From Sideroxydans lithotrophicus (GTDB lineage Bacteria > Pseudomonadota > Gammaproteobacteria > Burkholderiales > Gallionellaceae): a DNA stretch of 64,000 nt. The stretch is taken from the NCBI GenBank assembly GCA_020723185.1, contig DYJI01000005.1, positions 124,001 through 188,000 on the forward strand, read 5' to 3'. A program made the position numbers and the translations under genes. Of this stretch, positions 1-64,000 are shown one piece after another (the first letter of the stretch is position 1; every line of letters begins with the position of its first letter). The notes beneath the pieces are model-generated. The model ran no database searches, had not been told where the DNA came from, and saw only the letters and a program-made list of their open reading frames with translations.

Positions 1-29
1 GATTATCCCTCTTCGCAGCGAGGTTCCAT

Positions 30-51
30 GGCACGCTTCGGCGTGCCTTTT
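30..51 (+). terminator. Rho-independent terminator of the gene upstream of the window
   Basis: A perfect 7-bp stem GGCACGC/GCGTGCC encloses a TTCG tetraloop and is followed by TTTT. It probably ends a transcript entering from the left edge and insulates pntA. Confidence 0.8.
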
Positions 52-90
52 CGTTACATCAATGGGCTGGGGCGGGGCGCAAAGCTCGTA

Positions 91-96
91 TATAAT
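91..96 (+). promoter_or_regulatory. -10 box of the pntAB promoter
   Basis: A consensus TATAAT lies 67 bp before the pntA start and just after the upstream terminator. The -35 region (around 68-73) is G-rich and poor, so only the -10 is firm. Confidence 0.5.
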
Positions 97-162
97 CGCA
101 AGCCAATTTCAGTGCGCCCGGAACAACCGGGCGTTTCAGTATGCGGTTTACAGGAGGGTTAC

Positions 163-1740
163 ATGCGTATTGGAATTCCTGCGGAGATCAGTGCAGGCGA
201 AAAACGCGTTGCGACGGTACCCGAAGTCGTAGAGAAGCTCATCAAGCTGGGTTTCCAGGTCGCGGTCCAATCGGGTGCCGGGGATCAGGCTAATTGCGAT
301 GACGACAGCTATCGCGCTGCCGGTGCCGAGATAATCGGCGGCGCAGCCGAACTTTGGGCAGGTTCCGACATCGTGTTCAAGGTGCGCGCACCGAGCAAGG
401 AAGAAGTCGCCCTGATGCGCGAAGGCAGCACGCTGGTGAGTTTCATCTGGCCGGCGCAGAACCCCGAACTGATGCAGCAACTGGCTGCAAAGAAAGTCAC
501 CGTGCTCGCCATCGACGCCTTGCCGCGCATGCTGAGCCGCGCCCAGAAGATGGACGCGCTGACCTCGCAGGCCGGTGTCGCCGGTTACCGCGCCGTCATC
601 GAGGCCGCCAATGCCTTCGGTCGTTTCTTCAACGGTCAGATCACCGCCGCGGGCAAGGTACCGCCGGCCAAGGTGTTCATCGCCGGTGCCGGTGTGGCCG
701 GTCTGGCGGCCATCGGTACCGCAGCCGGCCTAGGTGCCATCGTACGTGCCAACGACACCCGCGCCGAAGTGGCCGACCAGGTCAAGTCGCTGGGCGGGGA
801 GTTCGTGAAGGTCGACTATGAGGAAGAGGGCGGCGGTGGCGGCGGTTACGCCAAGGTGATGAGCGAAGGTTTCCAGCAGGCCCAGCGCGAGATGTACGCC
901 AAACAGGCCAAGGAAGTCGACATCATCATCACCACCGCGCTGATCCCCGGCAAACCCGCGCCTCGACTGATCACCGCCGAGATGGTGAAGAGCATGAAAG
1001 CCGGCAGCGTCATCGTCGATATGGCGGCCGAGCAAGGCGGCAACTGCGAGTTGACCGAACCCGGCAAGGCCGTGGTCAAACATGGCGTGACCATCGTCGG
1101 ATATACCGACCTGAACAGCCGACTGGCCAAGCAGTCTTCCACACTGTACGGCACCAATCTGTTCCGTCTGGCCGAAGAGTTGTGCAAGAACAAGGATGGC
1201 GTCATCGACGTCAACATGGAAGACGATGCCATACGCGGCCTGACCGTCATCAAGGATGGCGCGATCACCTGGCCCGCGCCCGCACCCAAACTGCCCGCCG
1301 CTGCGGCCAAGCCTGCCGCCAAGCCGGCTCCCGCTCCCGCCGCAAAAGGCCACGGTAGTACGGGTGCGCCGGCCTCTGCGGGAACCATAGTCGCCCTGTT
1401 CAGCATTGCCGCGCTGCTGTTCCTGCTCATCGGCGCGTATGCCCCGGCCGAGTTCCTCGGACATTTCACCGTGTTCGTGCTGGCCTGTTTCGTGGGTTAC
1501 ATGGTGGTTTGGAACGTCACGCCGGCCCTGCATACCCCGTTGATGAGCGTCACCAACGCGATCAGCAGCATCATCGCCCTCGGTGCGCTGGTGCAGATCG
1601 CGCCGCCGACGCTGTTCGGCCTGGATCGCCCGGACGACTGGATACGCGGGCTGGCCGTGGTGGCGATCGCGCTCACTGCGGTGAACATGTTCGGCGGCTT
1701 TGCGGTGACCAAGCGCATGCTGTCGATGTTCCGTAAATAA
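163..1740 (+). CDS. pntA: NAD(P) transhydrogenase subunit alpha
   Basis: This is the alpha subunit of the proton-translocating transhydrogenase, which exchanges hydride between NADH and NADP+ at the inner membrane. The product has 525 residues: an N-terminal AlaDH/PNT-type NAD(H) domain (about 1-370, with the Rossmann stretch [14 protein letters not shown]), an Ala/Pro-rich linker (about 371-400), and a C-terminal membrane part with about four hydrophobic helices (406-525). That makes it the fused type of E. coli PntA rather than a split PntAA/PntAB. ATG 163 was chosen because AGGAGG lies at 152-157 and the protein then begins MRIGIPAEI as in the family. An in-frame ATG at 28 would place codons inside a terminator. 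pntB follows after 8 bp. Confidence 0.96.
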
Positions 1741-1748
1741 GGATTTTC

Positions 1749-3167
1749 ATGATGTCTGAAAGTTTGGCTACTGTCTCTTATATCGGCGCGACGATCCTGT
1801 TCATCCTCAGTCTCGGTGGTCTTTCCAACCCCGAGACTTCACGTCGCGGCAACCTCTACGGCATGCTCGGCATGACCATCGCCGTGCTGGCCACGGTGTT
1901 CGGGCCGCGTGTCACGATGGCCGGCCTGCCCTGGATCATCGGCGCGATGGTGGTGGGCGGCAGCATCGGTCTGTACGCCGCACGCAAGGTGCAGATGACG
2001 CAGATGCCGGAGCTGGTCGCACTGATGCACAGTCTGGTCGGTCTGGCGGCCTGCCTGGTCGGCTTCGCCAATTACATCGACCCGATGGCGTCGATGCACC
2101 TGTCGAGTGCCGAAAAGGCCATCCACGAGATCGAGGTCTATATCGGTATCCTGATCGGTGCCGTGACCTTCTCCGGTTCACTCATCGCCTTCGGCAAACT
2201 GGCGGGCAAGATCGGTGGCAAACCGTTGCTGCTGCCGGGACGTCACTTCCTGAACCTGATCGGCCTGCTGGTCGTCATCGCGTTCGGCTACGTATTCCTG
2301 CAGGCCGAATCGATAGACGCGGGCATGTTCGCCCTGACGGTGATGACCGTGATCGCCCTTTTGTTCGGTATCCATATGGTGATGGCCATCGGCGGTGCCG
2401 ACATGCCGGTGGTGGTGTCCATGCTCAACAGCTATTCGGGCTGGGCGGCGGCGGCGACCGGCTTCATGCTGAACAACGACCTGCTGATCGTCACCGGCGC
2501 GCTGGTCGGTTCCAGCGGTGCCATCCTGTCCTACATCATGTGCCGTGCGATGAACCGTAACTTCCTCAGCGTCATCGCCGGCGGCTTCGGCTCCGGCGGC
2601 GGTACGCCAGCCAAGAAGGGGGACGACCAACCGGCAGGCGAAGTGGTGCCCATCAGCGCAGCCGAGACGGCTGAGCTGCTCGCTTCCGCCAAGAACGTCA
2701 TCATCGTGCCGGGCTACGGCATGGCGGTGGCGCAGGCGCAGCATACCGTCAACGAGATCACGCAGTTCCTGCGCGAAAAAGGCGTCAATGTGCGTTTCGG
2801 TATCCATCCGGTCGCCGGCCGCATGCCCGGCCACATGAACGTGCTGCTGGCCGAAGCCAAGGTGCCTTACGACATCGTGATGGAGATGGACGAGATCAAC
2901 GCGGACTTCCCGGACACGGACGTGTCCATTGTGATCGGTGCCAACGACATCGTGAACCCGGCCGCGCAGGAAGAACCGGGCAGCCCCATCGCCGGCATGC
3001 CGGTGCTGGAAGTGTGGAAGGCCAAGACCTCCATCGTGATGAAGCGCAGTATGGCTTCCGGCTATGCGGGCGTGGACAATCCGCTGTTCTACAAAGAGAA
3101 CAACCGCATGCTGTTCGGTGATGCCAAGAAGATGCTGGATGAGGTGCTGGTTGCGCTGAAAGCGTAA
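1749..3167 (+). CDS. pntB: NAD(P) transhydrogenase subunit beta
   Basis: Beta subunit that forms most of the proton channel and binds NADP(H). The 472 residues comprise a hydrophobic N-terminal two-thirds (about 270 residues, several membrane helices), a short polar hinge, and a C-terminal NADP-binding domain showing [11 protein letters not shown] and [13 protein letters not shown], both family signatures. The length fits the family (about 460). It starts 8 bp after pntA and is surely co-transcribed with it. ATG 1752 immediately follows the first ATG, so the exact start is ambiguous by one codon. A terminator follows at 3189. Confidence 0.96.
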
Positions 3168-3188
3168 AGACTTCCGTATGTTTCGATG

Positions 3189-3213
3189 AAAGAGCCGCTC
3201 ATGCGGCTCTTTT
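3189..3213 (+). terminator. Terminator of pntAB
   Basis: A perfect 10-bp stem AAAGAGCCGC/GCGGCTCTTT with a TCAT loop, followed by T-rich sequence, 20 bp after the pntB stop. Being symmetric, it may also serve the convergent radical SAM gene. Confidence 0.85.
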
Positions 3214-3254
3214 CATTTGTGCCAGCAACTGCCGCAAATGATCGGCAGGAAGTG

Positions 3255-4766
3255 TTATTCCTCCTGCAACCGCGCCTGCCGCTTCGCTGGATTGCCTGTT
3301 CTGGTCTTGCGGGGCATATCCTTCTCGTTTCTCATGAACGGCGGCATCTCCTTGCTACCTGACTGAAGAAAATCATGCTCCAGCGCAGCGCGGACTGTTT
3401 CCGGCGCTACGGCAAGAACTGTGGTCAGCCCGGCGAAGAGCAGATCGAACAACTGCGGCAGCGCAATCTGGTGTGTCTTGCGCGTGGTGGCATAGAGCCA
3501 GTCGGAGAAAATCATGAAGCGCGCGAACGGGCTGTCAGCCAGCAAGAGTGGCAGAGTCATCGCAAAACGTCCCGAGTTACCCACCAGATCCCAATAGCGA
3601 GCGAAGCGCACCAGTCTTTGCATGGTGGAGAAGTCGATGCGGTCGGTGGCAAGGATGGCGTAGGGAGGGTAAGGGGTGTAGCGCATGCCGTACGCCTCGG
3701 TATGGCGAGTGATGGGCGTGCCGCGCAGGCGCTTGAGCACGCCGACCTGGATCTCCTGCTGCTTCAGCGCGATCAGACGGTCGAAGCCAGCCGCGATGCT
3801 CGCCACATCCTCGCCGGGCAGGCCGATGATGAGATCGACGTGGATGTGCGCCTGGCTTTCCTGACGCAGCCAGCGCAGGTTCTCCTCGGCTTTGGCGGTG
3901 TCCTGTTTGCGCGAAATCAATGCCTGCACAGCGGGGTTCAAGGTCTGGATACCCACCTCGAATTGCAGCGCGCCGGCAGGGAATCTCACGATCAGCGCTT
4001 TCAGTTGCTCCGGCAGGTGATCGGGGATGACTTCGAAGTGCACGAACAATCTGTCGTCCAGCCGCGCAAGGAAGAATTCCAGAATGCGCACGCTGTCTTT
4101 GATGTTGAGGTTGAAGGTACGGTCGACGAATTTGAACTGGCGCGCACCGCGCTGATACAGTTTGTCCAGCGCATCGAGGATGCGGTCCAGATCGAAAGCC
4201 CAGGCGGTCTTGTCCAGCGCCGAGAGGCAGAATTCGCATTTGAACGGACAGCCGCGCGAGGCTTCCACATACAGCGTGCGGTGCGCGATGTCGCTGTCCG
4301 AGTAATACGCATAGGGCAGTTCGATCTCGGCAAGCTTCGGCTGGATGCCGGCAATGATCTTCTGCGCCTGCGGTCGCTGTTGCAGAAGCTCGCGGCACAG
4401 CTTGGCAAAGCTGATGTCGCCCCAGCCCGTGATCACATGATCGGCCAGGCGCACGACCTCCTGCTCATCGCATTCGTAACTGACCTCCGGCCCGCCCAGC
4501 ACCACGCTGATGTGCGGGGCCACACATTTGAGCAAGGCGACCACGCGGGTGATCTCGCTCACGTTCCAGATGTACACGCCGAAACCGATGATGCGCGGCT
4601 GCGTCGCCAGCAAAGCCTCGACGATCTCCTCGGCCCGGTTCTGCAGGGTGAACTCCATGATCTCCGTGTCATCCGCAAGCTCGCCCATGTTGGCGGCGAG
4701 ATAGCGCAAGCCCAGCGAGGCATGGATGTAGCGCGCGTTCAGGGTGGTGAGGATGATGGCGGGCAT
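3255..4766 (-). CDS. B12-binding domain radical SAM protein (DUF4080 type)
   Basis: A cobalamin-binding radical SAM enzyme of unknown substrate, 503 residues. The N-terminal part is a B12-binding-like Rossmann domain (about 1-140). The radical SAM core follows, with CPFKCEFC (C-x3-C-x2-C, about residue 185) as the [4Fe-4S]/SAM site. The C-terminal third matches the DUF4080 domain found in such proteins. The start at 4766 (MPAIILTTLN) is preferred over an upstream in-frame extension that overlaps the next gene's end and has no family resemblance. It ends a minus-strand set msrA-DUF4149-radical SAM. Its substrate cannot be deduced from the context. Confidence 0.85.
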   Translation of the reverse strand: MPAIILTTLNARYIHASLGLRYLAANMGELADDTEIMEFTLQNRAEEIVEALLATQPRIIGFGVYIWNVSEITRVVALLKCVAPHISVVLGGPEVSYECDEQEVVRLADHVITGWGDISFAKLCRELLQQRPQAQKIIAGIQPKLAEIELPYAYYSDSDIAHRTLYVEASRGCPFKCEFCLSALDKTAWAFDLDRILDALDKLYQRGARQFKFVDRTFNLNIKDSVRILEFFLARLDDRLFVHFEVIPDHLPEQLKALIVRFPAGALQFEVGIQTLNPAVQALISRKQDTAKAEENLRWLRQESQAHIHVDLIIGLPGEDVASIAAGFDRLIALKQQEIQVGVLKRLRGTPITRHTEAYGMRYTPYPPYAILATDRIDFSTMQRLVRFARYWDLVGNSGRFAMTLPLLLADSPFARFMIFSDWLYATTRKTHQIALPQLFDLLFAGLTTVLAVAPETVRAALEHDFLQSGSKEMPPFMRNEKDMPRKTRTGNPAKRQARLQEE

Positions 4767-4780
4767 GCGGGAACGCAGGC

Positions 4781-5248
4781 TCAGTGTCGCGGATCGTTGC
4801 GCAGGAAAAGATAGAGGGAAGAAAGTCCCAGCAGGCTCTCGATCAGGTACAGGATGCTGGAGATGCCGTGCCACATGGCGAAGCTATCCGCCAGCGGGCT
4901 TTTCATCACCTCCAGCGGCAGGGCCTGGGATTTCAGCCCGGCCATCAACGGCTGGATACCGAACTGGATGGCCAGCGTGATGAGCAGCATCAGCGCGATG
5001 GCGAGGAAGGCGGGTTGGCGCAAGGCCAGCTTGCCGAACTTCACTCCGTCCCGCAGCAGCAGATAAACGCCGCAAGTGATCCCCACGAAACCCTGCACGC
5101 GGAACATCTCGCCCGCCAGCATGCCTGCCAGTTGTTTATCGGGTTGCGCCTGGAACAGAATGGGCACGGCCAGATAACCCACCGTCCAAAGACTGCCGAC
5201 CCAGAGCGTGAGGGCGGTGCCATCCAGAAAACGCAGCTTCACGCTCAT
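4781..5248 (-). CDS. DUF4149 family membrane protein
   Basis: A 155-residue integral membrane protein with about four hydrophobic helices (TALTLWVGSLWTVGYLAVPI, FVGITCGVYLLL, FLAIALMLLITLAIQF, and a C-terminal SSILYLIESLLGLSSLYLF). This pattern and the WVGSLWTVGYLAVPILF start fit the DUF4149 family, which has no known function. The ATG at 5248 overlaps the msrA stop by 4 bp (ATGA), so the two are translationally coupled. Upstream in-frame codons belong to msrA in another frame. Confidence 0.8.
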   Translation of the reverse strand: MSVKLRFLDGTALTLWVGSLWTVGYLAVPILFQAQPDKQLAGMLAGEMFRVQGFVGITCGVYLLLRDGVKFGKLALRQPAFLAIALMLLITLAIQFGIQPLMAGLKSQALPLEVMKSPLADSFAMWHGISSILYLIESLLGLSSLYLFLRNDPRH

Positions 5249-5829
5249 TCCCCCAGACGGTAACCGCGGTTGACGTGGCAGGTGTAGCCACGCGGATTCT
5301 TTACCAGATATTTCTGGTGATATTCCTCGGCGGGCCAGAACTCCTTGAACGGCGTGACCTCGGTCACCACCTTGGCACCCCATTCACCCGAAGCATCCAC
5401 GGTGCGTATCACCTCTGCTGCGGTATCGCGTTGTGCATCGCTGACATAGAAGATGGCCGACCGGTATTGCGTGCCCCGGTCGTTCCCTTGCTGGTTGCGC
5501 GTGGTCGGGTTGTGCATGCGGAAGAATTCGAACAGCAGGTGGCGATAAGTCAGCTTCACCGGATCGAACACGATCTTGAGCGACTCCGCATGCCCGCTGC
5601 GTCCGGTCTTCACGATGTCATAGGTCGCATTCGGCACTTCGCCGCCGGTGTAGCCGACCTCGGTCTCCAGCACACCCGGGATCTGCCGCACCAGTTCTTC
5701 CATCCCCCAGAAGCAGCCACCGGCAAGGTAGGCGGTTTGAGTCGTCGAGTCGGGCATGTGGGCTCCTTTCGGTTGGGCGAAGGCGGGGAGGGTGATGAGA
5801 GATGCTAACAGGAAGATTATTGGGCGCAT
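5245..5829 (-). CDS. msrA: Peptide-methionine (S)-S-oxide reductase MsrA
   Basis: Reduces methionine-S-sulfoxide in proteins. The catalytic GCFWG motif is present, and the rest (GYTGG, HAESLKIVFDP, and the QYRS and YHQKYL stretches) is canonical. From the ATG at 5829 the product has 194 residues and begins with a clear signal peptide (MRPIIFLLASLITLPAFA, cleavage after AFA), implying a periplasmic enzyme. A second in-frame ATG at 5757 lies just after the signal region and has an excellent AAAGGAG 5 nt upstream, giving a 170-residue cytosolic form. The upstream edge abuts an accessory island whose border repeat begins 15 bp before the first ATG. Confidence 0.93.
   Translation of the reverse strand: MRPIIFLLASLITLPAFAQPKGAHMPDSTTQTAYLAGGCFWGMEELVRQIPGVLETEVGYTGGEVPNATYDIVKTGRSGHAESLKIVFDPVKLTYRHLLFEFFRMHNPTTRNQQGNDRGTQYRSAIFYVSDAQRDTAAEVIRTVDASGEWGAKVVTEVTPFKEFWPAEEYHQKYLVKNPRGYTCHVNRGYRLGE
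5755..5769 (-). promoter_or_regulatory. Internal Shine-Dalgarno and alternative msrA start
   Basis: On the minus strand AAAGGAG (5769-5763) precedes ATG (5757-5755) by 5 nt, in frame within msrA and directly after the signal peptide. It is stronger than the ribosome site of the 5829 start (AAGAG about 10 nt upstream). Confidence 0.5.
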
Positions 5830-5843
5830 GGAATCAATCTCTT

Positions 5844-5885
5844 GCTAACCAGCGCAGCGCTGGATTTCGCGTAGCGACCTGCGCC
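5844..5885 (+). repeat. Left border hairpin-cluster repeat of the island
   Basis: The sequence reads GCTAAC followed by hairpin CCAGCG-CAG-CGCTGG, spacer ATT, hairpin TCGC-GTA-GCGA and CCTGCGCC. The same layout (GCTAAC, hairpin, spacer, hairpin with a 3-nt loop, GC-rich tail) occurs in opposite orientation at 7222-7260, at the other edge of the A+T-rich segment. Only the layout and a few bases are shared, so homology is inferred. Confidence 0.5.
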
Positions 5886-5922
5886 TGAAAAAATCAAAAT
5901 TGAGCGGCATGTTGTGTATTGG

Positions 5923-6399
5923 TTACATGGTTTTATGCAGTGCAGAAGCAATTGAGCCCCATTGCTGCTGTAAAACAGATAGTGCTTTTGCTGACCGATC
6001 AAGGCGATTGCGGTCAATGGTGAAAATCTCAATGAGATGTTCAGTTCTTCTGCTGTCAACCTTGCCGATTTCAATTTTCTGCTGGTCGTATGATTTGAGC
6101 ATACCGTGAACGCACAGGTCTCGAATTTGCACAGTGGTTTTTATCATTGTTATCAATCTATCGAGTTCCTGCACATCAATGATCACGGTCGGGATATTGC
6201 TCTTGATAAAGTCCAGCTTGGTGCCAAGCCTAGTGGGCTTATTCGCTTTCTTTGGTGTGGCTTGCTGCCCATGGAGAACATGAACACATTGATCAATATA
6301 CCGTTCAACAGGTGACCAGTACATTGTCAGCATCCCGATGACGGCAAGCCAAGATGTTAAGACTTGTAGGTCTTCATCTGGGGACAATTGTCCGTTCAT
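5923..6399 (-). CDS. Unknown helical protein with R-x4-H (HEPN-like) motif
   Basis: I do not recognise a named family. The 158-residue product is mostly helical and contains IRDLCVHGML at about residues 102-111, an R-x4-H motif in the setting (preceding helix, following HG) seen in HEPN ribonucleases. It also has an N-terminal helix with WSPVERYIDQCVHVL and a C-terminal charged helix. HEPN membership is inference from the motif and predicted helicity only. The start at 6399 is chosen because upstream codons run into the preceding gene. It lies 31 bp after the Cys-rich gene, as a two-gene operon. Codon use is more A+T-rich than in the flanking core genes, suggesting acquisition by transfer. 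Confidence 0.65.
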   Translation of the reverse strand: MNGQLSPDEDLQVLTSWLAVIGMLTMYWSPVERYIDQCVHVLHGQQATPKKANKPTRLGTKLDFIKSNIPTVIIDVQELDRLITMIKTTVQIRDLCVHGMLKSYDQQKIEIGKVDSRRTEHLIEIFTIDRNRLDRSAKALSVLQQQWGSIASALHKTM

Positions 6400-6430
6400 G
6401 TTGATATTTCCCGGTTGAGGGCAGCGCCCC

Positions 6431-6991
6431 TCAGAACTCAATGACTGGATTAATCCAGCATTTGCTGTATGGAGTGCAAGAGCAATTGGCTTCCATCTGC
6501 TGAAGAATGTCCCGGCCAAACTGCATCCCAGAGTGTTCCGCACACCATGTGCATTCGCTTCCATCGCCGCTAGCATTTAGCGTGAACTTTGTAACACCAA
6601 TCCTTACGGCCTTATTAAATCCGTCAACTCTCGCTTTCGCGATAGTTGCTCTATTGTATATCTCCTCCAGTATTGCTTTGGGATTATCGAGGAAGAGGCC
6701 ATCATCGGAAAGAACCTCAAGGAACTCCTTCGTTATGGAAAGTCGCGGATTTATTCCTCGTATTTTTTTCTCATTCACCGTCAAGTTATTACCGGTCTTG
6801 AAAAGGGATACCTCATGTTTTAGGTGCCTGAGGACGGTTGCATGGCAACTTGGCTTGATGTACTTGCAGGTTTGCAACTCTTTAAGAAAGTATGTTTCGA
6901 TCGTGCATTCAAGTGAGCCGTCGCCAGCAGCCTGTGAGGCTGGCAAAGTACCATCATTCATCGAGAAGATTCGGCGAATAGCGTTAAACAT
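6431..6991 (-). CDS. Unknown protein with Cys-rich C-terminus
   Basis: I do not recognise this 186-residue protein. The N-terminal half is polar with two cysteines (ECTIET, QTCKYIKPSC). The last 50 residues hold CTWC, then CSC and a further C before KCW, so up to five cysteines that could form a metal site. This tail loosely recalls the C-x2-C...C-x-C end of some phage Mu-F-like head proteins, but the match is weak. It is the first gene of a two-gene minus-strand unit inside the A+T-rich island. The roughly 150 bp upstream (6992-7139) hold no other gene and presumably its promoter. Confidence 0.65.
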   Translation of the reverse strand: MFNAIRRIFSMNDGTLPASQAAGDGSLECTIETYFLKELQTCKYIKPSCHATVLRHLKHEVSLFKTGNNLTVNEKKIRGINPRLSITKEFLEVLSDDGLFLDNPKAILEEIYNRATIAKARVDGFNKAVRIGVTKFTLNASGDGSECTWCAEHSGMQFGRDILQQMEANCSCTPYSKCWINPVIEF

Positions 6992-7139
6992 TTCCCGGAT
7001 TACCTTTCCAATGCTTAAAGTTCGAGGTTCCCTGCAACAAAGGGAGACTAACGAAAAGTTGATGGTAATAGCGCCGTGTAAGCTGGCTAGATGTAACGTA
7101 TAAATTGTGAAATGTTTGACTAGTAAGCACGCAAATCAA

Positions 7140-7214
7140 CTAGCGCCGCTCTTTCTTCATCGCGGCAGCAGCTTCACGTTTGGATTCTTTTTCCTTCTCC
7201 GTAGCGCGTTTGTG
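7140..7214 (-). pseudogene. Remnant of an smpB 3' end
   Basis: Read on the minus strand this stretch encodes HKRATEKEKESKREAAAAMK followed by KERR and a stop. It aligns residue for residue with the last 24 residues of the intact SmpB ([20 protein letters not shown] then KKERR). The two DNA copies are only about two-thirds identical, and many differences are silent, so the fragment is a diverged homologue rather than a recent duplication. No start codon or upstream smpB sequence is attached. It probably marks an integration or recombination event at the smpB end. Confidence 0.8.
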
Positions 7215-7221
7215 GCTTCGG

Positions 7222-7260
7222 CCGCTCGCTTTGCGAGCTTAACTTGCTGCGCAAGTTAGC
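7222..7260 (-). repeat. Right border hairpin-cluster repeat of the island
   Basis: Two perfect adjacent hairpins: GCTCGC-TTT-GCGAGC (7224-7238) and TAACTTGC-TGC-GCAAGTTA (7240-7258). On the minus strand it reads GCTAAC, hairpin, spacer, hairpin, GGCC, the same layout as the plus-strand unit at 5844-5885. It lies between the smpB remnant and the intact smpB. Confidence 0.5.
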
Positions 7261-7284
7261 CTGCGTCGCAAGAGAGCCACACAT

Positions 7285-7734
7285 CTAGCGGCGCTCCTTT
7301 TTCATCGCATTGGCGGCTTCGCGCTTCGCATCCTTCTCGCGCTCCGTGGCTCTCTTGTCATGCTCTTTCTTGCCCTTGGCCAACCCGATCTCCAGCTTCA
7401 CGCGACCGCCCTTGTAGTGCATGTCCAGGGGCATGAGGGTGAAGCCGGCACGTTGCACTTTGCCGATGAGTTTGTCGATCTCATGCTTGTGCAACAGCAA
7501 CTTGCGGGTGCGCACGGGGTCGGGGTGGATGTGGGTGGAGGCGTTCAGGAGGGGACTGATGTGCGAGCCGAACAGCCAAAGTGCGCCGTCCTTGGCCAGC
7601 ACATACGCTTCCTTGAGCTGCACCCGACCGGCGCGGATGGCTTTGACTTCCCAGCCTTCGAGCATGATGCCCGCTTCATGTTTGTCTTCGATGAAGTAGT
7701 CGTGAAAGGCTTTTTTGTTCTGGATGATACTCAT
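7285..7734 (-). CDS. smpB: SsrA-binding protein SmpB
   Basis: Binds tmRNA and delivers it to stalled ribosomes in trans-translation. The 149 residues match the family: N-terminal [20 protein letters not shown], central [13 protein letters not shown], and a basic C-terminal tail ending MKKERR that inserts into the mRNA channel. It is divergent from ratA, the usual neighbour. A TAGAAT -10-like box lies at 7770-7765. Oddities: a diverged copy of its last codons sits about 70 bp downstream, and a 12-bp inverted repeat (7269-7280 and 7346-7357) encloses its stop codon. Confidence 0.96.
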
Positions 7735-7799
7735 TGGAAGATGTGTTTTGCCTGTGGTTACGCTATTCTACCAGCCTTTGATGACGGGCTAGTTGAAGC

Positions 7800-8237
7800 A
7801 TGGCGTTGGTGGAGAAGACGGTACTCGTGGCGCATACGGCGGAGCAGATGTTCAATCTGGTGGATCGTGTCGAGGAATATCCGCAGTTCCTGCCCTGGTG
7901 CGGCGGCGCGTCCGTGGACGATATGCAAGGAACGACCATGCATGCCACGGTGCATATCGATTACCACCACATCAAACAGCACTTTTCCACCGAGAACCTG
8001 CGCGAGCCGCCGTTCCTGATCATGATGAAGCTAAAAAAAGGACCGTTCCAGCAGTTGGACGGTAGCTGGCGTTTCATACCCTTGAACGAGGAAGCCTGTA
8101 AAATAGAATTCCGTCTGCATTATGAATTTTCCAGCAAGCTACTGGAAAAGATGGTGGGGCCGGTGTTCCATTACATCGCCAACAGTTTCGTGGATGCTTT
8201 CATCCACCGTGCAGAAAAGATCTACGCCACAGCATGA
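7800..8237 (+). CDS. ratA: RatA / COQ10-like START-domain protein
   Basis: The 145-residue protein is a single polyketide-cyclase/START-type fold of the Coq10/RatA family (VLVAHTAEQMFNLVDRVEEYPQFLPWC is the typical start). The E. coli homologue has been reported to inhibit 70S ribosome association, while mitochondrial relatives bind ubiquinone. Which role holds here cannot be told from sequence. It is divergent from smpB and overlaps ratB by 4 bp, the canonical smpB/ratA/ratB locus. Confidence 0.9.
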   Translation: MALVEKTVLVAHTAEQMFNLVDRVEEYPQFLPWCGGASVDDMQGTTMHATVHIDYHHIKQHFSTENLREPPFLIMMKLKKGPFQQLDGSWRFIPLNEEACKIEFRLHYEFSSKLLEKMVGPVFHYIANSFVDAFIHRAEKIYATA

Positions 8238-8548
8238 ACACCGAAAACATCGATATCGAGCTGGTCTATGCCTTGCCGCACGAGCAGACGCTGCTCAAGT
8301 TCCCGGTGCCGGTCGGTACCACGCTGGGTGATGCTGTGCGCTTGTCGGGCATCCTTGCCAAGTATCCTGAGATCGATCCCGAAAAAGCCAAATACGGCAT
8401 CTTCGGCAAACTGAGCAAGGCGGATGTGGTGATGCGCGAGAAGGACCGCATCGAGATCTACCGCCCCTTGATCGCCGACCCGAAGGAGGTGCGCAAGAAG
8501 CGCGCCGAAGAGGGCAAGGTCATGAAGAAGGGCGGCGGTGATGCTTGA
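8234..8548 (+). CDS. RnfH family ubiquitin-fold protein (RatB)
   Basis: A small 104-residue protein with the beta-grasp RnfH/UPF0125 domain (IELVYALPHEQTLLKFPVPVGTT, then DRIEIYRPLIADPKEVRKKRAEE). In E. coli the gene follows ratA and was named ratB, but no antitoxin function was shown. The start ATG overlaps the ratA stop (ATGA), and its end overlaps the PHP gene start by 8 bp. Function is unknown beyond the family. The basic Lys/Arg-rich tail (KKRAEEGKVMKKGGG) may contact RNA, which is speculation. Confidence 0.88.
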   Translation: MNTENIDIELVYALPHEQTLLKFPVPVGTTLGDAVRLSGILAKYPEIDPEKAKYGIFGKLSKADVVMREKDRIEIYRPLIADPKEVRKKRAEEGKVMKKGGGDA

Positions 8549-9413
8549 TATCGACCTGCATTGTCATTCCAGCTGTTCAGACGGCACGCTGACACCGGAG
8601 GAACTGGTGGCGCGTGCGGCGGAGCGCGGGGTGACCATGCTGGCGCTGACCGACCATGACGAGATATCCGGTCTGGACAGGGCGAGGGCGGAGGCCGAAA
8701 AGATCGGCATGACTTTCATCAACGGCGTCGAGATATCCGTCTCCTGGCGTAAGCACACTTTGCATCTGGTCGGCCTGAACATCGACCCGACCTACCAGCC
8801 TCTGGTTGCGGGGCTGGCGACAGTGCGTAGCGGACGCGGTCTGCGCGCGCAGAAGATGGCCGACGAGCTGGCCAAGGTCGGCATCGGCGGTACGCTGGAA
8901 GGCGCATACAAGTTCACTACCAATCCCAACATGATCGGCCGCACCCATTTCGCCCGTTTTCTGGTCGAGTCCGGCCGCTGCAAGGATGTGAAGAGCGTGT
9001 TCAACCGCTATCTGGCGAGTGGCAAGCCGGGTTATGTCCCGCACCAATGGGCAGATCTGGGAGAGGCGATCTCGTGGATACGCGGCAGCGGCGGCATCGC
9101 CGTGCTGGCCCATCCCGGACGCTATATGGTGGGCCGTCACAGCATGGGCAAGCAGACCATGCACGAGCTGCTGGAAGAGTTCGTGGAGCTGGGCGGAAGC
9201 GCGCTGGAAGTGGTGACTGGCAGCCACACGCCGCCGCAATATGCGGAATTCTCCCGCTACGCCGAGGAATTCCATTTGTTGTCCTCGTGCGGCTCGGATT
9301 TCCACGGCCCGCAGGAAAGCTACCGTGATCTCGGCCGTCTGCCCGACCTGCCGGACAACTGCCGCCCGGTGTGGGAACACTGGCAGCACAACACACAACT
9401 GAAAGCAGCCTGA
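8541..9413 (+). CDS. rnm: PHP-domain phosphoesterase (RNase AM / YciV type)
   Basis: The 290-residue protein carries the PHP metallophosphoesterase domain, with HCHSSCSDG at the start, LTDHDEISG, GVEIS, and later HPGRY and GSDFHGP, which supply the trinuclear metal ligands. E. coli RNase AM (YciV), of this family, acts on 3',5'-nucleoside bisphosphates and trims rRNA 5' ends. The same activity is inferred here. ATG 8541 is preferred over the adjacent GTG 8538. It shares one base (TGATG) with the next gene, so yciO is translationally coupled, as in many betaproteobacteria and in the E. coli yciV-yciO pair. Confidence 0.9.
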   Translation: MLDIDLHCHSSCSDGTLTPEELVARAAERGVTMLALTDHDEISGLDRARAEAEKIGMTFINGVEISVSWRKHTLHLVGLNIDPTYQPLVAGLATVRSGRGLRAQKMADELAKVGIGGTLEGAYKFTTNPNMIGRTHFARFLVESGRCKDVKSVFNRYLASGKPGYVPHQWADLGEAISWIRGSGGIAVLAHPGRYMVGRHSMGKQTMHELLEEFVELGGSALEVVTGSHTPPQYAEFSRYAEEFHLLSSCGSDFHGPQESYRDLGRLPDLPDNCRPVWEHWQHNTQLKAA

Positions 9414-10042
9414 TGGCACAGTTCTTCAATATCCACCCCGACAATCCCAATGCCCGCCTGATCCGGCAGGCAGCCGAGATGCTGCGCGACGGCGCAGTGA
9501 TCGTCTATCCGACCGATTCCGGCTATGCCCTGGGTTGCCATCTGGGCGACAAGGACGCGGTGGCACGCATCCGCCAGATCCGCGATCTGGATGAGCAGCA
9601 TCACATGACGCTGGTGTGCCGCGACCTGTCCGAACTTTCCAACTATGGGCGGGTGGACAACGTGCAGTTCCGCCTGCTCAAGAACAACACGCCCGGTGCC
9701 TACACCTTCATCCTGCAGGCCACCAAGGAAGTGCCGCGCCGTTTGCAGCATCCCAAACGCAGTACGGTCGGGGTACGCATCCCCGACCATCCGGTGGCAC
9801 TGGCACTGCTGCAGGAGCTGGGCGAACCATTACTGAGTTCCACCCTGATCCTGCCGGATGAACCTTTCCCGCTCACCGATATCGACGAGATACGCGAACA
9901 GCTGGAGCATCGCGTGGATCTGGTCATCGAGGGCGGGGCCGTCGGCATCGATCCGACCACGGTGATAGACCTGACAGGGGCCACGCCCCAGTTGCTGCGT
10001 GCCGGACGCGGCGATGCGGCACCGTTCGGGATCGAAGACTAG
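9413..10042 (+). CDS. yciO: YciO family protein (threonylcarbamoyl-AMP synthase-like)
   Basis: A 209-residue YrdC-fold protein. Motifs include PTDSGYALGC, KNNTPGAYTFIL and VGVRIPDHPVA. The YciO branch is related to TsaC/Sua5, which makes the L-threonylcarbamoyladenylate intermediate of tRNA t6A, but YciO itself is only weakly active and its role is unsettled. The ATG overlaps the stop of the PHP gene. It directly abuts the M50 protease start (TAG then ATG), so the three form an operon. Confidence 0.9.
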   Translation: MAQFFNIHPDNPNARLIRQAAEMLRDGAVIVYPTDSGYALGCHLGDKDAVARIRQIRDLDEQHHMTLVCRDLSELSNYGRVDNVQFRLLKNNTPGAYTFILQATKEVPRRLQHPKRSTVGVRIPDHPVALALLQELGEPLLSSTLILPDEPFPLTDIDEIREQLEHRVDLVIEGGAVGIDPTTVIDLTGATPQLLRAGRGDAAPFGIED

Positions 10043-10678
10043 ATGGACCATCTGATCCAGCTCATCGCAGTCGCGGCCATCCCGGTGTTGTTCGCGATCA
10101 CGCTGCACGAAGCGGCGCACGGTTACGTGGCACGCCATTTCGGCGATATGACGGCCTACCAGCAGGGACGCATCTCGCTCAATCCACTGCGCCATATCGA
10201 CCCGGTCGGCACGATCCTGCTGCCGCTGCTGACACTGGTGCTGGGCGGCATCCTGTTCGGTTGGGCCAAGCCGGTACCGGTCAACTTCTCGGCGCTGCGC
10301 CGCCCCAAACAGGACATGCTGTGGGTCGCCATCGCCGGCCCGGCCAGCAATCTGCTGATGGCGATCATGTGGGCGTTGGTGGCCAAGCTGGCATGGACCT
10401 TCCCGCACGGCTACTTTTCCGAACCGATGATGGAAATGGCGCAGATCGGGGTTAAAATCAACGTCATCCTGATGGTGCTGAATATGTTGCCTTTGCCGCC
10501 GCTGGACGGCGGTCGCGTGGCGGTCAGTTTGTTGCCGCATCGTCAGGCCTACCAGCTTTCGCGTGTCGAGCCGTATGGCCTGTTCATCCTCATCGGGCTG
10601 GCCATCACGCCGTTACTGGGCTGGATATTGACGCCACCGGTGATGGCGGTGATCGATCTGATCAACTTTTTCTTGTGA
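10043..10678 (+). CDS. Site-2 protease family (M50) membrane metalloprotease
   Basis: A 211-residue polytopic membrane protein of the short YwhC-like M50 branch. The zinc motif HEAAH is near residue 23-27, and the second conserved block is MLPLPPLDGGR (about 150-160), which supplies the third metal ligand. About five hydrophobic segments are visible. Unlike RseP it has no PDZ insertion, and its substrate is unknown. Its placement between yciO and trpS is standard in betaproteobacteria. Confidence 0.9.
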   Translation: MDHLIQLIAVAAIPVLFAITLHEAAHGYVARHFGDMTAYQQGRISLNPLRHIDPVGTILLPLLTLVLGGILFGWAKPVPVNFSALRRPKQDMLWVAIAGPASNLLMAIMWALVAKLAWTFPHGYFSEPMMEMAQIGVKINVILMVLNMLPLPPLDGGRVAVSLLPHRQAYQLSRVEPYGLFILIGLAITPLLGWILTPPVMAVIDLINFFL

Positions 10679-10694
10679 ATGTGAAGTCCAAATA

Positions 10695-11897
10695 ATGTTT
10701 GCTGATCGTGTTTTATCCGGGATGCGTCCCACAGGTAACCTGCATCTTGGCCACTACCATGGTGTGCTGAAGAACTGGGTGCGCATGCAGCACGAGTATG
10801 AGTGCTATTTCTTCGCGGCCGATTGGCACGCGCTGACCACGCATTACGACTCGCCGCAGATCATCGAGCAGAGTGTGTGGGACATGGTGATCGACTGGCT
10901 GGCGGCCGGAGTCGATCCGGCGCATGCCACGCTGTTCATCCAGTCGCGGGTGCCGGAACATGCCGAGCTGCACCTGCTGCTGTCCATGATCACGCCCTTG
11001 GGTTGGCTGGAGCGCATGCCGACCTACAAGGACCAGCAGGAAAAGCTGACCGGCAAGGACCTGTCCACCTATGGTTTCCTCGGTTACCCCCTGTTGCAGA
11101 GTGCCGACATCCTGATCTACCGCGCCACCCAGGTGCCGGTAGGCGAGGACCAGGTGCCGCACATCGAGTTCACGCGCGAGATCGCGCGCCGCTTCAACCA
11201 CATCTACGGCCGCGAAGCCGGCTTCGAGGAGAAGGCACTGGCCGCTGTGAAGAAACTGGGCAGCAAGAAGGGCAAGCTGTATGCCGAGCTGCGTACCCGT
11301 TTCCAGGAGCAGGGGGATGACGAGGCGCTGCAATCTGCCAAGGCCCTGCTGGACGAGCAGCAGAACCTGTCGCACGGCGACCGCGAGCGACTGTTCGGTT
11401 ATCTGGAGGGCGGCGGCAAGATGATCCTGTCCGAACCGCAGGCGATGCTGACCGCCGCCTCGAAGATGCCGGGGCTGGACGGGCAGAAGATGTCCAAGTC
11501 CTACGGCAACACTATCAGCCTGCGCGAGGATGAGGCCGAGGTGGCGAAGAAGATCAAGACCATGCCCACCGACCCGGCACGCATCCGCCGCACCGATGCG
11601 GGCGATCCGGACAAATGCCCGGTATGGCAGCTGCATGAGGTCTATTCGAACGACGAGGTGCGGCAATGGGTGCAGCAGGGTTGCCGCAGTGCCGGCATCG
11701 GCTGTATCGAGTGCAAGCAGCCGGTCATCGACGGCGTGCTGAGCGAGCAACGCCCGATGCGCGAACGCGCCCAGCGCTATCTGGACGACCCGTCGCTGGT
11801 GCGCAACATCATCGCCGACGGTTGCGAGAAGGCACGCAAGCTGGCGATCGACACCATGCGCGATGTGCGCGAAGTGATGGGACTGGAATACAAGTGA
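10695..11897 (+). CDS. trpS: Tryptophan--tRNA ligase
   Basis: Charges tRNA-Trp. Class I synthetase motifs are present: PTGNLHLGHYHG (HIGH) near the N-terminus and GQKMSKSYGN (KMSKS). At 400 residues it is longer than E. coli TrpS (334). The extra roughly 60 residues form a charged stretch between the catalytic domain and the KMSKS loop (KKLGSKKGKLYAELRTRFQE and following), the variant common in betaproteobacteria. It sits 16 bp after the M50 gene and overlaps the putative GTG start of scpA. Confidence 0.96.
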   Translation: MFADRVLSGMRPTGNLHLGHYHGVLKNWVRMQHEYECYFFAADWHALTTHYDSPQIIEQSVWDMVIDWLAAGVDPAHATLFIQSRVPEHAELHLLLSMITPLGWLERMPTYKDQQEKLTGKDLSTYGFLGYPLLQSADILIYRATQVPVGEDQVPHIEFTREIARRFNHIYGREAGFEEKALAAVKKLGSKKGKLYAELRTRFQEQGDDEALQSAKALLDEQQNLSHGDRERLFGYLEGGGKMILSEPQAMLTAASKMPGLDGQKMSKSYGNTISLREDEAEVAKKIKTMPTDPARIRRTDAGDPDKCPVWQLHEVYSNDEVRQWVQQGCRSAGIGCIECKQPVIDGVLSEQRPMRERAQRYLDDPSLVRNIIADGCEKARKLAIDTMRDVREVMGLEYK

Positions 11898-12718
11898 GCG
11901 AACTGCTTTCCCAGAGCGATCTGCCGATGACCACGCCCGTGGCGTTCGTCCACGGGCAGCCGATGACGGAGATGCCGCACGATCTGTTCATCCCGCCGGA
12001 CGCGCTGGAAGTGGCGCTGGAGTCGTTCCAGGGACCGCTCGACCTGTTGCTCTACCTGATCCGCCGCCACAATCTCGACCCGCTCGATATCCCGATGGCG
12101 CAGCTCACCCTGCAGTACATCGGCTACATCGAGGCCATGCAGCAGCACCGCATGGAGCTGGCCGCCGAGTATCTGCTGATGGCGGCCGTACTTATCGAGA
12201 TCAAATCGCGCATGCTGTTGCCGCGCCCGCCCAAGCAGGGCGACGAGGTGAGCGAAGAAGACCCGCGCGCCGAGCTGATGCGCCGTCTGCTGGAATACGA
12301 GCAGATGAAGCTGGCCGCACAGAAACTGAACGAGATGCCGCAGGCCGGGCGCGACTTCGAACTGGTACAGGTGCTTATTGAACGCACCGTGGTCGAACGA
12401 CTGCCCAATGTGACCGTGGAAGACCTGCGCACTGCCTGGCTGGCCCTGCTCACGCGCGCCAAGGTGCATGCCAGCCACAAGGTCAGACGCGAGGAGCTTT
12501 CCGTGCGCGAACAGATGACCAAGGTACTGCGCCGTCTGCGCGATGCCGATTTCGTGCAGTTCGAAGATCTGTTCGAGCTGGAAGAAGGCATCCCGACGCT
12601 GGTCGTCACCTTCATCGCCATCCTCGAACTGGCCAAAGAGACACTGATCGAGATCACACAAACCGAGTCACTGGGGAACATCTATGTCCGAACCTGTCGC
12701 GCCATCACAGCAGAATGA
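11894..12718 (+). CDS. scpA: Segregation and condensation protein A
   Basis: Kleisin subunit that, with ScpB, bridges SMC heads in chromosome organisation. The core starts at LEVALESFQGPLDLLLYLIRRHNLDP, the family hallmark, and ends in a winged helix. GTG 11894 overlaps the trpS stop (GTGA) and has GGAA 8 nt upstream. ATG 11927 is an alternative without a clear ribosome site, and either would keep the full domain (274 or 263 residues). The 3' end overlaps scpB by 35 bp. Confidence 0.93.
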   Translation: MSELLSQSDLPMTTPVAFVHGQPMTEMPHDLFIPPDALEVALESFQGPLDLLLYLIRRHNLDPLDIPMAQLTLQYIGYIEAMQQHRMELAAEYLLMAAVLIEIKSRMLLPRPPKQGDEVSEEDPRAELMRRLLEYEQMKLAAQKLNEMPQAGRDFELVQVLIERTVVERLPNVTVEDLRTAWLALLTRAKVHASHKVRREELSVREQMTKVLRRLRDADFVQFEDLFELEEGIPTLVVTFIAILELAKETLIEITQTESLGNIYVRTCRAITAE

Positions 12719-13355
12719 AGCAGCCATGAGCGATGAAGCGCTGGTGGAGTCACCATCCTTGCCGGTGCTGACCGAAGAGGTCGGTGGTGAACTGGCCGTG
12801 GTGGATATGGATATGGCCCAACTCAAACGCATCTTCGAGGCCGCGCTGCTCACCACGCAGGAACCCTTGTCTCCGGCGGAACTGAAGCGCCTGAGCGGGG
12901 TGGCGCTGGAGAATCGGCAGGTCGAGGTGTTGATGCAGGAACTGGGCGAGAAATATGATGACAGCGGCATCGAGTTGACCCGCGTCGCCAGCGGTTGGCG
13001 TTTCCGTGCACGCCCGGAGATGCAGGAATTCCTGGACAGGCTGGACCCGCAGAAACCCCCGCGCTATTCCCGCGCAGTGATGGAGACGCTGGCCATCATC
13101 GCCTATCGCCAGCCGGTGACGCGCGGTGACATCGAGGACATCCGCGGCGTGGCCGTTTCGTCGCAGATACTGAAAACCCTGGAGGGTCGCAACTGGATCG
13201 AGGTCATCGGTACCCGCGATACACCGGGTAAACCGGCGCTGTATGCCACCACCCAACAACTGCTGGACGACCTCAATCTCCGTAGTCTGGGCGAACTGCC
13301 CGCGCTGGAGGAGATGGGCAGCCTGATCGACCAGAGCGGCGACCCGCGCGACTGA
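12684..13355 (+). CDS. scpB: Segregation and condensation protein B
   Basis: The 223-residue ScpB has an acidic, low-complexity first 40 residues. Two winged-helix domains follow (LKRIFEAALLTTQEPLSPAEL; YSRAVMETLAIIAYRQPVTRGDIE; VRG-like block DIRGVAVSSQILKTLEGRNW). It is a partner of ScpA in the SMC complex and its start lies inside scpA, implying coupled synthesis. It shares one base with the methyltransferase start. The Asp/Glu-rich N-terminal tail is unusual in length, but ATG 12684 is the only start giving a good overlap; ATG 12726 is possible. Confidence 0.93.
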   Translation: MSEPVAPSQQNEAAMSDEALVESPSLPVLTEEVGGELAVVDMDMAQLKRIFEAALLTTQEPLSPAELKRLSGVALENRQVEVLMQELGEKYDDSGIELTRVASGWRFRARPEMQEFLDRLDPQKPPRYSRAVMETLAIIAYRQPVTRGDIEDIRGVAVSSQILKTLEGRNWIEVIGTRDTPGKPALYATTQQLLDDLNLRSLGELPALEEMGSLIDQSGDPRD

Positions 13356-14134
13356 TGTCCGACCTCAAGCGCATCAGCTCGCGCGACAATACCTTTTTCA
13401 AATCCCTACTCAGACTGACGACCTCGTCGCGGGAACGCCGTGATGCGGGGCAGACGTTGCTGGACGGGCCACATCTGCTGCGCGCCTGGCTCGATAGCGG
13501 ACGACACCCTGCGCACATCCTCATCAGCCCTGCGGCGCTGGAGGATGTCGAGATCAGCCGGTTGCGCGCGGATTGTCCGAACGTCCCCTGCACCCTGCTC
13601 GACGAAGCATTGTTCAAGCAGCTCTCCGAGTTGAAGACCCCGAACGGCCTGCTGACCCTGATCGACATCCCGCCTGCCGATACGAGCAAAGCGAACTTCG
13701 CCTTGCTGCTGGAAGATGTGCAGGATCCGGGCAATCTGGGTTCCATCCTGCGCAGTGCCGCCGCCGCCGGATGCGATGTGGTCTATCTGTCTCAGGGCTG
13801 CGCCGATGTCTGGTCGCCACGCGTGCTGCGCGCCGCAATGGGCGGGCACTTTACTATTGGAATCAATGCATCTGGCGATCTTATTGATATCGCCTCGCGC
13901 TTTGATGGCAGCCTTTTCGCCTCCTCGCTGGAGGCGAAGACGTCACTTTACGACTGCGACCTGCGCGGCAAGATCGCCTTTGCCATCGGCAACGAAGGGG
14001 CAGGCTTGACCGCCGCGCTGCAAGCCAAAGCCCGGCAACGCTTCATCATCCCGATGCCGGGCAAGGTGGAATCGTTGAACGCTGCAGCCGCCGCTGCGGT
14101 GTGCCTGTTCGAGGCGGCGCGCCAGAGACGTTAG
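13355..14134 (+). CDS. TrmH/SpoU-family RNA 2'-O-methyltransferase
   Basis: A 259-residue protein with an N-terminal L30e-like RNA substrate-binding domain (about 1-95) and a C-terminal SPOUT domain. Signature blocks are LEDVQDPGNLGSILRSAAAAG, FAIGNEGAGLT and IPMPGKVESLNAAAAAAVCLFE, giving the trefoil knot and SAM site. The exact rRNA or tRNA target is not readable from sequence; RlmB-type or YsgA-type are both possible. It is the last gene of the scpAB operon and converges on ppsR with a 4-bp overlap of the 3' ends. Confidence 0.9.
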   Translation: MSDLKRISSRDNTFFKSLLRLTTSSRERRDAGQTLLDGPHLLRAWLDSGRHPAHILISPAALEDVEISRLRADCPNVPCTLLDEALFKQLSELKTPNGLLTLIDIPPADTSKANFALLLEDVQDPGNLGSILRSAAAAGCDVVYLSQGCADVWSPRVLRAAMGGHFTIGINASGDLIDIASRFDGSLFASSLEAKTSLYDCDLRGKIAFAIGNEGAGLTAALQAKARQRFIIPMPGKVESLNAAAAAAVCLFEAARQRR

Positions 14135-14940
14135 CGTTTCAGTCCGGTCAGATGGAGCAGGGTAGTGGCGATCTCTTCCACCGAGATGGTCGTCACATCG
14201 AGGATGGGGATCCTTGCCTGCTGCATCAGCTCTTCGGCTTGTTGCAGTTCCTTGCGGCAGTTCTCCAGTGAGGCATAACGGCTGTTGGGCATGCGCTCGG
14301 CACGGATCTGACTGAGGCGTTCCGGCTGGATGGTCAGCCCGTACAGTTTGCCGGTCAGTGGTTTGAGCGCCTGCGGCAGGGCATGCTTCTCGAAATCCTC
14401 CGGCACCAGCGGGTAATTGGCCGCGAAGATACCGAACTGCAAAGCCAGATAGAGCGAGGTCGGCGATTTGCCGCAGCGCGATACCCCGACCAGGATGATG
14501 TCCGCCCGGCCGAGGTCGCGCGTGACGCCGCCGTCATCGTGGTTCAACGCATAGTTCACCGCATCCATGCGTTCGTTGTAATACATGCCGGTCTGGTGGG
14601 AGCGGCCGATGGCGTGCGAGGAAGGCATGCCAAGCTCGTTCTCCAGCGGCACGATGAAGCTCTCGAACAGGTCGAGGATGAGTGCATCGCATGTTTCGAT
14701 GATGTCGTGGATCTCCGGCACTATCAGGGTGCTGAACACGATGGGACGCTGGCCGTCCGTCTGCGCCGCATGATCGATGCGCTTCTTTGCTTCGCGGGCC
14801 TTCTCCGCTGAATCGATGAAGGGCAGGGTGACGCGCGCGAATTCGATGCCCTCGAATTGGGACAGCAGGCTGCGCCCCAGTTTTTCCACGGTCAGACCGG
14901 TGCGGTCGGATACGAAGAAGGCGGTACGTTTCTGGCTCAT
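14131..14940 (-). CDS. ppsR: PEP synthase regulatory protein (kinase/pyrophosphorylase)
   Basis: A DUF299-family bifunctional regulator. It inactivates phosphoenolpyruvate synthase by ADP-dependent phosphorylation and reactivates it by Pi-dependent dephosphorylation. The 269 residues include the P-loop-like GVSRCGKSPTSLYLA (about 153-167) and the family start FFVSDRTGLTVEKLGRSLLSQF. The ppsA gene, a common divergent neighbour, is not in this window, so the regulator here is apart from its target. The 3' end overlaps the convergent methyltransferase by 4 bp. Confidence 0.92.
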   Translation of the reverse strand: MSQKRTAFFVSDRTGLTVEKLGRSLLSQFEGIEFARVTLPFIDSAEKAREAKKRIDHAAQTDGQRPIVFSTLIVPEIHDIIETCDALILDLFESFIVPLENELGMPSSHAIGRSHQTGMYYNERMDAVNYALNHDDGGVTRDLGRADIILVGVSRCGKSPTSLYLALQFGIFAANYPLVPEDFEKHALPQALKPLTGKLYGLTIQPERLSQIRAERMPNSRYASLENCRKELQQAEELMQQARIPILDVTTISVEEIATTLLHLTGLKR

Positions 14941-14963
14941 TCGATTCTCTTCCGTTAGTGGCG

Positions 14964-17900
14964 TCAGGCCGACTGCCGACGCAGATAGGCTTCCAGCTCT
15001 TGGGCCGGAAGCGGTTTGCTGAAATAGTAACCCTGAACCTCGTCACACCCTTGCAAGCGCAGATAGGCCAACTGGCCAGCCGTCTCGACCCCTTCTGCGA
15101 TGGTGTGCATGCCCAGGCTGCTGGCAAGATTGATGATGGCAGTGACGATGGCTTTGTCCTCGGGATCGTCGGTCAGGTCGCGCACGAAAGACTGGTCTAT
15201 CTTGAGCTTGTATACCTTGAAACGCTTGAGATAGCTCAGCGACGAGTAACCCGTGCCGAAGTCGTCGATGGACATGCGTATGCCCAGCCCATACAACTTC
15301 TCCATCATCTCCACGGCTGATTGCGGATCGTCCATCGCAACGGCTTCCGTCAGTTCCAGTTCCAGATGTTCCGCAGCGAGCCCGGTCTCCTCGAGGATAC
15401 GGGTGACCAGTTCCGGCAAGGCGGGCTGGCGGAACTGGATGGCCGACAGATTCACGGCGACCATCATCGGAGACAAGCCTGAATCCAGCCAGGCTTTCAT
15501 CTGTCTGGTCGCCGTGCGCAACACCCATTCACCGACCGGGATGATCATGCCGCTCTCCTCGGCCAGCGGGATGAATTCGGCAGGGGAGACCGGCCCCAGC
15601 TCGGGATGGTGCCAACGCAGCAAAGCCTCCACGCCGATGACCCGGCCATCCAGCAAAGAGACTTGCGGCTGGTAATGCAGATGCAACTCGTCGCGCGCCA
15701 GAGCCTGGCGCAAGGCGTTGAGCAGTTGCATGTTGCGGACCGAGTGCGCCTGCATCTCCTGCGTGAAGAAACGGAAATCGTTGCGGCTGCCCTGTTTGAG
15801 GCGGTTCATGGCGGTGTCGGCATTCTTCAGCAGTTCTTCCGCCGTCAGGCCGTCATCCGGATAGATCGCGATACCGACGGACGCGGTGTCGGTAAGTTCG
15901 TGCTTGTCGATCACGCAGGGCCGCCTGACCGCATCCAGCAATTTGCTGGCCACCTGCGCAGCCGCATCGCCATCCGCACCGGGGAACAGCAGGATGAACT
16001 CATCCCCCCCCAGCCGGGAGACGGTGTCTTCCTCGCGCACGGTGACTTTCAGGCGGCGTGCGATCTCGATCAGATACTGGTCGCCGACACTGTGACCCAG
16101 TGTGTCGTTGATGTTCTTGAAGCGGTCCAGATCCAGGAACATCACGGCAAGTTTCTCGCGATTGCGCTGGGCAAAACCGATCGCGTAGGCTAGATGTTCG
16201 TTCAGCTGGCTGCGGTTGGGAAGTCCGGTCAACAGGTCGAAGTTGGACAGCTGCAGGATGCGCGCTTCGTCATTCTTGCGGTTGGTGATGTCCTCCTTGA
16301 CCGCCAGATAATGGGTGATGCGTCCGTCCGCCTGGCGCACCGGCGACAGCGTCGCCGCCTCGATATAGATAGTGCCGTCCTTGCGTTTGTTGGTCAGCTC
16401 GCCATGCCAGGCCTCGCCGGCGGTAAGGTGTGCCCACATATCGTCGTAGGTCGCTTTAGGGGTCAACCCTGACTGCAGGAAACGCGGATTCTTGCCCCTA
16501 ACCTCATCCAGCGTATAGCCGGTGACGGAGCTGAATGCCTGGTTGGCGTATTCGATACGCGCTTCCAGATCGGTGATGACGATGGTGTTCGGGCTTTGCT
16601 CGACCGCCAGCGACAGCTTGAGCAGCGAGGACTCGGTCTGGCGCAGATGCGAGATGTCGCGCGTGATCGACAGGATGCAGGGTTCGCCTTTGATCTCCAC
16701 ACCTTTGGCAGACATCAGGCCGATGATGGTGCTGCCGTCCTTCATCCTGAACTCGGCCTCGAGGTTCTCGCAGTAGCCATCCTGTTGAAGGCGTTCCACC
16801 AGCCGCTTCCTGTCCTCCGGCTTGTGCCACACGCTGAGCTCCAGCGAAGTCTTGCCGATCACCTCATTCCTGCGCCAGCCGGTCAGTCGCTCGAATCCTT
16901 CATTCACATCCAGATACATGCCGTCGCGGACACGGGTGATGTTGACCGCATCCGGACTGGTGAAGAATGCGGTGCGGTATAGCTCATCCTTGTCGCGCAA
17001 CTCCCGGGTCGTTTGCCTGAGGTATGCATCGTCGGCGAAGCGGTCCAGCGCATAGCTGATGTCCATCGCCATCTCCAGCAGCAACGCGCTGGCGGCCTCG
17101 TCGAAGGCATTGACCTCTTTGCCATAGAGCGAGAATGCGCCGACGACTTGCCCTTTGCAGAAGAGGGGCAAAGATGCTGAACTCCCCCAGCCGAACAAGG
17201 CCGCTCGTTCGTGCCAGCGTGCAGTCGCCGGATCACGCTGGAAGTCCTGGCACCAGTACGGCCGCCGCTCGCGTACACAGATGCCTGTCGGGCCCCGCCC
17301 GTTCGGCGCATCCGCATCCACCGAGATCTCCAATCCTTCCAGATACTCGGTGCCGTTGCCGAACGCGGCCGCCGGCCTTATCAGTGAATCCTTCGTATCG
17401 AGCATGCCTATCCAGGCCATCTCCATCCCGCCCAACTCCACCACATCCCGACAGATGATGTCGAACAGTTCTTGCTCGGATTTGCTCCGCACGATGGCCT
17501 GGTTGCATTGGCTGAGCGCGTTGTAAAGATTGGTCATACGCAGCAGCTTGCCTTCGACCACCTTGCGCCCGCTGATGTCGCGCGACAGCACGATATAGCT
17601 CGGCGTTTTCCCGGGCTCCGCAGGTTTGCGCGAGACGGAAAGCTCGAACCAGTGCGTGCCATCCGATAGTCCCAGTTCGATCTGCCGCCCCTGGGAGTAA
17701 CCTTTTTCACCCGCTTCGAGGATGGCAGAACTCACGATCCCTGCCGCCGCCGGAGGCAGCACCTCGTCCACACGTTTGCCGATGAAGGATTCCCTGGGCA
17801 GAGCCAGCAGTTCCGTGCGCGGTGAGTGATAGTCGAGGTACTTGCCGTCGGCATCGACCTCGAACAGCAGATCGGGCAGGGCATCCAGAGTCGATTGCAA

Positions 17901-18812
17901 CTGCGAGCGGGTCTCGCGCAAATAACGGGTGCGCGCCCTCAAGCGCCGCCGCAACACCAGCGCCACAGCACCCGTCGTCAGCAACAACGCGATGAGGAAC
18001 CACAACGATTGCTTCAGGTATTCCGGAACGACGACCGTCGGATCGGGTGCCCCCCAGTGCTTGAGTATCCGGAAATACTCGGAATTCGGGTCTGTCTGCC
18101 AATCGACCAGATGACGGTCGATAGCCTGCAACAGCTCGGCATTCCTGCCGTGGGCCGTCGCGTAATACAAACGGGCAGGGTTGAAATAGATCCCAGTATC
18201 GATAAGTGAATAGCGTCCCGCCTGGAACTCGCCGAAATGGTGGTTGGTGACCGCCGCATCGGCTTTCCCGGCCTGCGTCAGCTGGAAAGCCTCTTCATAA
18301 CTTCGCGTCGGAACGAGCTGTGCCTTGATACCGAAATTGAGCAGCATCCCCGCCAACCGATCCTGTTGCATACCGCCATCGAGCACGGCGATGCGCTTCC
18401 CGTTCAGGTCCAGCATGGATGAAAGGCTGGTGTGCTTGTTGCGGAAGATCTGGGTCCAACTGTGCAATGCCGGCGTGGCGTGAAAGTCGAAGCGGGTTTC
18501 CCGTTCTTCAGTGAAGGCGACATCGGGCATCAGGTCGATCTTGCCGTTGCTGAGCAGGTCCAGACAACTCTGCCATTCGCAGGCGACGAAGACGATGTCC
18601 CAATCCTCCTGCCGGGCGATGTCTCGCAGGACATCCGCCAGGATGCCGGAAGCCTTGCCATCCGCCATACTGAATATCTTGGGAGGATTCTCGTACAAAC
18701 CGACCCGAATCTGTCTGGATTCGGCGTGGACTCCTCCGATCGACAAGAGGGTTAACGCGAATAGGGCGAACACGCCCGACACGGTCCGGCCAAGGCGGAG
18801 CCGAAGTGGCAT
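14964..18812 (-). CDS. Sensor with periplasmic SBP domain, PAS/GAF, GGDEF and EAL domains
   Basis: A 1282-residue membrane sensor for c-di-GMP turnover. Order: signal peptide (MPLRLRLGRTVSGVFALFAL), a periplasmic type-3 solute-binding domain (about 30-255), one membrane helix (SLWFLIALLLTTGAVALVL), then PAS, GAF, PAS, PAS, GGDEF with intact GGDEF (LGGDEFILLF), and EAL with intact GVEALLRWHHPELG and DDFGTGYSSLSYL. Both catalytic sites look competent, so it may be a cyclase and/or phosphodiesterase. The start at 18812 is chosen for the perfect signal peptide; ATG 18842 and TTG 18863 are in-frame alternatives. The SBP domain suggests sensing of an amino acid or small ligand. Confidence 0.92.
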   Translation of the reverse strand: MPLRLRLGRTVSGVFALFALTLLSIGGVHAESRQIRVGLYENPPKIFSMADGKASGILADVLRDIARQEDWDIVFVACEWQSCLDLLSNGKIDLMPDVAFTEERETRFDFHATPALHSWTQIFRNKHTSLSSMLDLNGKRIAVLDGGMQQDRLAGMLLNFGIKAQLVPTRSYEEAFQLTQAGKADAAVTNHHFGEFQAGRYSLIDTGIYFNPARLYYATAHGRNAELLQAIDRHLVDWQTDPNSEYFRILKHWGAPDPTVVVPEYLKQSLWFLIALLLTTGAVALVLRRRLRARTRYLRETRSQLQSTLDALPDLLFEVDADGKYLDYHSPRTELLALPRESFIGKRVDEVLPPAAAGIVSSAILEAGEKGYSQGRQIELGLSDGTHWFELSVSRKPAEPGKTPSYIVLSRDISGRKVVEGKLLRMTNLYNALSQCNQAIVRSKSEQELFDIICRDVVELGGMEMAWIGMLDTKDSLIRPAAAFGNGTEYLEGLEISVDADAPNGRGPTGICVRERRPYWCQDFQRDPATARWHERAALFGWGSSASLPLFCKGQVVGAFSLYGKEVNAFDEAASALLLEMAMDISYALDRFADDAYLRQTTRELRDKDELYRTAFFTSPDAVNITRVRDGMYLDVNEGFERLTGWRRNEVIGKTSLELSVWHKPEDRKRLVERLQQDGYCENLEAEFRMKDGSTIIGLMSAKGVEIKGEPCILSITRDISHLRQTESSLLKLSLAVEQSPNTIVITDLEARIEYANQAFSSVTGYTLDEVRGKNPRFLQSGLTPKATYDDMWAHLTAGEAWHGELTNKRKDGTIYIEAATLSPVRQADGRITHYLAVKEDITNRKNDEARILQLSNFDLLTGLPNRSQLNEHLAYAIGFAQRNREKLAVMFLDLDRFKNINDTLGHSVGDQYLIEIARRLKVTVREEDTVSRLGGDEFILLFPGADGDAAAQVASKLLDAVRRPCVIDKHELTDTASVGIAIYPDDGLTAEELLKNADTAMNRLKQGSRNDFRFFTQEMQAHSVRNMQLLNALRQALARDELHLHYQPQVSLLDGRVIGVEALLRWHHPELGPVSPAEFIPLAEESGMIIPVGEWVLRTATRQMKAWLDSGLSPMMVAVNLSAIQFRQPALPELVTRILEETGLAAEHLELELTEAVAMDDPQSAVEMMEKLYGLGIRMSIDDFGTGYSSLSYLKRFKVYKLKIDQSFVRDLTDDPEDKAIVTAIINLASSLGMHTIAEGVETAGQLAYLRLQGCDEVQGYYFSKPLPAQELEAYLRRQSA

Positions 18813-18911
18813 GCGACCTGTGATCTCCTGCAACTGAAACATGGGATTAGCGCGGAACTCCAAGAGTCTGGACCATGGTCCAGTCTATACGCTCTTGCTG
18901 TGTGCGAAAAC

Positions 18912-18934
18912 AAAAATCGCCCACATGGGGCGAT
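18912..18934 (-). terminator. Terminator of tRNA-Ser(GGA)
   Basis: On the minus strand the stem ATCGCCC/GGGCGAT is followed by TTTTTG, 8 bp past the tRNA 3' end. Confidence 0.8.
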
Positions 18935-18941
18935 CTGTATC

Positions 18942-19032
<91 letters not shown>

Positions 19033-19052
19033 GGAAGGGCGCGCAGGATAAA

Positions 19053-19838
19053 CTAGAACGGCTTGCGAGGCAAACGGAATTGATCATGCCATCGGAGCAA
19101 GGCCGCGAATACGCTGGCCGGACTGTCATCAGCCAGCCCGTGAGCCTCCAGCATCTCTATCAGTCCCGCCCGGTCGACGCGAAGGAATGGGTTGGTCGCC
19201 TTCTCCAAAGCGATGGTGAACGGCACGGTCGGTCTGCCCTCTGCGCGCAGCTCCCGTGTATCTGCCATGCGTTGCCGGATGGCGGTATTGTCGGGTTCGC
19301 TATGCACGGCGAAGGCCAGCGTGTACTCGGTGTATTCGTGCGCGCAATAGACCAGCGTCTCGTCCGGCAAGCCGGCCAGACGCTGCAGGGACCGATATAG
19401 CTGTTCGGGAGTGCCCTCGAAGTTCTTGCCGCACCCGGCTCCGAACAGGATGTCGCCGCTGAAGACTGCGCCCGGGGTGACATAGGCGATGTGGTCGACC
19501 AGATGCCCAGGCAACTCCCATATCTCGAATTCGGCCGGGATACCCTGCAACGCCAGCCTGTCCTGTTCCTGCAAGGGATGAGTGATGTGCGGATTGTTCG
19601 GATGGCTTCGTCCGTACACCGGCACGTTATATACTCCGCGCAGTTCCGCGATGCCGCCCACATGGTCACGATGTCGATGGGTACAGAGGATGGCGGTCAA
19701 CCGCAAACCGTTCGAGCGCAGGAATTCGAGCACCGGCTCCGCCTCGCCGGGATCGACGATGACGACCGTGTCTGACTGGCCGTGGATGGCCCAGATATAG
19801 TTGTCTTCCAGTGCGGGGATGGGCGTGATTTTCAACAT
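19053..19838 (-). CDS. gloB: Hydroxyacylglutathione hydrolase (glyoxalase II)
   Basis: Hydrolyses S-lactoylglutathione to lactate and glutathione in methylglyoxal detoxification. It has 261 residues, the metallo-beta-lactamase THRHRDHVGG motif (a variant of THxHxDH, with arginines at the x positions), SGDILFGAGCGKNFEG and CAHEYTEYTL, then the glutathione-binding C-terminal domain. ATG 19838 begins MLKITPIPALEDNYIW, the standard family start, although the frame stays open far upstream. It is divergent from the methyltransferase with only 18 bp between start codons. Confidence 0.95.
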   Translation of the reverse strand: MLKITPIPALEDNYIWAIHGQSDTVVIVDPGEAEPVLEFLRSNGLRLTAILCTHRHRDHVGGIAELRGVYNVPVYGRSHPNNPHITHPLQEQDRLALQGIPAEFEIWELPGHLVDHIAYVTPGAVFSGDILFGAGCGKNFEGTPEQLYRSLQRLAGLPDETLVYCAHEYTEYTLAFAVHSEPDNTAIRQRMADTRELRAEGRPTVPFTIALEKATNPFLRVDRAGLIEMLEAHGLADDSPASVFAALLRWHDQFRLPRKPF

Positions 19839-19856
19839 GATGGGTCTGCAGGTCCG

Positions 19857-20603
19857 ATGCCGAATTCTAAAGTAATCACGAAGAGTCTGAGTGAATGGTT
19901 CGCCACGGAGCAGGGCGGCTATGTGCTGACACGCGAGCAGGCCTACTTCGACCATACAGTGAGTGACATCTTCGGCTTCAACGCGCTGCAGATCGGTGTG
20001 CCCGGTCAGGACTTCCTGCGCAACAGCCGCATGCCGCTGCGCTTCACGGCCGGCAACCACACGGGCAACGACGTGCGCCTGATCTGTTCCGAACTGCCTT
20101 TTGACAGCGCCAGCCTGGATCTGGTGCTGATGCCTCATGTGCTGGAATTCTCCGACAATCCGCACCAGATCATCCGCGAAGTGGAGCGCGTGCTGATGCC
20201 GGAAGGCAATCTCATCATCAGCGGTTTCAATCCTTATAGCCTGTGGGGATTGCACCGCAAGCTCGGGCGCAAGCAAGGCTATCCATGGGATGCCCGTTTC
20301 ATCGGCTTGCCCCGCTTGAAGGACTGGCTGGCGCTGCTGGGATTCGAAGTGGTCGGCGGCCGTTTCGCCGCCTATGCGCCGCCGTTCCGGCAAAAGAAGT
20401 GGCTGGAGCGCTCAGCCTTCATGGAGAAGGCGGGCGACAGATGGTGGGCGGTCGGTGGCGGGGTCTATTTCCTTCATGCGGTGAAACGCGTGCCCGGCAT
20501 GCGCCTGATCAAACCCAAATGGAACGAAGGCTTGGTGCGTAAACTGATGCCGGCCTCTCCCAAACTGAACAAAGGAACACAGAAGCGTGGAACAGATGAG
20601 TGA
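19857..20603 (+). CDS. Class I SAM-dependent methyltransferase (YafS-like)
   Basis: A 248-residue type 11 methyltransferase. The visible core is [20 protein letters not shown] (motif II/III region) and [20 protein letters not shown]. The usual GxGxG loop is replaced by a less conserved N-terminal stretch, as is typical for the protein encoded between gloB and rnhA in proteobacteria. The substrate is unknown. It overlaps rnhA by 17 bp and is divergent from gloB. ATG 19857 was chosen since upstream codons are antisense to gloB. Confidence 0.85.
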
Positions 20604-21042
20604 TGTGGTGGATGTCTTCAGCGATGGTGCCTGCAAGGGCAATCCAGGTGTCGGCGGCTGGGGCGTGCTGTTGCGCGCCAAGGGCAAGGAGCGGGAATTG
20701 TGTGGCGGCGAAGCGCACACCACCAACAACCGCATGGAATTGATGGCCGCCATCGCGGCGCTGGAGACGTTGACGCGCCCCTGCAAGGTGCGCCTGCACA
20801 CCGATTCGAAATATGTGCTGCAAGGCATCACCGAATGGCTGCCGGGCTGGAAGCAGCGCGGCTGGAAGACCGCCAGCAAACAGCCGGTGAAGAACGAAGA
20901 CCTTTGGCGCAGGCTGGACGATGCTGTGACCCGTCACCACATCGAGTGGGTATGGGTCAAAGGCCATGCGGGCCACGAAGGCAACGAGCGCGCCGACGCG
21001 CTGGCCAATCGCGGCATCGAGACATTGAGGGAGCAGGCATGA
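20587..21042 (+). CDS. rnhA: Ribonuclease HI
   Basis: Removes RNA from RNA:DNA hybrids. Catalytic carboxylates are visible in [12 protein letters not shown] (Asp), [10 protein letters not shown] (Glu), LHTDSKYV (Asp) and GNERADALA (Asp), plus the His of [11 protein letters not shown]. It has 151 residues. The GTG at 20587 lies inside the methyltransferase; ATG 20596 ([11 protein letters not shown]) is an equally good start. The stop overlaps the dnaQ ATG (ATGA). The rnhA-dnaQ pair is conserved in proteobacteria. Confidence 0.95.
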
Positions 21043-21740
21043 GACAGGTAGTGCTGGATACGGAAACGACCGGACTGGACCCGAAGCAGGGCCACCGCAT
21101 CATCGAAGTCGCCGCCATCGAACTGGACGGGCGCAAGGTGTCGGGACGCACCTTCCACCGCTATATCAATCCGGAACGCGAGATCGACGAAGGCGCCGCC
21201 GCCGTGCACGGCCTGACGCTGGACCGTTTGCAGGACGAGCCCAAGTTCGCCGAGATCGCACCGGCCTTGCTGGAATTCATCGCCGGCGCGGAGCTGATCA
21301 TCCACAATGCGCCGTTCGATATCGGCTTCCTCAATGCCGAGTTGGCACTGGCCGGTCTGCCGAAACTGGACAACCCAGTTCTCGATACCCTGAAGGTTGC
21401 CAAAGAGCTGCATCCGGGCAAGAAGAACAATCTGAATGCACTGTGTGATCGTTATCAGATCGACAACTCGCACCGTACCTTGCACGGTGCATTGCTGGAT
21501 ACGGAGCTGCTGGCCGAAGTCTATCTCGGCATGACGCGCGGGCAGGGGAGCCTGCTGGGAGAAGACACCGTGAACACCGAGACCCCACGTGACAGCCAGC
21601 GCACCGAACGCATCTCAGCATCTGTACGCGTCTTGCTCGCCAGCGAAGAAGAACTGTCTCAGCATGAAGCGCAACTAGGCGACATCGACAAGGCCAGCAA
21701 GGGTGCCTGCATCTGGCGTCAGCTGGAAATGCCGGGATGA
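21039..21740 (+). CDS. dnaQ: DNA polymerase III subunit epsilon
   Basis: The proofreading 3'-5' exonuclease subunit of the replicative polymerase. Exo motifs are [10 protein letters not shown] (Exo I), [14 protein letters not shown] (Exo II) and [17 protein letters not shown] (Exo III, with the catalytic His). Its 233 residues include a C-terminal tail that would bind the alpha subunit. The ATG overlaps the rnhA stop, and its own stop overlaps the next start (ATGA), so rnhA-dnaQ-flavoprotein are co-translated. Confidence 0.95.
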
Positions 21741-22921
21741 GCGCCGGATCGCCTGTTGCAACGGACGTCCTGATCATCGGTGCCGGTGCGGCGGGTTTGA
21801 TGTGTGCGTTGACGGCCGCCCAGCGCGGCCGCACCGTGGTATTGCTCGATCACAACAACAAGCTGGCCGAGAAGATCCGCATATCAGGTGGCGGCCGTTG
21901 CAACTTCACCAACCTGAACGTCAAGCCGGACAACTACCTTTCGTACAATCCGCACTTCTGCCGTTCCGCGCTGGCCCGATTCACACCGCAGCACTTCATC
22001 TCACTGCTGGAGAAGCACGGCATCAGATATCACGAGAAGACACTCGGCCAATTGTTCTGCGACGATGGATCGGAAGCCATCATCGACATGCTCAGATCCG
22101 AATGCGATGCCGCCGGGGTGCGCTGGGCCATGCCGTGCACAGTCGGACAGATAACTCATGGGGAAGGTTTCAGTGTGCAAACCTCGCACGGCCTCTACCG
22201 AACCAGTTCACTGGTCGTCGCCACCGGCGGACTTTCCATCCCCAAGATCGGCGCGACCCCCTTCGGCTACAAGGTGGCCGAGCAATTCAACCTGCCCGTG
22301 ACCAAGCTGAAACCCGGACTGGTGCCGCTCAGTTTCCATCCGGAAGCTTGGGCCGTCTATGCCGACCTGTCCGGGGTGTCGTTGGATGCGATCGTCGGAT
22401 TCGGCAAGCAGAGCTTCCGCGAGAACCTGCTGTTCACCCATCGCGGCCTGAGCGGCCCGGCTATCCTGCAGATATCTTCCTACTGGGAGCCGGGGCAGCC
22501 GCTTTCTATCGATCTGCTGCCCGATCATGACCTGTACGCCATATTTATGGAACAACGCACCAACAAGATGCTGCTGGCCAACTTCCTGACGCAGTATCTG
22601 CCCAAGCGCCTGGCAGAGATCATCGCCACGCATTGGAGCGAGAACCTCCCGGTCAATCAGCATTCTTCCAAACAGCTCGCCGCCTTGGCAGACAAGATCA
22701 AGGGCTGGCAGATCACACCTAGTGGCACTCTGGGTTATGGCAAGGCGGAGGTGACCTGCGGCGGCGTGGACACCCGCGCCTTGTCCTCCAAGAGCATGGA
22801 ATGCAACGACGTGGCGGGGCTGTATTTCATCGGCGAAGTGGTGGACGTCACCGGACATCTCGGCGGCTACAACTTCCAGTGGGCATGGGCTTCCGGACAT
22901 GCTGCGGGACTCGCCGCGTAG
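21737..22921 (+). CDS. HI0933/YhiN-family flavoprotein (NAD(P)/FAD-dependent oxidoreductase)
   Basis: A 394-residue FAD protein with N-terminal DVLIIGAGAAGLMCALTAA (dinucleotide fold), RISGGGRCNFTN, VVATGGLSIPKIGATPFGY and the C-terminal FIGEVVDVTGHLGGYNFQWA, all HI0933 signatures. The family resembles aminoacetone-type or BaiN oxidoreductases, but the substrate is unknown. It is translationally coupled to dnaQ by a 4-bp overlap. There is no reason to think its function is linked to replication. Confidence 0.9.
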   Translation: MSAGSPVATDVLIIGAGAAGLMCALTAAQRGRTVVLLDHNNKLAEKIRISGGGRCNFTNLNVKPDNYLSYNPHFCRSALARFTPQHFISLLEKHGIRYHEKTLGQLFCDDGSEAIIDMLRSECDAAGVRWAMPCTVGQITHGEGFSVQTSHGLYRTSSLVVATGGLSIPKIGATPFGYKVAEQFNLPVTKLKPGLVPLSFHPEAWAVYADLSGVSLDAIVGFGKQSFRENLLFTHRGLSGPAILQISSYWEPGQPLSIDLLPDHDLYAIFMEQRTNKMLLANFLTQYLPKRLAEIIATHWSENLPVNQHSSKQLAALADKIKGWQITPSGTLGYGKAEVTCGGVDTRALSSKSMECNDVAGLYFIGEVVDVTGHLGGYNFQWAWASGHAAGLAA

Positions 22922-22933
22922 GGAGGAGAGGAC

Positions 22934-24418
22934 ATGGCGGTAGAAACCGAACTCAAACTGCACATCTCACCCGACCGGCTGCAACGTCTGAAGCGTCACC
23001 CGCTCCTGCGCAGCCACACTGTCGGGCGCGCGCGCGTGCTCAAGCTGTACAGCATCTACTACGACACTGCCGATCTGGTCTTGCAGCGCAATGCCATGGC
23101 CTTGCGCCTGCGCCGCGTCGGCAAGCAGTGGCTGCAGACCCTGAAGGGCGGCGGGCGATCGAGCGCTGGACTGCACCAGCGCAACGAATGGGAGACGCCC
23201 GTCCCCGCAGAGCGGTTGGATCTGGAGGCCCTCAAACTCATCGGCGGCAAACTCCCGCACGGCGCACGCAACCATCTGCAGGCGGTCTTTGTCACCGATT
23301 TCACGCGCAATGTACGTCTGCTCGATTTCGAAGGCGCCCGGATCGAACTGTGCATGGACACTGGCGAGATACGTGCCGGACAGAGTATGTGCCCCATCTC
23401 GGAACTGGAGCTCGAACTCATATCCGGTGCGCCGCAAAAGTTGTTCAAGCTGGCACTCGCGCTGATCGAGGTCGTGCCGCTGGAAGTCGAACACACCAGC
23501 AAGGCCGAATATGGTTACCGCCTTTTCTCCGCCTCCGGGCCAGCGGTAAGCAAGGGCAAGTTCGCCGCATTGACGCCGTCCCAGGGTGTCGGCAGCGCTC
23601 TTCAGGCCTTGGTCGCATCCTGCCTGTCGCATATACAGGCTAATGTGCCCGGGGCATTGCTGAAGCTGGACGAGGAATATCTGCATCAGATTCGTGTCGG
23701 CCTGCGCCGATTGCGCGTGGTGCTGTCGGTGGCCAGACGTTTCCAGCCCGAACCGGAACTGGATGTCTTGTATGGTGAGGTATCCGGGTTGTGCATCGAG
23801 CTGGGCCGCGCCCGCGATTGGGACGTGTTCGTCACGCAGACCCTGGCACCGATCTGCGCCCGCTTGCCCGAGCATGAAGGCTTGCGTGACTTGCTGGGCA
23901 CCTGCGAGCGGATGCGTCGCAAACAGCATGCCGGCGTGGAAAATAGCTTGGCCTCACAGGATTTCCAGCGTCTGTTATTGCGTTTCGGCGTATGGCTGCA
24001 TCATGACAAGGCAGAAAGTCCCAAGCCTATGCTTGAAAAGTTCGTCCGCAAGATACTCGAGAAACGCAGCAGACAAGTCATGGTGGTAGGGGATGCGCTA
24101 TCCAACAAGGTGCCGGCACAGTTCCATGCCCTGCGTATCACCTGCAAGAAACTGCGCTACAGCCTGGAGATGTTCGGCAGCCTCCTGCCGCAGCACAAGT
24201 ACAACGCCTATCTGGACAGGTTGACCGTCTTGCAAGACATTCTGGGCACCATGCACGACATCTCTGTCGCGCATCGGCTGCTTGATGAATTGGAGAATAC
24301 ATCCCGGCACGATACACTCGCGCTGGTACGGGGCTGGATGGAGCACGACTATGCCGAGCACATCACCCTGTTCAACAGGAACTGGGCCGGCTTCGCGAAA
24401 CAGACAAAGTGCTGGTAA
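22934..24418 (+). CDS. CYTH and CHAD domain protein (inorganic triphosphatase-like)
   Basis: A 494-residue protein with an N-terminal CYTH domain (about 1-200) opening with ETELKLHI, the ExExK metal/phosphate signature. It also shows the basic tunnel residues KQWLQTLKGGG and ELELELISG. A C-terminal CHAD domain of paired helices (about 210-480, HQIRVGLRRLRVVLS, HALRITCKKLRYSLEMF) has the polyphosphate-binding His/Arg/Lys pattern. E. coli YgiF of the same layout hydrolyses tripolyphosphate. GGAGAGGAC just upstream serves as ribosome site. It is followed after 49 bp by an unknown small gene. Confidence 0.92.
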   Translation: MAVETELKLHISPDRLQRLKRHPLLRSHTVGRARVLKLYSIYYDTADLVLQRNAMALRLRRVGKQWLQTLKGGGRSSAGLHQRNEWETPVPAERLDLEALKLIGGKLPHGARNHLQAVFVTDFTRNVRLLDFEGARIELCMDTGEIRAGQSMCPISELELELISGAPQKLFKLALALIEVVPLEVEHTSKAEYGYRLFSASGPAVSKGKFAALTPSQGVGSALQALVASCLSHIQANVPGALLKLDEEYLHQIRVGLRRLRVVLSVARRFQPEPELDVLYGEVSGLCIELGRARDWDVFVTQTLAPICARLPEHEGLRDLLGTCERMRRKQHAGVENSLASQDFQRLLLRFGVWLHHDKAESPKPMLEKFVRKILEKRSRQVMVVGDALSNKVPAQFHALRITCKKLRYSLEMFGSLLPQHKYNAYLDRLTVLQDILGTMHDISVAHRLLDELENTSRHDTLALVRGWMEHDYAEHITLFNRNWAGFAKQTKCW

Positions 24419-24467
24419 AGGCTCCGCAAGGGGAGAGTATCTTGAAGACAGGAAAGGCCATACAACG

Positions 24468-24887
24468 ATGAGCAAGAAACCAACGAACCTGCGTGTCCCG
24501 GTCACACAGGGCTTGAAAGACATCTACGCGATGGATATGCACCTGCCATACCAGGCGGCATGCGAAGGCCGCTTCAGCGTGACGGCTTTCGGCCGCTTGG
24601 CCGCCGCGATCTCGGTCGTGCGTACCGCGCTGGTACAAAAGAACACCCGGATACCCGGGGCCATCGAGGCGCTGGACAAGGCGGTCGAAACACTGTCGAT
24701 GGTGCGTGCACGCGGCGACAGTACCGATGTATGGGAGATCAGGGAGGATGAACGACCCAGTGTGGTGTCGGGGATCGAAGTCGCGGAGGAGTGCATCGGC
24801 GTGCTCGATGTAGCCTTGCTCGAACAAAGTGCTGCCATGCTGATGAGCTTGATGGCCGACACCTCCGGTGACCAGGTGACCAGCTGA
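24468..24887 (+). CDS. Conserved-looking hypothetical protein, 139 residues
   Basis: I do not recognise a family. The protein is helical and soluble, with no signal peptide or cysteine pair. A central segment (FGRLAAAISVVRTALVQKNT) and a later acidic helix (GIEVAEECIGVLDVALLEQS) look amphipathic. ATG 24468 has GGAAAGG about 10 nt upstream. It lies 49 bp after the CYTH-CHAD gene in the same direction and may be co-transcribed with it. It ends shortly before tRNA-Cys on the other strand. Base composition is like the core genes. Confidence 0.7.
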   Translation: MSKKPTNLRVPVTQGLKDIYAMDMHLPYQAACEGRFSVTAFGRLAAAISVVRTALVQKNTRIPGAIEALDKAVETLSMVRARGDSTDVWEIREDERPSVVSGIEVAEECIGVLDVALLEQSAAMLMSLMADTSGDQVTS

Positions 24888-24902
24888 TTCAGGAAGGGGG
24901 AG

Positions 24903-24976
24903 TGGAGGCGCGACCCAGAGTCGAACTGGGCTCTACGGATTTGCAATCCGGTGCATAACCGCTTTGCTATCGCGCC
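24903..24976 (-). tRNA. tRNA-Cys (anticodon GCA)
   Basis: A 74-nt tRNA with acceptor GGCGCGA, anticodon loop in GGATTGCAAATCC (GCA), T-loop GTTCGACTC and encoded CCA. It is second in a minus-strand transcript behind tRNA-Gly. Confidence 0.96.
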
Positions 24977-25035
24977 GTGTGGCAAGAAGCACAACTTAAA
25001 AGCACGGGAAAGCAATTTGTGCTTTCCCGGAAATT

Positions 25036-25111
<76 letters not shown>

Positions 25112-25127
25112 AGAAGAGAAGGTGCGC

Positions 25128-25155
25128 ATTATATGGTGAAAGATTTTTGTGTCAA
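25128..25155 (-). promoter_or_regulatory. Consensus sigma-70 promoter of tRNA-Gly/tRNA-Cys
   Basis: On the minus strand TTGACA (25155-25150), a 16-nt spacer and TATAAT (25133-25128) are both perfect hexamers, followed by the discriminator GCGCACC. Confidence 0.85.
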
Positions 25156-25204
25156 CACAGATACGAAAAAATTTCACACTTTCTCGCATCGAAATCCGCG
25201 TATG

Positions 25205-25210
25205 TATAAT
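25205..25210 (+). promoter_or_regulatory. -10 box of tRNA-Leu(TAA)
   Basis: TATAAT is followed by the GC-rich discriminator GCGCGCCCC, about 50 bp before the tRNA. The best -35 candidate, near 25181-25187, is poor. Confidence 0.6.
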
Positions 25211-25260
25211 GCGCGCCCCATCGGCATCATATGAATCCTAGCTGATTCAGCGCGTCGCCA

Positions 25261-25349
25261 GCCCGGATGGTGAAACTGGTAGACACAACGGACTTAAAAT
25301 CCGTCGGGAGGAAACTCCTGTGCCGGTTCGATTCCGGCTCCGGGCACCA
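25261..25349 (+). tRNA. tRNA-Leu (anticodon TAA)
   Basis: An 89-nt type II tRNA with acceptor GCCCGGA, anticodon stem-loop ACGGACTTAAAATCCGT (TAA), a long variable arm, T-loop GTTCGATTC and encoded CCA. Confidence 0.96.
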
Positions 25350-25541
25350 AACAAAAAGTGGTTTCAGAATCCGATACTTGAATATTTTTCTACGCGTACC
25401 CCATTTTGCCCATGCGTGGCGGGGATTTGCGGCAATCCAACATTTTTTTGGCCTATATATTTTTTCCTGTTGCAAAAGCTCACAATATCTAGAACAATCC
25501 GCCTCGGAGTTGATTCCACCCGATAACCAAAGGAGAAACGT

Positions 25542-25826
25542 ATGAACCGTAAAGAACTGATTGATGCACTTTCCGCAAAGACAGGCAGCAGCAAGGCTGA
25601 CGCAGATCGCAACATCGCAGCACTGATCGAAATCATCACCGGCGCACTGAAGAAGGGCGACAACGTTGCATTGGTTGGCTTCGGCACGTTCGAAGTTCGC
25701 AAGCGCGCAGCACGTACAGGCCGCAATCCTGCTACCGGCGCAGAGCTGAAGATCAAAGCTTCCAAGGCACCTGCATTCAAGGCAGGCGCTACGCTGAAGG
25801 CAGCTGTGAACGGCGGCAAGAAGTAA
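25542..25826 (+). CDS. DNA-binding protein HU
   Basis: A 94-residue histone-like protein that bends DNA without sequence specificity. It matches HU closely: MNRKELIDALSAKTGSSKADA, VALVGFGTFEVRKRAARTGRNPATG (beta arm with the RNPATG tip) and KAPAFKAGATLKAAVN. AAAGGAGAAACG gives a strong ribosome site. The 190 bp between tRNA-Leu and this gene hold no other gene, are A+T-rich and probably contain its promoter. Two hairpins follow the stop. HupB is the likely orthologue. Confidence 0.95.
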   Translation: MNRKELIDALSAKTGSSKADADRNIAALIEIITGALKKGDNVALVGFGTFEVRKRAARTGRNPATGAELKIKASKAPAFKAGATLKAAVNGGKK

Positions 25827-25842
25827 TCACTCCAAAAGACAA

Positions 25843-25872
25843 TGCGATCCTGATGTTCCCATCAGGATCGCA
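25843..25872 (+). terminator. Perfect hairpin after HU (no T-tract)
   Basis: A 13-bp perfect stem TGCGATCCTGATG/CATCAGGATCGCA with TTCC loop, 16 bp after the stop. Lacking a T-run, it more likely protects the 3' end than terminates alone. Confidence 0.5.
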
Positions 25873-25884
25873 CTTGTAGGAATT

Positions 25885-25918
25885 AAAAAAGGTTGAATCT
25901 TTCGATTCAACCTTTTTT
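25885..25918. terminator. Bidirectional terminator between HU and malQ
   Basis: A 15-bp perfect stem AAAAAAGGTTGAATC/GATTCAACCTTTTTT with TTTC loop, giving T-runs in both directions between the two convergent genes. Confidence 0.9.
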
Positions 25919-25934
25919 GTTTATTGCTTGTTTC

Positions 25935-27479
25935 CTAGAGCCGACGCGGATCACGTTTGTCCCTGTATGCCAGTCCGGCAAGCCTTGCGCTATCGCATGA
26001 TGCAATGAGTTCGGGCGTTATGCGCCACTCCCAGTTCCCGCTTCCGGTCCCTGGCAAATTCATGCGATGTGCACTGTCCAGCCCCAGCACATCCTGCAAC
26101 GGGAAGATCACTGCATTGGCAACCGAAGCCGAAAGCGCGCCCATCATCACCCAGTTGATCTCCTGCCCATCAGTGCGCAGATAGCTTTGCGCGAATTCCC
26201 GCTCGTGAGTCGATGCCCTATGCCACCAGCCGATGCTGGTATCGTTGTCGTGCGTACCGGTATAGGCAACCGCATTCGCCGTGTAGTGATGTGGCAGGAA
26301 ATAGTTGCGTTCGTCTTCACCGAAAGCGAACTGCAGGATGCGCATGCCGGGCAGATTGAACTTGTCACGCAGGGCGATCACCTCGGCCGTGATCAGTCCC
26401 AGGTCTTCGGCGATGATGGGAAGTTCCTTGAACGCACCGAGTAGCGCTTCGAAGAGCGCCTCACCCGGGCCCGGCATCCACTGCCCGTCGATGGCATTCG
26501 GTGCCCCTGCAGGGATGGCCCAGTAATCGGCGAAGCCGCGGAAATGATCGACTCGCACCAGATCGAACAGATTGAATGCGTGGCGCAAGCGCGCGATCCA
26601 CCACCCATACCCGGACGCTTGGTGGGCAGCCCAGCGATAGAGCGGATTCCCCCACAGCTGGCCGGTCGCACTGAAGTAGTCGGGCGGCACGCCCGCCACG
26701 ACAGTGCATCGGCCACGTTCATCCAGCTCGAACAGTTCTTGGTGCGCCCATACATCGGCACTCTGGTATGCCACGAAGATGGGCACATCCCCCACCAGAT
26801 ACACACCACGCTCGTTGGCGTACTTCCTTAGCGCCTTCCACTGCGTATCGAAGCACCATTGGCAGAACTTCCAGAATTCGATCTCGTCGGCATGTTGCCT
26901 GGCTGCCTTGGCCATTGCCTTGGGGTCGCGCCTGACCAGATCTTCCGGCCAGTCGCACCAGTCGCGCCATGATTCATGTGCCCACAGGGCCTTGAACAGT
27001 GCGAAATCATCCAGCCAGTGTTTTTCCCGTACACAGAATGCCGCATAGTCATCGCCCATGCGCTTGCCCGGCTGGGCGAAGAACCGGCCGGCCGCCAATC
27101 TCAGCAGGCCGGTCTTGAAGGCGATGACAGCCGGATAGTCGACGCGGCTTCCCGAGAAAGTGAGCGGGGCGACCAGCTCGTCCGGCGTCAGCCATTTGTG
27201 TTCTTCCAGTGCATGCAGATCGACCAGCATGAGATTACCGGCAAAGGCTGAACTGCTCATGTAGGGGGAATTGCCGGGGCCGACCTCACCCAAGGGCAAC
27301 ATCTGCCAGAGGGACTGGCCGGTCTGTTCCAGCCAATCGACGAAGCGATACGCTTCCTGACCAAAATCCCCGCAACCGTGAGGGCCTGGGAGGGAAGTGG
27401 GATGCAGCAGAATGCCGCTGGAGCGGATGGATAATGGATTCAACTTGTTTACTCGTTGTTGTGTTCCGCCTGAACGCAT
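25935..27479 (-). CDS. malQ: 4-alpha-glucanotransferase (amylomaltase)
   Basis: Transfers alpha-1,4-glucan segments in maltodextrin/glycogen metabolism. The GH77 family is recognisable by SSGILLHPTSLPGPHGCGDFG, SPYMSSSAFAGN, VRVDHFRGF (catalytic Asp region), AEDLGLIT (acid/base Glu region) and YTGTHDNDT. At about 514 residues it is the short bacterial/plant D-enzyme type. ATG 27479 is used; a TTG (LNPLSIRSSG) 13 codons later is also possible, and the open frame further upstream shows no homology. It is downstream of ugd with 46 bp between. No other glycogen gene is in the window. Confidence 0.92.
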   Translation of the reverse strand: MRSGGTQQRVNKLNPLSIRSSGILLHPTSLPGPHGCGDFGQEAYRFVDWLEQTGQSLWQMLPLGEVGPGNSPYMSSSAFAGNLMLVDLHALEEHKWLTPDELVAPLTFSGSRVDYPAVIAFKTGLLRLAAGRFFAQPGKRMGDDYAAFCVREKHWLDDFALFKALWAHESWRDWCDWPEDLVRRDPKAMAKAARQHADEIEFWKFCQWCFDTQWKALRKYANERGVYLVGDVPIFVAYQSADVWAHQELFELDERGRCTVVAGVPPDYFSATGQLWGNPLYRWAAHQASGYGWWIARLRHAFNLFDLVRVDHFRGFADYWAIPAGAPNAIDGQWMPGPGEALFEALLGAFKELPIIAEDLGLITAEVIALRDKFNLPGMRILQFAFGEDERNYFLPHHYTANAVAYTGTHDNDTSIGWWHRASTHEREFAQSYLRTDGQEINWVMMGALSASVANAVIFPLQDVLGLDSAHRMNLPGTGSGNWEWRITPELIASCDSARLAGLAYRDKRDPRRL

Positions 27480-27525
27480 GCTACCAGCTTTCGAAACGGT
27501 AATATCCTTGTTGCATATCCGGCTA

Positions 27526-28692
27526 TCAATCCTTTCCGAACAGGTCGCGGCTATAGACCTTGTCTGCCACGTCGCGGATATCGTCGGTGATACGGTTGGC
27601 AACGATGACATCAGCCTCTTTCTTGAACTGCGCCAGGTCGTTCACCACGCGAGAATGGAAGAAGCTCGCTTCCTTCAACGCCGGCTCGTACACGATGACC
27701 TCGATACCCTTGGCCTTGATGCGCTTCATGATCCCCTGGATGCTGCTCGATCGGAAATTGTCCGAGCCAGCCTTCATCACCAGCCTGTGGATCCCCACCA
27801 CGTTGGGCTTGCGCTTAAGGATGTCGAAGGCGATGAAATCCTTGCGGGTGGTGTTAGCCTCGACGATGGCGTGGATCAGGTTCTGCGGCACATCGCTGTA
27901 GTTCGCCAGCAGCTGCTTGGTGTCCTTGGGCAGGCAGTAACCGCCGTAGCCGAATGAAGGATTGTTGTAATGGTCGCCGATGCGCGGATCGAGGCTGACC
28001 CCCTGGATGATTTGCCGCGTATCCAGCCCGTGCGTGGCAGCATAGGTGTCCAGTTCGTTGAAGTAGGCCACGCGCATCGCCAGGTAGGTGTTGGCGAACA
28101 GCTTGATCGCTTCGGCCTCGGTGGAATCGGTGAATAGGGTGGGGATGTCCTGCTTCACAGCGCCCTGCTTGAGCAGGTTGGCAAAGGTCTCGGCACGCTG
28201 GGAGCGTTCGCCGATGACGATGCGCGAGGGATGCAGGTTGTCGAACAGCGCGCGGCCTTCGCGCAGGAATTCGGGCGAGAAGATCAGGTTATCGCAGTGG
28301 AACTGTTCGCGCGCCTTGACGGTGTAGCCTACCGGGATGGTGGATTTGATGATCATCACCGCCTTTGGGTTGATCGCCATTACGTCCTGAATCACCGCCT
28401 CGATGGAGCGCGTGTTGAAGTAATTGGTCTCGGGATCGTAATCGGTCGGCGTGGCGATGATCACATAGTCGGCACCGCTATAGGCGTCTGCCTTGTCCAG
28501 CGTGGCGCGGAAGTTCAGTGTCTTGTGCTGCAGGTACTCCTCGATCTCGACATCTTCGATGGGCGACTGCTTGCGGTTGAGCATCGCCACCTTCTCGGGG
28601 AGGATGTCGAGCGCGACGACTTCGTTATGCTGGGCCAACAGGATGGCATTGGAGAGTCCGACGTAGCCGGTGCCGGCGATAGCGATCTTCAT
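27526..28692 (-). CDS. ugd: UDP-glucose 6-dehydrogenase
   Basis: Oxidises UDP-glucose to UDP-glucuronate for polysaccharide synthesis. In its 388 residues are the NAD-binding [37 protein letters not shown], and the catalytic Cys in [13 protein letters not shown]. The length equals the short E. coli Ugd type. It begins 82 bp after rep on the same strand, and malQ follows. No exopolysaccharide cluster is adjacent, so the consumer of UDP-glucuronate is elsewhere. Confidence 0.95.
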
Positions 28693-28774
28693 AGGTGGAA
28701 ATCCGGATTGGTCTGTTTCGATATATGCGATTGGAACAGACGTAGTTTACCGGAATTTGACGGCGATCCCCGCG

Positions 28775-30769
28775 TCAGGCTGTGCCCAGCATCGCTTTCA
28801 ACCTTGCCAGCTTGTCCATACCTTCCGACTTGCTCACCGCAGGCGCGCTGCCGATCTGCGTCACCCCGGCGAACACGATATCGTCCTGCGGCAATTCGGC
28901 GATGAAGCGACTGGGATCGCACCCGGCCGTTTCCTTGCCGCGCTTGCGCCGCGTGCAATAGCTGATCTGCAGGGAGCGCTGCGCGCGCGTGATGCCGACA
29001 TACATCAGACGGCGTTCTTCCTCGATCTGCTCCGGTTCCTCGCTGCGCTCGTGCGGCAGGATGCCTTCTTCCACTCCCACCAGATAGACATGGCCGTATT
29101 CCAAGCCCTTGGCGGCATGCAGGGTGGAAAGAGACACCGCGTCCAGTTCCTTGTCCTGCGATTCGAGCAGGTTGAGCAGGGCGATCAACTGCGTCATGGC
29201 GATCATGCTCTTGTCATCCGCCTCGGACTTTCGGTTCATCCAGCCCGTGAAATCCTGCACGTTCTTCCATTTGTTCTCGGCCTGCTTAGGCTCAAAGCTG
29301 TCGAACAGCCAGGTCTCGTAGTCGATGGCGGCGAGCAGATCGTTCATCACCTCGTTGCATGGTTCCTTTTCGGCACGCGACTGCATGCGGTTGATGAAAT
29401 TGCAGAAGGTGATCAGATCTTCGTGCTGGCGCGGCGGCAGCAGTTCGGCCATGGCCGGCTCGAACGCCGCCTCGAACAGGCTGATATGGCGCGTACCGGC
29501 ATACGACGCCAGTTTTTCCAGCGTGCTGTTGCCGATGCCTCGTTTGGGCGTGGTGATGGCACGGATGAAAGCCGGATCGTCGTCCGGATTGGCGATCAGC
29601 CGCAGGTAGGCGGTCAGGTCCTTGATCTCGGCATGTTCGAAGAAAGAGGTGCCGCCGCTCACCGTGTAAGGCACCTTGTGCGTGCGCAACTGCTGCTCGA
29701 ACACGCGCGACAGGTGGTTGCTGCGATACAGGATGGCGTAATCTGCGAAGCGTGTGCGGTGTTCGAATTTGTGAGCCAGCAGGCGCAGCACCACCGATTC
29801 CGCCTCGTTCTCCTCGTCCTTGGCCGCGAACACACGCACCTGGTCGCCGGGACCATGTTCGCTCCACAGCTTCTTATCGAACAGCTTGGTGTTGTGCTTG
29901 ATGAGATGGTTGGCGGCATGCAGGATGCGCTGCGAAGAGCGGTAGTTCTGCTCCAGCTTGATCACCTGCAAGGTTGGGTAGTCTTGCTGCAGGTTGCTCA
30001 GGTTGGCCGTGCTCGCGCCACGCCAGGCATAGATGGCCTGGTCGTCGTCGCCCACGGCGGTGAGCGCCGCGCGGTCACCCGCCAGCAGCTTCATCATCTG
30101 GTACTGGCAATCGTTGGTGTCCTGATATTCGTCCACCAGCAGATAGCGGAAACGGTGCTGCCAGCGTTCAGCCACCTCGGCATTGCTCTGGAACAGCTCC
30201 ACCGGCAGGCGGATCAGGTCGTCGAAATCCACCGACTGGTAGGCGCGCAGCGTCTCCTGATACCGCTGGTAGAGCAGGGCGAGGCGCCGCTGCTCCTCAT
30301 TCTCGGCCAGACTCTGCGCCTGCGCCGGGGTGAGGAAGGCCGCCTTCCAGTTCGACATCACACTCTGCGCGTTGCGGATCTCCTGCTTGTCCGGGCTACC
30401 CAGCAGCTCGCTGATGATCTTGCCGGTGTCGGCTGTATCGAAGATGGAGAACTGCTTCTTGTAGCCGATATGCGTCGCTTCCTCGCGCAGGATCTGCATG
30501 CCCAGCGCATGGAAGGTGCTGATGGTCAACCCCTTGGTCTCGCGCCCCCCCAGCAGCTTGCCCACCCGCTCCTTCATCTCGTTGGCCGCCTTGTTGGTGA
30601 AGGTGATGGCCGCCACGTTGCGCGCCGGATATCCACACTCGTTGATCAGGTAGGCGATCTTGTGCGTGATCACGCCGGTCTTGCCACTGCCCGCACCGGC
30701 CAGCACCAGCAAGGGCGAACCCAGATGTTTGACGGCTGCGCGCTGGGTGGGATTGAGTTTGCTTAACAT
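28775..30769 (-). CDS. rep: ATP-dependent DNA helicase Rep (UvrD/PcrA family)
   Basis: A superfamily 1A 3'-5' helicase that clears proteins ahead of replication forks. The 664 residues contain Walker A LAGAGSGKTGVITHK, FTNKAANEMKERV, YLLVDEYQDTN, VGDDDQAIYAWRGA, KLEQNYRSS, STLHAAKGLE and YVGITRAQ. The start at 30769 (MLSKLNPTQRAAV) is the family start. It is divergent from hoxF across 133 bp. Confidence 0.95.
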   Translation of the reverse strand: MLSKLNPTQRAAVKHLGSPLLVLAGAGSGKTGVITHKIAYLINECGYPARNVAAITFTNKAANEMKERVGKLLGGRETKGLTISTFHALGMQILREEATHIGYKKQFSIFDTADTGKIISELLGSPDKQEIRNAQSVMSNWKAAFLTPAQAQSLAENEEQRRLALLYQRYQETLRAYQSVDFDDLIRLPVELFQSNAEVAERWQHRFRYLLVDEYQDTNDCQYQMMKLLAGDRAALTAVGDDDQAIYAWRGASTANLSNLQQDYPTLQVIKLEQNYRSSQRILHAANHLIKHNTKLFDKKLWSEHGPGDQVRVFAAKDEENEAESVVLRLLAHKFEHRTRFADYAILYRSNHLSRVFEQQLRTHKVPYTVSGGTSFFEHAEIKDLTAYLRLIANPDDDPAFIRAITTPKRGIGNSTLEKLASYAGTRHISLFEAAFEPAMAELLPPRQHEDLITFCNFINRMQSRAEKEPCNEVMNDLLAAIDYETWLFDSFEPKQAENKWKNVQDFTGWMNRKSEADDKSMIAMTQLIALLNLLESQDKELDAVSLSTLHAAKGLEYGHVYLVGVEEGILPHERSEEPEQIEEERRLMYVGITRAQRSLQISYCTRRKRGKETAGCDPSRFIAELPQDDIVFAGVTQIGSAPAVSKSEGMDKLARLKAMLGTA

Positions 30770-30851
30770 TGAGATGACCGGGGACTGCCTGCCGCGTAAA
30801 GTGTCTGCAACAAAGATGCGAAACGATATGGATATTGATTCATAATCGAGC

Positions 30852-30867
30852 CTGACGACTGCGTCAG
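30852..30867. promoter_or_regulatory. Dyad in the hoxF leader/promoter region
   Basis: CTGACG-ACTG-CGTCAG, a perfect 6-bp inverted repeat 36 bp before the hoxF ATG. It could be an operator or an mRNA hairpin. No convincing -35/-10 pair or sigma-54 site was seen in this 133-bp divergent region. Confidence 0.35.
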
Positions 30868-30902
30868 ATAATCGTGACCGACCCAACGAAGAAGCGGCCC
30901 GT

Positions 30903-32729
30903 ATGCTACCAGATGCCAACCCGATCTATGGTGAATCCCCCCGCTGCGACCTTCATGCGGATTTGCATGAGATCGTTGCAAGGCATTGTGGCGAAAAGAC
31001 TAATCTGCTGCAGCTGCTGATCGAAGTGCAGGCCTGCGCCGGCTACATCCCGGCCGATGCCGCCTCCTATATTGCCGCCACGCTAGCCATCCCGCGCTCC
31101 CGCATCGAGAGCGTCGCCTCCTTTTATTCCTTCCTGCACCTGAAGCCCGCAGGCGAATATCGAGTGCTGTTCTCCGACAACATCACCGACCGCATGCTGG
31201 GCAACCAGGACCTGATGGAACAGATGTGCCGCCAGCTGTGGGTGCAACCGGGCAAGGTCTCCGAGGACGGCCTGCTCAGCATCAACACCACCTCCTGCAC
31301 TGGCATGTGCGACCAGGGCCCGGCCATGCTGGTCAACGGGCGCACCATCACCCGGCTCGGCTCGCAGCGCATCCAGGAGATCGGCCAGTTGATCCGCAAC
31401 CGCACACCGGTCGCAGAATGGCCGGAAGACTATTTCAAGGTGGAGAACAACATCCGCCGTGGCGGGTTGATCCTGAACAACAAACTCGCCTATGGCCAAG
31501 TGCTGCAAGCTACCAAGGCGCTCAAACCAGAAGCCATCATCAGCACGATCAAGGAATCCAATCTGCGCGGTCGCGGCGGGGCGGGTTTCCCCACCGGCAT
31601 GAAGTGGGAAGCCTGCCGCAACGCCGATGGCGAAGCGCGCTATGTGGTTTGCAACGCCGACGAGGGCGAACCCGGCACCTTCAAGGATCGCGTATTGCTC
31701 ACCGCCCAGGCCGATCTGGTGTTCGAAGGCATGACCTTGTGTGCACGCGCAGTCGGTGCGAAGAAAGGCTTCCTCTACCTGCGCGGGGAATACCGCTATC
31801 TGCTGAATCATCTGCATGCCGTACTGCAACGCCGCCGCGACAGCGAACTGCTGGGCGAGGACATCCTCGGCGAGCGGGGTTTCGATTTCGACATCGAGAT
31901 CCATCTCGGTGCCGGTGCCTATATCTGCGGTGAGGAATCCGCGCTCATCGAATCGCTGGAAGGCAAACGCGGCGTGCCGCGCAACCGCCCGCCGTTCCCG
32001 GTCACCAACGGCTATCTGCAACAACCCACCGCCGTGGACAACGTCGAGACCTTCTGCCAAGCCGTGATGGCGCTGCATATGGGCGCGCCGGCCTATCGCG
32101 CCATCGGCACCGAGAAATCCAGCGGCAGCAAACTCATCTCCGTCTCCGGCGACTGCGCCAGCCCCGGCATCTACGAATACCCGTTCGGCGTCAGCGTGCG
32201 CCAGATCCTTACTGACTGCGGCGCGGTCAACACACGCGCCGTGCAGATCAGCGGCCCGTCCGGCATGTGCATCGGCGAACACGAGTTCGACCGCAAACTC
32301 GGCTTCGAAGACCTGCCCACCGCCGGTGCCTTCATGGTGTTCGACGACAGCCGCGACATGTTCGAGGTGGCGCGCAACTTCGTGCATTTCTTCGCGCACG
32401 AAAGCTGCGGCTTCTGTACCCCGTGCCGCGTCGGCACCTCGATGCTGAAACAGACCATGGACAAAGTCGCCGCCGGACACGGCACCCAGCACGACCTGAC
32501 CGAGATCGAGAATCTGGACCATGTGTTACAGACCACCTCGCACTGCGGCCTCGGCCGCACCGCCTGCAACCCGGTGCTGCACACCCTCAAACACTTCAGG
32601 CCCGCCTATGAGACCCGCCTGAAATCGCTGGATTTCGAACCCGCCTTCGACCTCGACGGCGCACTGGCCCGCGCCAGGCAGATGACCGGACGCGACGATG
32701 CCGGGGCACACCTGAAGGAAAACGAATGA
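30903..32729 (+). CDS. hoxF: NAD-reducing hydrogenase diaphorase subunit HoxF
   Basis: The flavin-containing diaphorase subunit that passes electrons between NAD(H) and the HoxU/HoxY clusters. It is a 608-residue NuoE-NuoF fusion typical of HoxF. The N-terminal thioredoxin-like part (about 1-170) keeps only the second cysteine pair of the NuoE [2Fe-2S] site (SCTGMC, C132/C136); the region where the first pair belongs (VLFSDNITDRML) has none. The NuoF part has GRGGAGFPTGMKW and the NAD/FMN stretch ADEGEPGTFKDR, then the [4Fe-4S] ligands C502, C505, C508 and C548. It overlaps hoxU by 4 bp. It is first in a hoxFUY operon and divergent from rep. Confidence 0.93.
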   Translation: MLPDANPIYGESPRCDLHADLHEIVARHCGEKTNLLQLLIEVQACAGYIPADAASYIAATLAIPRSRIESVASFYSFLHLKPAGEYRVLFSDNITDRMLGNQDLMEQMCRQLWVQPGKVSEDGLLSINTTSCTGMCDQGPAMLVNGRTITRLGSQRIQEIGQLIRNRTPVAEWPEDYFKVENNIRRGGLILNNKLAYGQVLQATKALKPEAIISTIKESNLRGRGGAGFPTGMKWEACRNADGEARYVVCNADEGEPGTFKDRVLLTAQADLVFEGMTLCARAVGAKKGFLYLRGEYRYLLNHLHAVLQRRRDSELLGEDILGERGFDFDIEIHLGAGAYICGEESALIESLEGKRGVPRNRPPFPVTNGYLQQPTAVDNVETFCQAVMALHMGAPAYRAIGTEKSSGSKLISVSGDCASPGIYEYPFGVSVRQILTDCGAVNTRAVQISGPSGMCIGEHEFDRKLGFEDLPTAGAFMVFDDSRDMFEVARNFVHFFAHESCGFCTPCRVGTSMLKQTMDKVAAGHGTQHDLTEIENLDHVLQTTSHCGLGRTACNPVLHTLKHFRPAYETRLKSLDFEPAFDLDGALARARQMTGRDDAGAHLKENE

Positions 32730-33457
32730 CCGACACCTTCCAGTTAGACGGCGTAGCCGTCCCGTTCGAACCCGGCCAAACCGTGATGCAGGCGGCACTG
32801 GCCGCCGACCATTACATCCCGCACCTGTGCTACCACCCGGAATTCAAGCCGCACGGCAGCTGCAAGCTGTGCACAGTCAAGGTCAACGGTCGCACCATGG
32901 CGTCCTGTACCATGCCGGCCGAAGCCGGGCTGGAAGTGGAAAGTGAGATTGAAGAACTCAACGCACTGCGCCGCACGCTGGTGCAGATGCTGTTCGCCGA
33001 AGGCAACCATTTCTGCCCGTCGTGCGAAAAGAGCGGCAACTGCATGCTGCAGGCGCTGGGCTACGACCTTGAAGTGCACGCCGCCGGTTTCCGTCACCAG
33101 TATCCCGACCGGCCGCTGGATGCCTCGCATCCCGACATCCTGCTCGACTTCAACCGCTGCATCCTGTGCGAACTGTGCGTGCGCGCCTCCAGCGAGGTCG
33201 ATGGCAAGAACGTGTTCGCCCTGGCAGGGCGGGGCAACACCAAGCACCTCATCGTGAATGCGGAATCCGGCCAGCTCAGGGACACAGACATCGCGCTCAG
33301 CGACAAAGCCATGCAGGTCTGCCCGGTCGGCGTGATCCTGCCCAAACGCGTCGGCTTCAGCCAGCCCATCGGCGAACGCCGCTACGATGCAAGCCCCATC
33401 AGCGCGCAGGCGCTGGCAGACGCACCGCGTCCGCCGTCGGGAGCGGAACATGACTGA
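32726..33457 (+). CDS. hoxU: NAD-reducing hydrogenase diaphorase subunit HoxU
   Basis: Electron-transfer subunit homologous to the NuoG N-terminus, 243 residues. Cluster ligands are visible in order: the [2Fe-2S] site (CYHPEFKPHGSCKLC and a later C in MASCTMPAEAG), the His-Cys3 [4Fe-4S] site (HFCPSCEKSGNC) and the [4Fe-4S] site CILCELC with the remote CPVG. The start overlaps hoxF (ATGA), and its 3' end overlaps hoxY by 8 bp, so the diaphorase and hydrogenase small subunit are made together. Confidence 0.93.
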   Translation: MTDTFQLDGVAVPFEPGQTVMQAALAADHYIPHLCYHPEFKPHGSCKLCTVKVNGRTMASCTMPAEAGLEVESEIEELNALRRTLVQMLFAEGNHFCPSCEKSGNCMLQALGYDLEVHAAGFRHQYPDRPLDASHPDILLDFNRCILCELCVRASSEVDGKNVFALAGRGNTKHLIVNAESGQLRDTDIALSDKAMQVCPVGVILPKRVGFSQPIGERRYDASPISAQALADAPRPPSGAEHD

Positions 33458-33995
33458 CAAGAAGAAACTGCGCATCGCGACCACCTCGCTGGCGGGCTGC
33501 TTCGGCTGCCACATGTCCATCCTGGACATCGACGAACGCCTGTTCCCGCTGCTCGAACTGGTCGAGTTCGACCGCTCACCCATCACCGACATAAAGCACT
33601 GCGGCCCGTGCGACATCGGCATCGTCGAAGGCGGCATCTGCAACGCGGAGAACGTGCATGTGCTGCGCGAATTCCGCAAGAACTGCAAAGTGCTCATCGC
33701 CATCGGTGCCTGTGCCATCAACGGCGGATTGCCTGCCCAGCGTAACCACCTCGACCTCAGCGCCTGCCTCACCGAGGTCTACCTCACCGAGCCGGGGCTG
33801 GTACACGGTCACATCCCCAACGACCCCGAGCTACCGCTGCCGCTGGACAAGGTGCATCCGCTGCACGAAGTGGTGAAGGTGGATTACTTCATCCCCGGCT
33901 GCCCGCCTTCAGGCGATGCCATCTGGAAATTCCTCACCGACCTCATCTCCGGCAAGACGCCTGAGTTGGGTCACGGACTGATCCATTACGATTGA
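33450..33995 (+). CDS. hoxY: NAD-reducing hydrogenase small subunit HoxY
   Basis: Small subunit of the [NiFe] module, holding the proximal [4Fe-4S] cluster. It is short (181 residues), as expected for HoxY, with cysteines in SLAGCFGCHMS (C17, C20), IGACAINGG and FIPGCPPSGDAIW. There is no Tat signal, so it is cytosolic. ATG 33450 follows GGAGCGGAAC. In related organisms hoxH follows directly; here an unknown membrane-protein gene does, and hoxH lies about 25 kb away at 58635 on the other strand. Confidence 0.93.
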   Translation: MTDKKKLRIATTSLAGCFGCHMSILDIDERLFPLLELVEFDRSPITDIKHCGPCDIGIVEGGICNAENVHVLREFRKNCKVLIAIGACAINGGLPAQRNHLDLSACLTEVYLTEPGLVHGHIPNDPELPLPLDKVHPLHEVVKVDYFIPGCPPSGDAIWKFLTDLISGKTPELGHGLIHYD

Positions 33996-34038
33996 TGCAA
34001 CGGGCGCTGGCGACACAAGATATGGAAAAGGTTCACCC

Positions 34039-34590
34039 ATGACCAGGGCTGGCAGCAACGCGCCCATCCACCGCTTGGCGCTGCGAGTGAAAGACACTGC
34101 GCAACTCTTCGACTCCATGGACCCGACGCCGTTCCGCAACAAGGACCTGGACCCCAAAGCCCATGAGTTCATCGAATCCTGGGCTACCACCCATCCGGTG
34201 AACAGCCGCTTCCAGCTGATCATCCATCTGGAGCAGTGGCCGGAAAGCGGCGACCCGACCGAGATGATCAGCAAGGCGACGCATAACCACTTCATCTATC
34301 AGGCGGAAAGGACGCGGCGCAGACTGCGGCAGGTACTGAAGCAGGGACGCATGAGCCTTTTCATCGGCGTCACCTTCGTCTCGTTCTGCCTGGTCGCGGC
34401 GGATTTCATCGGCGGCCTGGGGGAGGGGCCCGGTTACCGCATCGCCCGCGAAAGCCTCACCATCGTCGGCTGGGTCGCCATGTGGCGTCCGATGCAGATA
34501 TTCCTCTACGATTGGTGGCCCATGCTGCGCAAGATCAGATTGTTCATGCGCCTGAGCAACGCGCATGTGCAGGTGGTGCAGGGCAAGTAA
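34039..34590 (+). CDS. Unknown two-helix membrane protein downstream of hoxY
   Basis: I recognise no named family. The 183-residue protein has a conserved-looking polar N-terminal domain with DTAQLFDSMDPTPFRNKDLD and ERTRRRLRQVLKQGRMS before the membrane. Two hydrophobic segments follow (SLFIGVTFVSFCLVAADFIG, about 105-125; SLTIVGWVAMWRPMQIFLYD, about 140-160), then a basic tail. That gives a cytosolic N-terminus and a helical hairpin in the membrane. It starts 43 bp after hoxY, in the same direction, in the slot normally taken by hoxH. A role with the hydrogenase, for example membrane association, is only a guess from position. Confidence 0.75.
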   Translation: MTRAGSNAPIHRLALRVKDTAQLFDSMDPTPFRNKDLDPKAHEFIESWATTHPVNSRFQLIIHLEQWPESGDPTEMISKATHNHFIYQAERTRRRLRQVLKQGRMSLFIGVTFVSFCLVAADFIGGLGEGPGYRIARESLTIVGWVAMWRPMQIFLYDWWPMLRKIRLFMRLSNAHVQVVQGK

Positions 34591-34651
34591 GCAGCAAGGA
34601 TGATGCTTCGGTAGCAGGCAGACGGAAAATGAAGGAGGGTGCCACCCGGAT

Positions 34652-36361
34652 TCAAGGCATAGGTGTGCTGCAGACGCGATCTCGACCGGTCTGTTTCGCT
34701 TGGTAGAGTTGCATGTCTGCCTCATGGATCAGTTCTTCCAGCACCATCTCCGCACTGCGCGTCGCAATACCGAAGCTGGCCGTCATCGACAACACACCGT
34801 CGCCAGCGGGGATACGCAACTCGCTCACCGCCCGCCGCAAACGCTCGGCATGGTTCACCGCCTGCTGCAAGCCGGTCTCAGGCAACAGCAGCACGAACTC
34901 CTCGCCGCCCCAACGCGCCACCACATCGCTGCTGCGCGACATCCGTTTCAGCATGTTGGCCACTGCCACCAGCGCCTCGTCGCCGGTCTTGTGCCCGTAA
35001 CGGTCGTTGATGGATTTGAAATGATCGATGTCCATCACCGCCAGGCTCAGCGGCCGGTCATGCCGTGCCGCCGTATCCACCAGCGGCTGCGCCGCCTCCT
35101 GGAATGCACGCCGGTTGTTCAGCTGCGTCAGCGCATCCTGCCGCGCCACCTGTTCCGCCAGATAGCGCGCCTCTCGGTGCTGGCGCATCCAGTGCGCAAG
35201 GGCCAGCGCCAGCAGGGTCGCCTCGATCAGCAGACCGATCTCCGCCGCATGGAAGGTGAACAGGCTGAACGGAATCTTGCCCCACACCGACAATGCGGTA
35301 AGCCCGACGCCCAGCATGCCGAAAAAGGTGGCGAACAGGAAATAGCGCGCAGACGGCCGCTGCCGCCAGACGCTGACCAGACCCAGCACGAACATGCCCG
35401 CAGTGAAAGAGCTCATGCTCACGAAAGCCAGCAGCCCGGCCAGCAACTGGCTGCCCAGCAACAGAGCGAGCAGCATGCCGCCGAGGGAGAGCCCCATGCT
35501 CCAGCACACCACGCGCTGGGTGCGGGGCAGATACTGCGCCAGCATCAGGAAACGCGAAGCGAACAACAATCCGAACGCGTTATAGACCACCATGGAGACC
35601 AGGATCACATAGCGCTGGAAACCCGTGGACTGCGGCCACAGCCAGCCCGCGCCATGCCCGGTGTAAGCCACATTGCAGAACAGGACGCTCAGCAGCGCCA
35701 GCGCATAATAAAGATAGCTGCGCTCACGCGTCCCGGTGTACAGCAACAGGTTGTAGGCTCCCAGCGCGATCATGAAGCCGAAGAAGAAACCGTAGAAATA
35801 ACCGAATTGCAAGCGATGGGATGCGTAGACCTCCGGCATCATCAGCTCCAGCGGCAAAGCCATCGGATCGACCGACGCCACCCGCAGCAGCACCTCGCTG
35901 CGCCCCGGCGGCAACTGCAACGGCAGCACATAGCCCATGCCCGGTATCAGCCCTGGCGCATCAGGCAACTCATCCCCGGTATGCACCGCATGGCGGCTGC
36001 CGTCCGCATGCATCACATACACATCCAGCCGGTCCAGCCAGGTCACGCCCGCCAGCAACATGCGCGGCTGCACCTCGCGCGTATCGTTCTCCAGCGACAG
36101 ATGTAACCACACCGGTCTGGAGCCGATGCCGAAATCGGGCACCGCCATCGTCACCGGCTTGAAGGCACCCGACCGCAACTGCGACAGCGCCTCGTCCAGC
36201 CCCAGCGCGACATCTCCCTCGACCAGCTGTACCGCATAGAGGCCGAGCGAACCCGTCGGCACTTCCGACAGGCGAAAAGCGTCCGCCGCCTTCGCCAAGG
36301 GCGCTACGCAAAGCAAATAAAGGAGCAGCAGCTTCAAGAAGCTGGCAGTCAAAGTGTTCAA
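34652..36361 (-). CDS. 7TM-DISM diguanylate cyclase
   Basis: A membrane diguanylate cyclase. Order: signal peptide (LNTLTASFLKLLLLYLLCVA), a periplasmic 7TMR-DISM extracellular beta domain (about 30-170), seven membrane helices (about 180-390), a short coiled linker (HWMRQHREARYLAEQVARQD), and a GGDEF domain with active-site variant GGEEF (RWGGEEFVLLLP). No EAL domain is present, so it should make c-di-GMP. The TTG start at 36361 is chosen because AGGG lies 6 nt upstream and the signal peptide begins there; ATG 36427 in the same frame is the alternative and adds 22 residues. It converges with the unknown hox-linked membrane gene. Confidence 0.88.
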   Translation of the reverse strand: MNTLTASFLKLLLLYLLCVAPLAKAADAFRLSEVPTGSLGLYAVQLVEGDVALGLDEALSQLRSGAFKPVTMAVPDFGIGSRPVWLHLSLENDTREVQPRMLLAGVTWLDRLDVYVMHADGSRHAVHTGDELPDAPGLIPGMGYVLPLQLPPGRSEVLLRVASVDPMALPLELMMPEVYASHRLQFGYFYGFFFGFMIALGAYNLLLYTGTRERSYLYYALALLSVLFCNVAYTGHGAGWLWPQSTGFQRYVILVSMVVYNAFGLLFASRFLMLAQYLPRTQRVVCWSMGLSLGGMLLALLLGSQLLAGLLAFVSMSSFTAGMFVLGLVSVWRQRPSARYFLFATFFGMLGVGLTALSVWGKIPFSLFTFHAAEIGLLIEATLLALALAHWMRQHREARYLAEQVARQDALTQLNNRRAFQEAAQPLVDTAARHDRPLSLAVMDIDHFKSINDRYGHKTGDEALVAVANMLKRMSRSSDVVARWGGEEFVLLLPETGLQQAVNHAERLRRAVSELRIPAGDGVLSMTASFGIATRSAEMVLEELIHEADMQLYQAKQTGRDRVCSTPMP

Positions 36362-36561
36362 CGGAAACCCTATCCAGGATGAAGCCGATGTGACACGTAC
36401 TGAAAGAACCACTTCAGCGCGCCGCATCTTAGCACCGCAGACACTCCGATGCAGTCGCAACAGCGGCCTATATATTCTGGCCTGCTGAAGAGGAGGGCCT
36501 GAGCAGTCAGGCATCGATTCTTTAGGGATGGATGGTCCGACTCTGAAGTCTGGTGCCGGAC

Positions 36562-36667
36562 AAAAAAATGCCCCCATCCCTTTCAGGACAGGGGCAAAGG
36601 TCTCAACTAAGGGGGAAGTCAAGACCTCACGCTCAGGGAGGAGAAACGTGAAGTAACTCTCGTTACT
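36562..36667 (-). ncRNA. Structured small RNA with anti-Shine-Dalgarno loop (candidate)
   Basis: Minus-strand transcript of about 106 nt inferred from structure. Four stem-loops follow one another: AGTAAC-GAGA-GTTACT (36667-36652); TCACG/CGTGA (36651-36627) whose loop holds CTCCTCCCT; AGGTCT/AGACCT (36627-36598) with a TTCCCCCTT loop; and a terminator TGCCCC/GGGGCA followed by seven T (36596-36562). A TATCTA -10-like box ends 7 nt before the first A. The CTCCTCC loop is complementary to ribosome-binding sites. It resembles the anti-SD small RNAs reported as toxic in betaproteobacteria; that assignment is from memory and unverified. No protein is encoded here, and the remaining intergenic DNA (36362-36851) shows no gene. 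Confidence 0.7.
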
Positions 36668-36807
36668 GTTGCCGTAGATAAGCATTCGCTAATAAAGTTC
36701 CGAAGATTTTTTTATTTACAGAACCCATGGCTCCGTCATTCATGCGAGGGAATTCGCCTTTAAGTATTTTTCCTGAATTGGCATAATCCAGCCCCGCAAT
36801 AACCCAT

Positions 36808-36831
36808 TAGCCCTCGAACGAAAGAGGGCTA
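36808..36831 (+). promoter_or_regulatory. Hairpin in the tex leader
   Basis: TAGCCCTC/GAGGGCTA, an 8-bp perfect stem with an 8-nt loop, 20 bp before the tex ATG and downstream of a CATAAT -10-like box (36782-36787). It has no T-run on the plus strand, so a leader structure is more likely than a terminator. Confidence 0.35.
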
Positions 36832-36851
36832 TTTAATCTGCAGGTCAATAA

Positions 36852-39200
36852 ATGCTCCCACCCATCGAACAACGCCTCGCCACCGAAATATCCGCAAAGC
36901 CGTCCCAGATCGCCGCCGCCATCGCCCTGCTGGACGAAGGTGCGACCGTGCCTTTCATCGCCCGTTACCGCAAGGAGGCGACAGGCGGGCTGGACGATAC
37001 GCAACTGCGCATGCTGGAAGAGCGACTGCGCTACATGCGCGAGCTGGAAGAGCGTCGCACGGCGATCATCGCTTCCATCACCGAGCAGGGCAAGATGACG
37101 CCGGAGCTTTTGCAGGCCGTGGCGCATGCAACGGACAAGACGCATCTGGAAGATTTGTATCTGCCCTACAAGCCGAAGCGCCGCACCAAGGCGCAGATCG
37201 CGCTGGAGGCGGGGCTGGAGACGCTGGCGGATGCACTGCTGGCGAACCCCACGCTGAACCCGGAAGAAGAGGCGGCCAAGTATCTGCGCGAGCCTTTCAC
37301 CAACGAGGCGGGCGATGCCAACCCTGGTGTGGCGGATGCCAAGGCGGCGCTGGATGGCGCGCGGCAGATTTTGATGGAACGCTTCGCCGAGGATGCAGGC
37401 CTGCTGCAATCGCTGCGCGAATATGTGCAGCAGCATGGCGTGGTGCAGTCCAAGGTCATCGAGGGCAAGAACGAGGCGGCGGAGAAGTACGCCGACTATT
37501 TCGATTATTCCGAATCCATCAACACCATTCCTTCGCACCGCGCGCTGGCGGTGTTCCGCGGTCGCCGCGAGGAGATGCTGAGCGTGGAACTGCGGCTGGA
37601 TACGGAAAAAGAAAAACCCACCTGGTCTTCACCACACAACCCGTGCGAGGCGCGCATCGCGGCGCGTTTCAACATCAAGGACATGAACCGTCCCGCCGAC
37701 CGCTGGCTGCTGGACACCGTGCGCTGGACTTGGCGCGTAAAGATGTTCATGCATCTGGAGACCGAGCTGATGGGCGCGCTGCGCAGCAAGGCCGAGACCG
37801 AGGCCATCAACGTGTTCGCGCGCAACCTGAAAGATCTGCTGCTGGCCGCACCGGCCGGGCAGCGCGCCACCATGGGGCTGGACCCCGGCCTGCGCACCGG
37901 CGTGAAAGTGGCGGTGGTGGACGAGACCGGGAAGGTGGTGGATACCGCCACCATCTACCCGCACCAGCCGCGCAATGACTGGAATGTGTCCATCGCCATC
38001 TTGGCACAGATGGCGCAGAAACATAAGGTCTCGCTCATCTCTATCGGCAACGGCACCGCATCGCGCGAGACCGACCGCCTGGCGCGCGACCTCATCAAGC
38101 TGCATCCCGAACTCAAGCTCACCAGCATCGTCGTGTCAGAAGCGGGCGCGTCGGTGTATTCCGCATCGGAGTTCGCCTCGCGCGAATTGCCGGAGCTGGA
38201 TGTGAGCCTGCGCGGTGCGGTGTCCATCGCACGCCGCCTGCAAGACCCGCTGGCCGAGCTGGTAAAGATCGATCCCAAATCCATCGGTGTGGGCCAGTAT
38301 CAGCACGACGTGAGCCAGGTGCAACTGGCGCGCTCGCTGGATGCGGTGGTGGAAGACTGCGTGAACGCGGTGGGCGTGGATGTGAACACGGCCTCGGCGC
38401 CTCTGCTGGCGCGCGTCTCCGGCCTCTCCAGCAGCGTGGCGCAGGCCATCGTCAACCATCGCGACCTCAAGGGTAAGTTCGCCAGCCGCGCCGAACTGCG
38501 CGAAGTGCCGCGTCTGGGCGACAAGACCTTCGAGCAGGCGGCGGGCTTCTTGCGCATCATGGGCGGCAATAATCCGCTCGATGCTTCGGCGGTGCACCCC
38601 GAGTCGTATCCGCTGGTGCAGCGCATCCTCGAAGACATCAAGCAGGACATCAAGGGCGTGATCGGCAACGGCAAGCTGCTGCATTCGCTCAACCCCTCGA
38701 AGTACGCGAACGAGCAGTTCGGTATCCCCACCATCTCCGACATCCTCAAGGAACTGGAGAAGCCGGGCCGCGACCCGCGCCCCGAGTTCACCACCGCCAG
38801 CTTCAAGGAAGGCGTGGAAGACCTGAAGGACCTGGAGCCCGGCATGATCCTCGAAGGCGTGGTGACCAACGTCGCCGCGTTCGGCGCGTTCGTGGACATC
38901 GGCGTGCATCAGGATGGTCTGGTGCACATCTCCGCGTTGGCCGACAAGTTCGTCAAAGACCCGCACACCGTGGTGAAAGCGGGGCAGGTGGTGAAGGTGA
39001 AGGTGCTGGAGGTGGACGTGAAGCGCAAGCGCATCGCGCTCACCATGCGCATGTCCGACACGCCGGGGCAGGGCAGGGCCGAGCCGCAGCATGCGCCGCG
39101 CGACCAGCGCCATGCGGGCAAGCCGCACAAGCCTCAGCAACAACGCCAGCCCGAGCCGGCGGGGGCGATGGCGGCGGCGTTCGCGAAGTTGAAGGGATAA
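36852..39200 (+). CDS. tex: Tex family RNA-binding transcription accessory protein
   Basis: A 782-residue Tex protein. The layout is an N-terminal helical Tex domain ([44 protein letters not shown]), a YqgF-like RNase H fold domain ([20 protein letters not shown]), helix-hairpin-helix motifs ([16 protein letters not shown]), and a C-terminal S1 RNA-binding domain (about 655-730, [21 protein letters not shown]). A Gln/Pro-rich basic tail follows. Tex influences transcription and toxin expression in several pathogens, but its biochemical role is not settled. It is read away from the sRNA region and followed by two small DUF genes. Confidence 0.95.
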
Positions 39201-39210
39201 AGGCACCTGC

Positions 39211-39426
39211 GTGAAGCCGGAAGTCCTGCAAGCGCTGGTCACACGCACCATGCCTTACGGTAAGTATCAGGGGCGGTTGATCGCCGACCTGCCGGGCAAC
39301 TATCTGAACTGGATGGCGCGCACCGGCTTTCCGAAAGGGGAGCTGGGACAACTGCTGGCGCTGATGCATGAGCTGGATCACAACGGTCTTTCTTCTTTGC
39401 TCGATCCGCTACGCAAGCTGGAATGA
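39211..39426 (+). CDS. DUF3820 family protein
   Basis: A 71-residue protein starting at GTG 39211, 10 bp after tex. The motif TMPYGKYQGRLIADLPGNYLNWMAR is the core of the DUF3820 family. That family has been described as a putative quorum-sensing-regulated virulence factor in Pseudomonas and also resembles exonuclease-associated domains. A function here cannot be given. It is probably co-transcribed with tex. Confidence 0.85.
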   Translation: MKPEVLQALVTRTMPYGKYQGRLIADLPGNYLNWMARTGFPKGELGQLLALMHELDHNGLSSLLDPLRKLE

Positions 39427-39477
39427 GCGCACAATGAACCTCGCGTTTGAGCGTTCATTCAATGAGGGAGTATCAAT

Positions 39478-39774
39478 ATGCTTGTGACCTTTACTACCGA
39501 GGCTTATGCCGATATCACCATGTTCGGGGATGTCGGTCTGGCCATGCTGAAGATGATGGGACACAGCGCTACAGTACCCGGCGCGATCCGCGCCGAAGAT
39601 GTGCCTGTGGCGCTGGAGCGTTTGACAGCTGCGGTGGGTGCCATGCCCGCCACCGCGCCGACTTCGGCCAAGGATGCGGACGAGCCTAATGTCAGCCTGA
39701 GGAACCGTGCACTGCCGCTCATTGAACTGCTGAAAGCCGCTGCCAAGGCGGAAGCGTTTGTAAGCTGGAAGTAG
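39478..39774 (+). CDS. DUF1840 domain-containing protein
   Basis: A 98-residue protein that begins MLVTFTTEAYADITMFGDVG, the DUF1840 signature, and ends LPLIELLKAAAKAEAFVSWK. The family is confined largely to beta- and gammaproteobacteria and has no assigned function. GGGAG lies 8 nt upstream. A terminator follows 18 bp after the stop. Confidence 0.88.
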   Translation: MLVTFTTEAYADITMFGDVGLAMLKMMGHSATVPGAIRAEDVPVALERLTAAVGAMPATAPTSAKDADEPNVSLRNRALPLIELLKAAAKAEAFVSWK

Positions 39775-39791
39775 GAGAGCGCAAAGCAATG

Positions 39792-39809
39792 AAGCCCCGC
39801 AGGGCTTTT
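39792..39809 (+). terminator. Terminator after the DUF1840 gene
   Basis: Stem AAGCCC/GGGCTT with a CGCA loop, then TT. Confidence 0.6.
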
Positions 39810-39844
39810 GTGTGTCGCTCGATCGAAGCGAGGTGCAACTGGAT

Positions 39845-39920
39845 TGGCGTCCCCTACGAGATTCGAACTCGTGTTATCGCCGTGAAAGGGCGGTGTCCTA
39901 GGCCTCTAGACGAAGGGGAC
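39845..39920 (-). tRNA. tRNA-Glu (anticodon TTC), copy 1
   Basis: 76 nt, acceptor GTCCCCT, anticodon stem-loop GCCCTTTCACGGC (TTC), T-loop GTTCGAATC, encoded CCA. Identical to the copy at 39993-40068 and last in the minus-strand tRNA transcript. Confidence 0.96.
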
Positions 39921-39933
39921 TTTGCTCTAAAAC

Positions 39934-39957
39934 AAAATAGCCCGGAAGGGCTATTTT
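39934..39957 (-). terminator. Terminator between the two tRNA-Glu genes
   Basis: A 10-bp stem AAAATAGCCC/GGGCTATTTT with a four-base loop. On the minus strand it follows tRNA-Glu copy 2 and ends in TTTTG, so copy 1 is either read through or separately promoted. Confidence 0.7.
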
Positions 39958-39992
39958 TTACTGCCTCAGTGCAAACACTGTGCAACGGTAAC

Positions 39993-40068
39993 TGGCGTCC
40001 CCTACGAGATTCGAACTCGTGTTATCGCCGTGAAAGGGCGGTGTCCTAGGCCTCTAGACGAAGGGGAC
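39993..40068 (-). tRNA. tRNA-Glu (anticodon TTC), copy 2
   Basis: 76 nt, same sequence as copy 1, located 20 bp after tRNA-Ala on the minus strand. Confidence 0.96.
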
Positions 40069-40088
40069 TGCGGTACTGCTTCTTTTCT

Positions 40089-40164
<76 letters not shown>

Positions 40165-40188
40165 AGGTGGTCCCTGAAAAGAGCGCGC

Positions 40189-40217
40189 ATTATATTGATG
40201 CCCCCTTGCCTTGTAAA
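40189..40217 (-). promoter_or_regulatory. Promoter of tRNA-Ala/Glu/Glu
   Basis: On the minus strand TTTACA (40217-40212), 17-nt spacer, TATAAT (40194-40189), then discriminator GCGCGCTC. It lies just after the gltX stop. Confidence 0.8.
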
Positions 40218-40229
40218 GCGCCGGGGCAG

Positions 40230-41627
40230 TTATTTTGCGAGATTCTTCTCGATGCGCTGCAATACCATCTCGCGCGGGAACAATACAACCAAGGCATCGA
40301 CGGATGGTGCCTGCGTCTGACCGGTGAGCATCACGCGCAAAGGCATGGCAAGCTTGGGCATCTTCAATCCGTGTTGCGTGATGACTTCCTTGATCAAGGC
40401 ACTGATGGAAGGCGCATCCCATGTTGCGGTTGCCAGTCTGGCGGCGAAATCGCGCAATGCGGGAATGGCTTCCGCACTGAGTTGCGCCTCCATCAGGGCT
40501 GCATCGGGATGCAGGTCGATATAGAACACTTCGGCAGCATCGGCCAACTCGTTCAAAGTGGAGACGCGTTCCTTATATAAGCCGACCACAGAGGCGAGGG
40601 CGGGGCTGTTGCCGACTGTGATGTCGCGAGCTTCCAGACGCGGGCGTACCTTGGCAGCCAGCGCCTCGTTGTCCATCTGCTTCATATAGTGGTTGTTCAG
40701 CCATTTCAGCTTCTCGGTGTTGAACTGTGCCGCAGACGGCGTGATGTGGTCCAGATCGAACCACTGGCAGAACTGATCTACCGAGAACACCTCATCGTCG
40801 CCATGCGACCAGCCGAGGCGAGCGAGGTAGTTGATGACCGCCTCGGGCAGATAGCCGTCTTCATCATATTGCATGACACTGACGGCACCGTGGCGCTTGG
40901 ACAGCTTGGTGCCGTCGTCGCCCAGGATCATGGACAGGTGAGCGTAGTTCGGTACCGTCGCGCCCAGTGCCGTGAGGATGTTGATCTGGCGCGGGGTGTT
41001 GTTGACGTGGTCGTCACCACGGATGACCTGGGTGATACCCATGTCCCAGTCGTCCACCACCACACAGAAGTTATAAGTTGGCGTGCCGTCGGAACGGGCG
41101 ATAATCAGGTCATCCAACTCACTGTTGCTGAATTCTATCCGGCCTTTGACCATATCGTCCCAAGCGACCACACCCTCGGTCGGGTTCTTGAAGCGGATCA
41201 CAGGTTTGATGCCCTCCGGAATGGCGGGGAGAGTCTTTCCGGATTCCGGCCGCCAGGTGCCGTCGTAACGCGGCTTCTCGCCGCGTGCACGTTGCGCTTC
41301 GCGCATGGCATCCAGCTCGGCGGGCGAGGTGTAGCAGTAGTAGGCATGGCCGGATGCCAGCATCTGCTGGATGACTTCCTTATAGCGCGGCATGCGCTGC
41401 ATCTGATAGAACGGGCCTTCGTCGTAGTCCAGGCCCAGCCAGTTCATGCCGTCCAGAATGGCTTGCACCGCTTCCGGCGTGGAGCGCTCGACGTCCGTAT
41501 CCTCGATGCGCAGGATGAACGTGCCGCCGTGCTTGCGGGCATAGGCCCACGAGAAAAGCGCAGTGCGCGCGCCGCCGATGTGCAGATAGCCGGTGGGACT
41601 GGGAGCGAAACGGGTACGGACGGTCAT
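40230..41627 (-). CDS. gltX: Glutamate--tRNA ligase
   Basis: Charges tRNA-Glu. The 465-residue class I synthetase has [20 protein letters not shown] (HIGH-type) at the N-terminus, [16 protein letters not shown], and [11 protein letters not shown] (KMSKS). It sits directly upstream of the tRNA-Ala-Glu-Glu transcript on the same strand, so enzyme and substrate genes are neighbours. A -10 box TAGAAT with a GCGCGCC discriminator precedes it. The C-terminal anticodon domain is complete. Confidence 0.97.
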
Positions 41628-41662
41628 GTTGCTTTCCTGATTCTGACTTTTTGAAGGCGCGC

Positions 41663-41690
41663 ATTCTACAGGGTTGGATTAGCCTGAGAA
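41663..41690 (-). promoter_or_regulatory. Promoter of gltX
   Basis: TTCTCA (41690-41685), 16-nt spacer, TAGAAT (41668-41663), discriminator GCGCGCC. The -35 is weak. Confidence 0.5.
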
Positions 41691-41695
41691 ACAAA

Positions 41696-41724
41696 TTGAC
41701 CGGTATGGGCGGCTGTGATTAAAT
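41696..41724 (+). promoter_or_regulatory. Promoter of tRNA-Val
   Basis: TTGACC (41696-41701), 17-nt spacer, TTAAAT (41719-41724), discriminator GCGCGCCC, with the tRNA starting 14 bp later. Confidence 0.7.
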
Positions 41725-41738
41725 GCGCGCCCTGAATT

Positions 41739-41813
41739 GGGCGGTTAGCTCAGCGGTAGAGCACTGCCTTCACACGGCAGGGGTCACTGGTTCGAACCCA
41801 GTATCGCCCACCA
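41739..41813 (+). tRNA. tRNA-Val (anticodon CAC)
   Basis: 75 nt, acceptor GGGCGGT, anticodon stem-loop CTGCCTTCACACGGCAG (CAC), T-loop GTTCGAACC, encoded CCA. A single-gene transcript with its own promoter and terminator. Confidence 0.96.
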
Positions 41814-41818
41814 AATTG

Positions 41819-41849
41819 AAAAGCCAGCAAGTTACCTTGCTGGCTTTTT
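41819..41849 (+). terminator. Terminator of tRNA-Val
   Basis: An 11-bp perfect stem AAGCCAGCAAG/CTTGCTGGCTT, TTAC loop, then TTTC. Confidence 0.9.
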
Positions 41850-41946
41850 CTTTGTCCGCTTCCCGTTAATTCTTTATTTGACATAATATACATTATGCGC
41901 AATAAATAGGAATATGGGAAATGGCAGGATGCTCAGATTTGAGGCG

Positions 41947-42711
41947 TTATCTCAATTTAAACAGTCTGTTGAAGTTGTGGCTGGTAGCCAGCCCAACTTC
42001 GTCAACAGAGATATTGCGCAGTCTGGCGATCTCCTCGGCGACATGCTTCACGAAAGCCGGCTGATTGGTTTCGCCCCGATGCGGTGTCGGAGCCAGATAT
42101 GGCGAATCCGTCTCAATCAAAATCTTGTCGAGCGGGATGTTCTGCGCGACTTCTTTGATGCTGGTCGCATTCTTAAAAGTCAATATGCCGGAAAACGAAA
42201 TATAGAAGCCCAGATCGATAGCAGCTTTGGCAACGTCCAGGCTCTCGGTGAAACAATGCATCACACCTCCGACCTCGCCGGCCTTTTCCTCAGCCATGAT
42301 GCGCAATGTATCGTCCGCAGCCGACCGGGTGTGGATGATGAGCGGCTTTCCGCTTTCGCGCGAAGCGCGAATATGGGTGCGGAACCGCACTCGCTGCCAT
42401 TCCAGGTCGCCAGTTAGTCGGTAATAGTCCAGACCGGTTTCGCCGATCGCGATGACTTTGGGATGTTGGACCAATGCTACGAGTTGTGCCTGGTCAGGCT
42501 CTTCGTCCAGCTCATAGTCGGGATGAACGCCTACGGAGGCATACAGATTGTCATGCGCCTCCGCCAGCGCCAATACAGCGGGGAAACTACTCAACTCGAC
42601 CGACACGCACAGCGCGTGGCTCACCTGATTGTCCTTCATATTGACCAACAGCTCATCGAGCTGCTCGACCAAACCCGGGAAATTCAAATGACAATGGGAA
42701 TCTATGAACAT
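41947..42711 (-). CDS. TatD family metal-dependent hydrolase
   Basis: A 254-residue TIM-barrel hydrolase with DSHCHLNFPG, GVHPDYEL, IGETGLDYYR, IIHTRSA and ETDSPYLAP, which supply the two metal sites. Family members have 3'-5' DNase activity linked to repair; the E. coli homologue in this gene position is YcfH. It lies 2 bp after holB and ends the fatty-acid/mltG-tmk-holB gene string. A pilZ gene often found between holB and tatD in betaproteobacteria is absent. Confidence 0.92.
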   Translation of the reverse strand: MFIDSHCHLNFPGLVEQLDELLVNMKDNQVSHALCVSVELSSFPAVLALAEAHDNLYASVGVHPDYELDEEPDQAQLVALVQHPKVIAIGETGLDYYRLTGDLEWQRVRFRTHIRASRESGKPLIIHTRSAADDTLRIMAEEKAGEVGGVMHCFTESLDVAKAAIDLGFYISFSGILTFKNATSIKEVAQNIPLDKILIETDSPYLAPTPHRGETNQPAFVKHVAEEIARLRNISVDEVGLATSHNFNRLFKLR

Positions 42712-42713
42712 GC

Positions 42714-43721
42714 TCAGGCAGTAAATAGCTGTCGATAGGACATCAAAAGGGACTCAAGGAAGAGTCTGGGATTGAGCGGATGGTAGGCAGCACGGCGCGC
42801 CTCCTGCAATTCCTTCTGGAACCTCAATAAGGCTTGCGTGGTGGTAGTTTGCGCCAATTTCTCCAACTCATTCGACCGCTCAGGAAAATAACGAACGGAC
42901 CCGGCCAGTTTTGCCGAAGTCAGATCATGGCTCCATTGCTGCAGGCAATGGATGATGTGTACCGGGATCCCGCGTTGTAATTTTTCGGCCAGTGCCAATG
43001 CGTCCATCCTTGATGGCTGGCGGATCGCCTCCAGCAAGGTAACACGCTCTTCGGCTCCCTCGCCAGACTCTGCCCAATCCAGAGCCTGCAACGGGGCGAA
43101 ACCGGTTTGCGCCAACGCTTGCGCCGGGTTCTTTACCCCCTGTTGCGACAGCCATGTCGCACCGGCTTCCCTGGTAGGCGTGGCGACAGGGAATGCCAGA
43201 CAGCGACTGAGGATGGTAGGCAGCAGTTGTTGCGGCTTATGTGTGACCAACAGGAACAGCAACTTGTCAGTCGGCTCCTCCAGCGTCTTGAGCAAGGAGT
43301 TGGCTGCGTTATTGTTCATTGCTTCGGCGGGATAGACGACCACGACGCGATAACCGCCGCGGTGGGCAGAAAAATTGGCGAAGCCGGACAAAGCGCGTAT
43401 CTGGTCGACCGAGATCTCACGCGATGGCTTTTTGCTGCTCGACTTTTCTTCTGCTTCATCGGAATTGGACAAGGCATCCGGTTGCACCAGACGGAAATCC
43501 GGGTGGCTTTCCTGCTCGAACCAGCGGCAAGCATCGCAACTTCCGCATGCCATGCCTTGAGCTGTCGGCGCATCACAGAGCAAAGACTGCGAGAAACTCA
43601 AAGCCAGATCTAGTTTTCCTATCCCCTGGGCGCCCTTCAGCAGCACGGCATGCGGCAACCTGCCACGCAAGTTGTGCAGCGCTTGCCATGATTCAGATTG
43701 CCACGGGTATAGTTGTTTCAT
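42714..43721 (-). CDS. holB: DNA polymerase III subunit delta'
   Basis: Clamp-loader subunit, 335 residues. Visible are the degenerate P-loop GAQGIGKLDLALSFSQSL, the zinc-binding cysteines MACGSCDACRWF, and NNNAANSLLKTLEEP with HKPQQLLPTILSRC (SRC motif). The start at 43721 (MKQLYPWQSESW) matches the family better than an extension 7 codons upstream that overlaps tmk. It starts one base before the tmk stop and is probably co-translated. Confidence 0.92.
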   Translation of the reverse strand: MKQLYPWQSESWQALHNLRGRLPHAVLLKGAQGIGKLDLALSFSQSLLCDAPTAQGMACGSCDACRWFEQESHPDFRLVQPDALSNSDEAEEKSSSKKPSREISVDQIRALSGFANFSAHRGGYRVVVVYPAEAMNNNAANSLLKTLEEPTDKLLFLLVTHKPQQLLPTILSRCLAFPVATPTREAGATWLSQQGVKNPAQALAQTGFAPLQALDWAESGEGAEERVTLLEAIRQPSRMDALALAEKLQRGIPVHIIHCLQQWSHDLTSAKLAGSVRYFPERSNELEKLAQTTTTQALLRFQKELQEARRAAYHPLNPRLFLESLLMSYRQLFTA

Positions 43722-43722
43722 A

Positions 43723-44331
43723 TCAGAGTGCTGCAAGCACATCCGAAAGTTGTAGCTGAACTTCTTTCAGCGACTTTTCAGCGCGTATCACAGCGTATCG
43801 TTCGGGAGTTTTCGCGACTCGTGCCAGATATGCCTGACGTACCTTGTCGAAGAACTCGCCTTGTTCACGCTCGAATTTATCCAGACTCGCATTATTGGAC
43901 AAACGTTCTCTGGCCACTTCGATGGGAATATCGAACAACAAGGTAAGGTCTGGCTGCAGGTCGCCGTGCGTCCACTGTTCCAGTTGCTCCAGTTTAGAGA
44001 CTGGTACTCCCCTGCCCCCGCCCTGATAGGCAAAGCTGGCATCGCTGAAGCGGTCGGAGATGACCCAGGTACCGCGCTGCAATGCGGGGCGTATCACCTG
44101 CTCCACGTGTTCGCGGCGCGAAGCGAACATCAGCATGGCTTCGGTTTCGGGATGCATGGATTCATGCAGCACCAGCTCACGCAGCTTCTCTCCCAGCGGC
44201 GTACCGCCCGGTTCACGCGTCACCAGCAGGTCGACACCACGTTCGCGCAGGGCATTGGCGAACCATTCCAGCCCGGTGCTCTTCCCTGCCCCGTCTACGC
44301 CCTCGAATGTGATGAATCTGGCTTTGTTCAT
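43723..44331 (-). CDS. tmk: Thymidylate kinase
   Basis: Phosphorylates dTMP to dTDP. In its 202 residues are ITFEGVDGAGKSTGLEWF (P-loop), TREPGGTPLGE (dTMP site) and the LID segment of DRFSDASFAYQGGGRG. The start codon overlaps the mltG stop by one base. It is part of the mltG-tmk-holB-tatD string common to proteobacteria. Confidence 0.95.
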   Translation of the reverse strand: MNKARFITFEGVDGAGKSTGLEWFANALRERGVDLLVTREPGGTPLGEKLRELVLHESMHPETEAMLMFASRREHVEQVIRPALQRGTWVISDRFSDASFAYQGGGRGVPVSKLEQLEQWTHGDLQPDLTLLFDIPIEVARERLSNNASLDKFEREQGEFFDKVRQAYLARVAKTPERYAVIRAEKSLKEVQLQLSDVLAAL

Positions 44332-45338
44332 TATCTCTTCAATTGGTATTGTCTGACTGCCTTGTTATGCTCTACCAGACTACGGGAGAAATGCGAACTG
44401 CCATCTCCTTTTGCCACGAAGTACAACTCTTTGCCCAGCGGGGCATGCATGGCCGCCTGGATGGACTCCAAGCCCGGCAATGCAATCGGCGTGGGCGGCA
44501 AGCCATAGCGAGTATAGGTGTTGTAGGGCGTATCAGTAGTCAGATCACGTCGGCGCAGGTTACCGTCGAAGGTTTCCCCCATGCCGTAGATCACAGTCGG
44601 ATCGGTCTGCAAACGCATGCGTTTTGCCAAGCGATTCAGGAATACGGTGGCGATCATGGGGCGATCACTGGCTTTGCCTGTTTCTTTCTCAATAATGGAG
44701 GCCAGTGTCAGCGCTTCATATGGAGTTTTGAGCGGACTCCCGGGATCCCGTTGCTGCCAAGCAGCCTCTAGATGGCGTTTCATGGTCTGATATGCTTGCC
44801 TGTATACGGTCAAGTCACTGGCTCCGGTCGTAAAGAAGTAGGTGTCAGGGAAAAACAGACCTTCGGCGGCAGTTTCACTCACCCCTATGCTTTTCAGCAG
44901 CTCGACTTCGTTCATGCCCACACTGTCATGACTTATCTTTGGATGCGCATCAACCAGCTTGCGGAATTCCTTGAACGTGGTGCCCTCGATGATGCGGACC
45001 TGTATCTGTCGCCGATCGGTCCTGCCCTCTATGAGCATCTCCAGCAAGCCGAATAACGAGACAGGTTGTTCAAGATAATAATTACCGAACTTAATCCGCT
45101 TTGCCTTGCCGGTCACACGAGCCAGCATCAAGAAAGACCCTTCGCTCCGAAGTACACCCGCCTGTTTTAATTTTTCGGCCGTATTCGCCAGAGTCCCTCC
45201 CTCCTCGATCTTGAATTCGATCGGCAGATTGTTCAAAGGCAGGTTCGAAAACAGCTGATAGCCAATAAATGCCAAAACCAAAGTCATGGCAAAGAACAGG
45301 GAACCGATTACATTCAGTGTGTTAGTTCTGCGCATCAT
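44331..45338 (-). CDS. mltG: Endolytic transglycosylase MltG
   Basis: Inner-membrane lytic transglycosylase that cuts nascent glycan strands. The 335 residues comprise an N-terminal membrane anchor (VIGSLFFAMTLVLAFIGYQL), a LysM-like subdomain, and the YceG catalytic domain with LASIIEKETG (catalytic Glu) and PPTPIALPGLESIQAAMHP-type end. It overlaps pabC by 17 bp; the second codon is also ATG, leaving a one-codon uncertainty. Confidence 0.94.
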   Translation of the reverse strand: MMRRTNTLNVIGSLFFAMTLVLAFIGYQLFSNLPLNNLPIEFKIEEGGTLANTAEKLKQAGVLRSEGSFLMLARVTGKAKRIKFGNYYLEQPVSLFGLLEMLIEGRTDRRQIQVRIIEGTTFKEFRKLVDAHPKISHDSVGMNEVELLKSIGVSETAAEGLFFPDTYFFTTGASDLTVYRQAYQTMKRHLEAAWQQRDPGSPLKTPYEALTLASIIEKETGKASDRPMIATVFLNRLAKRMRLQTDPTVIYGMGETFDGNLRRRDLTTDTPYNTYTRYGLPPTPIALPGLESIQAAMHAPLGKELYFVAKGDGSSHFSRSLVEHNKAVRQYQLKR

Positions 45339-46131
45339 TCAACCACGACTGGATCGCCAGCGAGATCTTCCGCTGACTAAAGACTTTATCTTGCACTCTG
45401 GCGACGGGCCACAGGCCGAACACGCTGTTCACCAGAAATATCTCGTCGGCTTGCAGCAGATCGTTCAAATTCAATCGAGCCACAGCGCATGAGACACCAT
45501 GGTATCCCGCCCAGGCGATCACGCGATCCCTTTGTACGCCAGCCACTCCGTTTTCCGACAGATCCGGTGTGGACAATCTTCCGTTGCTCACCGCGAACAC
45601 ATTGGAACGGGTTCCGGATATTACAAAGCCCGCTTCGTCCTCCAGCAACCCTTCGGCTGCGCCGGCGGCCTGACACTCGGCTGCTGCAAGGACGTTCTCC
45701 AGTCGGTTCAGATGCTTGATGCCCGCCAATCGCGGTTGACGGGAAAGCTTCAGGTCGCACAGATGGGGTTTGATACCGTCTGTATAGAAGGTGGCGTCAT
45801 ACACAGGTGCCGTGTGGAAGCTGACCACGCGCGTGGGACTGGAGCGTAACGGTGGCGCATAGCCGCGCTCCCCTAGCCCACGGGTCACCATGATCTTGGC
45901 AACACCGCTTCCCGCCCCGGACAGCTGCGCTATTTCCTGCAGCACGACATCCTCACCGGGGCATGGGATCTGCAAGGCGTGACAATCGTGGCGCAGCTTT
46001 CCGAAATGACGCGCCCAGCAAAATGGGCTTCCCTGCTGGACACGGAGTGTTCGAAACACGCCGTCGCCATAGGAAAGCCCTCGATCTGCTACTGCAATGG
46101 TATCAGCCGGTTCGCCGTTGACCAGCATCAC
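45322..46131 (-). CDS. pabC: Aminodeoxychorismate lyase
   Basis: PLP fold-type IV enzyme that releases pyruvate from 4-amino-4-deoxychorismate to give p-aminobenzoate for folate. Its 269 residues include DRGLSYGDGVFRTLRV, the Schiff-base Lys in GIKHLNRLENVLAA, and VISGTRSNVFAV. Its position between fabF and mltG is standard. ATG 46128 (second codon) is an equal start. A branched-chain aminotransferase-like or D-amino acid transaminase role is less likely given the context. Confidence 0.92.
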   Translation of the reverse strand: MMLVNGEPADTIAVADRGLSYGDGVFRTLRVQQGSPFCWARHFGKLRHDCHALQIPCPGEDVVLQEIAQLSGAGSGVAKIMVTRGLGERGYAPPLRSSPTRVVSFHTAPVYDATFYTDGIKPHLCDLKLSRQPRLAGIKHLNRLENVLAAAECQAAGAAEGLLEDEAGFVISGTRSNVFAVSNGRLSTPDLSENGVAGVQRDRVIAWAGYHGVSCAVARLNLNDLLQADEIFLVNSVFGLWPVARVQDKVFSQRKISLAIQSWLNDAQN

Positions 46132-46142
46132 GGTCCAGGAAG

Positions 46143-47375
46143 TCAGACCTTACGGAACACCAAGGTGCCGTTAGTCCCGCCAAATCCGAAGTTGTTGTTC
46201 ATCGCCACATCGATCCTCATGTCGCGCGCCGTATTGGCGCAGTAATCCAGATCGCATTCCGGATCCTGCTCGAAGATGTTGATGGTCGGTGGCGAGATCT
46301 GGTTATGGATCGCCAGCACGGAGAACAGGGATTCGATACCGCCCGCACCACCCAGTAAGTGTCCGGTCATCGACTTGGTGGAGTTCACTACCAGCTTCTT
46401 GGCGTGATCGCCGAAGGCCGCCTTGATGGCATCGGATTCGTTCTTGTCGCCGAGCGGAGTAGATGTTCCATGCGCATTGACGTACTGCACGTCGCTTGCA
46501 CCGACACCCGCATCGCGCATCGCATTCAACATGCTGCGCTTTGGACCATCCATGTTGGGTGCTGTGATGTGATAGGCATCCGCACTCATGCCGTATCCGG
46601 CCACCTCGGCATAGATTCTGGCACCACGCGCCTTGGCATGCTCATACTCTTCAAGCACCAGCACGCCCGCGCCTTCGCCCAACACGAAACCGTCGCGATC
46701 CTTGTCCCACGGACGGCTGGCTGTAGCCGGATCGTCATTGCGGGTGGATAGCGCGCGCGAAGCAGCAAAACCGCCTACCGCCAAGGGGCAAACGGTCGAT
46801 TCGGCACCACCGGCCACCATCACGTCAGCATCGCCATACTGGATCATGCGCATCGCTTCACCGATGCTGTGGGTTCCAGTAGTACAAGCAGAGACCACTG
46901 CGAAGTTCGGACCACGCAGACCGAACATGATGGAGAGATTGCCGGAGATCATGTTGATGATGGTTCCGGCAATGAAGAATGGGGATATCTTGCGCGGACC
47001 GCCGGCAAGATATTCGTTTTGAGTCTCTTCGATGGAAGGAAGACCACCGATACCGGAACTGACGCAAACACCGATACGATCGGCATTTGCTTCCGTCACC
47101 TCGATCCCGCTGTCCTTGAAGGCCTCGATCCCGGCCGCCATGCCCAAGTGGATGAATCTATCCATCCGTCGGGCATCTTTCGCCGGGATATATTGCGTCG
47201 CATCGAAATCCTTGACTTCGCCAGCGATCTGGCTGGCCAGAGCGGAAGCATCGAATCGTGTGATCCGGGTGATCCCGGACTTGCCTGCCACGATGTTTTG
47301 CCATGTTGCGGCGACACCGTTACCTACGGGAGTGACCGCCCCGAGGCCGGTCACTACGACTCTTCGCTTAGTCAA
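46143..47375 (-). CDS. fabF: Beta-ketoacyl-ACP synthase II
   Basis: Condensing enzyme for fatty-acid elongation, 410 residues. Catalytic Cys in VVSACTTGTHSIGEAM, His in NAHGTSTPLGDKNE and in KSMTGHLLGGAGG, and the C-terminal NNNFGFGGTNGTLV. It lies 33 bp after acpP, its carrier substrate, and 11 bp before pabC. Confidence 0.96.
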   Translation of the reverse strand: MTKRRVVVTGLGAVTPVGNGVAATWQNIVAGKSGITRITRFDASALASQIAGEVKDFDATQYIPAKDARRMDRFIHLGMAAGIEAFKDSGIEVTEANADRIGVCVSSGIGGLPSIEETQNEYLAGGPRKISPFFIAGTIINMISGNLSIMFGLRGPNFAVVSACTTGTHSIGEAMRMIQYGDADVMVAGGAESTVCPLAVGGFAASRALSTRNDDPATASRPWDKDRDGFVLGEGAGVLVLEEYEHAKARGARIYAEVAGYGMSADAYHITAPNMDGPKRSMLNAMRDAGVGASDVQYVNAHGTSTPLGDKNESDAIKAAFGDHAKKLVVNSTKSMTGHLLGGAGGIESLFSVLAIHNQISPPTINIFEQDPECDLDYCANTARDMRIDVAMNNNFGFGGTNGTLVFRKV

Positions 47376-47408
47376 ACTGGACTCCGATGATATTTTGGAT
47401 GATAGGGA

Positions 47409-47645
47409 TTACTTGGAATGCGCGTTGACGTAGTCCAGCGCTTGCTGAACGGTAGTGATCTTTTCTGCGTCTTCGTCAGGAATCTCAACGCCGAATTCCT
47501 CTTCCAGCGCCATCACCAGTTCAACCGTGTCCAAAGAGTCTGCGCCCAGATCGTTCACAAAGGACGATTCGTTCTTGATCTCAGACTCGTTCACGCCCAA
47601 TTGTTCTGCGACGATTTTTCTAACGCGTTGTTCGTTGTTGGACAT
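47409..47645 (-). CDS. acpP: Acyl carrier protein
   Basis: Carrier of growing acyl chains, 78 residues, with the phosphopantetheine Ser in [23 protein letters not shown] 47645 is chosen because GGGAG lies 7 nt upstream; the in-frame ATG at 47651 would leave a single base after the ribosome site. It has its own promoter after fabG, consistent with the need for high expression. Confidence 0.97.
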
Positions 47646-47685
47646 TGTCATACTCCCATTTAGTTAATGTATAAAAAACGCGGGC

Positions 47686-47713
47686 ATTCTACCAAACTCG
47701 CGCCGAATTCCAA
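47686..47713 (-). promoter_or_regulatory. Promoter of acpP
   Basis: TTGGAA (47713-47708), 16-nt spacer, TAGAAT (47691-47686), discriminator GCCCGCG, between fabG and acpP. Confidence 0.55.
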
Positions 47714-47721
47714 ACTACCGC

Positions 47722-48465
47722 TTACTCCATGTACATGCCGCCATTGACATGCACTGTTGTTCCCGTGATATAGGCAGCGCCCGGCCCCGCCAGGAATGCC
47801 ACTGTCGCTGCGATATCTTCTGGTGTCCCCAGCCGTTTCAACGGCACATGCTCGACCAGCTTGGCGCGCTGCTCGTCGCCGAGCGCCTGCGTCATGTCAG
47901 TGTCAATGAACCCCGGTGCCACGCAGTTCACGGTGATGTTGCGGCTGCCGATCTCCTGCGCCAGTGATTTGCTGAAGCCGACCATGCCAGCCTTGGAAGC
48001 TGAATAGTTGGTCTGGCCGGGATTGCCGCTGCTGCCCACCACCGATGAGATGTTGATGATGCGGCCCGCACGTGCCTTCATCATCGCGCGCAGCACTGCG
48101 CGGGACAGGCGAAACACGGATTTAAGGTTGGTGGCCAAGACTTCATCCCACTCCTCTTCGCTCATGCGCGCCAGCAGGTTGTCCTTGGTGATGCCTGCAT
48201 TGTTGACCAGGATGGTGACTTCGCCGAATTGCTTGCGCAGGGTGTCCAGCACCAGATCGATCTGTGCAGCGTCGTTCACATTCAGCGCCATACCAGTGCC
48301 AGACACACCCGCCACGGCAAGATATTCGCTAATCGTCTGAGCTCCCTTGTCGCTGGTGGCCGTACCGATCACGGTCGCTCCCTGCTTACCCAGCTCCAGA
48401 GCGATAGCTTGTCCGATGCCGCGCGATGCGCCGGTAACCAGGGCGATCTGTCCTTGCAATGTCAT
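47722..48465 (-). CDS. fabG: 3-oxoacyl-ACP reductase
   Basis: NADPH-dependent reductase of the fatty-acid cycle. The 247-residue SDR has TGASRGIGQAIALELG, NNAGITKDNLLARM, ISSVVGSSGNPGQTNYSASK (catalytic Ser and YxxxK) and the C-terminal ITGTTVHVNGGMYME. It lies 10 bp after fabD. Confidence 0.96.
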   Translation of the reverse strand: MTLQGQIALVTGASRGIGQAIALELGKQGATVIGTATSDKGAQTISEYLAVAGVSGTGMALNVNDAAQIDLVLDTLRKQFGEVTILVNNAGITKDNLLARMSEEEWDEVLATNLKSVFRLSRAVLRAMMKARAGRIINISSVVGSSGNPGQTNYSASKAGMVGFSKSLAQEIGSRNITVNCVAPGFIDTDMTQALGDEQRAKLVEHVPLKRLGTPEDIAATVAFLAGPGAAYITGTTVHVNGGMYME

Positions 48466-48475
48466 AACTCCCCCT

Positions 48476-49408
48476 TTATGCGAGTGCGGCCAAAGCTGCC
48501 TTCAGCGCTTCGCCGTCGTTGATGGCCATGGCCTGCTGATTGGTGTCGATGCGTTTGTTCAAGCCGGCCAATACCTTGCCCGGCGCGCATTCCACGTTAT
48601 GCGTGATGCCCTGCTTACCGAATGCCTGAACCGTCTCGACCCAGCGCACCGGCGAGTACAACTGGCGTACCAGCGCATCCTTGATCCTCGCAGCATCGTT
48701 ATAGGCGGCGACATCGGCATTATGCAGGACCGGGACGGCAGGTGTTGTGACCGTCACACCCGCCAGATAGGAACTCAACTTCCGGGCTGCTCCCTGCAAC
48801 AGACTGCAATGCGACGGCACGCTCATCGGCAGCATCAAGGCACGCTTGGCACCCTTGGCCTTGGCCAGCTCCATGCCGCGCTCGACTGCCGAGCGGTTGC
48901 CCGCGATCACCACCTGCCCCGGAGAGTTGTAGTTCACGGCTTCCAGCACTTCACCCTGCGCACCTTCGGCACAGACTGCGCGCACAGCCTCATCCTCCAA
49001 GCCGAGGATGGCGGCGATACCGCCCACGCCTTCCGGCACGGCTTCCTGCATGCACTGCGCGCGGTAGCGCACCAAGGGCAAGGCATCGGCAAAAGTCAAA
49101 GCGCCCGCAGCGACCAGCGCTGTATATTCGCCCAGACTGTGACCGGCCATCATGACCGGCTGGGTGCCGAGCTGCGATTCCCACGCACGATAGACCGCCA
49201 CACCGGCGGTCAGCATGATGGGTTGCGTGTTGACCGTGGCATTCAGTTCTGCGTCTTCACCTTCAGCGACCAGCTGCCACAGATCCTGCTTGAGCACATC
49301 CGAAGCTTCTGCGAAGGTATCGCGCACGGCTATGAAGTCCGCATAACCATTCATCATGCCACGCGACTGGGAACCCTGACCGGGGAATACGAAAGCGAAA
49401 CGAGCCAT
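48476..49408 (-). CDS. fabD: Malonyl CoA-acyl carrier protein transacylase
   Basis: Loads malonate on ACP. The 310 residues start with FAFVFPGQGSQSRGM and contain the active-site Ser in MAGHSLGEYTALVAAG, the Arg of LVRYRAQCMQ, and the His of SVPSHCSLL. It lies 11 bp after fabH. Confidence 0.96.
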   Translation of the reverse strand: MARFAFVFPGQGSQSRGMMNGYADFIAVRDTFAEASDVLKQDLWQLVAEGEDAELNATVNTQPIMLTAGVAVYRAWESQLGTQPVMMAGHSLGEYTALVAAGALTFADALPLVRYRAQCMQEAVPEGVGGIAAILGLEDEAVRAVCAEGAQGEVLEAVNYNSPGQVVIAGNRSAVERGMELAKAKGAKRALMLPMSVPSHCSLLQGAARKLSSYLAGVTVTTPAVPVLHNADVAAYNDAARIKDALVRQLYSPVRWVETVQAFGKQGITHNVECAPGKVLAGLNKRIDTNQQAMAINDGEALKAALAALA

Positions 49409-49419
49409 TTATATAAGTC

Positions 49420-50352
49420 CTACCACTTGATGAGTACTGCGCCCCAGGTGAACCCGCCACCAACGGCTTCAATGAGAATGTTCTGGCCAGACTTGATGCT
49501 TCCGGCGCGCACTGCGACATCCAGTGCCAACGGGATGGATGCGGCCGATGTGTTGCCATGCAAACCGACAGTCTGCACGACCTTATCCATGGACAACCCC
49601 AGCTTCTTGGCCGTCGCTTCGATGATGCGGATGTTGGCTTGGTGCGGCACTAACCAGTCGATATCGGTACCGGCAAGCCCCTGCTCTTCCAGCAGCTCCT
49701 CAACAACATCACTTAATACCTTGACTGCAAACTTGAATACAGACTGCCCGTCCATGGAAATCTTGGGATCTGCCTTGAGCATCTCACGATGACGACCATC
49801 TGCATGCAACTTGGCACCGACGATGCCAGGCTCCTCGGAAGCACGCAAAACGACAGCCCCTGCCCCATCCCCGAACAGCACACAGGTCGTGCGATCGTTC
49901 CAGTCCAGCATGCGCGACAACACTTCGGCCCCGACGACCAGAACGGTTTTTGCCTGGCCACCACGGATATACAGGTCGGCCGTATTCAATGCGTACACGA
50001 ATCCGCCACAGACTGCCTGCACATCGAAGGCCGGGGAGCCGTTTCGAATACCCAGCTTGTCTTGCAGGATACAGGCCGTACTCGGGAATGGCATGTCCGG
50101 CGACGTCGTTGCGACGATGACGAGGTCTATCTCGTCAGCCAGAATACCTGCCGCTTCGATCGCTTTGAGACTGGCCTGACAGGCCAGATCGCTGGACAAC
50201 TCCCCGTCTGCCGCCACATGGCGCTCGGAGATACCGCTACGGGAGAATATCCAGTCATGCGATGTATCGACCATCTTCTCGAGATCGAAGTTGGTCACCG
50301 TCCTGGCAGGCAGGTAACTTCCTGTGCCGATGATTCTGGAATAAGTCTTCAA
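49420..50352 (-). CDS. fabH: Beta-ketoacyl-ACP synthase III
   Basis: Initiates fatty-acid synthesis by condensing acetyl-CoA with malonyl-ACP. The 310 residues have the catalytic Cys in [13 protein letters not shown], His in VPHQANIRI and Asn in [15 protein letters not shown]. No ATG fits: TTG 50352 gives the family start ([14 protein letters not shown]), overlaps the plsX stop (TTGA) and is preceded by GGGGAGG. Codons further upstream belong to plsX in another frame. Confidence 0.93.
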
Positions 50353-51392
50353 ACAGCCTCCCCTCCGTTGGCCTGGCGCGCGATATGCCATTTTTCTATG
50401 TGTTCGCTGATATGTTCCAGCATACCACCCCGCGCCTCTTCTGCTGCACGCTCGATCGCACATTCGAAGGCAAAGGCATCTGCCGAGCCGTGGCTCTTGA
50501 CCACGATCCCCTTCAGACCCAAGAAACTTGCACCGTTATAACGACGGTGATCGAGACGATGCTTGAAAGCCTTCAATACCGGCAATGAGACCAACGCTGC
50601 GATCTTGGTCAGTGCGTTGCGGCCGAACCCTTCTTTAAGGAACCCGCCCATCATCTTGGCCACGCCTTCTGCGGTCTTCAACGCGACATTACCGACAAAT
50701 CCGTCACAAACAACCACGTCCGTGACACCCTTGAAGATATCGTCGCCCTCGACATTGCCATAGAAGTTTAAATCGCTTGCTTGCAGCAACTCCCCTGCCT
50801 TTTTGACAGTCTCGTTGCCCTTGATGTCTTCACTGCCGATATTCAGCAGGCCGACGGTAGGGTTCGCCTTGTGTTCCAGCGCGGTGACCAGCGTGCTCCC
50901 CATCAACGCGAACTGCAGCAGATGCTCCGCAGTGCAGTCGACATTGGCTCCCAGATCGAGCATGCAGACTTGACCGGAGTGGGTGGGCAGATAGGAAGCG
51001 ATAGCCGGCCGATCGATGCCGGGCAGCGTCTTCAGGACATATCGCGCGGTTGCCATCAGCGCTCCGGTGTTACCGGCACTGACACAGGCGGAGGCCTCGC
51101 TGCTCTTCACCAGATTGATGGCGACACGCATGGAGGAGTCCTTCTTGCCGCGCAGAGCGGACTGAGGCTGCTCATCCATACCGACCACTTCCGTACTGTG
51201 ATGGATGCGCAGATTCTGACGGTCATGAGGAAAACCCAGGACATCCAGCTCGGATCGAATCGCATCAGCCACACCGACCAATACGATGACATCTTCCGCA
51301 TGCTTGTCGAGGTAGGACATCGCTGCCGGCACCGTTACGGATACCCCATGGTCGCCGCCCATGGCATCAATAGCGATCGTGACACCCATCAA
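50349..51392 (-). CDS. plsX: Phosphate acyltransferase PlsX
   Basis: Makes acyl-phosphate from acyl-ACP for phospholipid synthesis. The 347 residues start [20 protein letters not shown] and contain [10 protein letters not shown] and [19 protein letters not shown] 51389 is an equal start. It is separated from rpmF by about 80 bp that hold a strong hairpin and a T-run, and overlaps fabH by 4 bp. Confidence 0.95.
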
Positions 51393-51407
51393 TCTTCCTC
51401 AATTACG

Positions 51408-51453
51408 AAAAAAAGCCGAACGCAAGCCATCCCAGTATCTTCGGGATGGCTTG
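51408..51453 (-). terminator. Hairpin and T-run between rpmF and plsX
   Basis: Perfect 11-bp stem CAAGCCATCCC/GGGATGGCTTG (51453-51423) with a 9-nt loop, followed 8 nt later by seven T (51414-51408). The spacing is long for a classical terminator, so it may attenuate plsX relative to rpmF or protect the rpmF end. Confidence 0.45.
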
Positions 51454-51471
51454 GAAGCATATACGAAGTGC

Positions 51472-51651
51472 TTATTCTGATTTGGTGTTGACGACCTTCT
51501 TGCCACGATAATAGCCGCTCGGGCTGATATGGTGGCGCAGATGCGGCTCGCCGGTGGATGGCTCGATAGCCAGCGCCGGGGCTGTCAGGAAATCATGTGA
51601 ACGATGCATCCCGCGCTTGGACGGGGTCTTTTTGTTTTGTTGAACAGCCAT
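51472..51651 (-). CDS. rpmF: 50S ribosomal protein L32
   Basis: A short ribosomal protein of 59 residues: begins [20 protein letters not shown] and continues with [20 protein letters not shown]. It lacks the four zinc-binding cysteines of some L32 proteins, as expected for the proteobacterial type. AGGAG precedes the ATG. It lies 26 bp after yceD, the conserved yceD-rpmF-plsX order. Confidence 0.96.
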
Positions 51652-51677
51652 GCTAACTACTCCTCGAAAAAACCTAC

Positions 51678-52163
51678 TTAAAATTTAGTCTTCAATTGGG
51701 CCAATATTCCGAATCGGTCATCAGCCCTTCCCGAACCTTTGCTTGCCAGCTCGCAGACACCTTCTTCATGCATTGGCGCAAAAGGGAATGAGAGAAGAAG
51801 CTCGTCTTCAACCAGCCCCACAACATCCAGCTCCTTGCTGGCCTCTATCCCGTCGACTTCATCCGATGCATCATCCTGCATCAGTTCAGCCCCCTCCAGC
51901 AATTCCAGCCGGGAGGCGATGTCTACCGGATGCAGCAGATCTTCCAGGCAACGCTGGCAACGCAAATGGCAGATCCCGCTCACATGCAACAGCAGGAACG
52001 ACTTGCCATCCTCCTGCATCCCGCGCACGGTATACCGAATAGAACCCTCGGTGCTGGCCACAGAATCCGCCAGTCTCGACAGGCCAGCAACCGCGATTTC
52101 CCCGTTCAAAGTCCTGCCGTTACGGGCAAAATCAATACTATCGATCAAAGGCCGTGCAAACAT
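51678..52163 (-). CDS. yceD: YceD family protein (DUF177)
   Basis: A 161-residue DUF177 protein. The conserved core is [18 protein letters not shown] (paired cysteines), and the protein ends in an acidic helix and [14 protein letters not shown]. The bacterial and plastid family is linked to 23S rRNA accumulation and is nearly always followed by rpmF. ATG 52163 gives [16 protein letters not shown], the usual start. The predicted promoter places transcription start only a few bases before this ATG, so the message may be leaderless. Confidence 0.9.
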
Positions 52164-52172
52164 GAGGCGCGC

Positions 52173-52201
52173 ATGATATATATTCCCCCCTCCCCTGTCA
52201 A
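52173..52201 (-). promoter_or_regulatory. Promoter of yceD-rpmF-plsX-fab
   Basis: TTGACA (52201-52196), 17-nt G-rich spacer, TATCAT (52178-52173), discriminator GCGCGCC. Confidence 0.75.
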
Positions 52202-52222
52202 AGACACTGCACAAGGCACATC

Positions 52223-52807
52223 TTGAATCCCCAGTCACTTGTTTTGGCTTCGACTTCTATATATAGGAGTCAGTTACTGTCAGTCCTGCAGATCCCTTTT
52301 CTGACCGACGCTCCAAATATTGATGAGACCCCGCTCCCGAACGAGGATGCACGGCAAACTTCATGGCGCTTATCCCGCCTGAAAGCGGAAGCCGTCACGG
52401 CACGACACCCGGATGCCCTGATCATAGGCTCGGACCAGGTCGCCCTGTTGGACGGCGAGCAACTCGGAAAACCGATGACCCACGACAATGCGGTACGCCA
52501 GCTGCGCGCCATGCGCGGCAAAACTGTAAGCTTCTTCACCGCGTTGAGCCTGCTCAATGCCCGCACGGGCGACATGCAGACCGAAGTGGCCGAGACACAT
52601 GTCACTTTTCGCCAGCTCAGCGACCAGCAGATCGAGGACTATCTGCTGAAGGAACAGCCTTACCATTGCGCGGGCAGCGCCAAGTCCGAGGGATTGGGAA
52701 TCGCACTGATCCAGCGCATCGAAGGGAGCGACCCCAATTCACTGATCGGCCTGCCTTTGATAGCCTTGGTCGATATGCTTCAAAAACAAGGAATTAAAGT
52801 AATTTAG
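52223..52807 (+). CDS. maf: Maf family nucleotide pyrophosphatase (YceF type)
   Basis: A house-cleaning pyrophosphatase, 194 residues, with ASTSIYRSQLL (substrate loop), DETPLPNEDAR and GSDQVALLDG, then AGSAKSEGLGIALI. This position, divergent from yceD, fits the YceF/m7GTP pyrophosphatase subgroup. No ATG fits; TTG 52223 has AAGG 7 nt upstream and gives the family start (NPQSLVLASTS). Confidence 0.9.
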   Translation: MNPQSLVLASTSIYRSQLLSVLQIPFLTDAPNIDETPLPNEDARQTSWRLSRLKAEAVTARHPDALIIGSDQVALLDGEQLGKPMTHDNAVRQLRAMRGKTVSFFTALSLLNARTGDMQTEVAETHVTFRQLSDQQIEDYLLKEQPYHCAGSAKSEGLGIALIQRIEGSDPNSLIGLPLIALVDMLQKQGIKVI

Positions 52808-52899
52808 GGATTTTGGCGAGAATTTATCATTGCGGCCACTTACGCTTTCTGATATTAAAGCGCGCTTGAAAAATTCAGCTCAACTTGGAGATACACGTA

Positions 52900-53322
52900 A
52901 TGCCAGTGCAAGCGAATAAGAACACCGCCCCGTATAAACCCAAAAAGGGCGAGGCATATATGAACGCAAAACAGCTTGAGCATTTCCGCTCTGTGCTGGC
53001 CGGTTTGAAACTCGAACTGAGCCAGGATATAGACCGTACCGTGCATACCATGCAGGACGAGGCTACCGTATTCGCCGACCCGAACGACCGCGCGACGCAG
53101 GAATCCGACATGAGCCTGGAATTGCGCAACCGCGACCGCGAACGCAAGTTGATCAAGAACATCGACAAGATGCTCGGCCGTATCGATTCCGGAGACTACG
53201 GCTATTGCGATAATTGCGGCATCGAGATCGGTCTGAGCCGCTTGGAGGCCCGCCCGACCGCAACCCTTTGCATCGACTGCAAGACGTTGGACGAGATTCG
53301 GGAAAAACAGGTAGCCAAGTAA
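52900..53322 (+). CDS. dksA: RNA polymerase-binding transcription factor DksA
   Basis: Works with ppGpp in the secondary channel of RNA polymerase to repress rRNA/tRNA promoters with GC-rich discriminators. The 140 residues include the coiled coil with tip [11 protein letters not shown] (acidic tip residues) and the four-Cys zinc finger [10 protein letters not shown]...LCIDC. ATG 52900 has GGAG 9 nt upstream. Several such promoters occur in this window. A terminator follows. Confidence 0.95.
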
Positions 53323-53337
53323 TTCCGGCCACAGATG

Positions 53338-53366
53338 AAAGACCGGCATGAATAGCCGGTCTTTTT
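53338..53366. terminator. Terminator after dksA
   Basis: A 10-bp perfect stem AAAGACCGGC/GCCGGTCTTT with a 7-nt loop and T-run, at the junction with the convergent HDAC gene. Confidence 0.9.
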
Positions 53367-53368
53367 AT

Positions 53369-54292
53369 TTACAGGCCGCTCAGCACCTTGATGTGTGCCG
53401 CGGCACTTCGCCCCAAGGCATGCAACTCGTAGCCCCCCTCGAGTACCGACACGATGCGCGCCTGCGCATGATGCTCGGCGATATGTTTGATCTGCTCGGT
53501 CACCCAGATATAGTCGGCCTCCACCAAACCGATGGACGACATATCATCATCACGATGCGCATCGAAGCCTGCGGAGATGAACACCATCTCCGGCTTGAAC
53601 GCCTCCAGCGCAGGCAACCATCTTTCCGTCACCGCATTCCGGAAGACCGACCCGTCCGCCCCGGCCGCCAATGGCACATTCACGATATGCGGTTTGCGGG
53701 TCTCGGCTCCGATATACGGGTAGAACGGGTGCTGAAAGGTGGAACACAGCATGACCTGCGGCTCGTCACTGAAGATATCTTCGGTACCGTTGCCATGGTG
53801 GACATCGAAGTCCACGATGGCGACACGTGACAAGCCATGCGCCGCCAGCGCATGGGCCGCCCCGACCGCGACATTGTTGAAAATGCAGAATCCCATTGCC
53901 CTGCCCCTTTCGGCATGGTGCCCGGGTGGGCGCACATTACAGAACGCGTTCTCTACTTTTCCGCCCATCACCAGATCGACCGCCATCACCGCCGCGCCGG
54001 CTGCACGCAATGCCGCCGGATAGGTGTAAGGATTCATGAAGGTGTCACCATCCAGTGAGATCATGCCCTCAGCAGGTGCCGCTTTTTCGATATGGTCGAT
54101 ATATGCCGCATTGTGAACACGCAGCAATTGTTCGCGTGTGACATCGGGTGCATCGTGATGCTGGAGATAGCTATACAAGCCAGAAGCGATCAACTGATCT
54201 TCTATGGCATGCAAACGCGCCGGACATTCCGGATGATGCGCACCCATATCATGCTTAAGGCACAAAGGATGACTGATAAATGCGGTCTGCAC
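53369..54292 (-). CDS. Histone deacetylase family protein
   Basis: A zinc-dependent amidohydrolase of the HDAC/AcuC/APAH superfamily, 307 residues. Active-site blocks: HHPECPARLHAI, RPPGHHAERGRAMGFCIFNN (His pair), DFDVHHGNGTEDIF (zinc Asp and His), SAGFDAHRDD (zinc Asp) and LEGGYEL. The substrate may be acetyl-lysine in proteins or an acetylated polyamine. Its start is divergent from the PatZ-like acetyltransferase gene with about 75 bp between, which favours protein deacetylation (inference). Confidence 0.92.
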   Translation of the reverse strand: MQTAFISHPLCLKHDMGAHHPECPARLHAIEDQLIASGLYSYLQHHDAPDVTREQLLRVHNAAYIDHIEKAAPAEGMISLDGDTFMNPYTYPAALRAAGAAVMAVDLVMGGKVENAFCNVRPPGHHAERGRAMGFCIFNNVAVGAAHALAAHGLSRVAIVDFDVHHGNGTEDIFSDEPQVMLCSTFQHPFYPYIGAETRKPHIVNVPLAAGADGSVFRNAVTERWLPALEAFKPEMVFISAGFDAHRDDDMSSIGLVEADYIWVTEQIKHIAEHHAQARIVSVLEGGYELHALGRSAAAHIKVLSGL

Positions 54293-54366
54293 TGCGATCT
54301 CCGGTGGTGTTTGACTGCTATGATAGCGCTCGCGAGAAATACCTCCAACCTACCACGACTTCCATC

Positions 54367-57042
54367 ATGAGCCAGCATTACCTCAACCCATTGTTCGCCC
54401 CAAAATCAGTAGCCGTGATCGGCGCCAGCGAGCGCCCCGATTCGGTCGGCCAGATCGTATTCCAGAACATGCTGGAAGGCGGATTCAAGGGAGATCTGTA
54501 TCCGGTCAACGCCAAGAGCGATCAGATCCAGGGACAGCGCGCCTACCCGTCCATTGCCAGTATCGGCAAACCGGTGGATCTGGTGGTGATCGCCACCCCG
54601 CCCCAGACCGTGCCAGCCATCATTGAAGAGTGTGGCATCCACGGCGTCAAGGCTGCCGTCATCATCACTGCCGGTTTCGGCGAGACTGGCCATGAAGGTG
54701 CCGCCCTCGAGAAACAACTGCTCGAGAATGCCCAGCGTTACGGCATCCGCCTGATCGGACCGAACTGTCTGGGCATCATGCGCCCCTCACTCGGCTTGAA
54801 CGCCACCTTCAACAAGGGCGCCGCCAACACCGGCAACATCGCCTTCATCTCCCAGTCCGGTGCGCTGTGTACCGCCATCCTGGACTGGGCACAAAGCAAC
54901 GACGTCGGGTTTTCCAGCGTCGTATCCATGGGCTCATCGACCGATGTCGACTTCGGCGAGATCCTGGATTTCCTGGTATCGGATGCAAAGACCCAGAGCA
55001 TCCTGATGTACATCGAAGGTATCCGCAACGCGCGCACCTTCATGAGCGCGTTGCGTGCCGCCGCGCGCATCAAACCGGTGATCCTGGTCAAGGTCGGGCG
55101 CCATGCCGCCGGCTCCAAGGCGGCGATGTCGCATACCGCCTCACTGGTCGGCGCGGACGATGTGTTCGATGCGGCGGTGAGCCGCGTCGGTGTGGTTCGC
55201 GTGCAGACGGTCACGCAGCTGTTCACGGCAGCACGCGCACTTTCCTGCGGCTTCAAGCCGGTGGGCAACCGATTGGCCATCGTCACCAATGGCGGCGGCC
55301 CCGGCGTGATGGCGACCGACCGTGCGGTCGATCTCGGTCTCAACATCGCTGAACTTTCCGACAGCACCATCGAATATCTCAACCAGCATCTACCCTCTAA
55401 CTGGCCGCACAGCAACCCGGTGGACATCATCGGCGATGCCCAGGCCGACCGCTATCACCATGCGGTGAAAGCCTGCCTGGAAGACGACAACGTGGACGGC
55501 GTACTGGCCATCCTCACTCCACAAGCGATGACCAAGCCGCTGGAATCTGCCGAAGCACTGATCGAGCTGGGCAATACCCACAGCAAACCGCTGCTGACCT
55601 GCTGGATGGGCGAAGTGCAAGTCGCCGAGTCACGTCAGGCGTTCACCAAAGCACACCGTCCGCACTTCCGCACACCGGAACCGGCAGTCGAAGTGTTCTC
55701 GCACCTGTCTGCCTATTACCGCAACCAGAAACTGCTGATGCAGATGCCGGGCCCATTTTCACACCATATCGAACCGGATGTGGAAAGCGCGCGCCTGATC
55801 ATCGAAGGCGCGATGCAGGAACATCGCAAGGTACTGAGCGAGATGGAATCCAAGGCTCTGCTTTCCGCCTTCAACATCCCGGTCGCGCGTACCATGGTCG
55901 CCCACACCGGCAACGAGGCCCTGCTCATCGCCCAACAACTGGGCTATCCGGTGGCGATGAAGATCAACTCGCCGGACATCTCGCACAAGAGCGATGCCGG
56001 CGGCGTGATGCTGAACCTGCGCAATGCGCATGAGGTACGTGCGGCCTACCAGCACATCATCGACAACGTGAAGCTGAACCGTCCGAATGCCACCGTGGAT
56101 GGAATCTCCATCGAGCCGATGATTGTCAAACCTAACGGGCGCGAACTGATGATCGGAGTGACCAGCGACCCCGTGTTCGGTCCGGTCATCACCTTCGGCG
56201 CGGGCGGCACAGCAGTCGAGATCATGGGCGACCGTGCTGTCGCTCTGCCGCCGCTGAATCGTTTCCTAGTCAAGGAATTGATCAAGGAGACGCGCATCTC
56301 AAAGATGCTGGGTGCCTTCCGCAACTTGCAACCGGCCAACATCGATGCACTGGAAGATGTACTGTTGCGCGTCTCCGAGATGGTGTGCGAGCTGCCGCTG
56401 CTCAAAGAGATGGATATCAATCCGCTGATCCTGGACGAGCACGGCGCGCTCGCCGCCGACGCCCGTGTGGTCGTGGAATACCGACAACCCGGGTCGGACC
56501 GCTACGCGCACATGGCGATCTACCCCTACCCCACCCATCTGGTGAGCCAATGGCAATTGGCCGACGGGACAGACATCGTGATCCGCCCGATCCGTCCGGA
56601 AGATGCCGAACTGGTGAAACGTTTCGTGCACGACCTCTCGGAAGAATCGAAATACTTCCGCTTCATGAACAGCGTGCAGGAGCTGACTGAAGAGATGCTC
56701 GCCCGTCTGACGCAGATCGACTACAGCCGCGAGATGGCGCTGGTGGCAGTCACTGGTGAAAAGGAAGAGACCGAGCTGGGCGTGGCACGTTACTCCATCA
56801 ATCCGGATGGGGAGACCTGCGAGTTCGCGCTGGTCGTCGCGGACAAGGTGACGGGCAAAGGTTTGGGACAGAAACTCATGGTGTCATTGATGGAGGCGGC
56901 ACGCTCCATCGGCTTGGCGACCATCGAAGGTGAAGTGCTCAGCCATAACCACAACATGCTCAAACTGATGTCCCGCATGGGCTTCACAGCCAAGCCGAGC
57001 AGCGAAGATCCCGGCATCATGAAGGTCAGCAAGGCTCTATAA
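54367..57042 (+). CDS. PatZ-like protein lysine acetyltransferase (acyl-CoA synthetase fused to GNAT)
   Basis: An 891-residue protein with the full PatZ/Pat layout. CoA-binding NDP-forming synthetase domains (about 1-470, [31 protein letters not shown]), an ATP-grasp domain (about 490-715, [22 protein letters not shown]), and a C-terminal GNAT domain (about 735-885, [27 protein letters not shown] as the acetyl-CoA loop). Homologues acetylate acetyl-CoA synthetase and other enzymes. The start at 54367 gives [14 protein letters not shown]; further upstream codons overlap the divergent HDAC gene. It converges with hypB with a 6-bp overlap. Confidence 0.92.
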
Positions 57043-57831
57043 CTGAGTCTGCTTGCCGGCTGGTTGTTGTGCTTCCAGCCATGACAGCCACGCATCTATC
57101 CCGTCCCCGCTGACCGCAGAGAGGCGGATGATGCGGATATCAGGATTGACGCGGCGCGCATACGATTCGGCTAGTTCCACATCAAATCTGAGATAGGGCA
57201 ACAGGTCGCACTTGTTAAGCAGCATCAGATCGGCTGCGCGGAACATGTCGGGATACTTGAGCGGCTTGTCCTCACCTTCGGTCACCGACAGCACGACCAC
57301 CTTGGCGAATTCCCCCAGATCGAAACCAGCCGGGCATACCAGATTGCCGACGTTCTCGATGAAAAGTATGCCGCCTTCAGGCAATGGCATCTCCGGCAAG
57401 GCGCGTTCCACCATCTGCGCATCCAGATGACAGCCTTTGCCGGTATTGATCTGCACAGCAGGCACACCGGTCGTGCGGATGCGGTCCGCATCCTGCTCGG
57501 TCTGCTGATCGCCCTCGATCACCGCCAGGGGATATCTACCCTGCAGCGCCTGTAATGTGCGCACCAGCAAGGTGGTCTTGCCCGAACCGGGACTGGACAC
57601 CAGGTTCAGCGCGAGGATGCCCAGCTGCTCGAACATTTCACGATTAGCCTGTGCGTGCCGGTCGTTCTTGTGCAGGATATCCTGCTCCAGCTTCACGATG
57701 CGCTGCGTATCTTCGGCGACATTGGCTTCGACACGATGCAATCTGAAGTTGACCGGTGCCTTCGGTTTGTTCAAAGACTTTCTGCCGCGTATCAGCACTT
57801 CATCCGAACCACATCCGCATGTCAGACACAT
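57037..57831 (-). CDS. hypB: Hydrogenase nickel incorporation protein HypB
   Basis: GTPase that inserts nickel into hydrogenase. The 264 residues begin with the high-affinity nickel motif MCLTCGCG (CxxCGC). The G domain has [11 protein letters not shown] (P-loop), [13 protein letters not shown], the metal-binding CHLD, and NKCDLLPY. There is no long His-rich stretch, so storage of nickel is unlikely. The start overlaps the hypA stop (TGATG). It is last in hoxH-hoxW-hypA-hypB. Confidence 0.95.
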
Positions 57832-58172
57832 CACTCCACCTCCAGCTCTTTCACGCGCATCGCATCGCCGGCGACCAGTTGCATACCGTAATTGCCGCAT
57901 TGCGGGCACGCGTCATAGACATTCTCGATCTCCGCCTCATGACCGCATTTCCGGCACAGCCCCCGGCCCGGCGTGTCGATGATCTCCAGTCGCGCGCCTT
58001 CCGCGACACCGCCCTGCATCGCGGCGCCGAAACAGAAACGCATCGCCTCCTGTTCCACGCATGACAAGCGTCCGATCTCCAGCCACACCGTCTTCACATG
58101 GCGGAAACCCTGATCCAATGATGCCTGCTCGATGATCTCGCGCACATTCTGCGCCAATGACATCTCATGCAT
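57831..58172 (-). CDS. hypA: Hydrogenase maturation nickel chaperone HypA
   Basis: Nickel chaperone working with HypB, 113 residues. It starts MHEMSLAQN (His2 is the nickel ligand) and has the structural zinc site CRKCGH...CPQCGN. It overlaps hoxW by 8 bp and hypB by one base. The other hyp genes (C, D, E, F) are not in the window. Confidence 0.95.
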
Positions 58173-58635
58173 CGACGCACCCTGCAGCTTCTACGTTGCG
58201 CTCCAGCCATGAATGAAGAAAGGTAATGGCCTGCTGCAGATTATCTGCAGCCTCCGGACTCAGAACGTCCCCCAGCTCAAAACCATATCCGCGGATGCCC
58301 AGCACAAAACATTGCGGGAGCGGCTCGGCATAGACTTGCTTGAAGGTATGCAACAACGCGGCAGGAGATTGCGCATGGCTGGAATAGCTATGATCGTGTG
58401 CCGGTGCCAGCACAGAAAAATGGAAAGGCGGTTCGCACGAGACGTCGGCATCCACGAACACCACCTGCCGCCGCCCGCGCAGATCGGCCGCATGTTCTAC
58501 TTGCAGTTGAAAGTCTTCCAGGCATTCGACCGCACCGGAAATGTTATTCTGAATCTGCCGCAGCAGCAAGGGCCCAAGCGCATCATCCCCGCGCGATTCA
58601 TTGCCGACCGCAAAGAGCAGAATGGGGGCGACCAT
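58165..58635 (-). CDS. hoxW: Hydrogenase maturation protease HoxW
   Basis: Endopeptidase that removes the C-terminal tail of HoxH after nickel insertion. Its 156 residues include the family start LLFAVGNESRGDDALGPLL (nickel-sensing Asp/Glu region), VVFVDADV and CFVLGIRGYGFELGDVLS (His replaced in part, as is usual for HoxW). ATG 58635 overlaps the hoxH stop by one base; GTG 58638 is an alternative. Confidence 0.9.
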   Translation of the reverse strand: MVAPILLFAVGNESRGDDALGPLLLRQIQNNISGAVECLEDFQLQVEHAADLRGRRQVVFVDADVSCEPPFHFSVLAPAHDHSYSSHAQSPAALLHTFKQVYAEPLPQCFVLGIRGYGFELGDVLSPEAADNLQQAITFLHSWLERNVEAAGCVDA

Positions 58636-60122
58636 CACAGCTGCGCAACACAGAATCCATCAGAGCCGCGTGATAACATATCGACCCGCTTCCCTTCGGC
58701 ATCCAGCAACTCCACCTCCAGCGGCATCTTGCCCAAGGCATGCGTCGCGCAGGAGAGGCAGGGATCGAACGCGCGGATCGCGACCTCGATATGATTTAGC
58801 AAACCTTCGGTCAGCTTCCTGCCGTCGATATACTGGCGCGCCACCTGACGGATGGATTCGTTCATCGCCTGATTGTTATGCGTCGTGGAGACGATCAGGT
58901 TGCAGCGCACGATCTGGTCGTTCTCATCCACACGGTAATGATGGATCAAGGTCCCGCGCGGCGCTTCGATCACCCCGACACCGCGCTCCTGGCGCTGGCC
59001 GATGTTGACCAGATCCGCCCCTTGCAGGTCGGGATCGTGCAGGATGTCGCGAATCAATTCGGCCGCATGCAACATCTCTATCATGCGCGCCCAGTGAAAG
59101 CCCAGCGTCGCTTTGGCAGCCTTGCCATTCTCGAAGGCCATGAATGACTTGCGTTGCGCTTCGGCCAGCGGTGTGGAGATGAAGTCGCACTGCGTCACGC
59201 GCGACAGTGGCCCAACGCGGTACCAACCCTGCTCCGGCCCCAAGCGGCGCAGGAAAGGGAACTTCATATAGGACCATGGCTTCACATCTTCGAGGATCTC
59301 GTCCCAGTAATGGCTGGTATCAAAATGATCAAAGATCGTCTCGCCATCCATCGCTCGTGCGCGCAAGCCGCCGTCATAAAGCTCCAGCGCGCCATCTGCG
59401 CGCACCGTGTTGAGCGTATGCGCATCGAAGCTGCCGAAGCTGCTGTACATCGCCAGGTCCTGCTCGAACAGATTGCGCACGATACCGATAGCCGCCTCAC
59501 TCCACGCCACCATCTGGTCGACATCCTTCAGCAGATAGTCGCGCTCCTCGATACTGACATTCTTGTTCACCCCGCCCGGGATGGAACCTGTGCCATGGAT
59601 GCGCTTGCCCGCCGTGATACGGATCACCTCCTGACCGAACTTGCGCAACAGCACGCCCTGTTTGGCGATCTCGGGATAGGCGGCGGCGATGCCGACGATG
59701 TTGCGTTTGGCCACATCGGAACCGAAGCCGAACAACAGATCGGGCGAACACAGGTGGAAGAAATGCAAAGCGTGCGACTGCAGGATCTGGCCGTAATGCA
59801 TCAAACGACGCACTTTCTCCGCCGTCGGCGTCAGCGTCGACCCCACCACCCTGTCCATCGCCTTGCTGGCAGCCAGATGGTGACTCACCGGACAGATGCC
59901 GCACAGCCGCTGCACCATCACGGAAGCTTCCCAGAAAGGACGGCCCTGGATGAATTTCTCGAACCCCCGGAACTCGACGATATGTAATCGCACCTGATGC
60001 ACGCGGTCGTTCTCGTCCAGCAGCAATGTCACCTTGCCATGCCCCTCGACACGGGTCACCGGGTCGATAGCGACGCGACGAAGTTTCTCAGGCGAAACGG
60101 CATTTTCCAGCTTGTCAGTCAT
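58635..60122 (-). CDS. hoxH: NAD-reducing hydrogenase large (NiFe) subunit HoxH
   Basis: Carries the NiFe active site of the cytosolic bidirectional (group 3d-like) hydrogenase. The 495 residues have the N-terminal RLCGICPVSHH (C74, C77) and C-terminal DPCLSCATH (C455, C458). The chain continues 34 residues past His461, the tail to be cleaved by HoxW. Conserved blocks DPVTRVEGHGK and EFRGFEKFIQGRPFWE mark the HoxH type. It heads a hoxH-hoxW-hypA-hypB operon, about 25 kb from hoxFUY and on the opposite strand. ATG 60122 was preferred to an upstream extension without homology. Confidence 0.94.
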   Translation of the reverse strand: MTDKLENAVSPEKLRRVAIDPVTRVEGHGKVTLLLDENDRVHQVRLHIVEFRGFEKFIQGRPFWEASVMVQRLCGICPVSHHLAASKAMDRVVGSTLTPTAEKVRRLMHYGQILQSHALHFFHLCSPDLLFGFGSDVAKRNIVGIAAAYPEIAKQGVLLRKFGQEVIRITAGKRIHGTGSIPGGVNKNVSIEERDYLLKDVDQMVAWSEAAIGIVRNLFEQDLAMYSSFGSFDAHTLNTVRADGALELYDGGLRARAMDGETIFDHFDTSHYWDEILEDVKPWSYMKFPFLRRLGPEQGWYRVGPLSRVTQCDFISTPLAEAQRKSFMAFENGKAAKATLGFHWARMIEMLHAAELIRDILHDPDLQGADLVNIGQRQERGVGVIEAPRGTLIHHYRVDENDQIVRCNLIVSTTHNNQAMNESIRQVARQYIDGRKLTEGLLNHIEVAIRAFDPCLSCATHALGKMPLEVELLDAEGKRVDMLSRGSDGFCVAQL

Positions 60123-60257
60123 ATAGCCCCGAAAGGACGGTTCATCGATGTTGCAATGATGGCGCAGAGCGGCCAGACAAGCAAACACGATGAGTATGCG
60201 ATCGAATTATTTCGATGACATGTACATGTATGCGTACATTCATGCTTGAGAAATGGA

Positions 60258-60283
60258 AAAGGCTTCCATCACTGGAAGCCTTT
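60258..60283 (-). terminator. Terminator of the tRNA-Ser/Arg/Arg group
   Basis: An 11-bp perfect stem AAAGGCTTCCA/TGGAAGCCTTT with a 4-nt loop, then TTTCC on the minus strand, just after the last tRNA-Arg. Confidence 0.8.
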
Positions 60284-60288
60284 AGTGT

Positions 60289-60365
60289 TGGTGCGCCCGA
60301 AGAGATTCGAACTCCTGACCCCTTGGTTCGTAGCCAAGTACTCTATCCAGCTGAGCTACGGGCGC
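60289..60365 (-). tRNA. tRNA-Arg (anticodon ACG), copy 1
   Basis: 77 nt, acceptor GCGCCCG, anticodon stem-loop CTTGGCTACGAACCAAG (ACG, read as inosine-CG), T-loop GTTCGAATC, encoded CCA. Identical to copy 2. Confidence 0.96.
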
Positions 60366-60412
60366 GCTGTGTTGCGTGATACTACAGATTGCCAGTCTGG
60401 AACCGATTCTGA

Positions 60413-60489
60413 TGGTGCGCCCGAAGAGATTCGAACTCCTGACCCCTTGGTTCGTAGCCAAGTACTCTATCCAGCTGAGCTACGGGCGC
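60413..60489 (-). tRNA. tRNA-Arg (anticodon ACG), copy 2
   Basis: 77 nt, same sequence as copy 1, 47 bp upstream of it on the minus strand; a tandem duplication. Confidence 0.96.
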
Positions 60490-60511
60490 ATCAAAACGAC
60501 TACAGTTACCT

Positions 60512-60605
60512 TGGCGGAGAAGGAGGGATTCGAACCCTCGATACAAGTTTATGCTCGTATGCACCCTTAGCAGGGGTGTGCCTTCGACCACTCGGCCACT
60601 TCTCC
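60512..60605 (-). tRNA. tRNA-Ser (anticodon GCT)
   Basis: 94-nt type II tRNA with acceptor GGAGAAG, anticodon loop in CCCCTGCTAAGGG (GCT), long variable arm, T-loop GTTCGAATC and encoded CCA. Upstream on the minus strand is TAGTAT followed by TCGCGCCC. Confidence 0.96.
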
Positions 60606-60649
60606 GAAGGGCGCGAATACTAATGCAATCGCACCACTACGTCAAACTA

Positions 60650-61882
60650 TCATGCTTCTTCCTGATCGAGATCGAAAGCTTTGTGCAGAACCCGTACCGC
60701 GAGCTCAAGATATTTCTCGTCTATGACCACGGAGATCTTGATCTCCGAGGTCGAGATCATCTGGATGTTGATGCCTTCTTCGGCCAAAGTGCGGAACATC
60801 TTGCTGGCGATGCCCACATGCGAACGCATGCCGACACCGACCACTGACACCTTGGCGGTCTTGCTGTCACCCACGACGTCACGCGCGCCGATGTGCGGCT
60901 GCACCTTGCTCTTCAGCAATTCCATCGTCTTGCTGAACTCGTTGCGATGCACGGTGAATGAGAAGTCTGTGGAACCGTCCACACCGACGTTCTGGATGAT
61001 CATATCCACGTCGATGTTCGCGTCACTGACCGGCCCCAGCACCTGATAGGCGATACCCGGCTTGTCGGGGACGCCGAGCACGGTGATCTTGGCTTCGTCA
61101 CGGTTGAATGCGATACCTGAGATGATGGCCTGTTCCATTTTGTCGTTTTCCTCGAATGTGATGAGCGTACCCTCTCCTTCCTCCTGGAAGCTGGAAAGTA
61201 CGCGCAGTTTGACTTTGTATTTGCCGGCGAATTCGACCGAGCGGATCTGCAGCACCTTGGAACCCAGGCTCGCCATCTCCAGCATCTCTTCGAAGGTGAT
61301 GCTCTTCAGGCGGCGCGCTTCCGGCACCAGACGCGGATCGGTGGTGTAGACACCATCGACGTCGGTATAGATCTGGCATTCGTCAGCACCCAAAGCGGCT
61401 GCGATCGCCACGCCTGTAGTATCCGAACCGCCCCGCCCCAGCGTGGTGATGTTGCCGTCTTCGTCCATACCCTGGAAACCCGCCACGACGACGACCTTGC
61501 CTGCATCCAGATCGTTACGGATGTTCTCCTCGTCGATACTGACGATGCGCGCCTTGGTGAAAGCGCTGTTGGTGAGGATCTTGACCTGGGAACCGGTATA
61601 GCTCTTGGCTTTCAGTCCGGCATCGATCAACGCCATGGAGAGCAGACCGATGGTGACCTGCTCGCCGGTGGAGATCACCACATCCAGCTCGCGCGGATCA
61701 GGATGCTTCTGTATCTCGTGCGCCAAAGCGATCAAGCGATTGGTCTCACCGCTCATGGCCGAGACCACGACCACGACCTGATGCCCTTGTGCCCGGTATT
61801 TAGCCACACGCTGTGCGACGTTCTTGATGCGCTCCGGACTGCCCATCGAAGTACCGCCGTATTTCTGAACTATCAGTGCCAC
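60650..61882 (-). CDS. lysC: Aspartate kinase
   Basis: First step of the aspartate family (Lys, Thr, Met, diaminopimelate). The 410 residues carry an N-terminal kinase domain (LIVQKYGGTSMGSPERI, GRGGSDTTGVAIAA, TDVDGVYTTDPR) and two C-terminal ACT domains (from about 265) for feedback control. It is the monofunctional, LysC-alpha-like type usual in betaproteobacteria. A TAGAAT box with GCGCGCC discriminator lies at 61921-61916. Confidence 0.96.
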   Translation of the reverse strand: MALIVQKYGGTSMGSPERIKNVAQRVAKYRAQGHQVVVVVSAMSGETNRLIALAHEIQKHPDPRELDVVISTGEQVTIGLLSMALIDAGLKAKSYTGSQVKILTNSAFTKARIVSIDEENIRNDLDAGKVVVVAGFQGMDEDGNITTLGRGGSDTTGVAIAAALGADECQIYTDVDGVYTTDPRLVPEARRLKSITFEEMLEMASLGSKVLQIRSVEFAGKYKVKLRVLSSFQEEGEGTLITFEENDKMEQAIISGIAFNRDEAKITVLGVPDKPGIAYQVLGPVSDANIDVDMIIQNVGVDGSTDFSFTVHRNEFSKTMELLKSKVQPHIGARDVVGDSKTAKVSVVGVGMRSHVGIASKMFRTLAEEGINIQMISTSEIKISVVIDEKYLELAVRVLHKAFDLDQEEA

Positions 61883-61915
61883 AATATCGCCCGCATTGGA
61901 TTTTTGGTGGCGCGC

Positions 61916-61921
61916 ATTCTA
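61916..61921 (-). promoter_or_regulatory. -10 box of lysC
   Basis: TAGAAT followed by GCGCGCC, 34 bp before the lysC ATG. No good -35 hexamer is present at 16-18 nt. Confidence 0.4.
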
Positions 61922-61987
61922 CCCGAGTTACAGGGAAAATACGATGTCTACTCTGCTACACTGAAGAGCAAAAGGCCCCCATAGATC

Positions 61988-63670
61988 ATGACCAGAATCG
62001 CCCCGCGCACCTACTCTGAAGACACCGCCCGGCGGCTGGCAGAGGCAGGCCTCCCTGCCTTGCTGGCACGCATTTATGCCGCGCGCGGCGTCGAACGGCC
62101 GGAGCAACTGGCGACCGACCTGAACAGGCTGCTGCCCTTCAACCGTCTGAAGCAGGTGGAGAGCATGGCATGTGCATTGGCCGACGCCATCGCCGCCGGC
62201 AAGCACCTGTTGATCGTGGCTGATTACGATGCCGATGGCGCGACCGCCTGTGCCGTCGGTATGCGCGGCTTGGCTGCACTGGGTGCCAGAGTCGACTTCA
62301 TCGTCCCTAACCGTTTCGAATACGGATATGGCCTGACGCCGGAGATAGTCCGCCTCGCAGCGGCAAGCAAACCGGACATCCTGCTCACAGTGGATAACGG
62401 CATCGCCAGCGTGGATGGCGTGGCGGAAGCACACCGACTCGGGATGCAGGTATTGGTGACCGACCATCACCTGCCCGGCGACACCTTGCCGGATGCAGAA
62501 AGCATCGTGAATCCGAACCAACCCGGTTGCGACTTCCCCAGCAAGAACCTGGCAGGCGTAGGGGTGATGTTCTATGTATTGATGGCACTGCGCGCAGAAA
62601 TGCGTGCACGGGGCGCTTTCGGCGATAAGCCGGAACCCAACCTCGGCAACCTGCTCGACCTCGTCGCACTCGGCACGGTGGCGGACGTGGTGAAGCTGGA
62701 CGACAACAACCGCATCTTGGTACATCAGGGTCTGCAGCGCATCCGTACCGGGCGCGCCTGCCCCGGCATCATGGCACTGTTGCGCATCGCTCGCCGGCCG
62801 GCCTCGCTGGCGTCCTCGTATGAGCTGGGTTTCATCGTGGGGCCGCGCCTGAATGCGGCGGGACGACTGGAAGACATGGGTCTCGGCATCCGCTGCCTGC
62901 TGACCGATGACGCCAACGAAGCCAGCGAGATCGCGGCCAAACTGGACGCACTCAATCAGGAACGGCGCAGCATCGAGGCCGACATGCAGGATACGGCACT
63001 GGCGACACTGGACACCTTAGACCCGACGGAAAGCTATACGCTCGCGTTGTTCAACGATGAATGGCATCAGGGCGTGATCGGCATCCTCGCTTCGCGCCTG
63101 AAAGACAAGTTCCATCGGCCGGTGATCGCTTTCGCCCGCGCACAGAGCGGAGAGCTGAAAGGTTCCGGACGCAGCATCCCCGGACTGCATCTGCGCGATG
63201 CGCTCGACCTCGTTTCCAAACGCCAGCCGGATCTGATCCTCAAGTTCGGCGGCCATGCCATGGCGGCGGGCCTGAGCATCCAGGAGGATGCGCTGGAGGA
63301 CTTCCGCATCGCGTTCGAAGCCGTCGCGCAAGAGATGCTCGATAGTGAGGCATTGGTGCGCAGCATCGCCACCGACGGCACACTGGCCCCTGCAGAATAT
63401 TCCCTGCGCACGGCGCGCGACCTGCAGGCACAAGTCTGGGGGCAAGGGTTTCCGGAACCGTTGTTCGAGGGGGAGTTCCGCGTGCAGACGCAGCGTATCG
63501 TGGGCGAGAAACATCTGAAGTTGAAGCTCTCCTCGCCGGCCGGCAGTTTCGATGCCATCCGCTTCTTCCATGCCGATCCCGCACCGGACACCGTACATGC
63601 CGTGTACAGCCTTGGCATCAATGAATACAATGATTCCGAGACACTGCAACTGATCGTGCGCCACTGGTAA
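61988..63670 (+). CDS. recJ: Single-stranded-DNA-specific exonuclease RecJ
   Basis: 5'-3' ssDNA exonuclease in recombination and repair. The 560 residues hold the DHH motifs VADYDADGATACAVG (Asp-rich), VDNGIAS and VTDHHLPG (DHH), then the DHHA1 domain with KFGGHAMAAGLSI (GGHxxAAG) and the OB fold at the end. It is divergent from lysC and is followed after 12 bp by an mgtC-family gene. Confidence 0.95.
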   Translation: MTRIAPRTYSEDTARRLAEAGLPALLARIYAARGVERPEQLATDLNRLLPFNRLKQVESMACALADAIAAGKHLLIVADYDADGATACAVGMRGLAALGARVDFIVPNRFEYGYGLTPEIVRLAAASKPDILLTVDNGIASVDGVAEAHRLGMQVLVTDHHLPGDTLPDAESIVNPNQPGCDFPSKNLAGVGVMFYVLMALRAEMRARGAFGDKPEPNLGNLLDLVALGTVADVVKLDDNNRILVHQGLQRIRTGRACPGIMALLRIARRPASLASSYELGFIVGPRLNAAGRLEDMGLGIRCLLTDDANEASEIAAKLDALNQERRSIEADMQDTALATLDTLDPTESYTLALFNDEWHQGVIGILASRLKDKFHRPVIAFARAQSGELKGSGRSIPGLHLRDALDLVSKRQPDLILKFGGHAMAAGLSIQEDALEDFRIAFEAVAQEMLDSEALVRSIATDGTLAPAEYSLRTARDLQAQVWGQGFPEPLFEGEFRVQTQRIVGEKHLKLKLSSPAGSFDAIRFFHADPAPDTVHAVYSLGINEYNDSETLQLIVRHW

Positions 63671-63682
63671 GGAGAAGGGACG

Positions 63683-64000
63683 ATGGAATTCGCTTTCCTG
63701 CAGAACAACGGCATCGAGTTGCTGCCGAAATTCCTCACCAGCATCGCCATCGGTCTGCTGATCGGACTGGAACGCGAACGCAACCCCTCTGCCAAGGCCG
63801 GATTGCGCACCTTCGCGCTGGTCTCGCTGCTCGGCACCTTGATGGGCATGCTGGCAGATCATCTGGAAACATCCTGGCTGGTGGTCGCGGGTTTGGCCGC
63901 CGTCGCGCTGACCATCATCGCCGCCTACCTCGGCGATGAACCCGACAAGCCGGACGCCGACCCCGGCACGACGACCGTGATCGCGCTGCTGTTATGCTAT
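63683..64000 (+). CDS. MgtC/SapB family membrane protein (5' part; cut by the window end)
   Basis: The first 106 residues are present. It starts MEFAFLQNNGIELLPKFLTS and has TSIAIGLLIGLERERNPSAKAGLRTFALVSLLGTL, the MgtC/SapB/DUF4010 start, with the LIGLERER motif and several membrane helices. It starts 12 bp after recJ behind GGAGAAGGG. Function: MgtC-type proteins affect magnesium-limited growth, but this DUF4010-like subgroup is uncharacterised. Confidence 0.85.
   Translation, partial: MEFAFLQNNGIELLPKFLTSIAIGLLIGLERERNPSAKAGLRTFALVSLLGTLMGMLADHLETSWLVVAGLAAVALTIIAAYLGDEPDKPDADPGTTTVIALLLCY

Follow-up and report, generated by a model that had tools for sequence, protein, structure and literature searches.

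The closest described relatives of the RNA reported here are the anti-hemB RNAs (Rfam family RF02837), which have a hairpin displaying CTCCTCCCTGA and a terminator. The Burkholderia transcript of this family, ncS04, is given as 105 nucleotides (nt) long, with Hfq binding cited and no significant change across seven conditions in B. cenocepacia, in the portions of the report available to us (PMC5688073). Neither these portions nor those of PMC3521395 name a regulator or a confirmed target of anti-hemB RNA, and in the literature that we searched no title or abstract opening links anti-hemB RNA to a sigma factor. A second point of reference is sX13 of Xanthomonas, for which the sections of PMC3771888 at hand describe a translation block at G-rich sites and the motif UCCCCCU, reported both in loop 3 of sX13 and in HPnc5490. 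The Rfam entry and the transcript of anti-hemB RNA are already known; what is new here is the RpoE-type reading of a TATCTA box ahead of one such RNA, together with a site in the rpoE message.

The RNA in question is encoded within a 64,000-nt stretch of Sideroxydans lithotrophicus DNA, hereafter called the window. A first-pass annotation had drawn attention to four minus-strand stem-loops at 36562-36667, the last of them a terminator, and this arrangement was borne out by reading of the sequence, by folding, and by a pattern scan that recovered the terminator independently (Table 1). More specifically, the 106-nt segment folds with -47.9 kcal/mol, as compared to a mean of -27.64 (standard deviation 3.45) for shuffled sequences (z = -5.87; 0 of 200 shuffles as good), and the z-score falls to -3.22 when 45 nt of flanking DNA are included (151 nt). 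The stem of hairpin 3 has 10 pairs, two of which are G-T. Hairpins 2 and 3 do display the pyrimidine loops described earlier (i.e., CTCCTCCCT and TTCCCCCTT, respectively), and predicted unpaired probabilities are at least 0.97 across CCTCCCT and 1.0 across TCCCCCTT, whereas the C that opens CTCCTCCCT (0.2) and the G after CCTCCCT (0.03) are mostly paired. Open C-rich apical loops, as expected of a C-rich-loop (anti-Shine-Dalgarno) small RNA, are therefore present in the predicted fold.

Table 1. Features of the small RNA locus and its neighboring genes (coordinates are those of the window)
Feature	Position	Strand	Remarks
A-tract directly upstream of the -35 element, possible UP element	36707..36713	-	Six consecutive A columns identical in five tex-linked copies
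Putative -35 element GGAACTT, RpoE-type	36695..36701	-	Identical in five aligned tex-linked copies
-10 element ATCTAC (overlaps TATCTA box)	36674..36679	-	15-nt spacing as in genus rpoE and most anti-hemB promoters
Small RNA gene, four hairpins	36562..36670	-	~106-109 nt; putative 5' end; fold z-score, RF02837 match, covariation
Hairpin 1, GNRA-type loop GAGA	36652..36667	-	36667-36662 pairs with 36657-36652
Hairpin 2	36627..36651	-	36651-36647 pairs with 36631-36627; CTCCTCCCT in loop at 36643-36635
Proposed anti-Shine-Dalgarno seed CCTCCCTG	36641-36634	-	In hairpin 2; invariant in 14/14 genus copies
Hairpin 3, second C-rich loop TCCCCCTT	36599..36626	-	36626-36617 pairs with 36608-36599; loop 36616-36609
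Hairpin 4 plus T-run, intrinsic terminator	36562..36596	-	36596-36585 pairs with 36580-36569; seven T at 36568-36562
7TMR-DISM GGDEF (diguanylate cyclase) gene, downstream neighbor	34652..36361	-	Pfam PF07696, PF07695, PF00990; putative TTG start
tex gene, divergent neighbor	36852..39200	+	Pfam Tex_N, Tex_YqgF, HHH, S1

A search against all Rfam families returned anti-hemB RNA as the best match (RF02837; 43.7 bits, E = 6.1e-9), full-length and short of the 49.5-bit cut-off. The earlier suggestion that the locus might belong to the betaproteobacterial toxic small RNA family (RF02278) did not survive the covariance search that had been proposed for it: this family reached 16.5 bits at the locus, the cut-off being 50, and the best score in the whole genome was 20.2 bits, with nothing above the cut-off. 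Scores at the locus were also far under the cut-offs for sX13 (RF02232; 24.9 bits versus 50) and NmsRb (RF02877; 19.7 bits versus 52), and membership in all three families was dropped. The window RNA resembles RF02278 and the double-hairpin RNA ncS27 in having CU-rich loops able to cover ribosome-binding sites; those RNAs, however, have two hairpins, as described in the portions of PMC5688073 available to us, as opposed to four here, and with the scores given above we regard this assignment as hardly credible.

Elsewhere in the genome lies a canonical anti-hemB copy (L001; 60.6 bits), which lies between genes resembling engB and hemB and points away from the latter, whereas the window copy sits between tex and the GGDEF gene, away from hemB. 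The window RNA nonetheless has both RF02837 features, i.e., the hairpin displaying CTCCTCCCTGA and the terminator. RF02837 matches above the cut-off were found in 31 of 34 genus genomes and in none of 14 control genomes; matches below the cut-off are uninformative, as 13 of the 14 control genomes have them at E values of up to 10 and six at 0.01. Second copies in two other species exceed the cut-off, with 52.6 bits (G025, near tex) and 55.1 bits (G014). Judged from its sequence, the locus is a diverged, relocated (tex-linked) second copy, or paralogue, of anti-hemB RNA. The idea of a new type of RNA consequently holds only in part: the RNA is diverged, under the RF02837 cut-off and away from hemB, but it is a sister of the known anti-hemB RNA.

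Twenty second-copy candidates were fetched, of which 13, from 13 other genomes, carry the CCTCCCTG core and were aligned with the window copy (14 copies, 114 columns); the other seven (L053, L054, and L056-L060) do not have CCTCCCTG and were excluded. Within this alignment CCTCCCTG is identical in 14/14 copies, and hairpin 3 has at least four consecutive C in 13/14. The compensatory changes that the first-pass annotation had proposed to look for in relatives were found: across the 14 copies, 14/31 pairs had substitutions in both partners, including 5/6 pairs in hairpin 1 and 5/12 in the terminator hairpin, and the covariation score was 0.283 versus 0.166 for shuffled alignments (0/500 shuffles). 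Paired cells amounted to 91.5 percent versus 85.2 percent after shuffling (0/500 shuffles), and structures slid along the alignment reached only 34 to 42 percent; for one of the five measures used, the number of further pair types, 36/500 shuffles did as well. In the five tex-linked copies, a conserved block extends from the A-tract and GGAACTT through the last T and falls off outside these limits. A covariance model built from the 14 copies matched 138 of the 150 family genomes, from 14 of 15 genera, and its matches take in the canonical copies. By conservation, then, the locus is a real small RNA gene, and its description as an RNA of anti-Shine-Dalgarno type is backed by covariation, by conservation from promoter to T-run, by its Rfam relative, and by the predicted open C-rich loops.

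Further hairpin-bearing stretches were seen along the way. In the same genome, a third CTCCTCCCTG stretch precedes a terminator-like hairpin on the minus strand of L006 (~1501-1563; C9:333631-333693), with 18.5 bits for RF02837, and is possibly another small RNA. In two other species there are CTCCTCCCC-containing, hairpin-like stretches that also have a terminator, similar to each other and without the CCTCCCTG core (L057, 3972-4049; L059, 4030-4104), which perhaps represent a further small RNA family.

As for gene context, tex is found near the RNA in 5/14 genus copies (the window and four others), at distances of 0.2 to 2.9 kb, and also, in a different orientation, at a locus of another genus (L234); the remaining second copies have other neighbors. 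The GGDEF gene is separate from the small RNA gene and begins ~200 nt downstream of it on the same strand. This order, which is repeated in L045, would be compatible with the hairpins being a terminator-bearing cis leader of the GGDEF gene. However, the GGDEF gene precedes the small RNA in L043 (G009), and in other genomes there are other neighbors; with synteny breaking among the second copies in this way, the leader reading was discarded as very improbable. The GGDEF frame (34652-36685, minus strand) stays open for more than 100 codons across the small RNA, up to 36685, so that an open reading frame list alone would place the RNA within a 677-amino-acid frame and an automatic gene call could mask it. 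Also noted in the window were three minus-strand tRNA genes (39848-39920, 39996-40068, and 40092-40164), two of which score identically in repeat-like DNA with the third adjoining, and hoxF/hoxU/hoxY-like genes at 30903-33995 (plus strand), ~25 kb away from a gene for the large subunit of a hydrogenase (58638-60122, minus strand) that is 95 percent identical to the L055 gene, itself next to another copy of the small RNA. Where the family search was silent, the names hoxF, hoxU, hoxY, engB, and hemB are our assignments from the appearance of the proteins.

The TATCTA box is present at 36680-36675, 7 nt ahead of hairpin 1, as the first-pass annotation had stated; this promoter-like box nevertheless appears to fit an RpoE-type promoter better than a sigma-70 promoter, and a sigma-70 scan of 36340-36870 found no promoter. 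In the four other tex-linked copies, the -10 element reads ATCTAT. Five genes of the genome contain Sigma70 region 2, one of which matches the RpoE model TIGR02939 and is followed by a gene for an RseA-type anti-sigma factor. The promoter of rpoE itself, TGAACTW-N15-GTC at 30/30 genus loci (L068-L097), has the same layout as the small RNA promoter and is autoregulatory-looking in its sequence. Ahead of rpoE, [GT]GAACTW-N15-GTC occurs at 28/67 order loci and at 2/28 loci in other orders, and a looser pattern at 47/67 order loci (L278-L347 set). Among canonical anti-hemB loci of the genus, 22/30 have [GT]GAACTA-N15-GTCTGA. The strict motif [GT]GAACTW-N15-RTC was counted at the loci recovered by the extraction pattern, which missed the others (27/30 canonical, 13/14 second-copy, and 29/30 order-level loci): it is present in 24/27 canonical genus copies, 7/13 genus second copies, and 7/9 second copies of other genera, as compared to 11/16000 random windows. 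Order-level anti-hemB genes have the strict motif in 8/29 cases and a -35-like [GT][GA]AAC[TC] in 27/29.

By eye, promoters of the GGAAC type precede 8/14 second copies, and TTGACA-N17/18-TATTCT, which is sigma-70-like, precedes 6/14 (L041, L044, L047, L049, L050, and L052), where it takes the place of GGAACTT while the rest of the upstream DNA is similar, apparently an exchange of one controlling sigma factor for another. These six copies lend some weight to the alternative that sigma-70 or another factor drives the small RNA and that the GGAACTT box is incidental, as does the window -10 element, in which ATCTAC deviates from GTC and so counts against RpoE control, the -35 element and spacing being in agreement with the RpoE motif. 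We nonetheless consider this alternative unlikely, given that the scan of the region returned no sigma-70-like promoter and that GGAACTW stands at equal spacing in eight of the 14 second copies and in other genera, as compared to the random frequency given above.

Scored with a matrix built only from rpoE promoters, which is too narrow to decide the window promoter, the window site came 29th of 127,946 window positions, with 22/500 shuffles equalling it; for the four other tex-linked copies this was 1 to 2/500. Genome-wide, the pattern GGAACTW-N16-TCTNA, which cannot match the window promoter as the last -10 base differs, has two sites, one at anti-hemB and the other not ahead of any gene recognizable as RpoE-controlled; since the reversed control pattern has three, the motif by itself defines no regulon. 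At least 120 stretches were surveyed and 80 of them compared; among the matches listed, loci of Gallionella, Gallionellaceae, and Sideroxydans encode HemB proteins with 85 to 93 percent identity to that of this genome, and Burkholderia and Paraburkholderia loci are laid out differently, TGGTATAT preceding the RNA. The unchanged level of ncS04 across seven conditions counts against sigma-E control, although the B. cenocepacia locus (L177) has only a loose GGAAC match 74 nt upstream, off the usual place. Overall, this promoter anatomy supports a putative control of the small RNA by RpoE.

In this genome, the rpoE message starts with ATGGGTGACAGGGAGGTCGAT. Its codons 3-6 hold CAGGGAGG, which is perfectly complementary over 8 nt to the invariant CCUCCCUG. 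Counting against this candidate pairing, the final G of CCUCCCUG is predicted to be paired (unpaired 0.03), and the rpoE site is itself partly paired in the prediction. The Arg residue at codon 4 is encoded by AGG in 30/30 genus genes. Across eight genes of the window AGG accounts for 12 of the 261 Arg codons, and 18 further positions in rpoE codons 1-180 are mainly Arg, none with a fixed codon. Codons 1, 2, and 7 are likewise fixed in 30/30, and the rpoE start is therefore under other constraints as well.

Near the start, CAGGGA is present in 28/30 genus rpoE genes versus 2/208 other genus gene starts. For the order, matches to rpoE were obtained in 88/100 genomes and 70 loci were examined, three of which had no recognizable start; the controls were 30 loci, none of the same order and two without a recognizable start. 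They came from a class-level search in which all genomes except this one and one other belonged to other orders, and we take the control genomes to be gammaproteobacterial from their GTDB class. TCAGGGA was found at 19/67 order rpoE starts (15/42 families) versus 0.72 expected from shuffles, at 7/705 other starts, and at 0/28 rpoE starts in other orders of the class, counts in which the rows are related species and exact-test p-values overstate significance. The position of CAGGGA/TCAGGGA differs by lineage: in the genus it falls on codons 3-6, in other lineages 12-22 nt upstream of the presumed start.

G-rich sites are also found outside rpoE. UCAGGGAG occurs upstream of two genes, one for a porin of the FadL type and one for a SoxA-type cytochrome. 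In the same genome, the loop 2 complement TCAGGGAGA stands just ahead of the ATG of a FadL-type outer-membrane protein gene (L392:1515-2834, plus strand) and of a SoxA/TsdA-type cytochrome gene (L399:682-1500, minus strand). The 13-nt loop complement has 94 genome sites with at most two mismatches, two of them being the two RNA genes themselves; the reversed pattern has 22. A crude ranking of duplexes with 84 starts put rpoE in 4th place, and the three starts ahead of it are G-rich upstream as well. An Hfq gene is encoded in the genome.

These observations bear on a second alternative, in which the anti-Shine-Dalgarno paralogue controls many metabolic or envelope genes, rpoE is unrelated, and the G-rich rpoE start is a conserved ribosome-binding or early-codon feature. 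The UCAGGGAG sites ahead of the FadL-type and SoxA-type genes, the genome-wide excess of the loop complement over the reversed pattern, and the invariance of rpoE codons 2 and 7 would all fit such an account. So would the distribution of TCAGGGA at rpoE, which is uncorrelated with presence of the small RNA: it was seen in 17/56 order genomes with an above-cut-off match and in 2/11 without one (Fisher p = 0.72), which counts against the link with rpoE. The alternative is at odds, however, with the strong excess of CAGGGA/TCAGGGA at rpoE starts over those of other genes and with the differing positions of the motif among lineages, and we rate it as possible rather than probable.

Our preferred reading is that the locus encodes a sigma-E-driven anti-hemB paralogue that blocks G-rich ribosome-binding sites and possibly translation of the rpoE message, and we give it a probability of roughly 0.58. 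The product would be a free-standing, trans-acting small RNA of ~106 nt whose level, from the RpoE (sigma-E)-type promoter, would be expected to rise in envelope stress. Its stable stems would keep the two C-rich loops open. Base pairing of loop 2 (CCUCCCU followed by G) and loop 3 (UCCCCCU) with G-rich ribosome-binding sites could then prevent the initiation of translation, as reported for sX13. The rpoE message would be among the likely targets, through pairing of CAGGGAGG with CCUCCCUG, and the sigma-E response may in this way be subject to negative feedback. Other candidate targets are messages that have a UCAGGGAG site, e.g., that of the FadL-type outer-membrane protein.

A broader version, which we advance only tentatively, would give the sigma-E response of betaproteobacteria an RNA arm in the whole anti-hemB family, the relocated copy included: RpoE would transcribe these RNAs, their invariant loop would cover the CAGGGA at the rpoE start and lower rpoE translation, messages for outer-membrane proteins would be shut off, and some paralogues would have been rewired to growth by a sigma-70 promoter. 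If the sigma-factor link and the concrete target site are true, anti-hemB function becomes directly testable in many betaproteobacteria, and a feedback design of sigma-E and small RNA would exist with an unrelated RNA.

In enterobacteria, RybB and MicA are sigma-E-dependent small RNAs, and RybB represses outer-membrane protein genes, including fadL. The window RNA would be like them in its putative RpoE-type promoter and its envelope-stress logic; RybB and MicA act through their 5' ends or single-stranded seeds and are not known to use C-rich apical loops, and we know of no sequence relation between them and the window RNA. With sX13 it has in common stable stems, apical C-rich loops, and proposed G-rich targets near starts, but sX13 folds into three stems and is described as Hfq-independent in the portions of its report available to us, and the covariance score sets the two apart. 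NmsRb of Neisseria is similar in its CU-rich unpaired stretches and its terminator, as far as the accessible portions of PMC5688073 describe it, and differs by its score. Closest of all is anti-hemB RNA, ncS04 of B. cenocepacia among them: the RF02837 model aligns with the window RNA over its full length, and the CTCCTCCCTGA loop hairpin, the terminator, and a length near 105 nt are common to both; the window RNA differs in falling under the Rfam cut-off, in adjoining tex rather than hemB, and in carrying its second C-rich loop on hairpin 3, whereas canonical genus anti-hemB copies carry it on the terminator hairpin.
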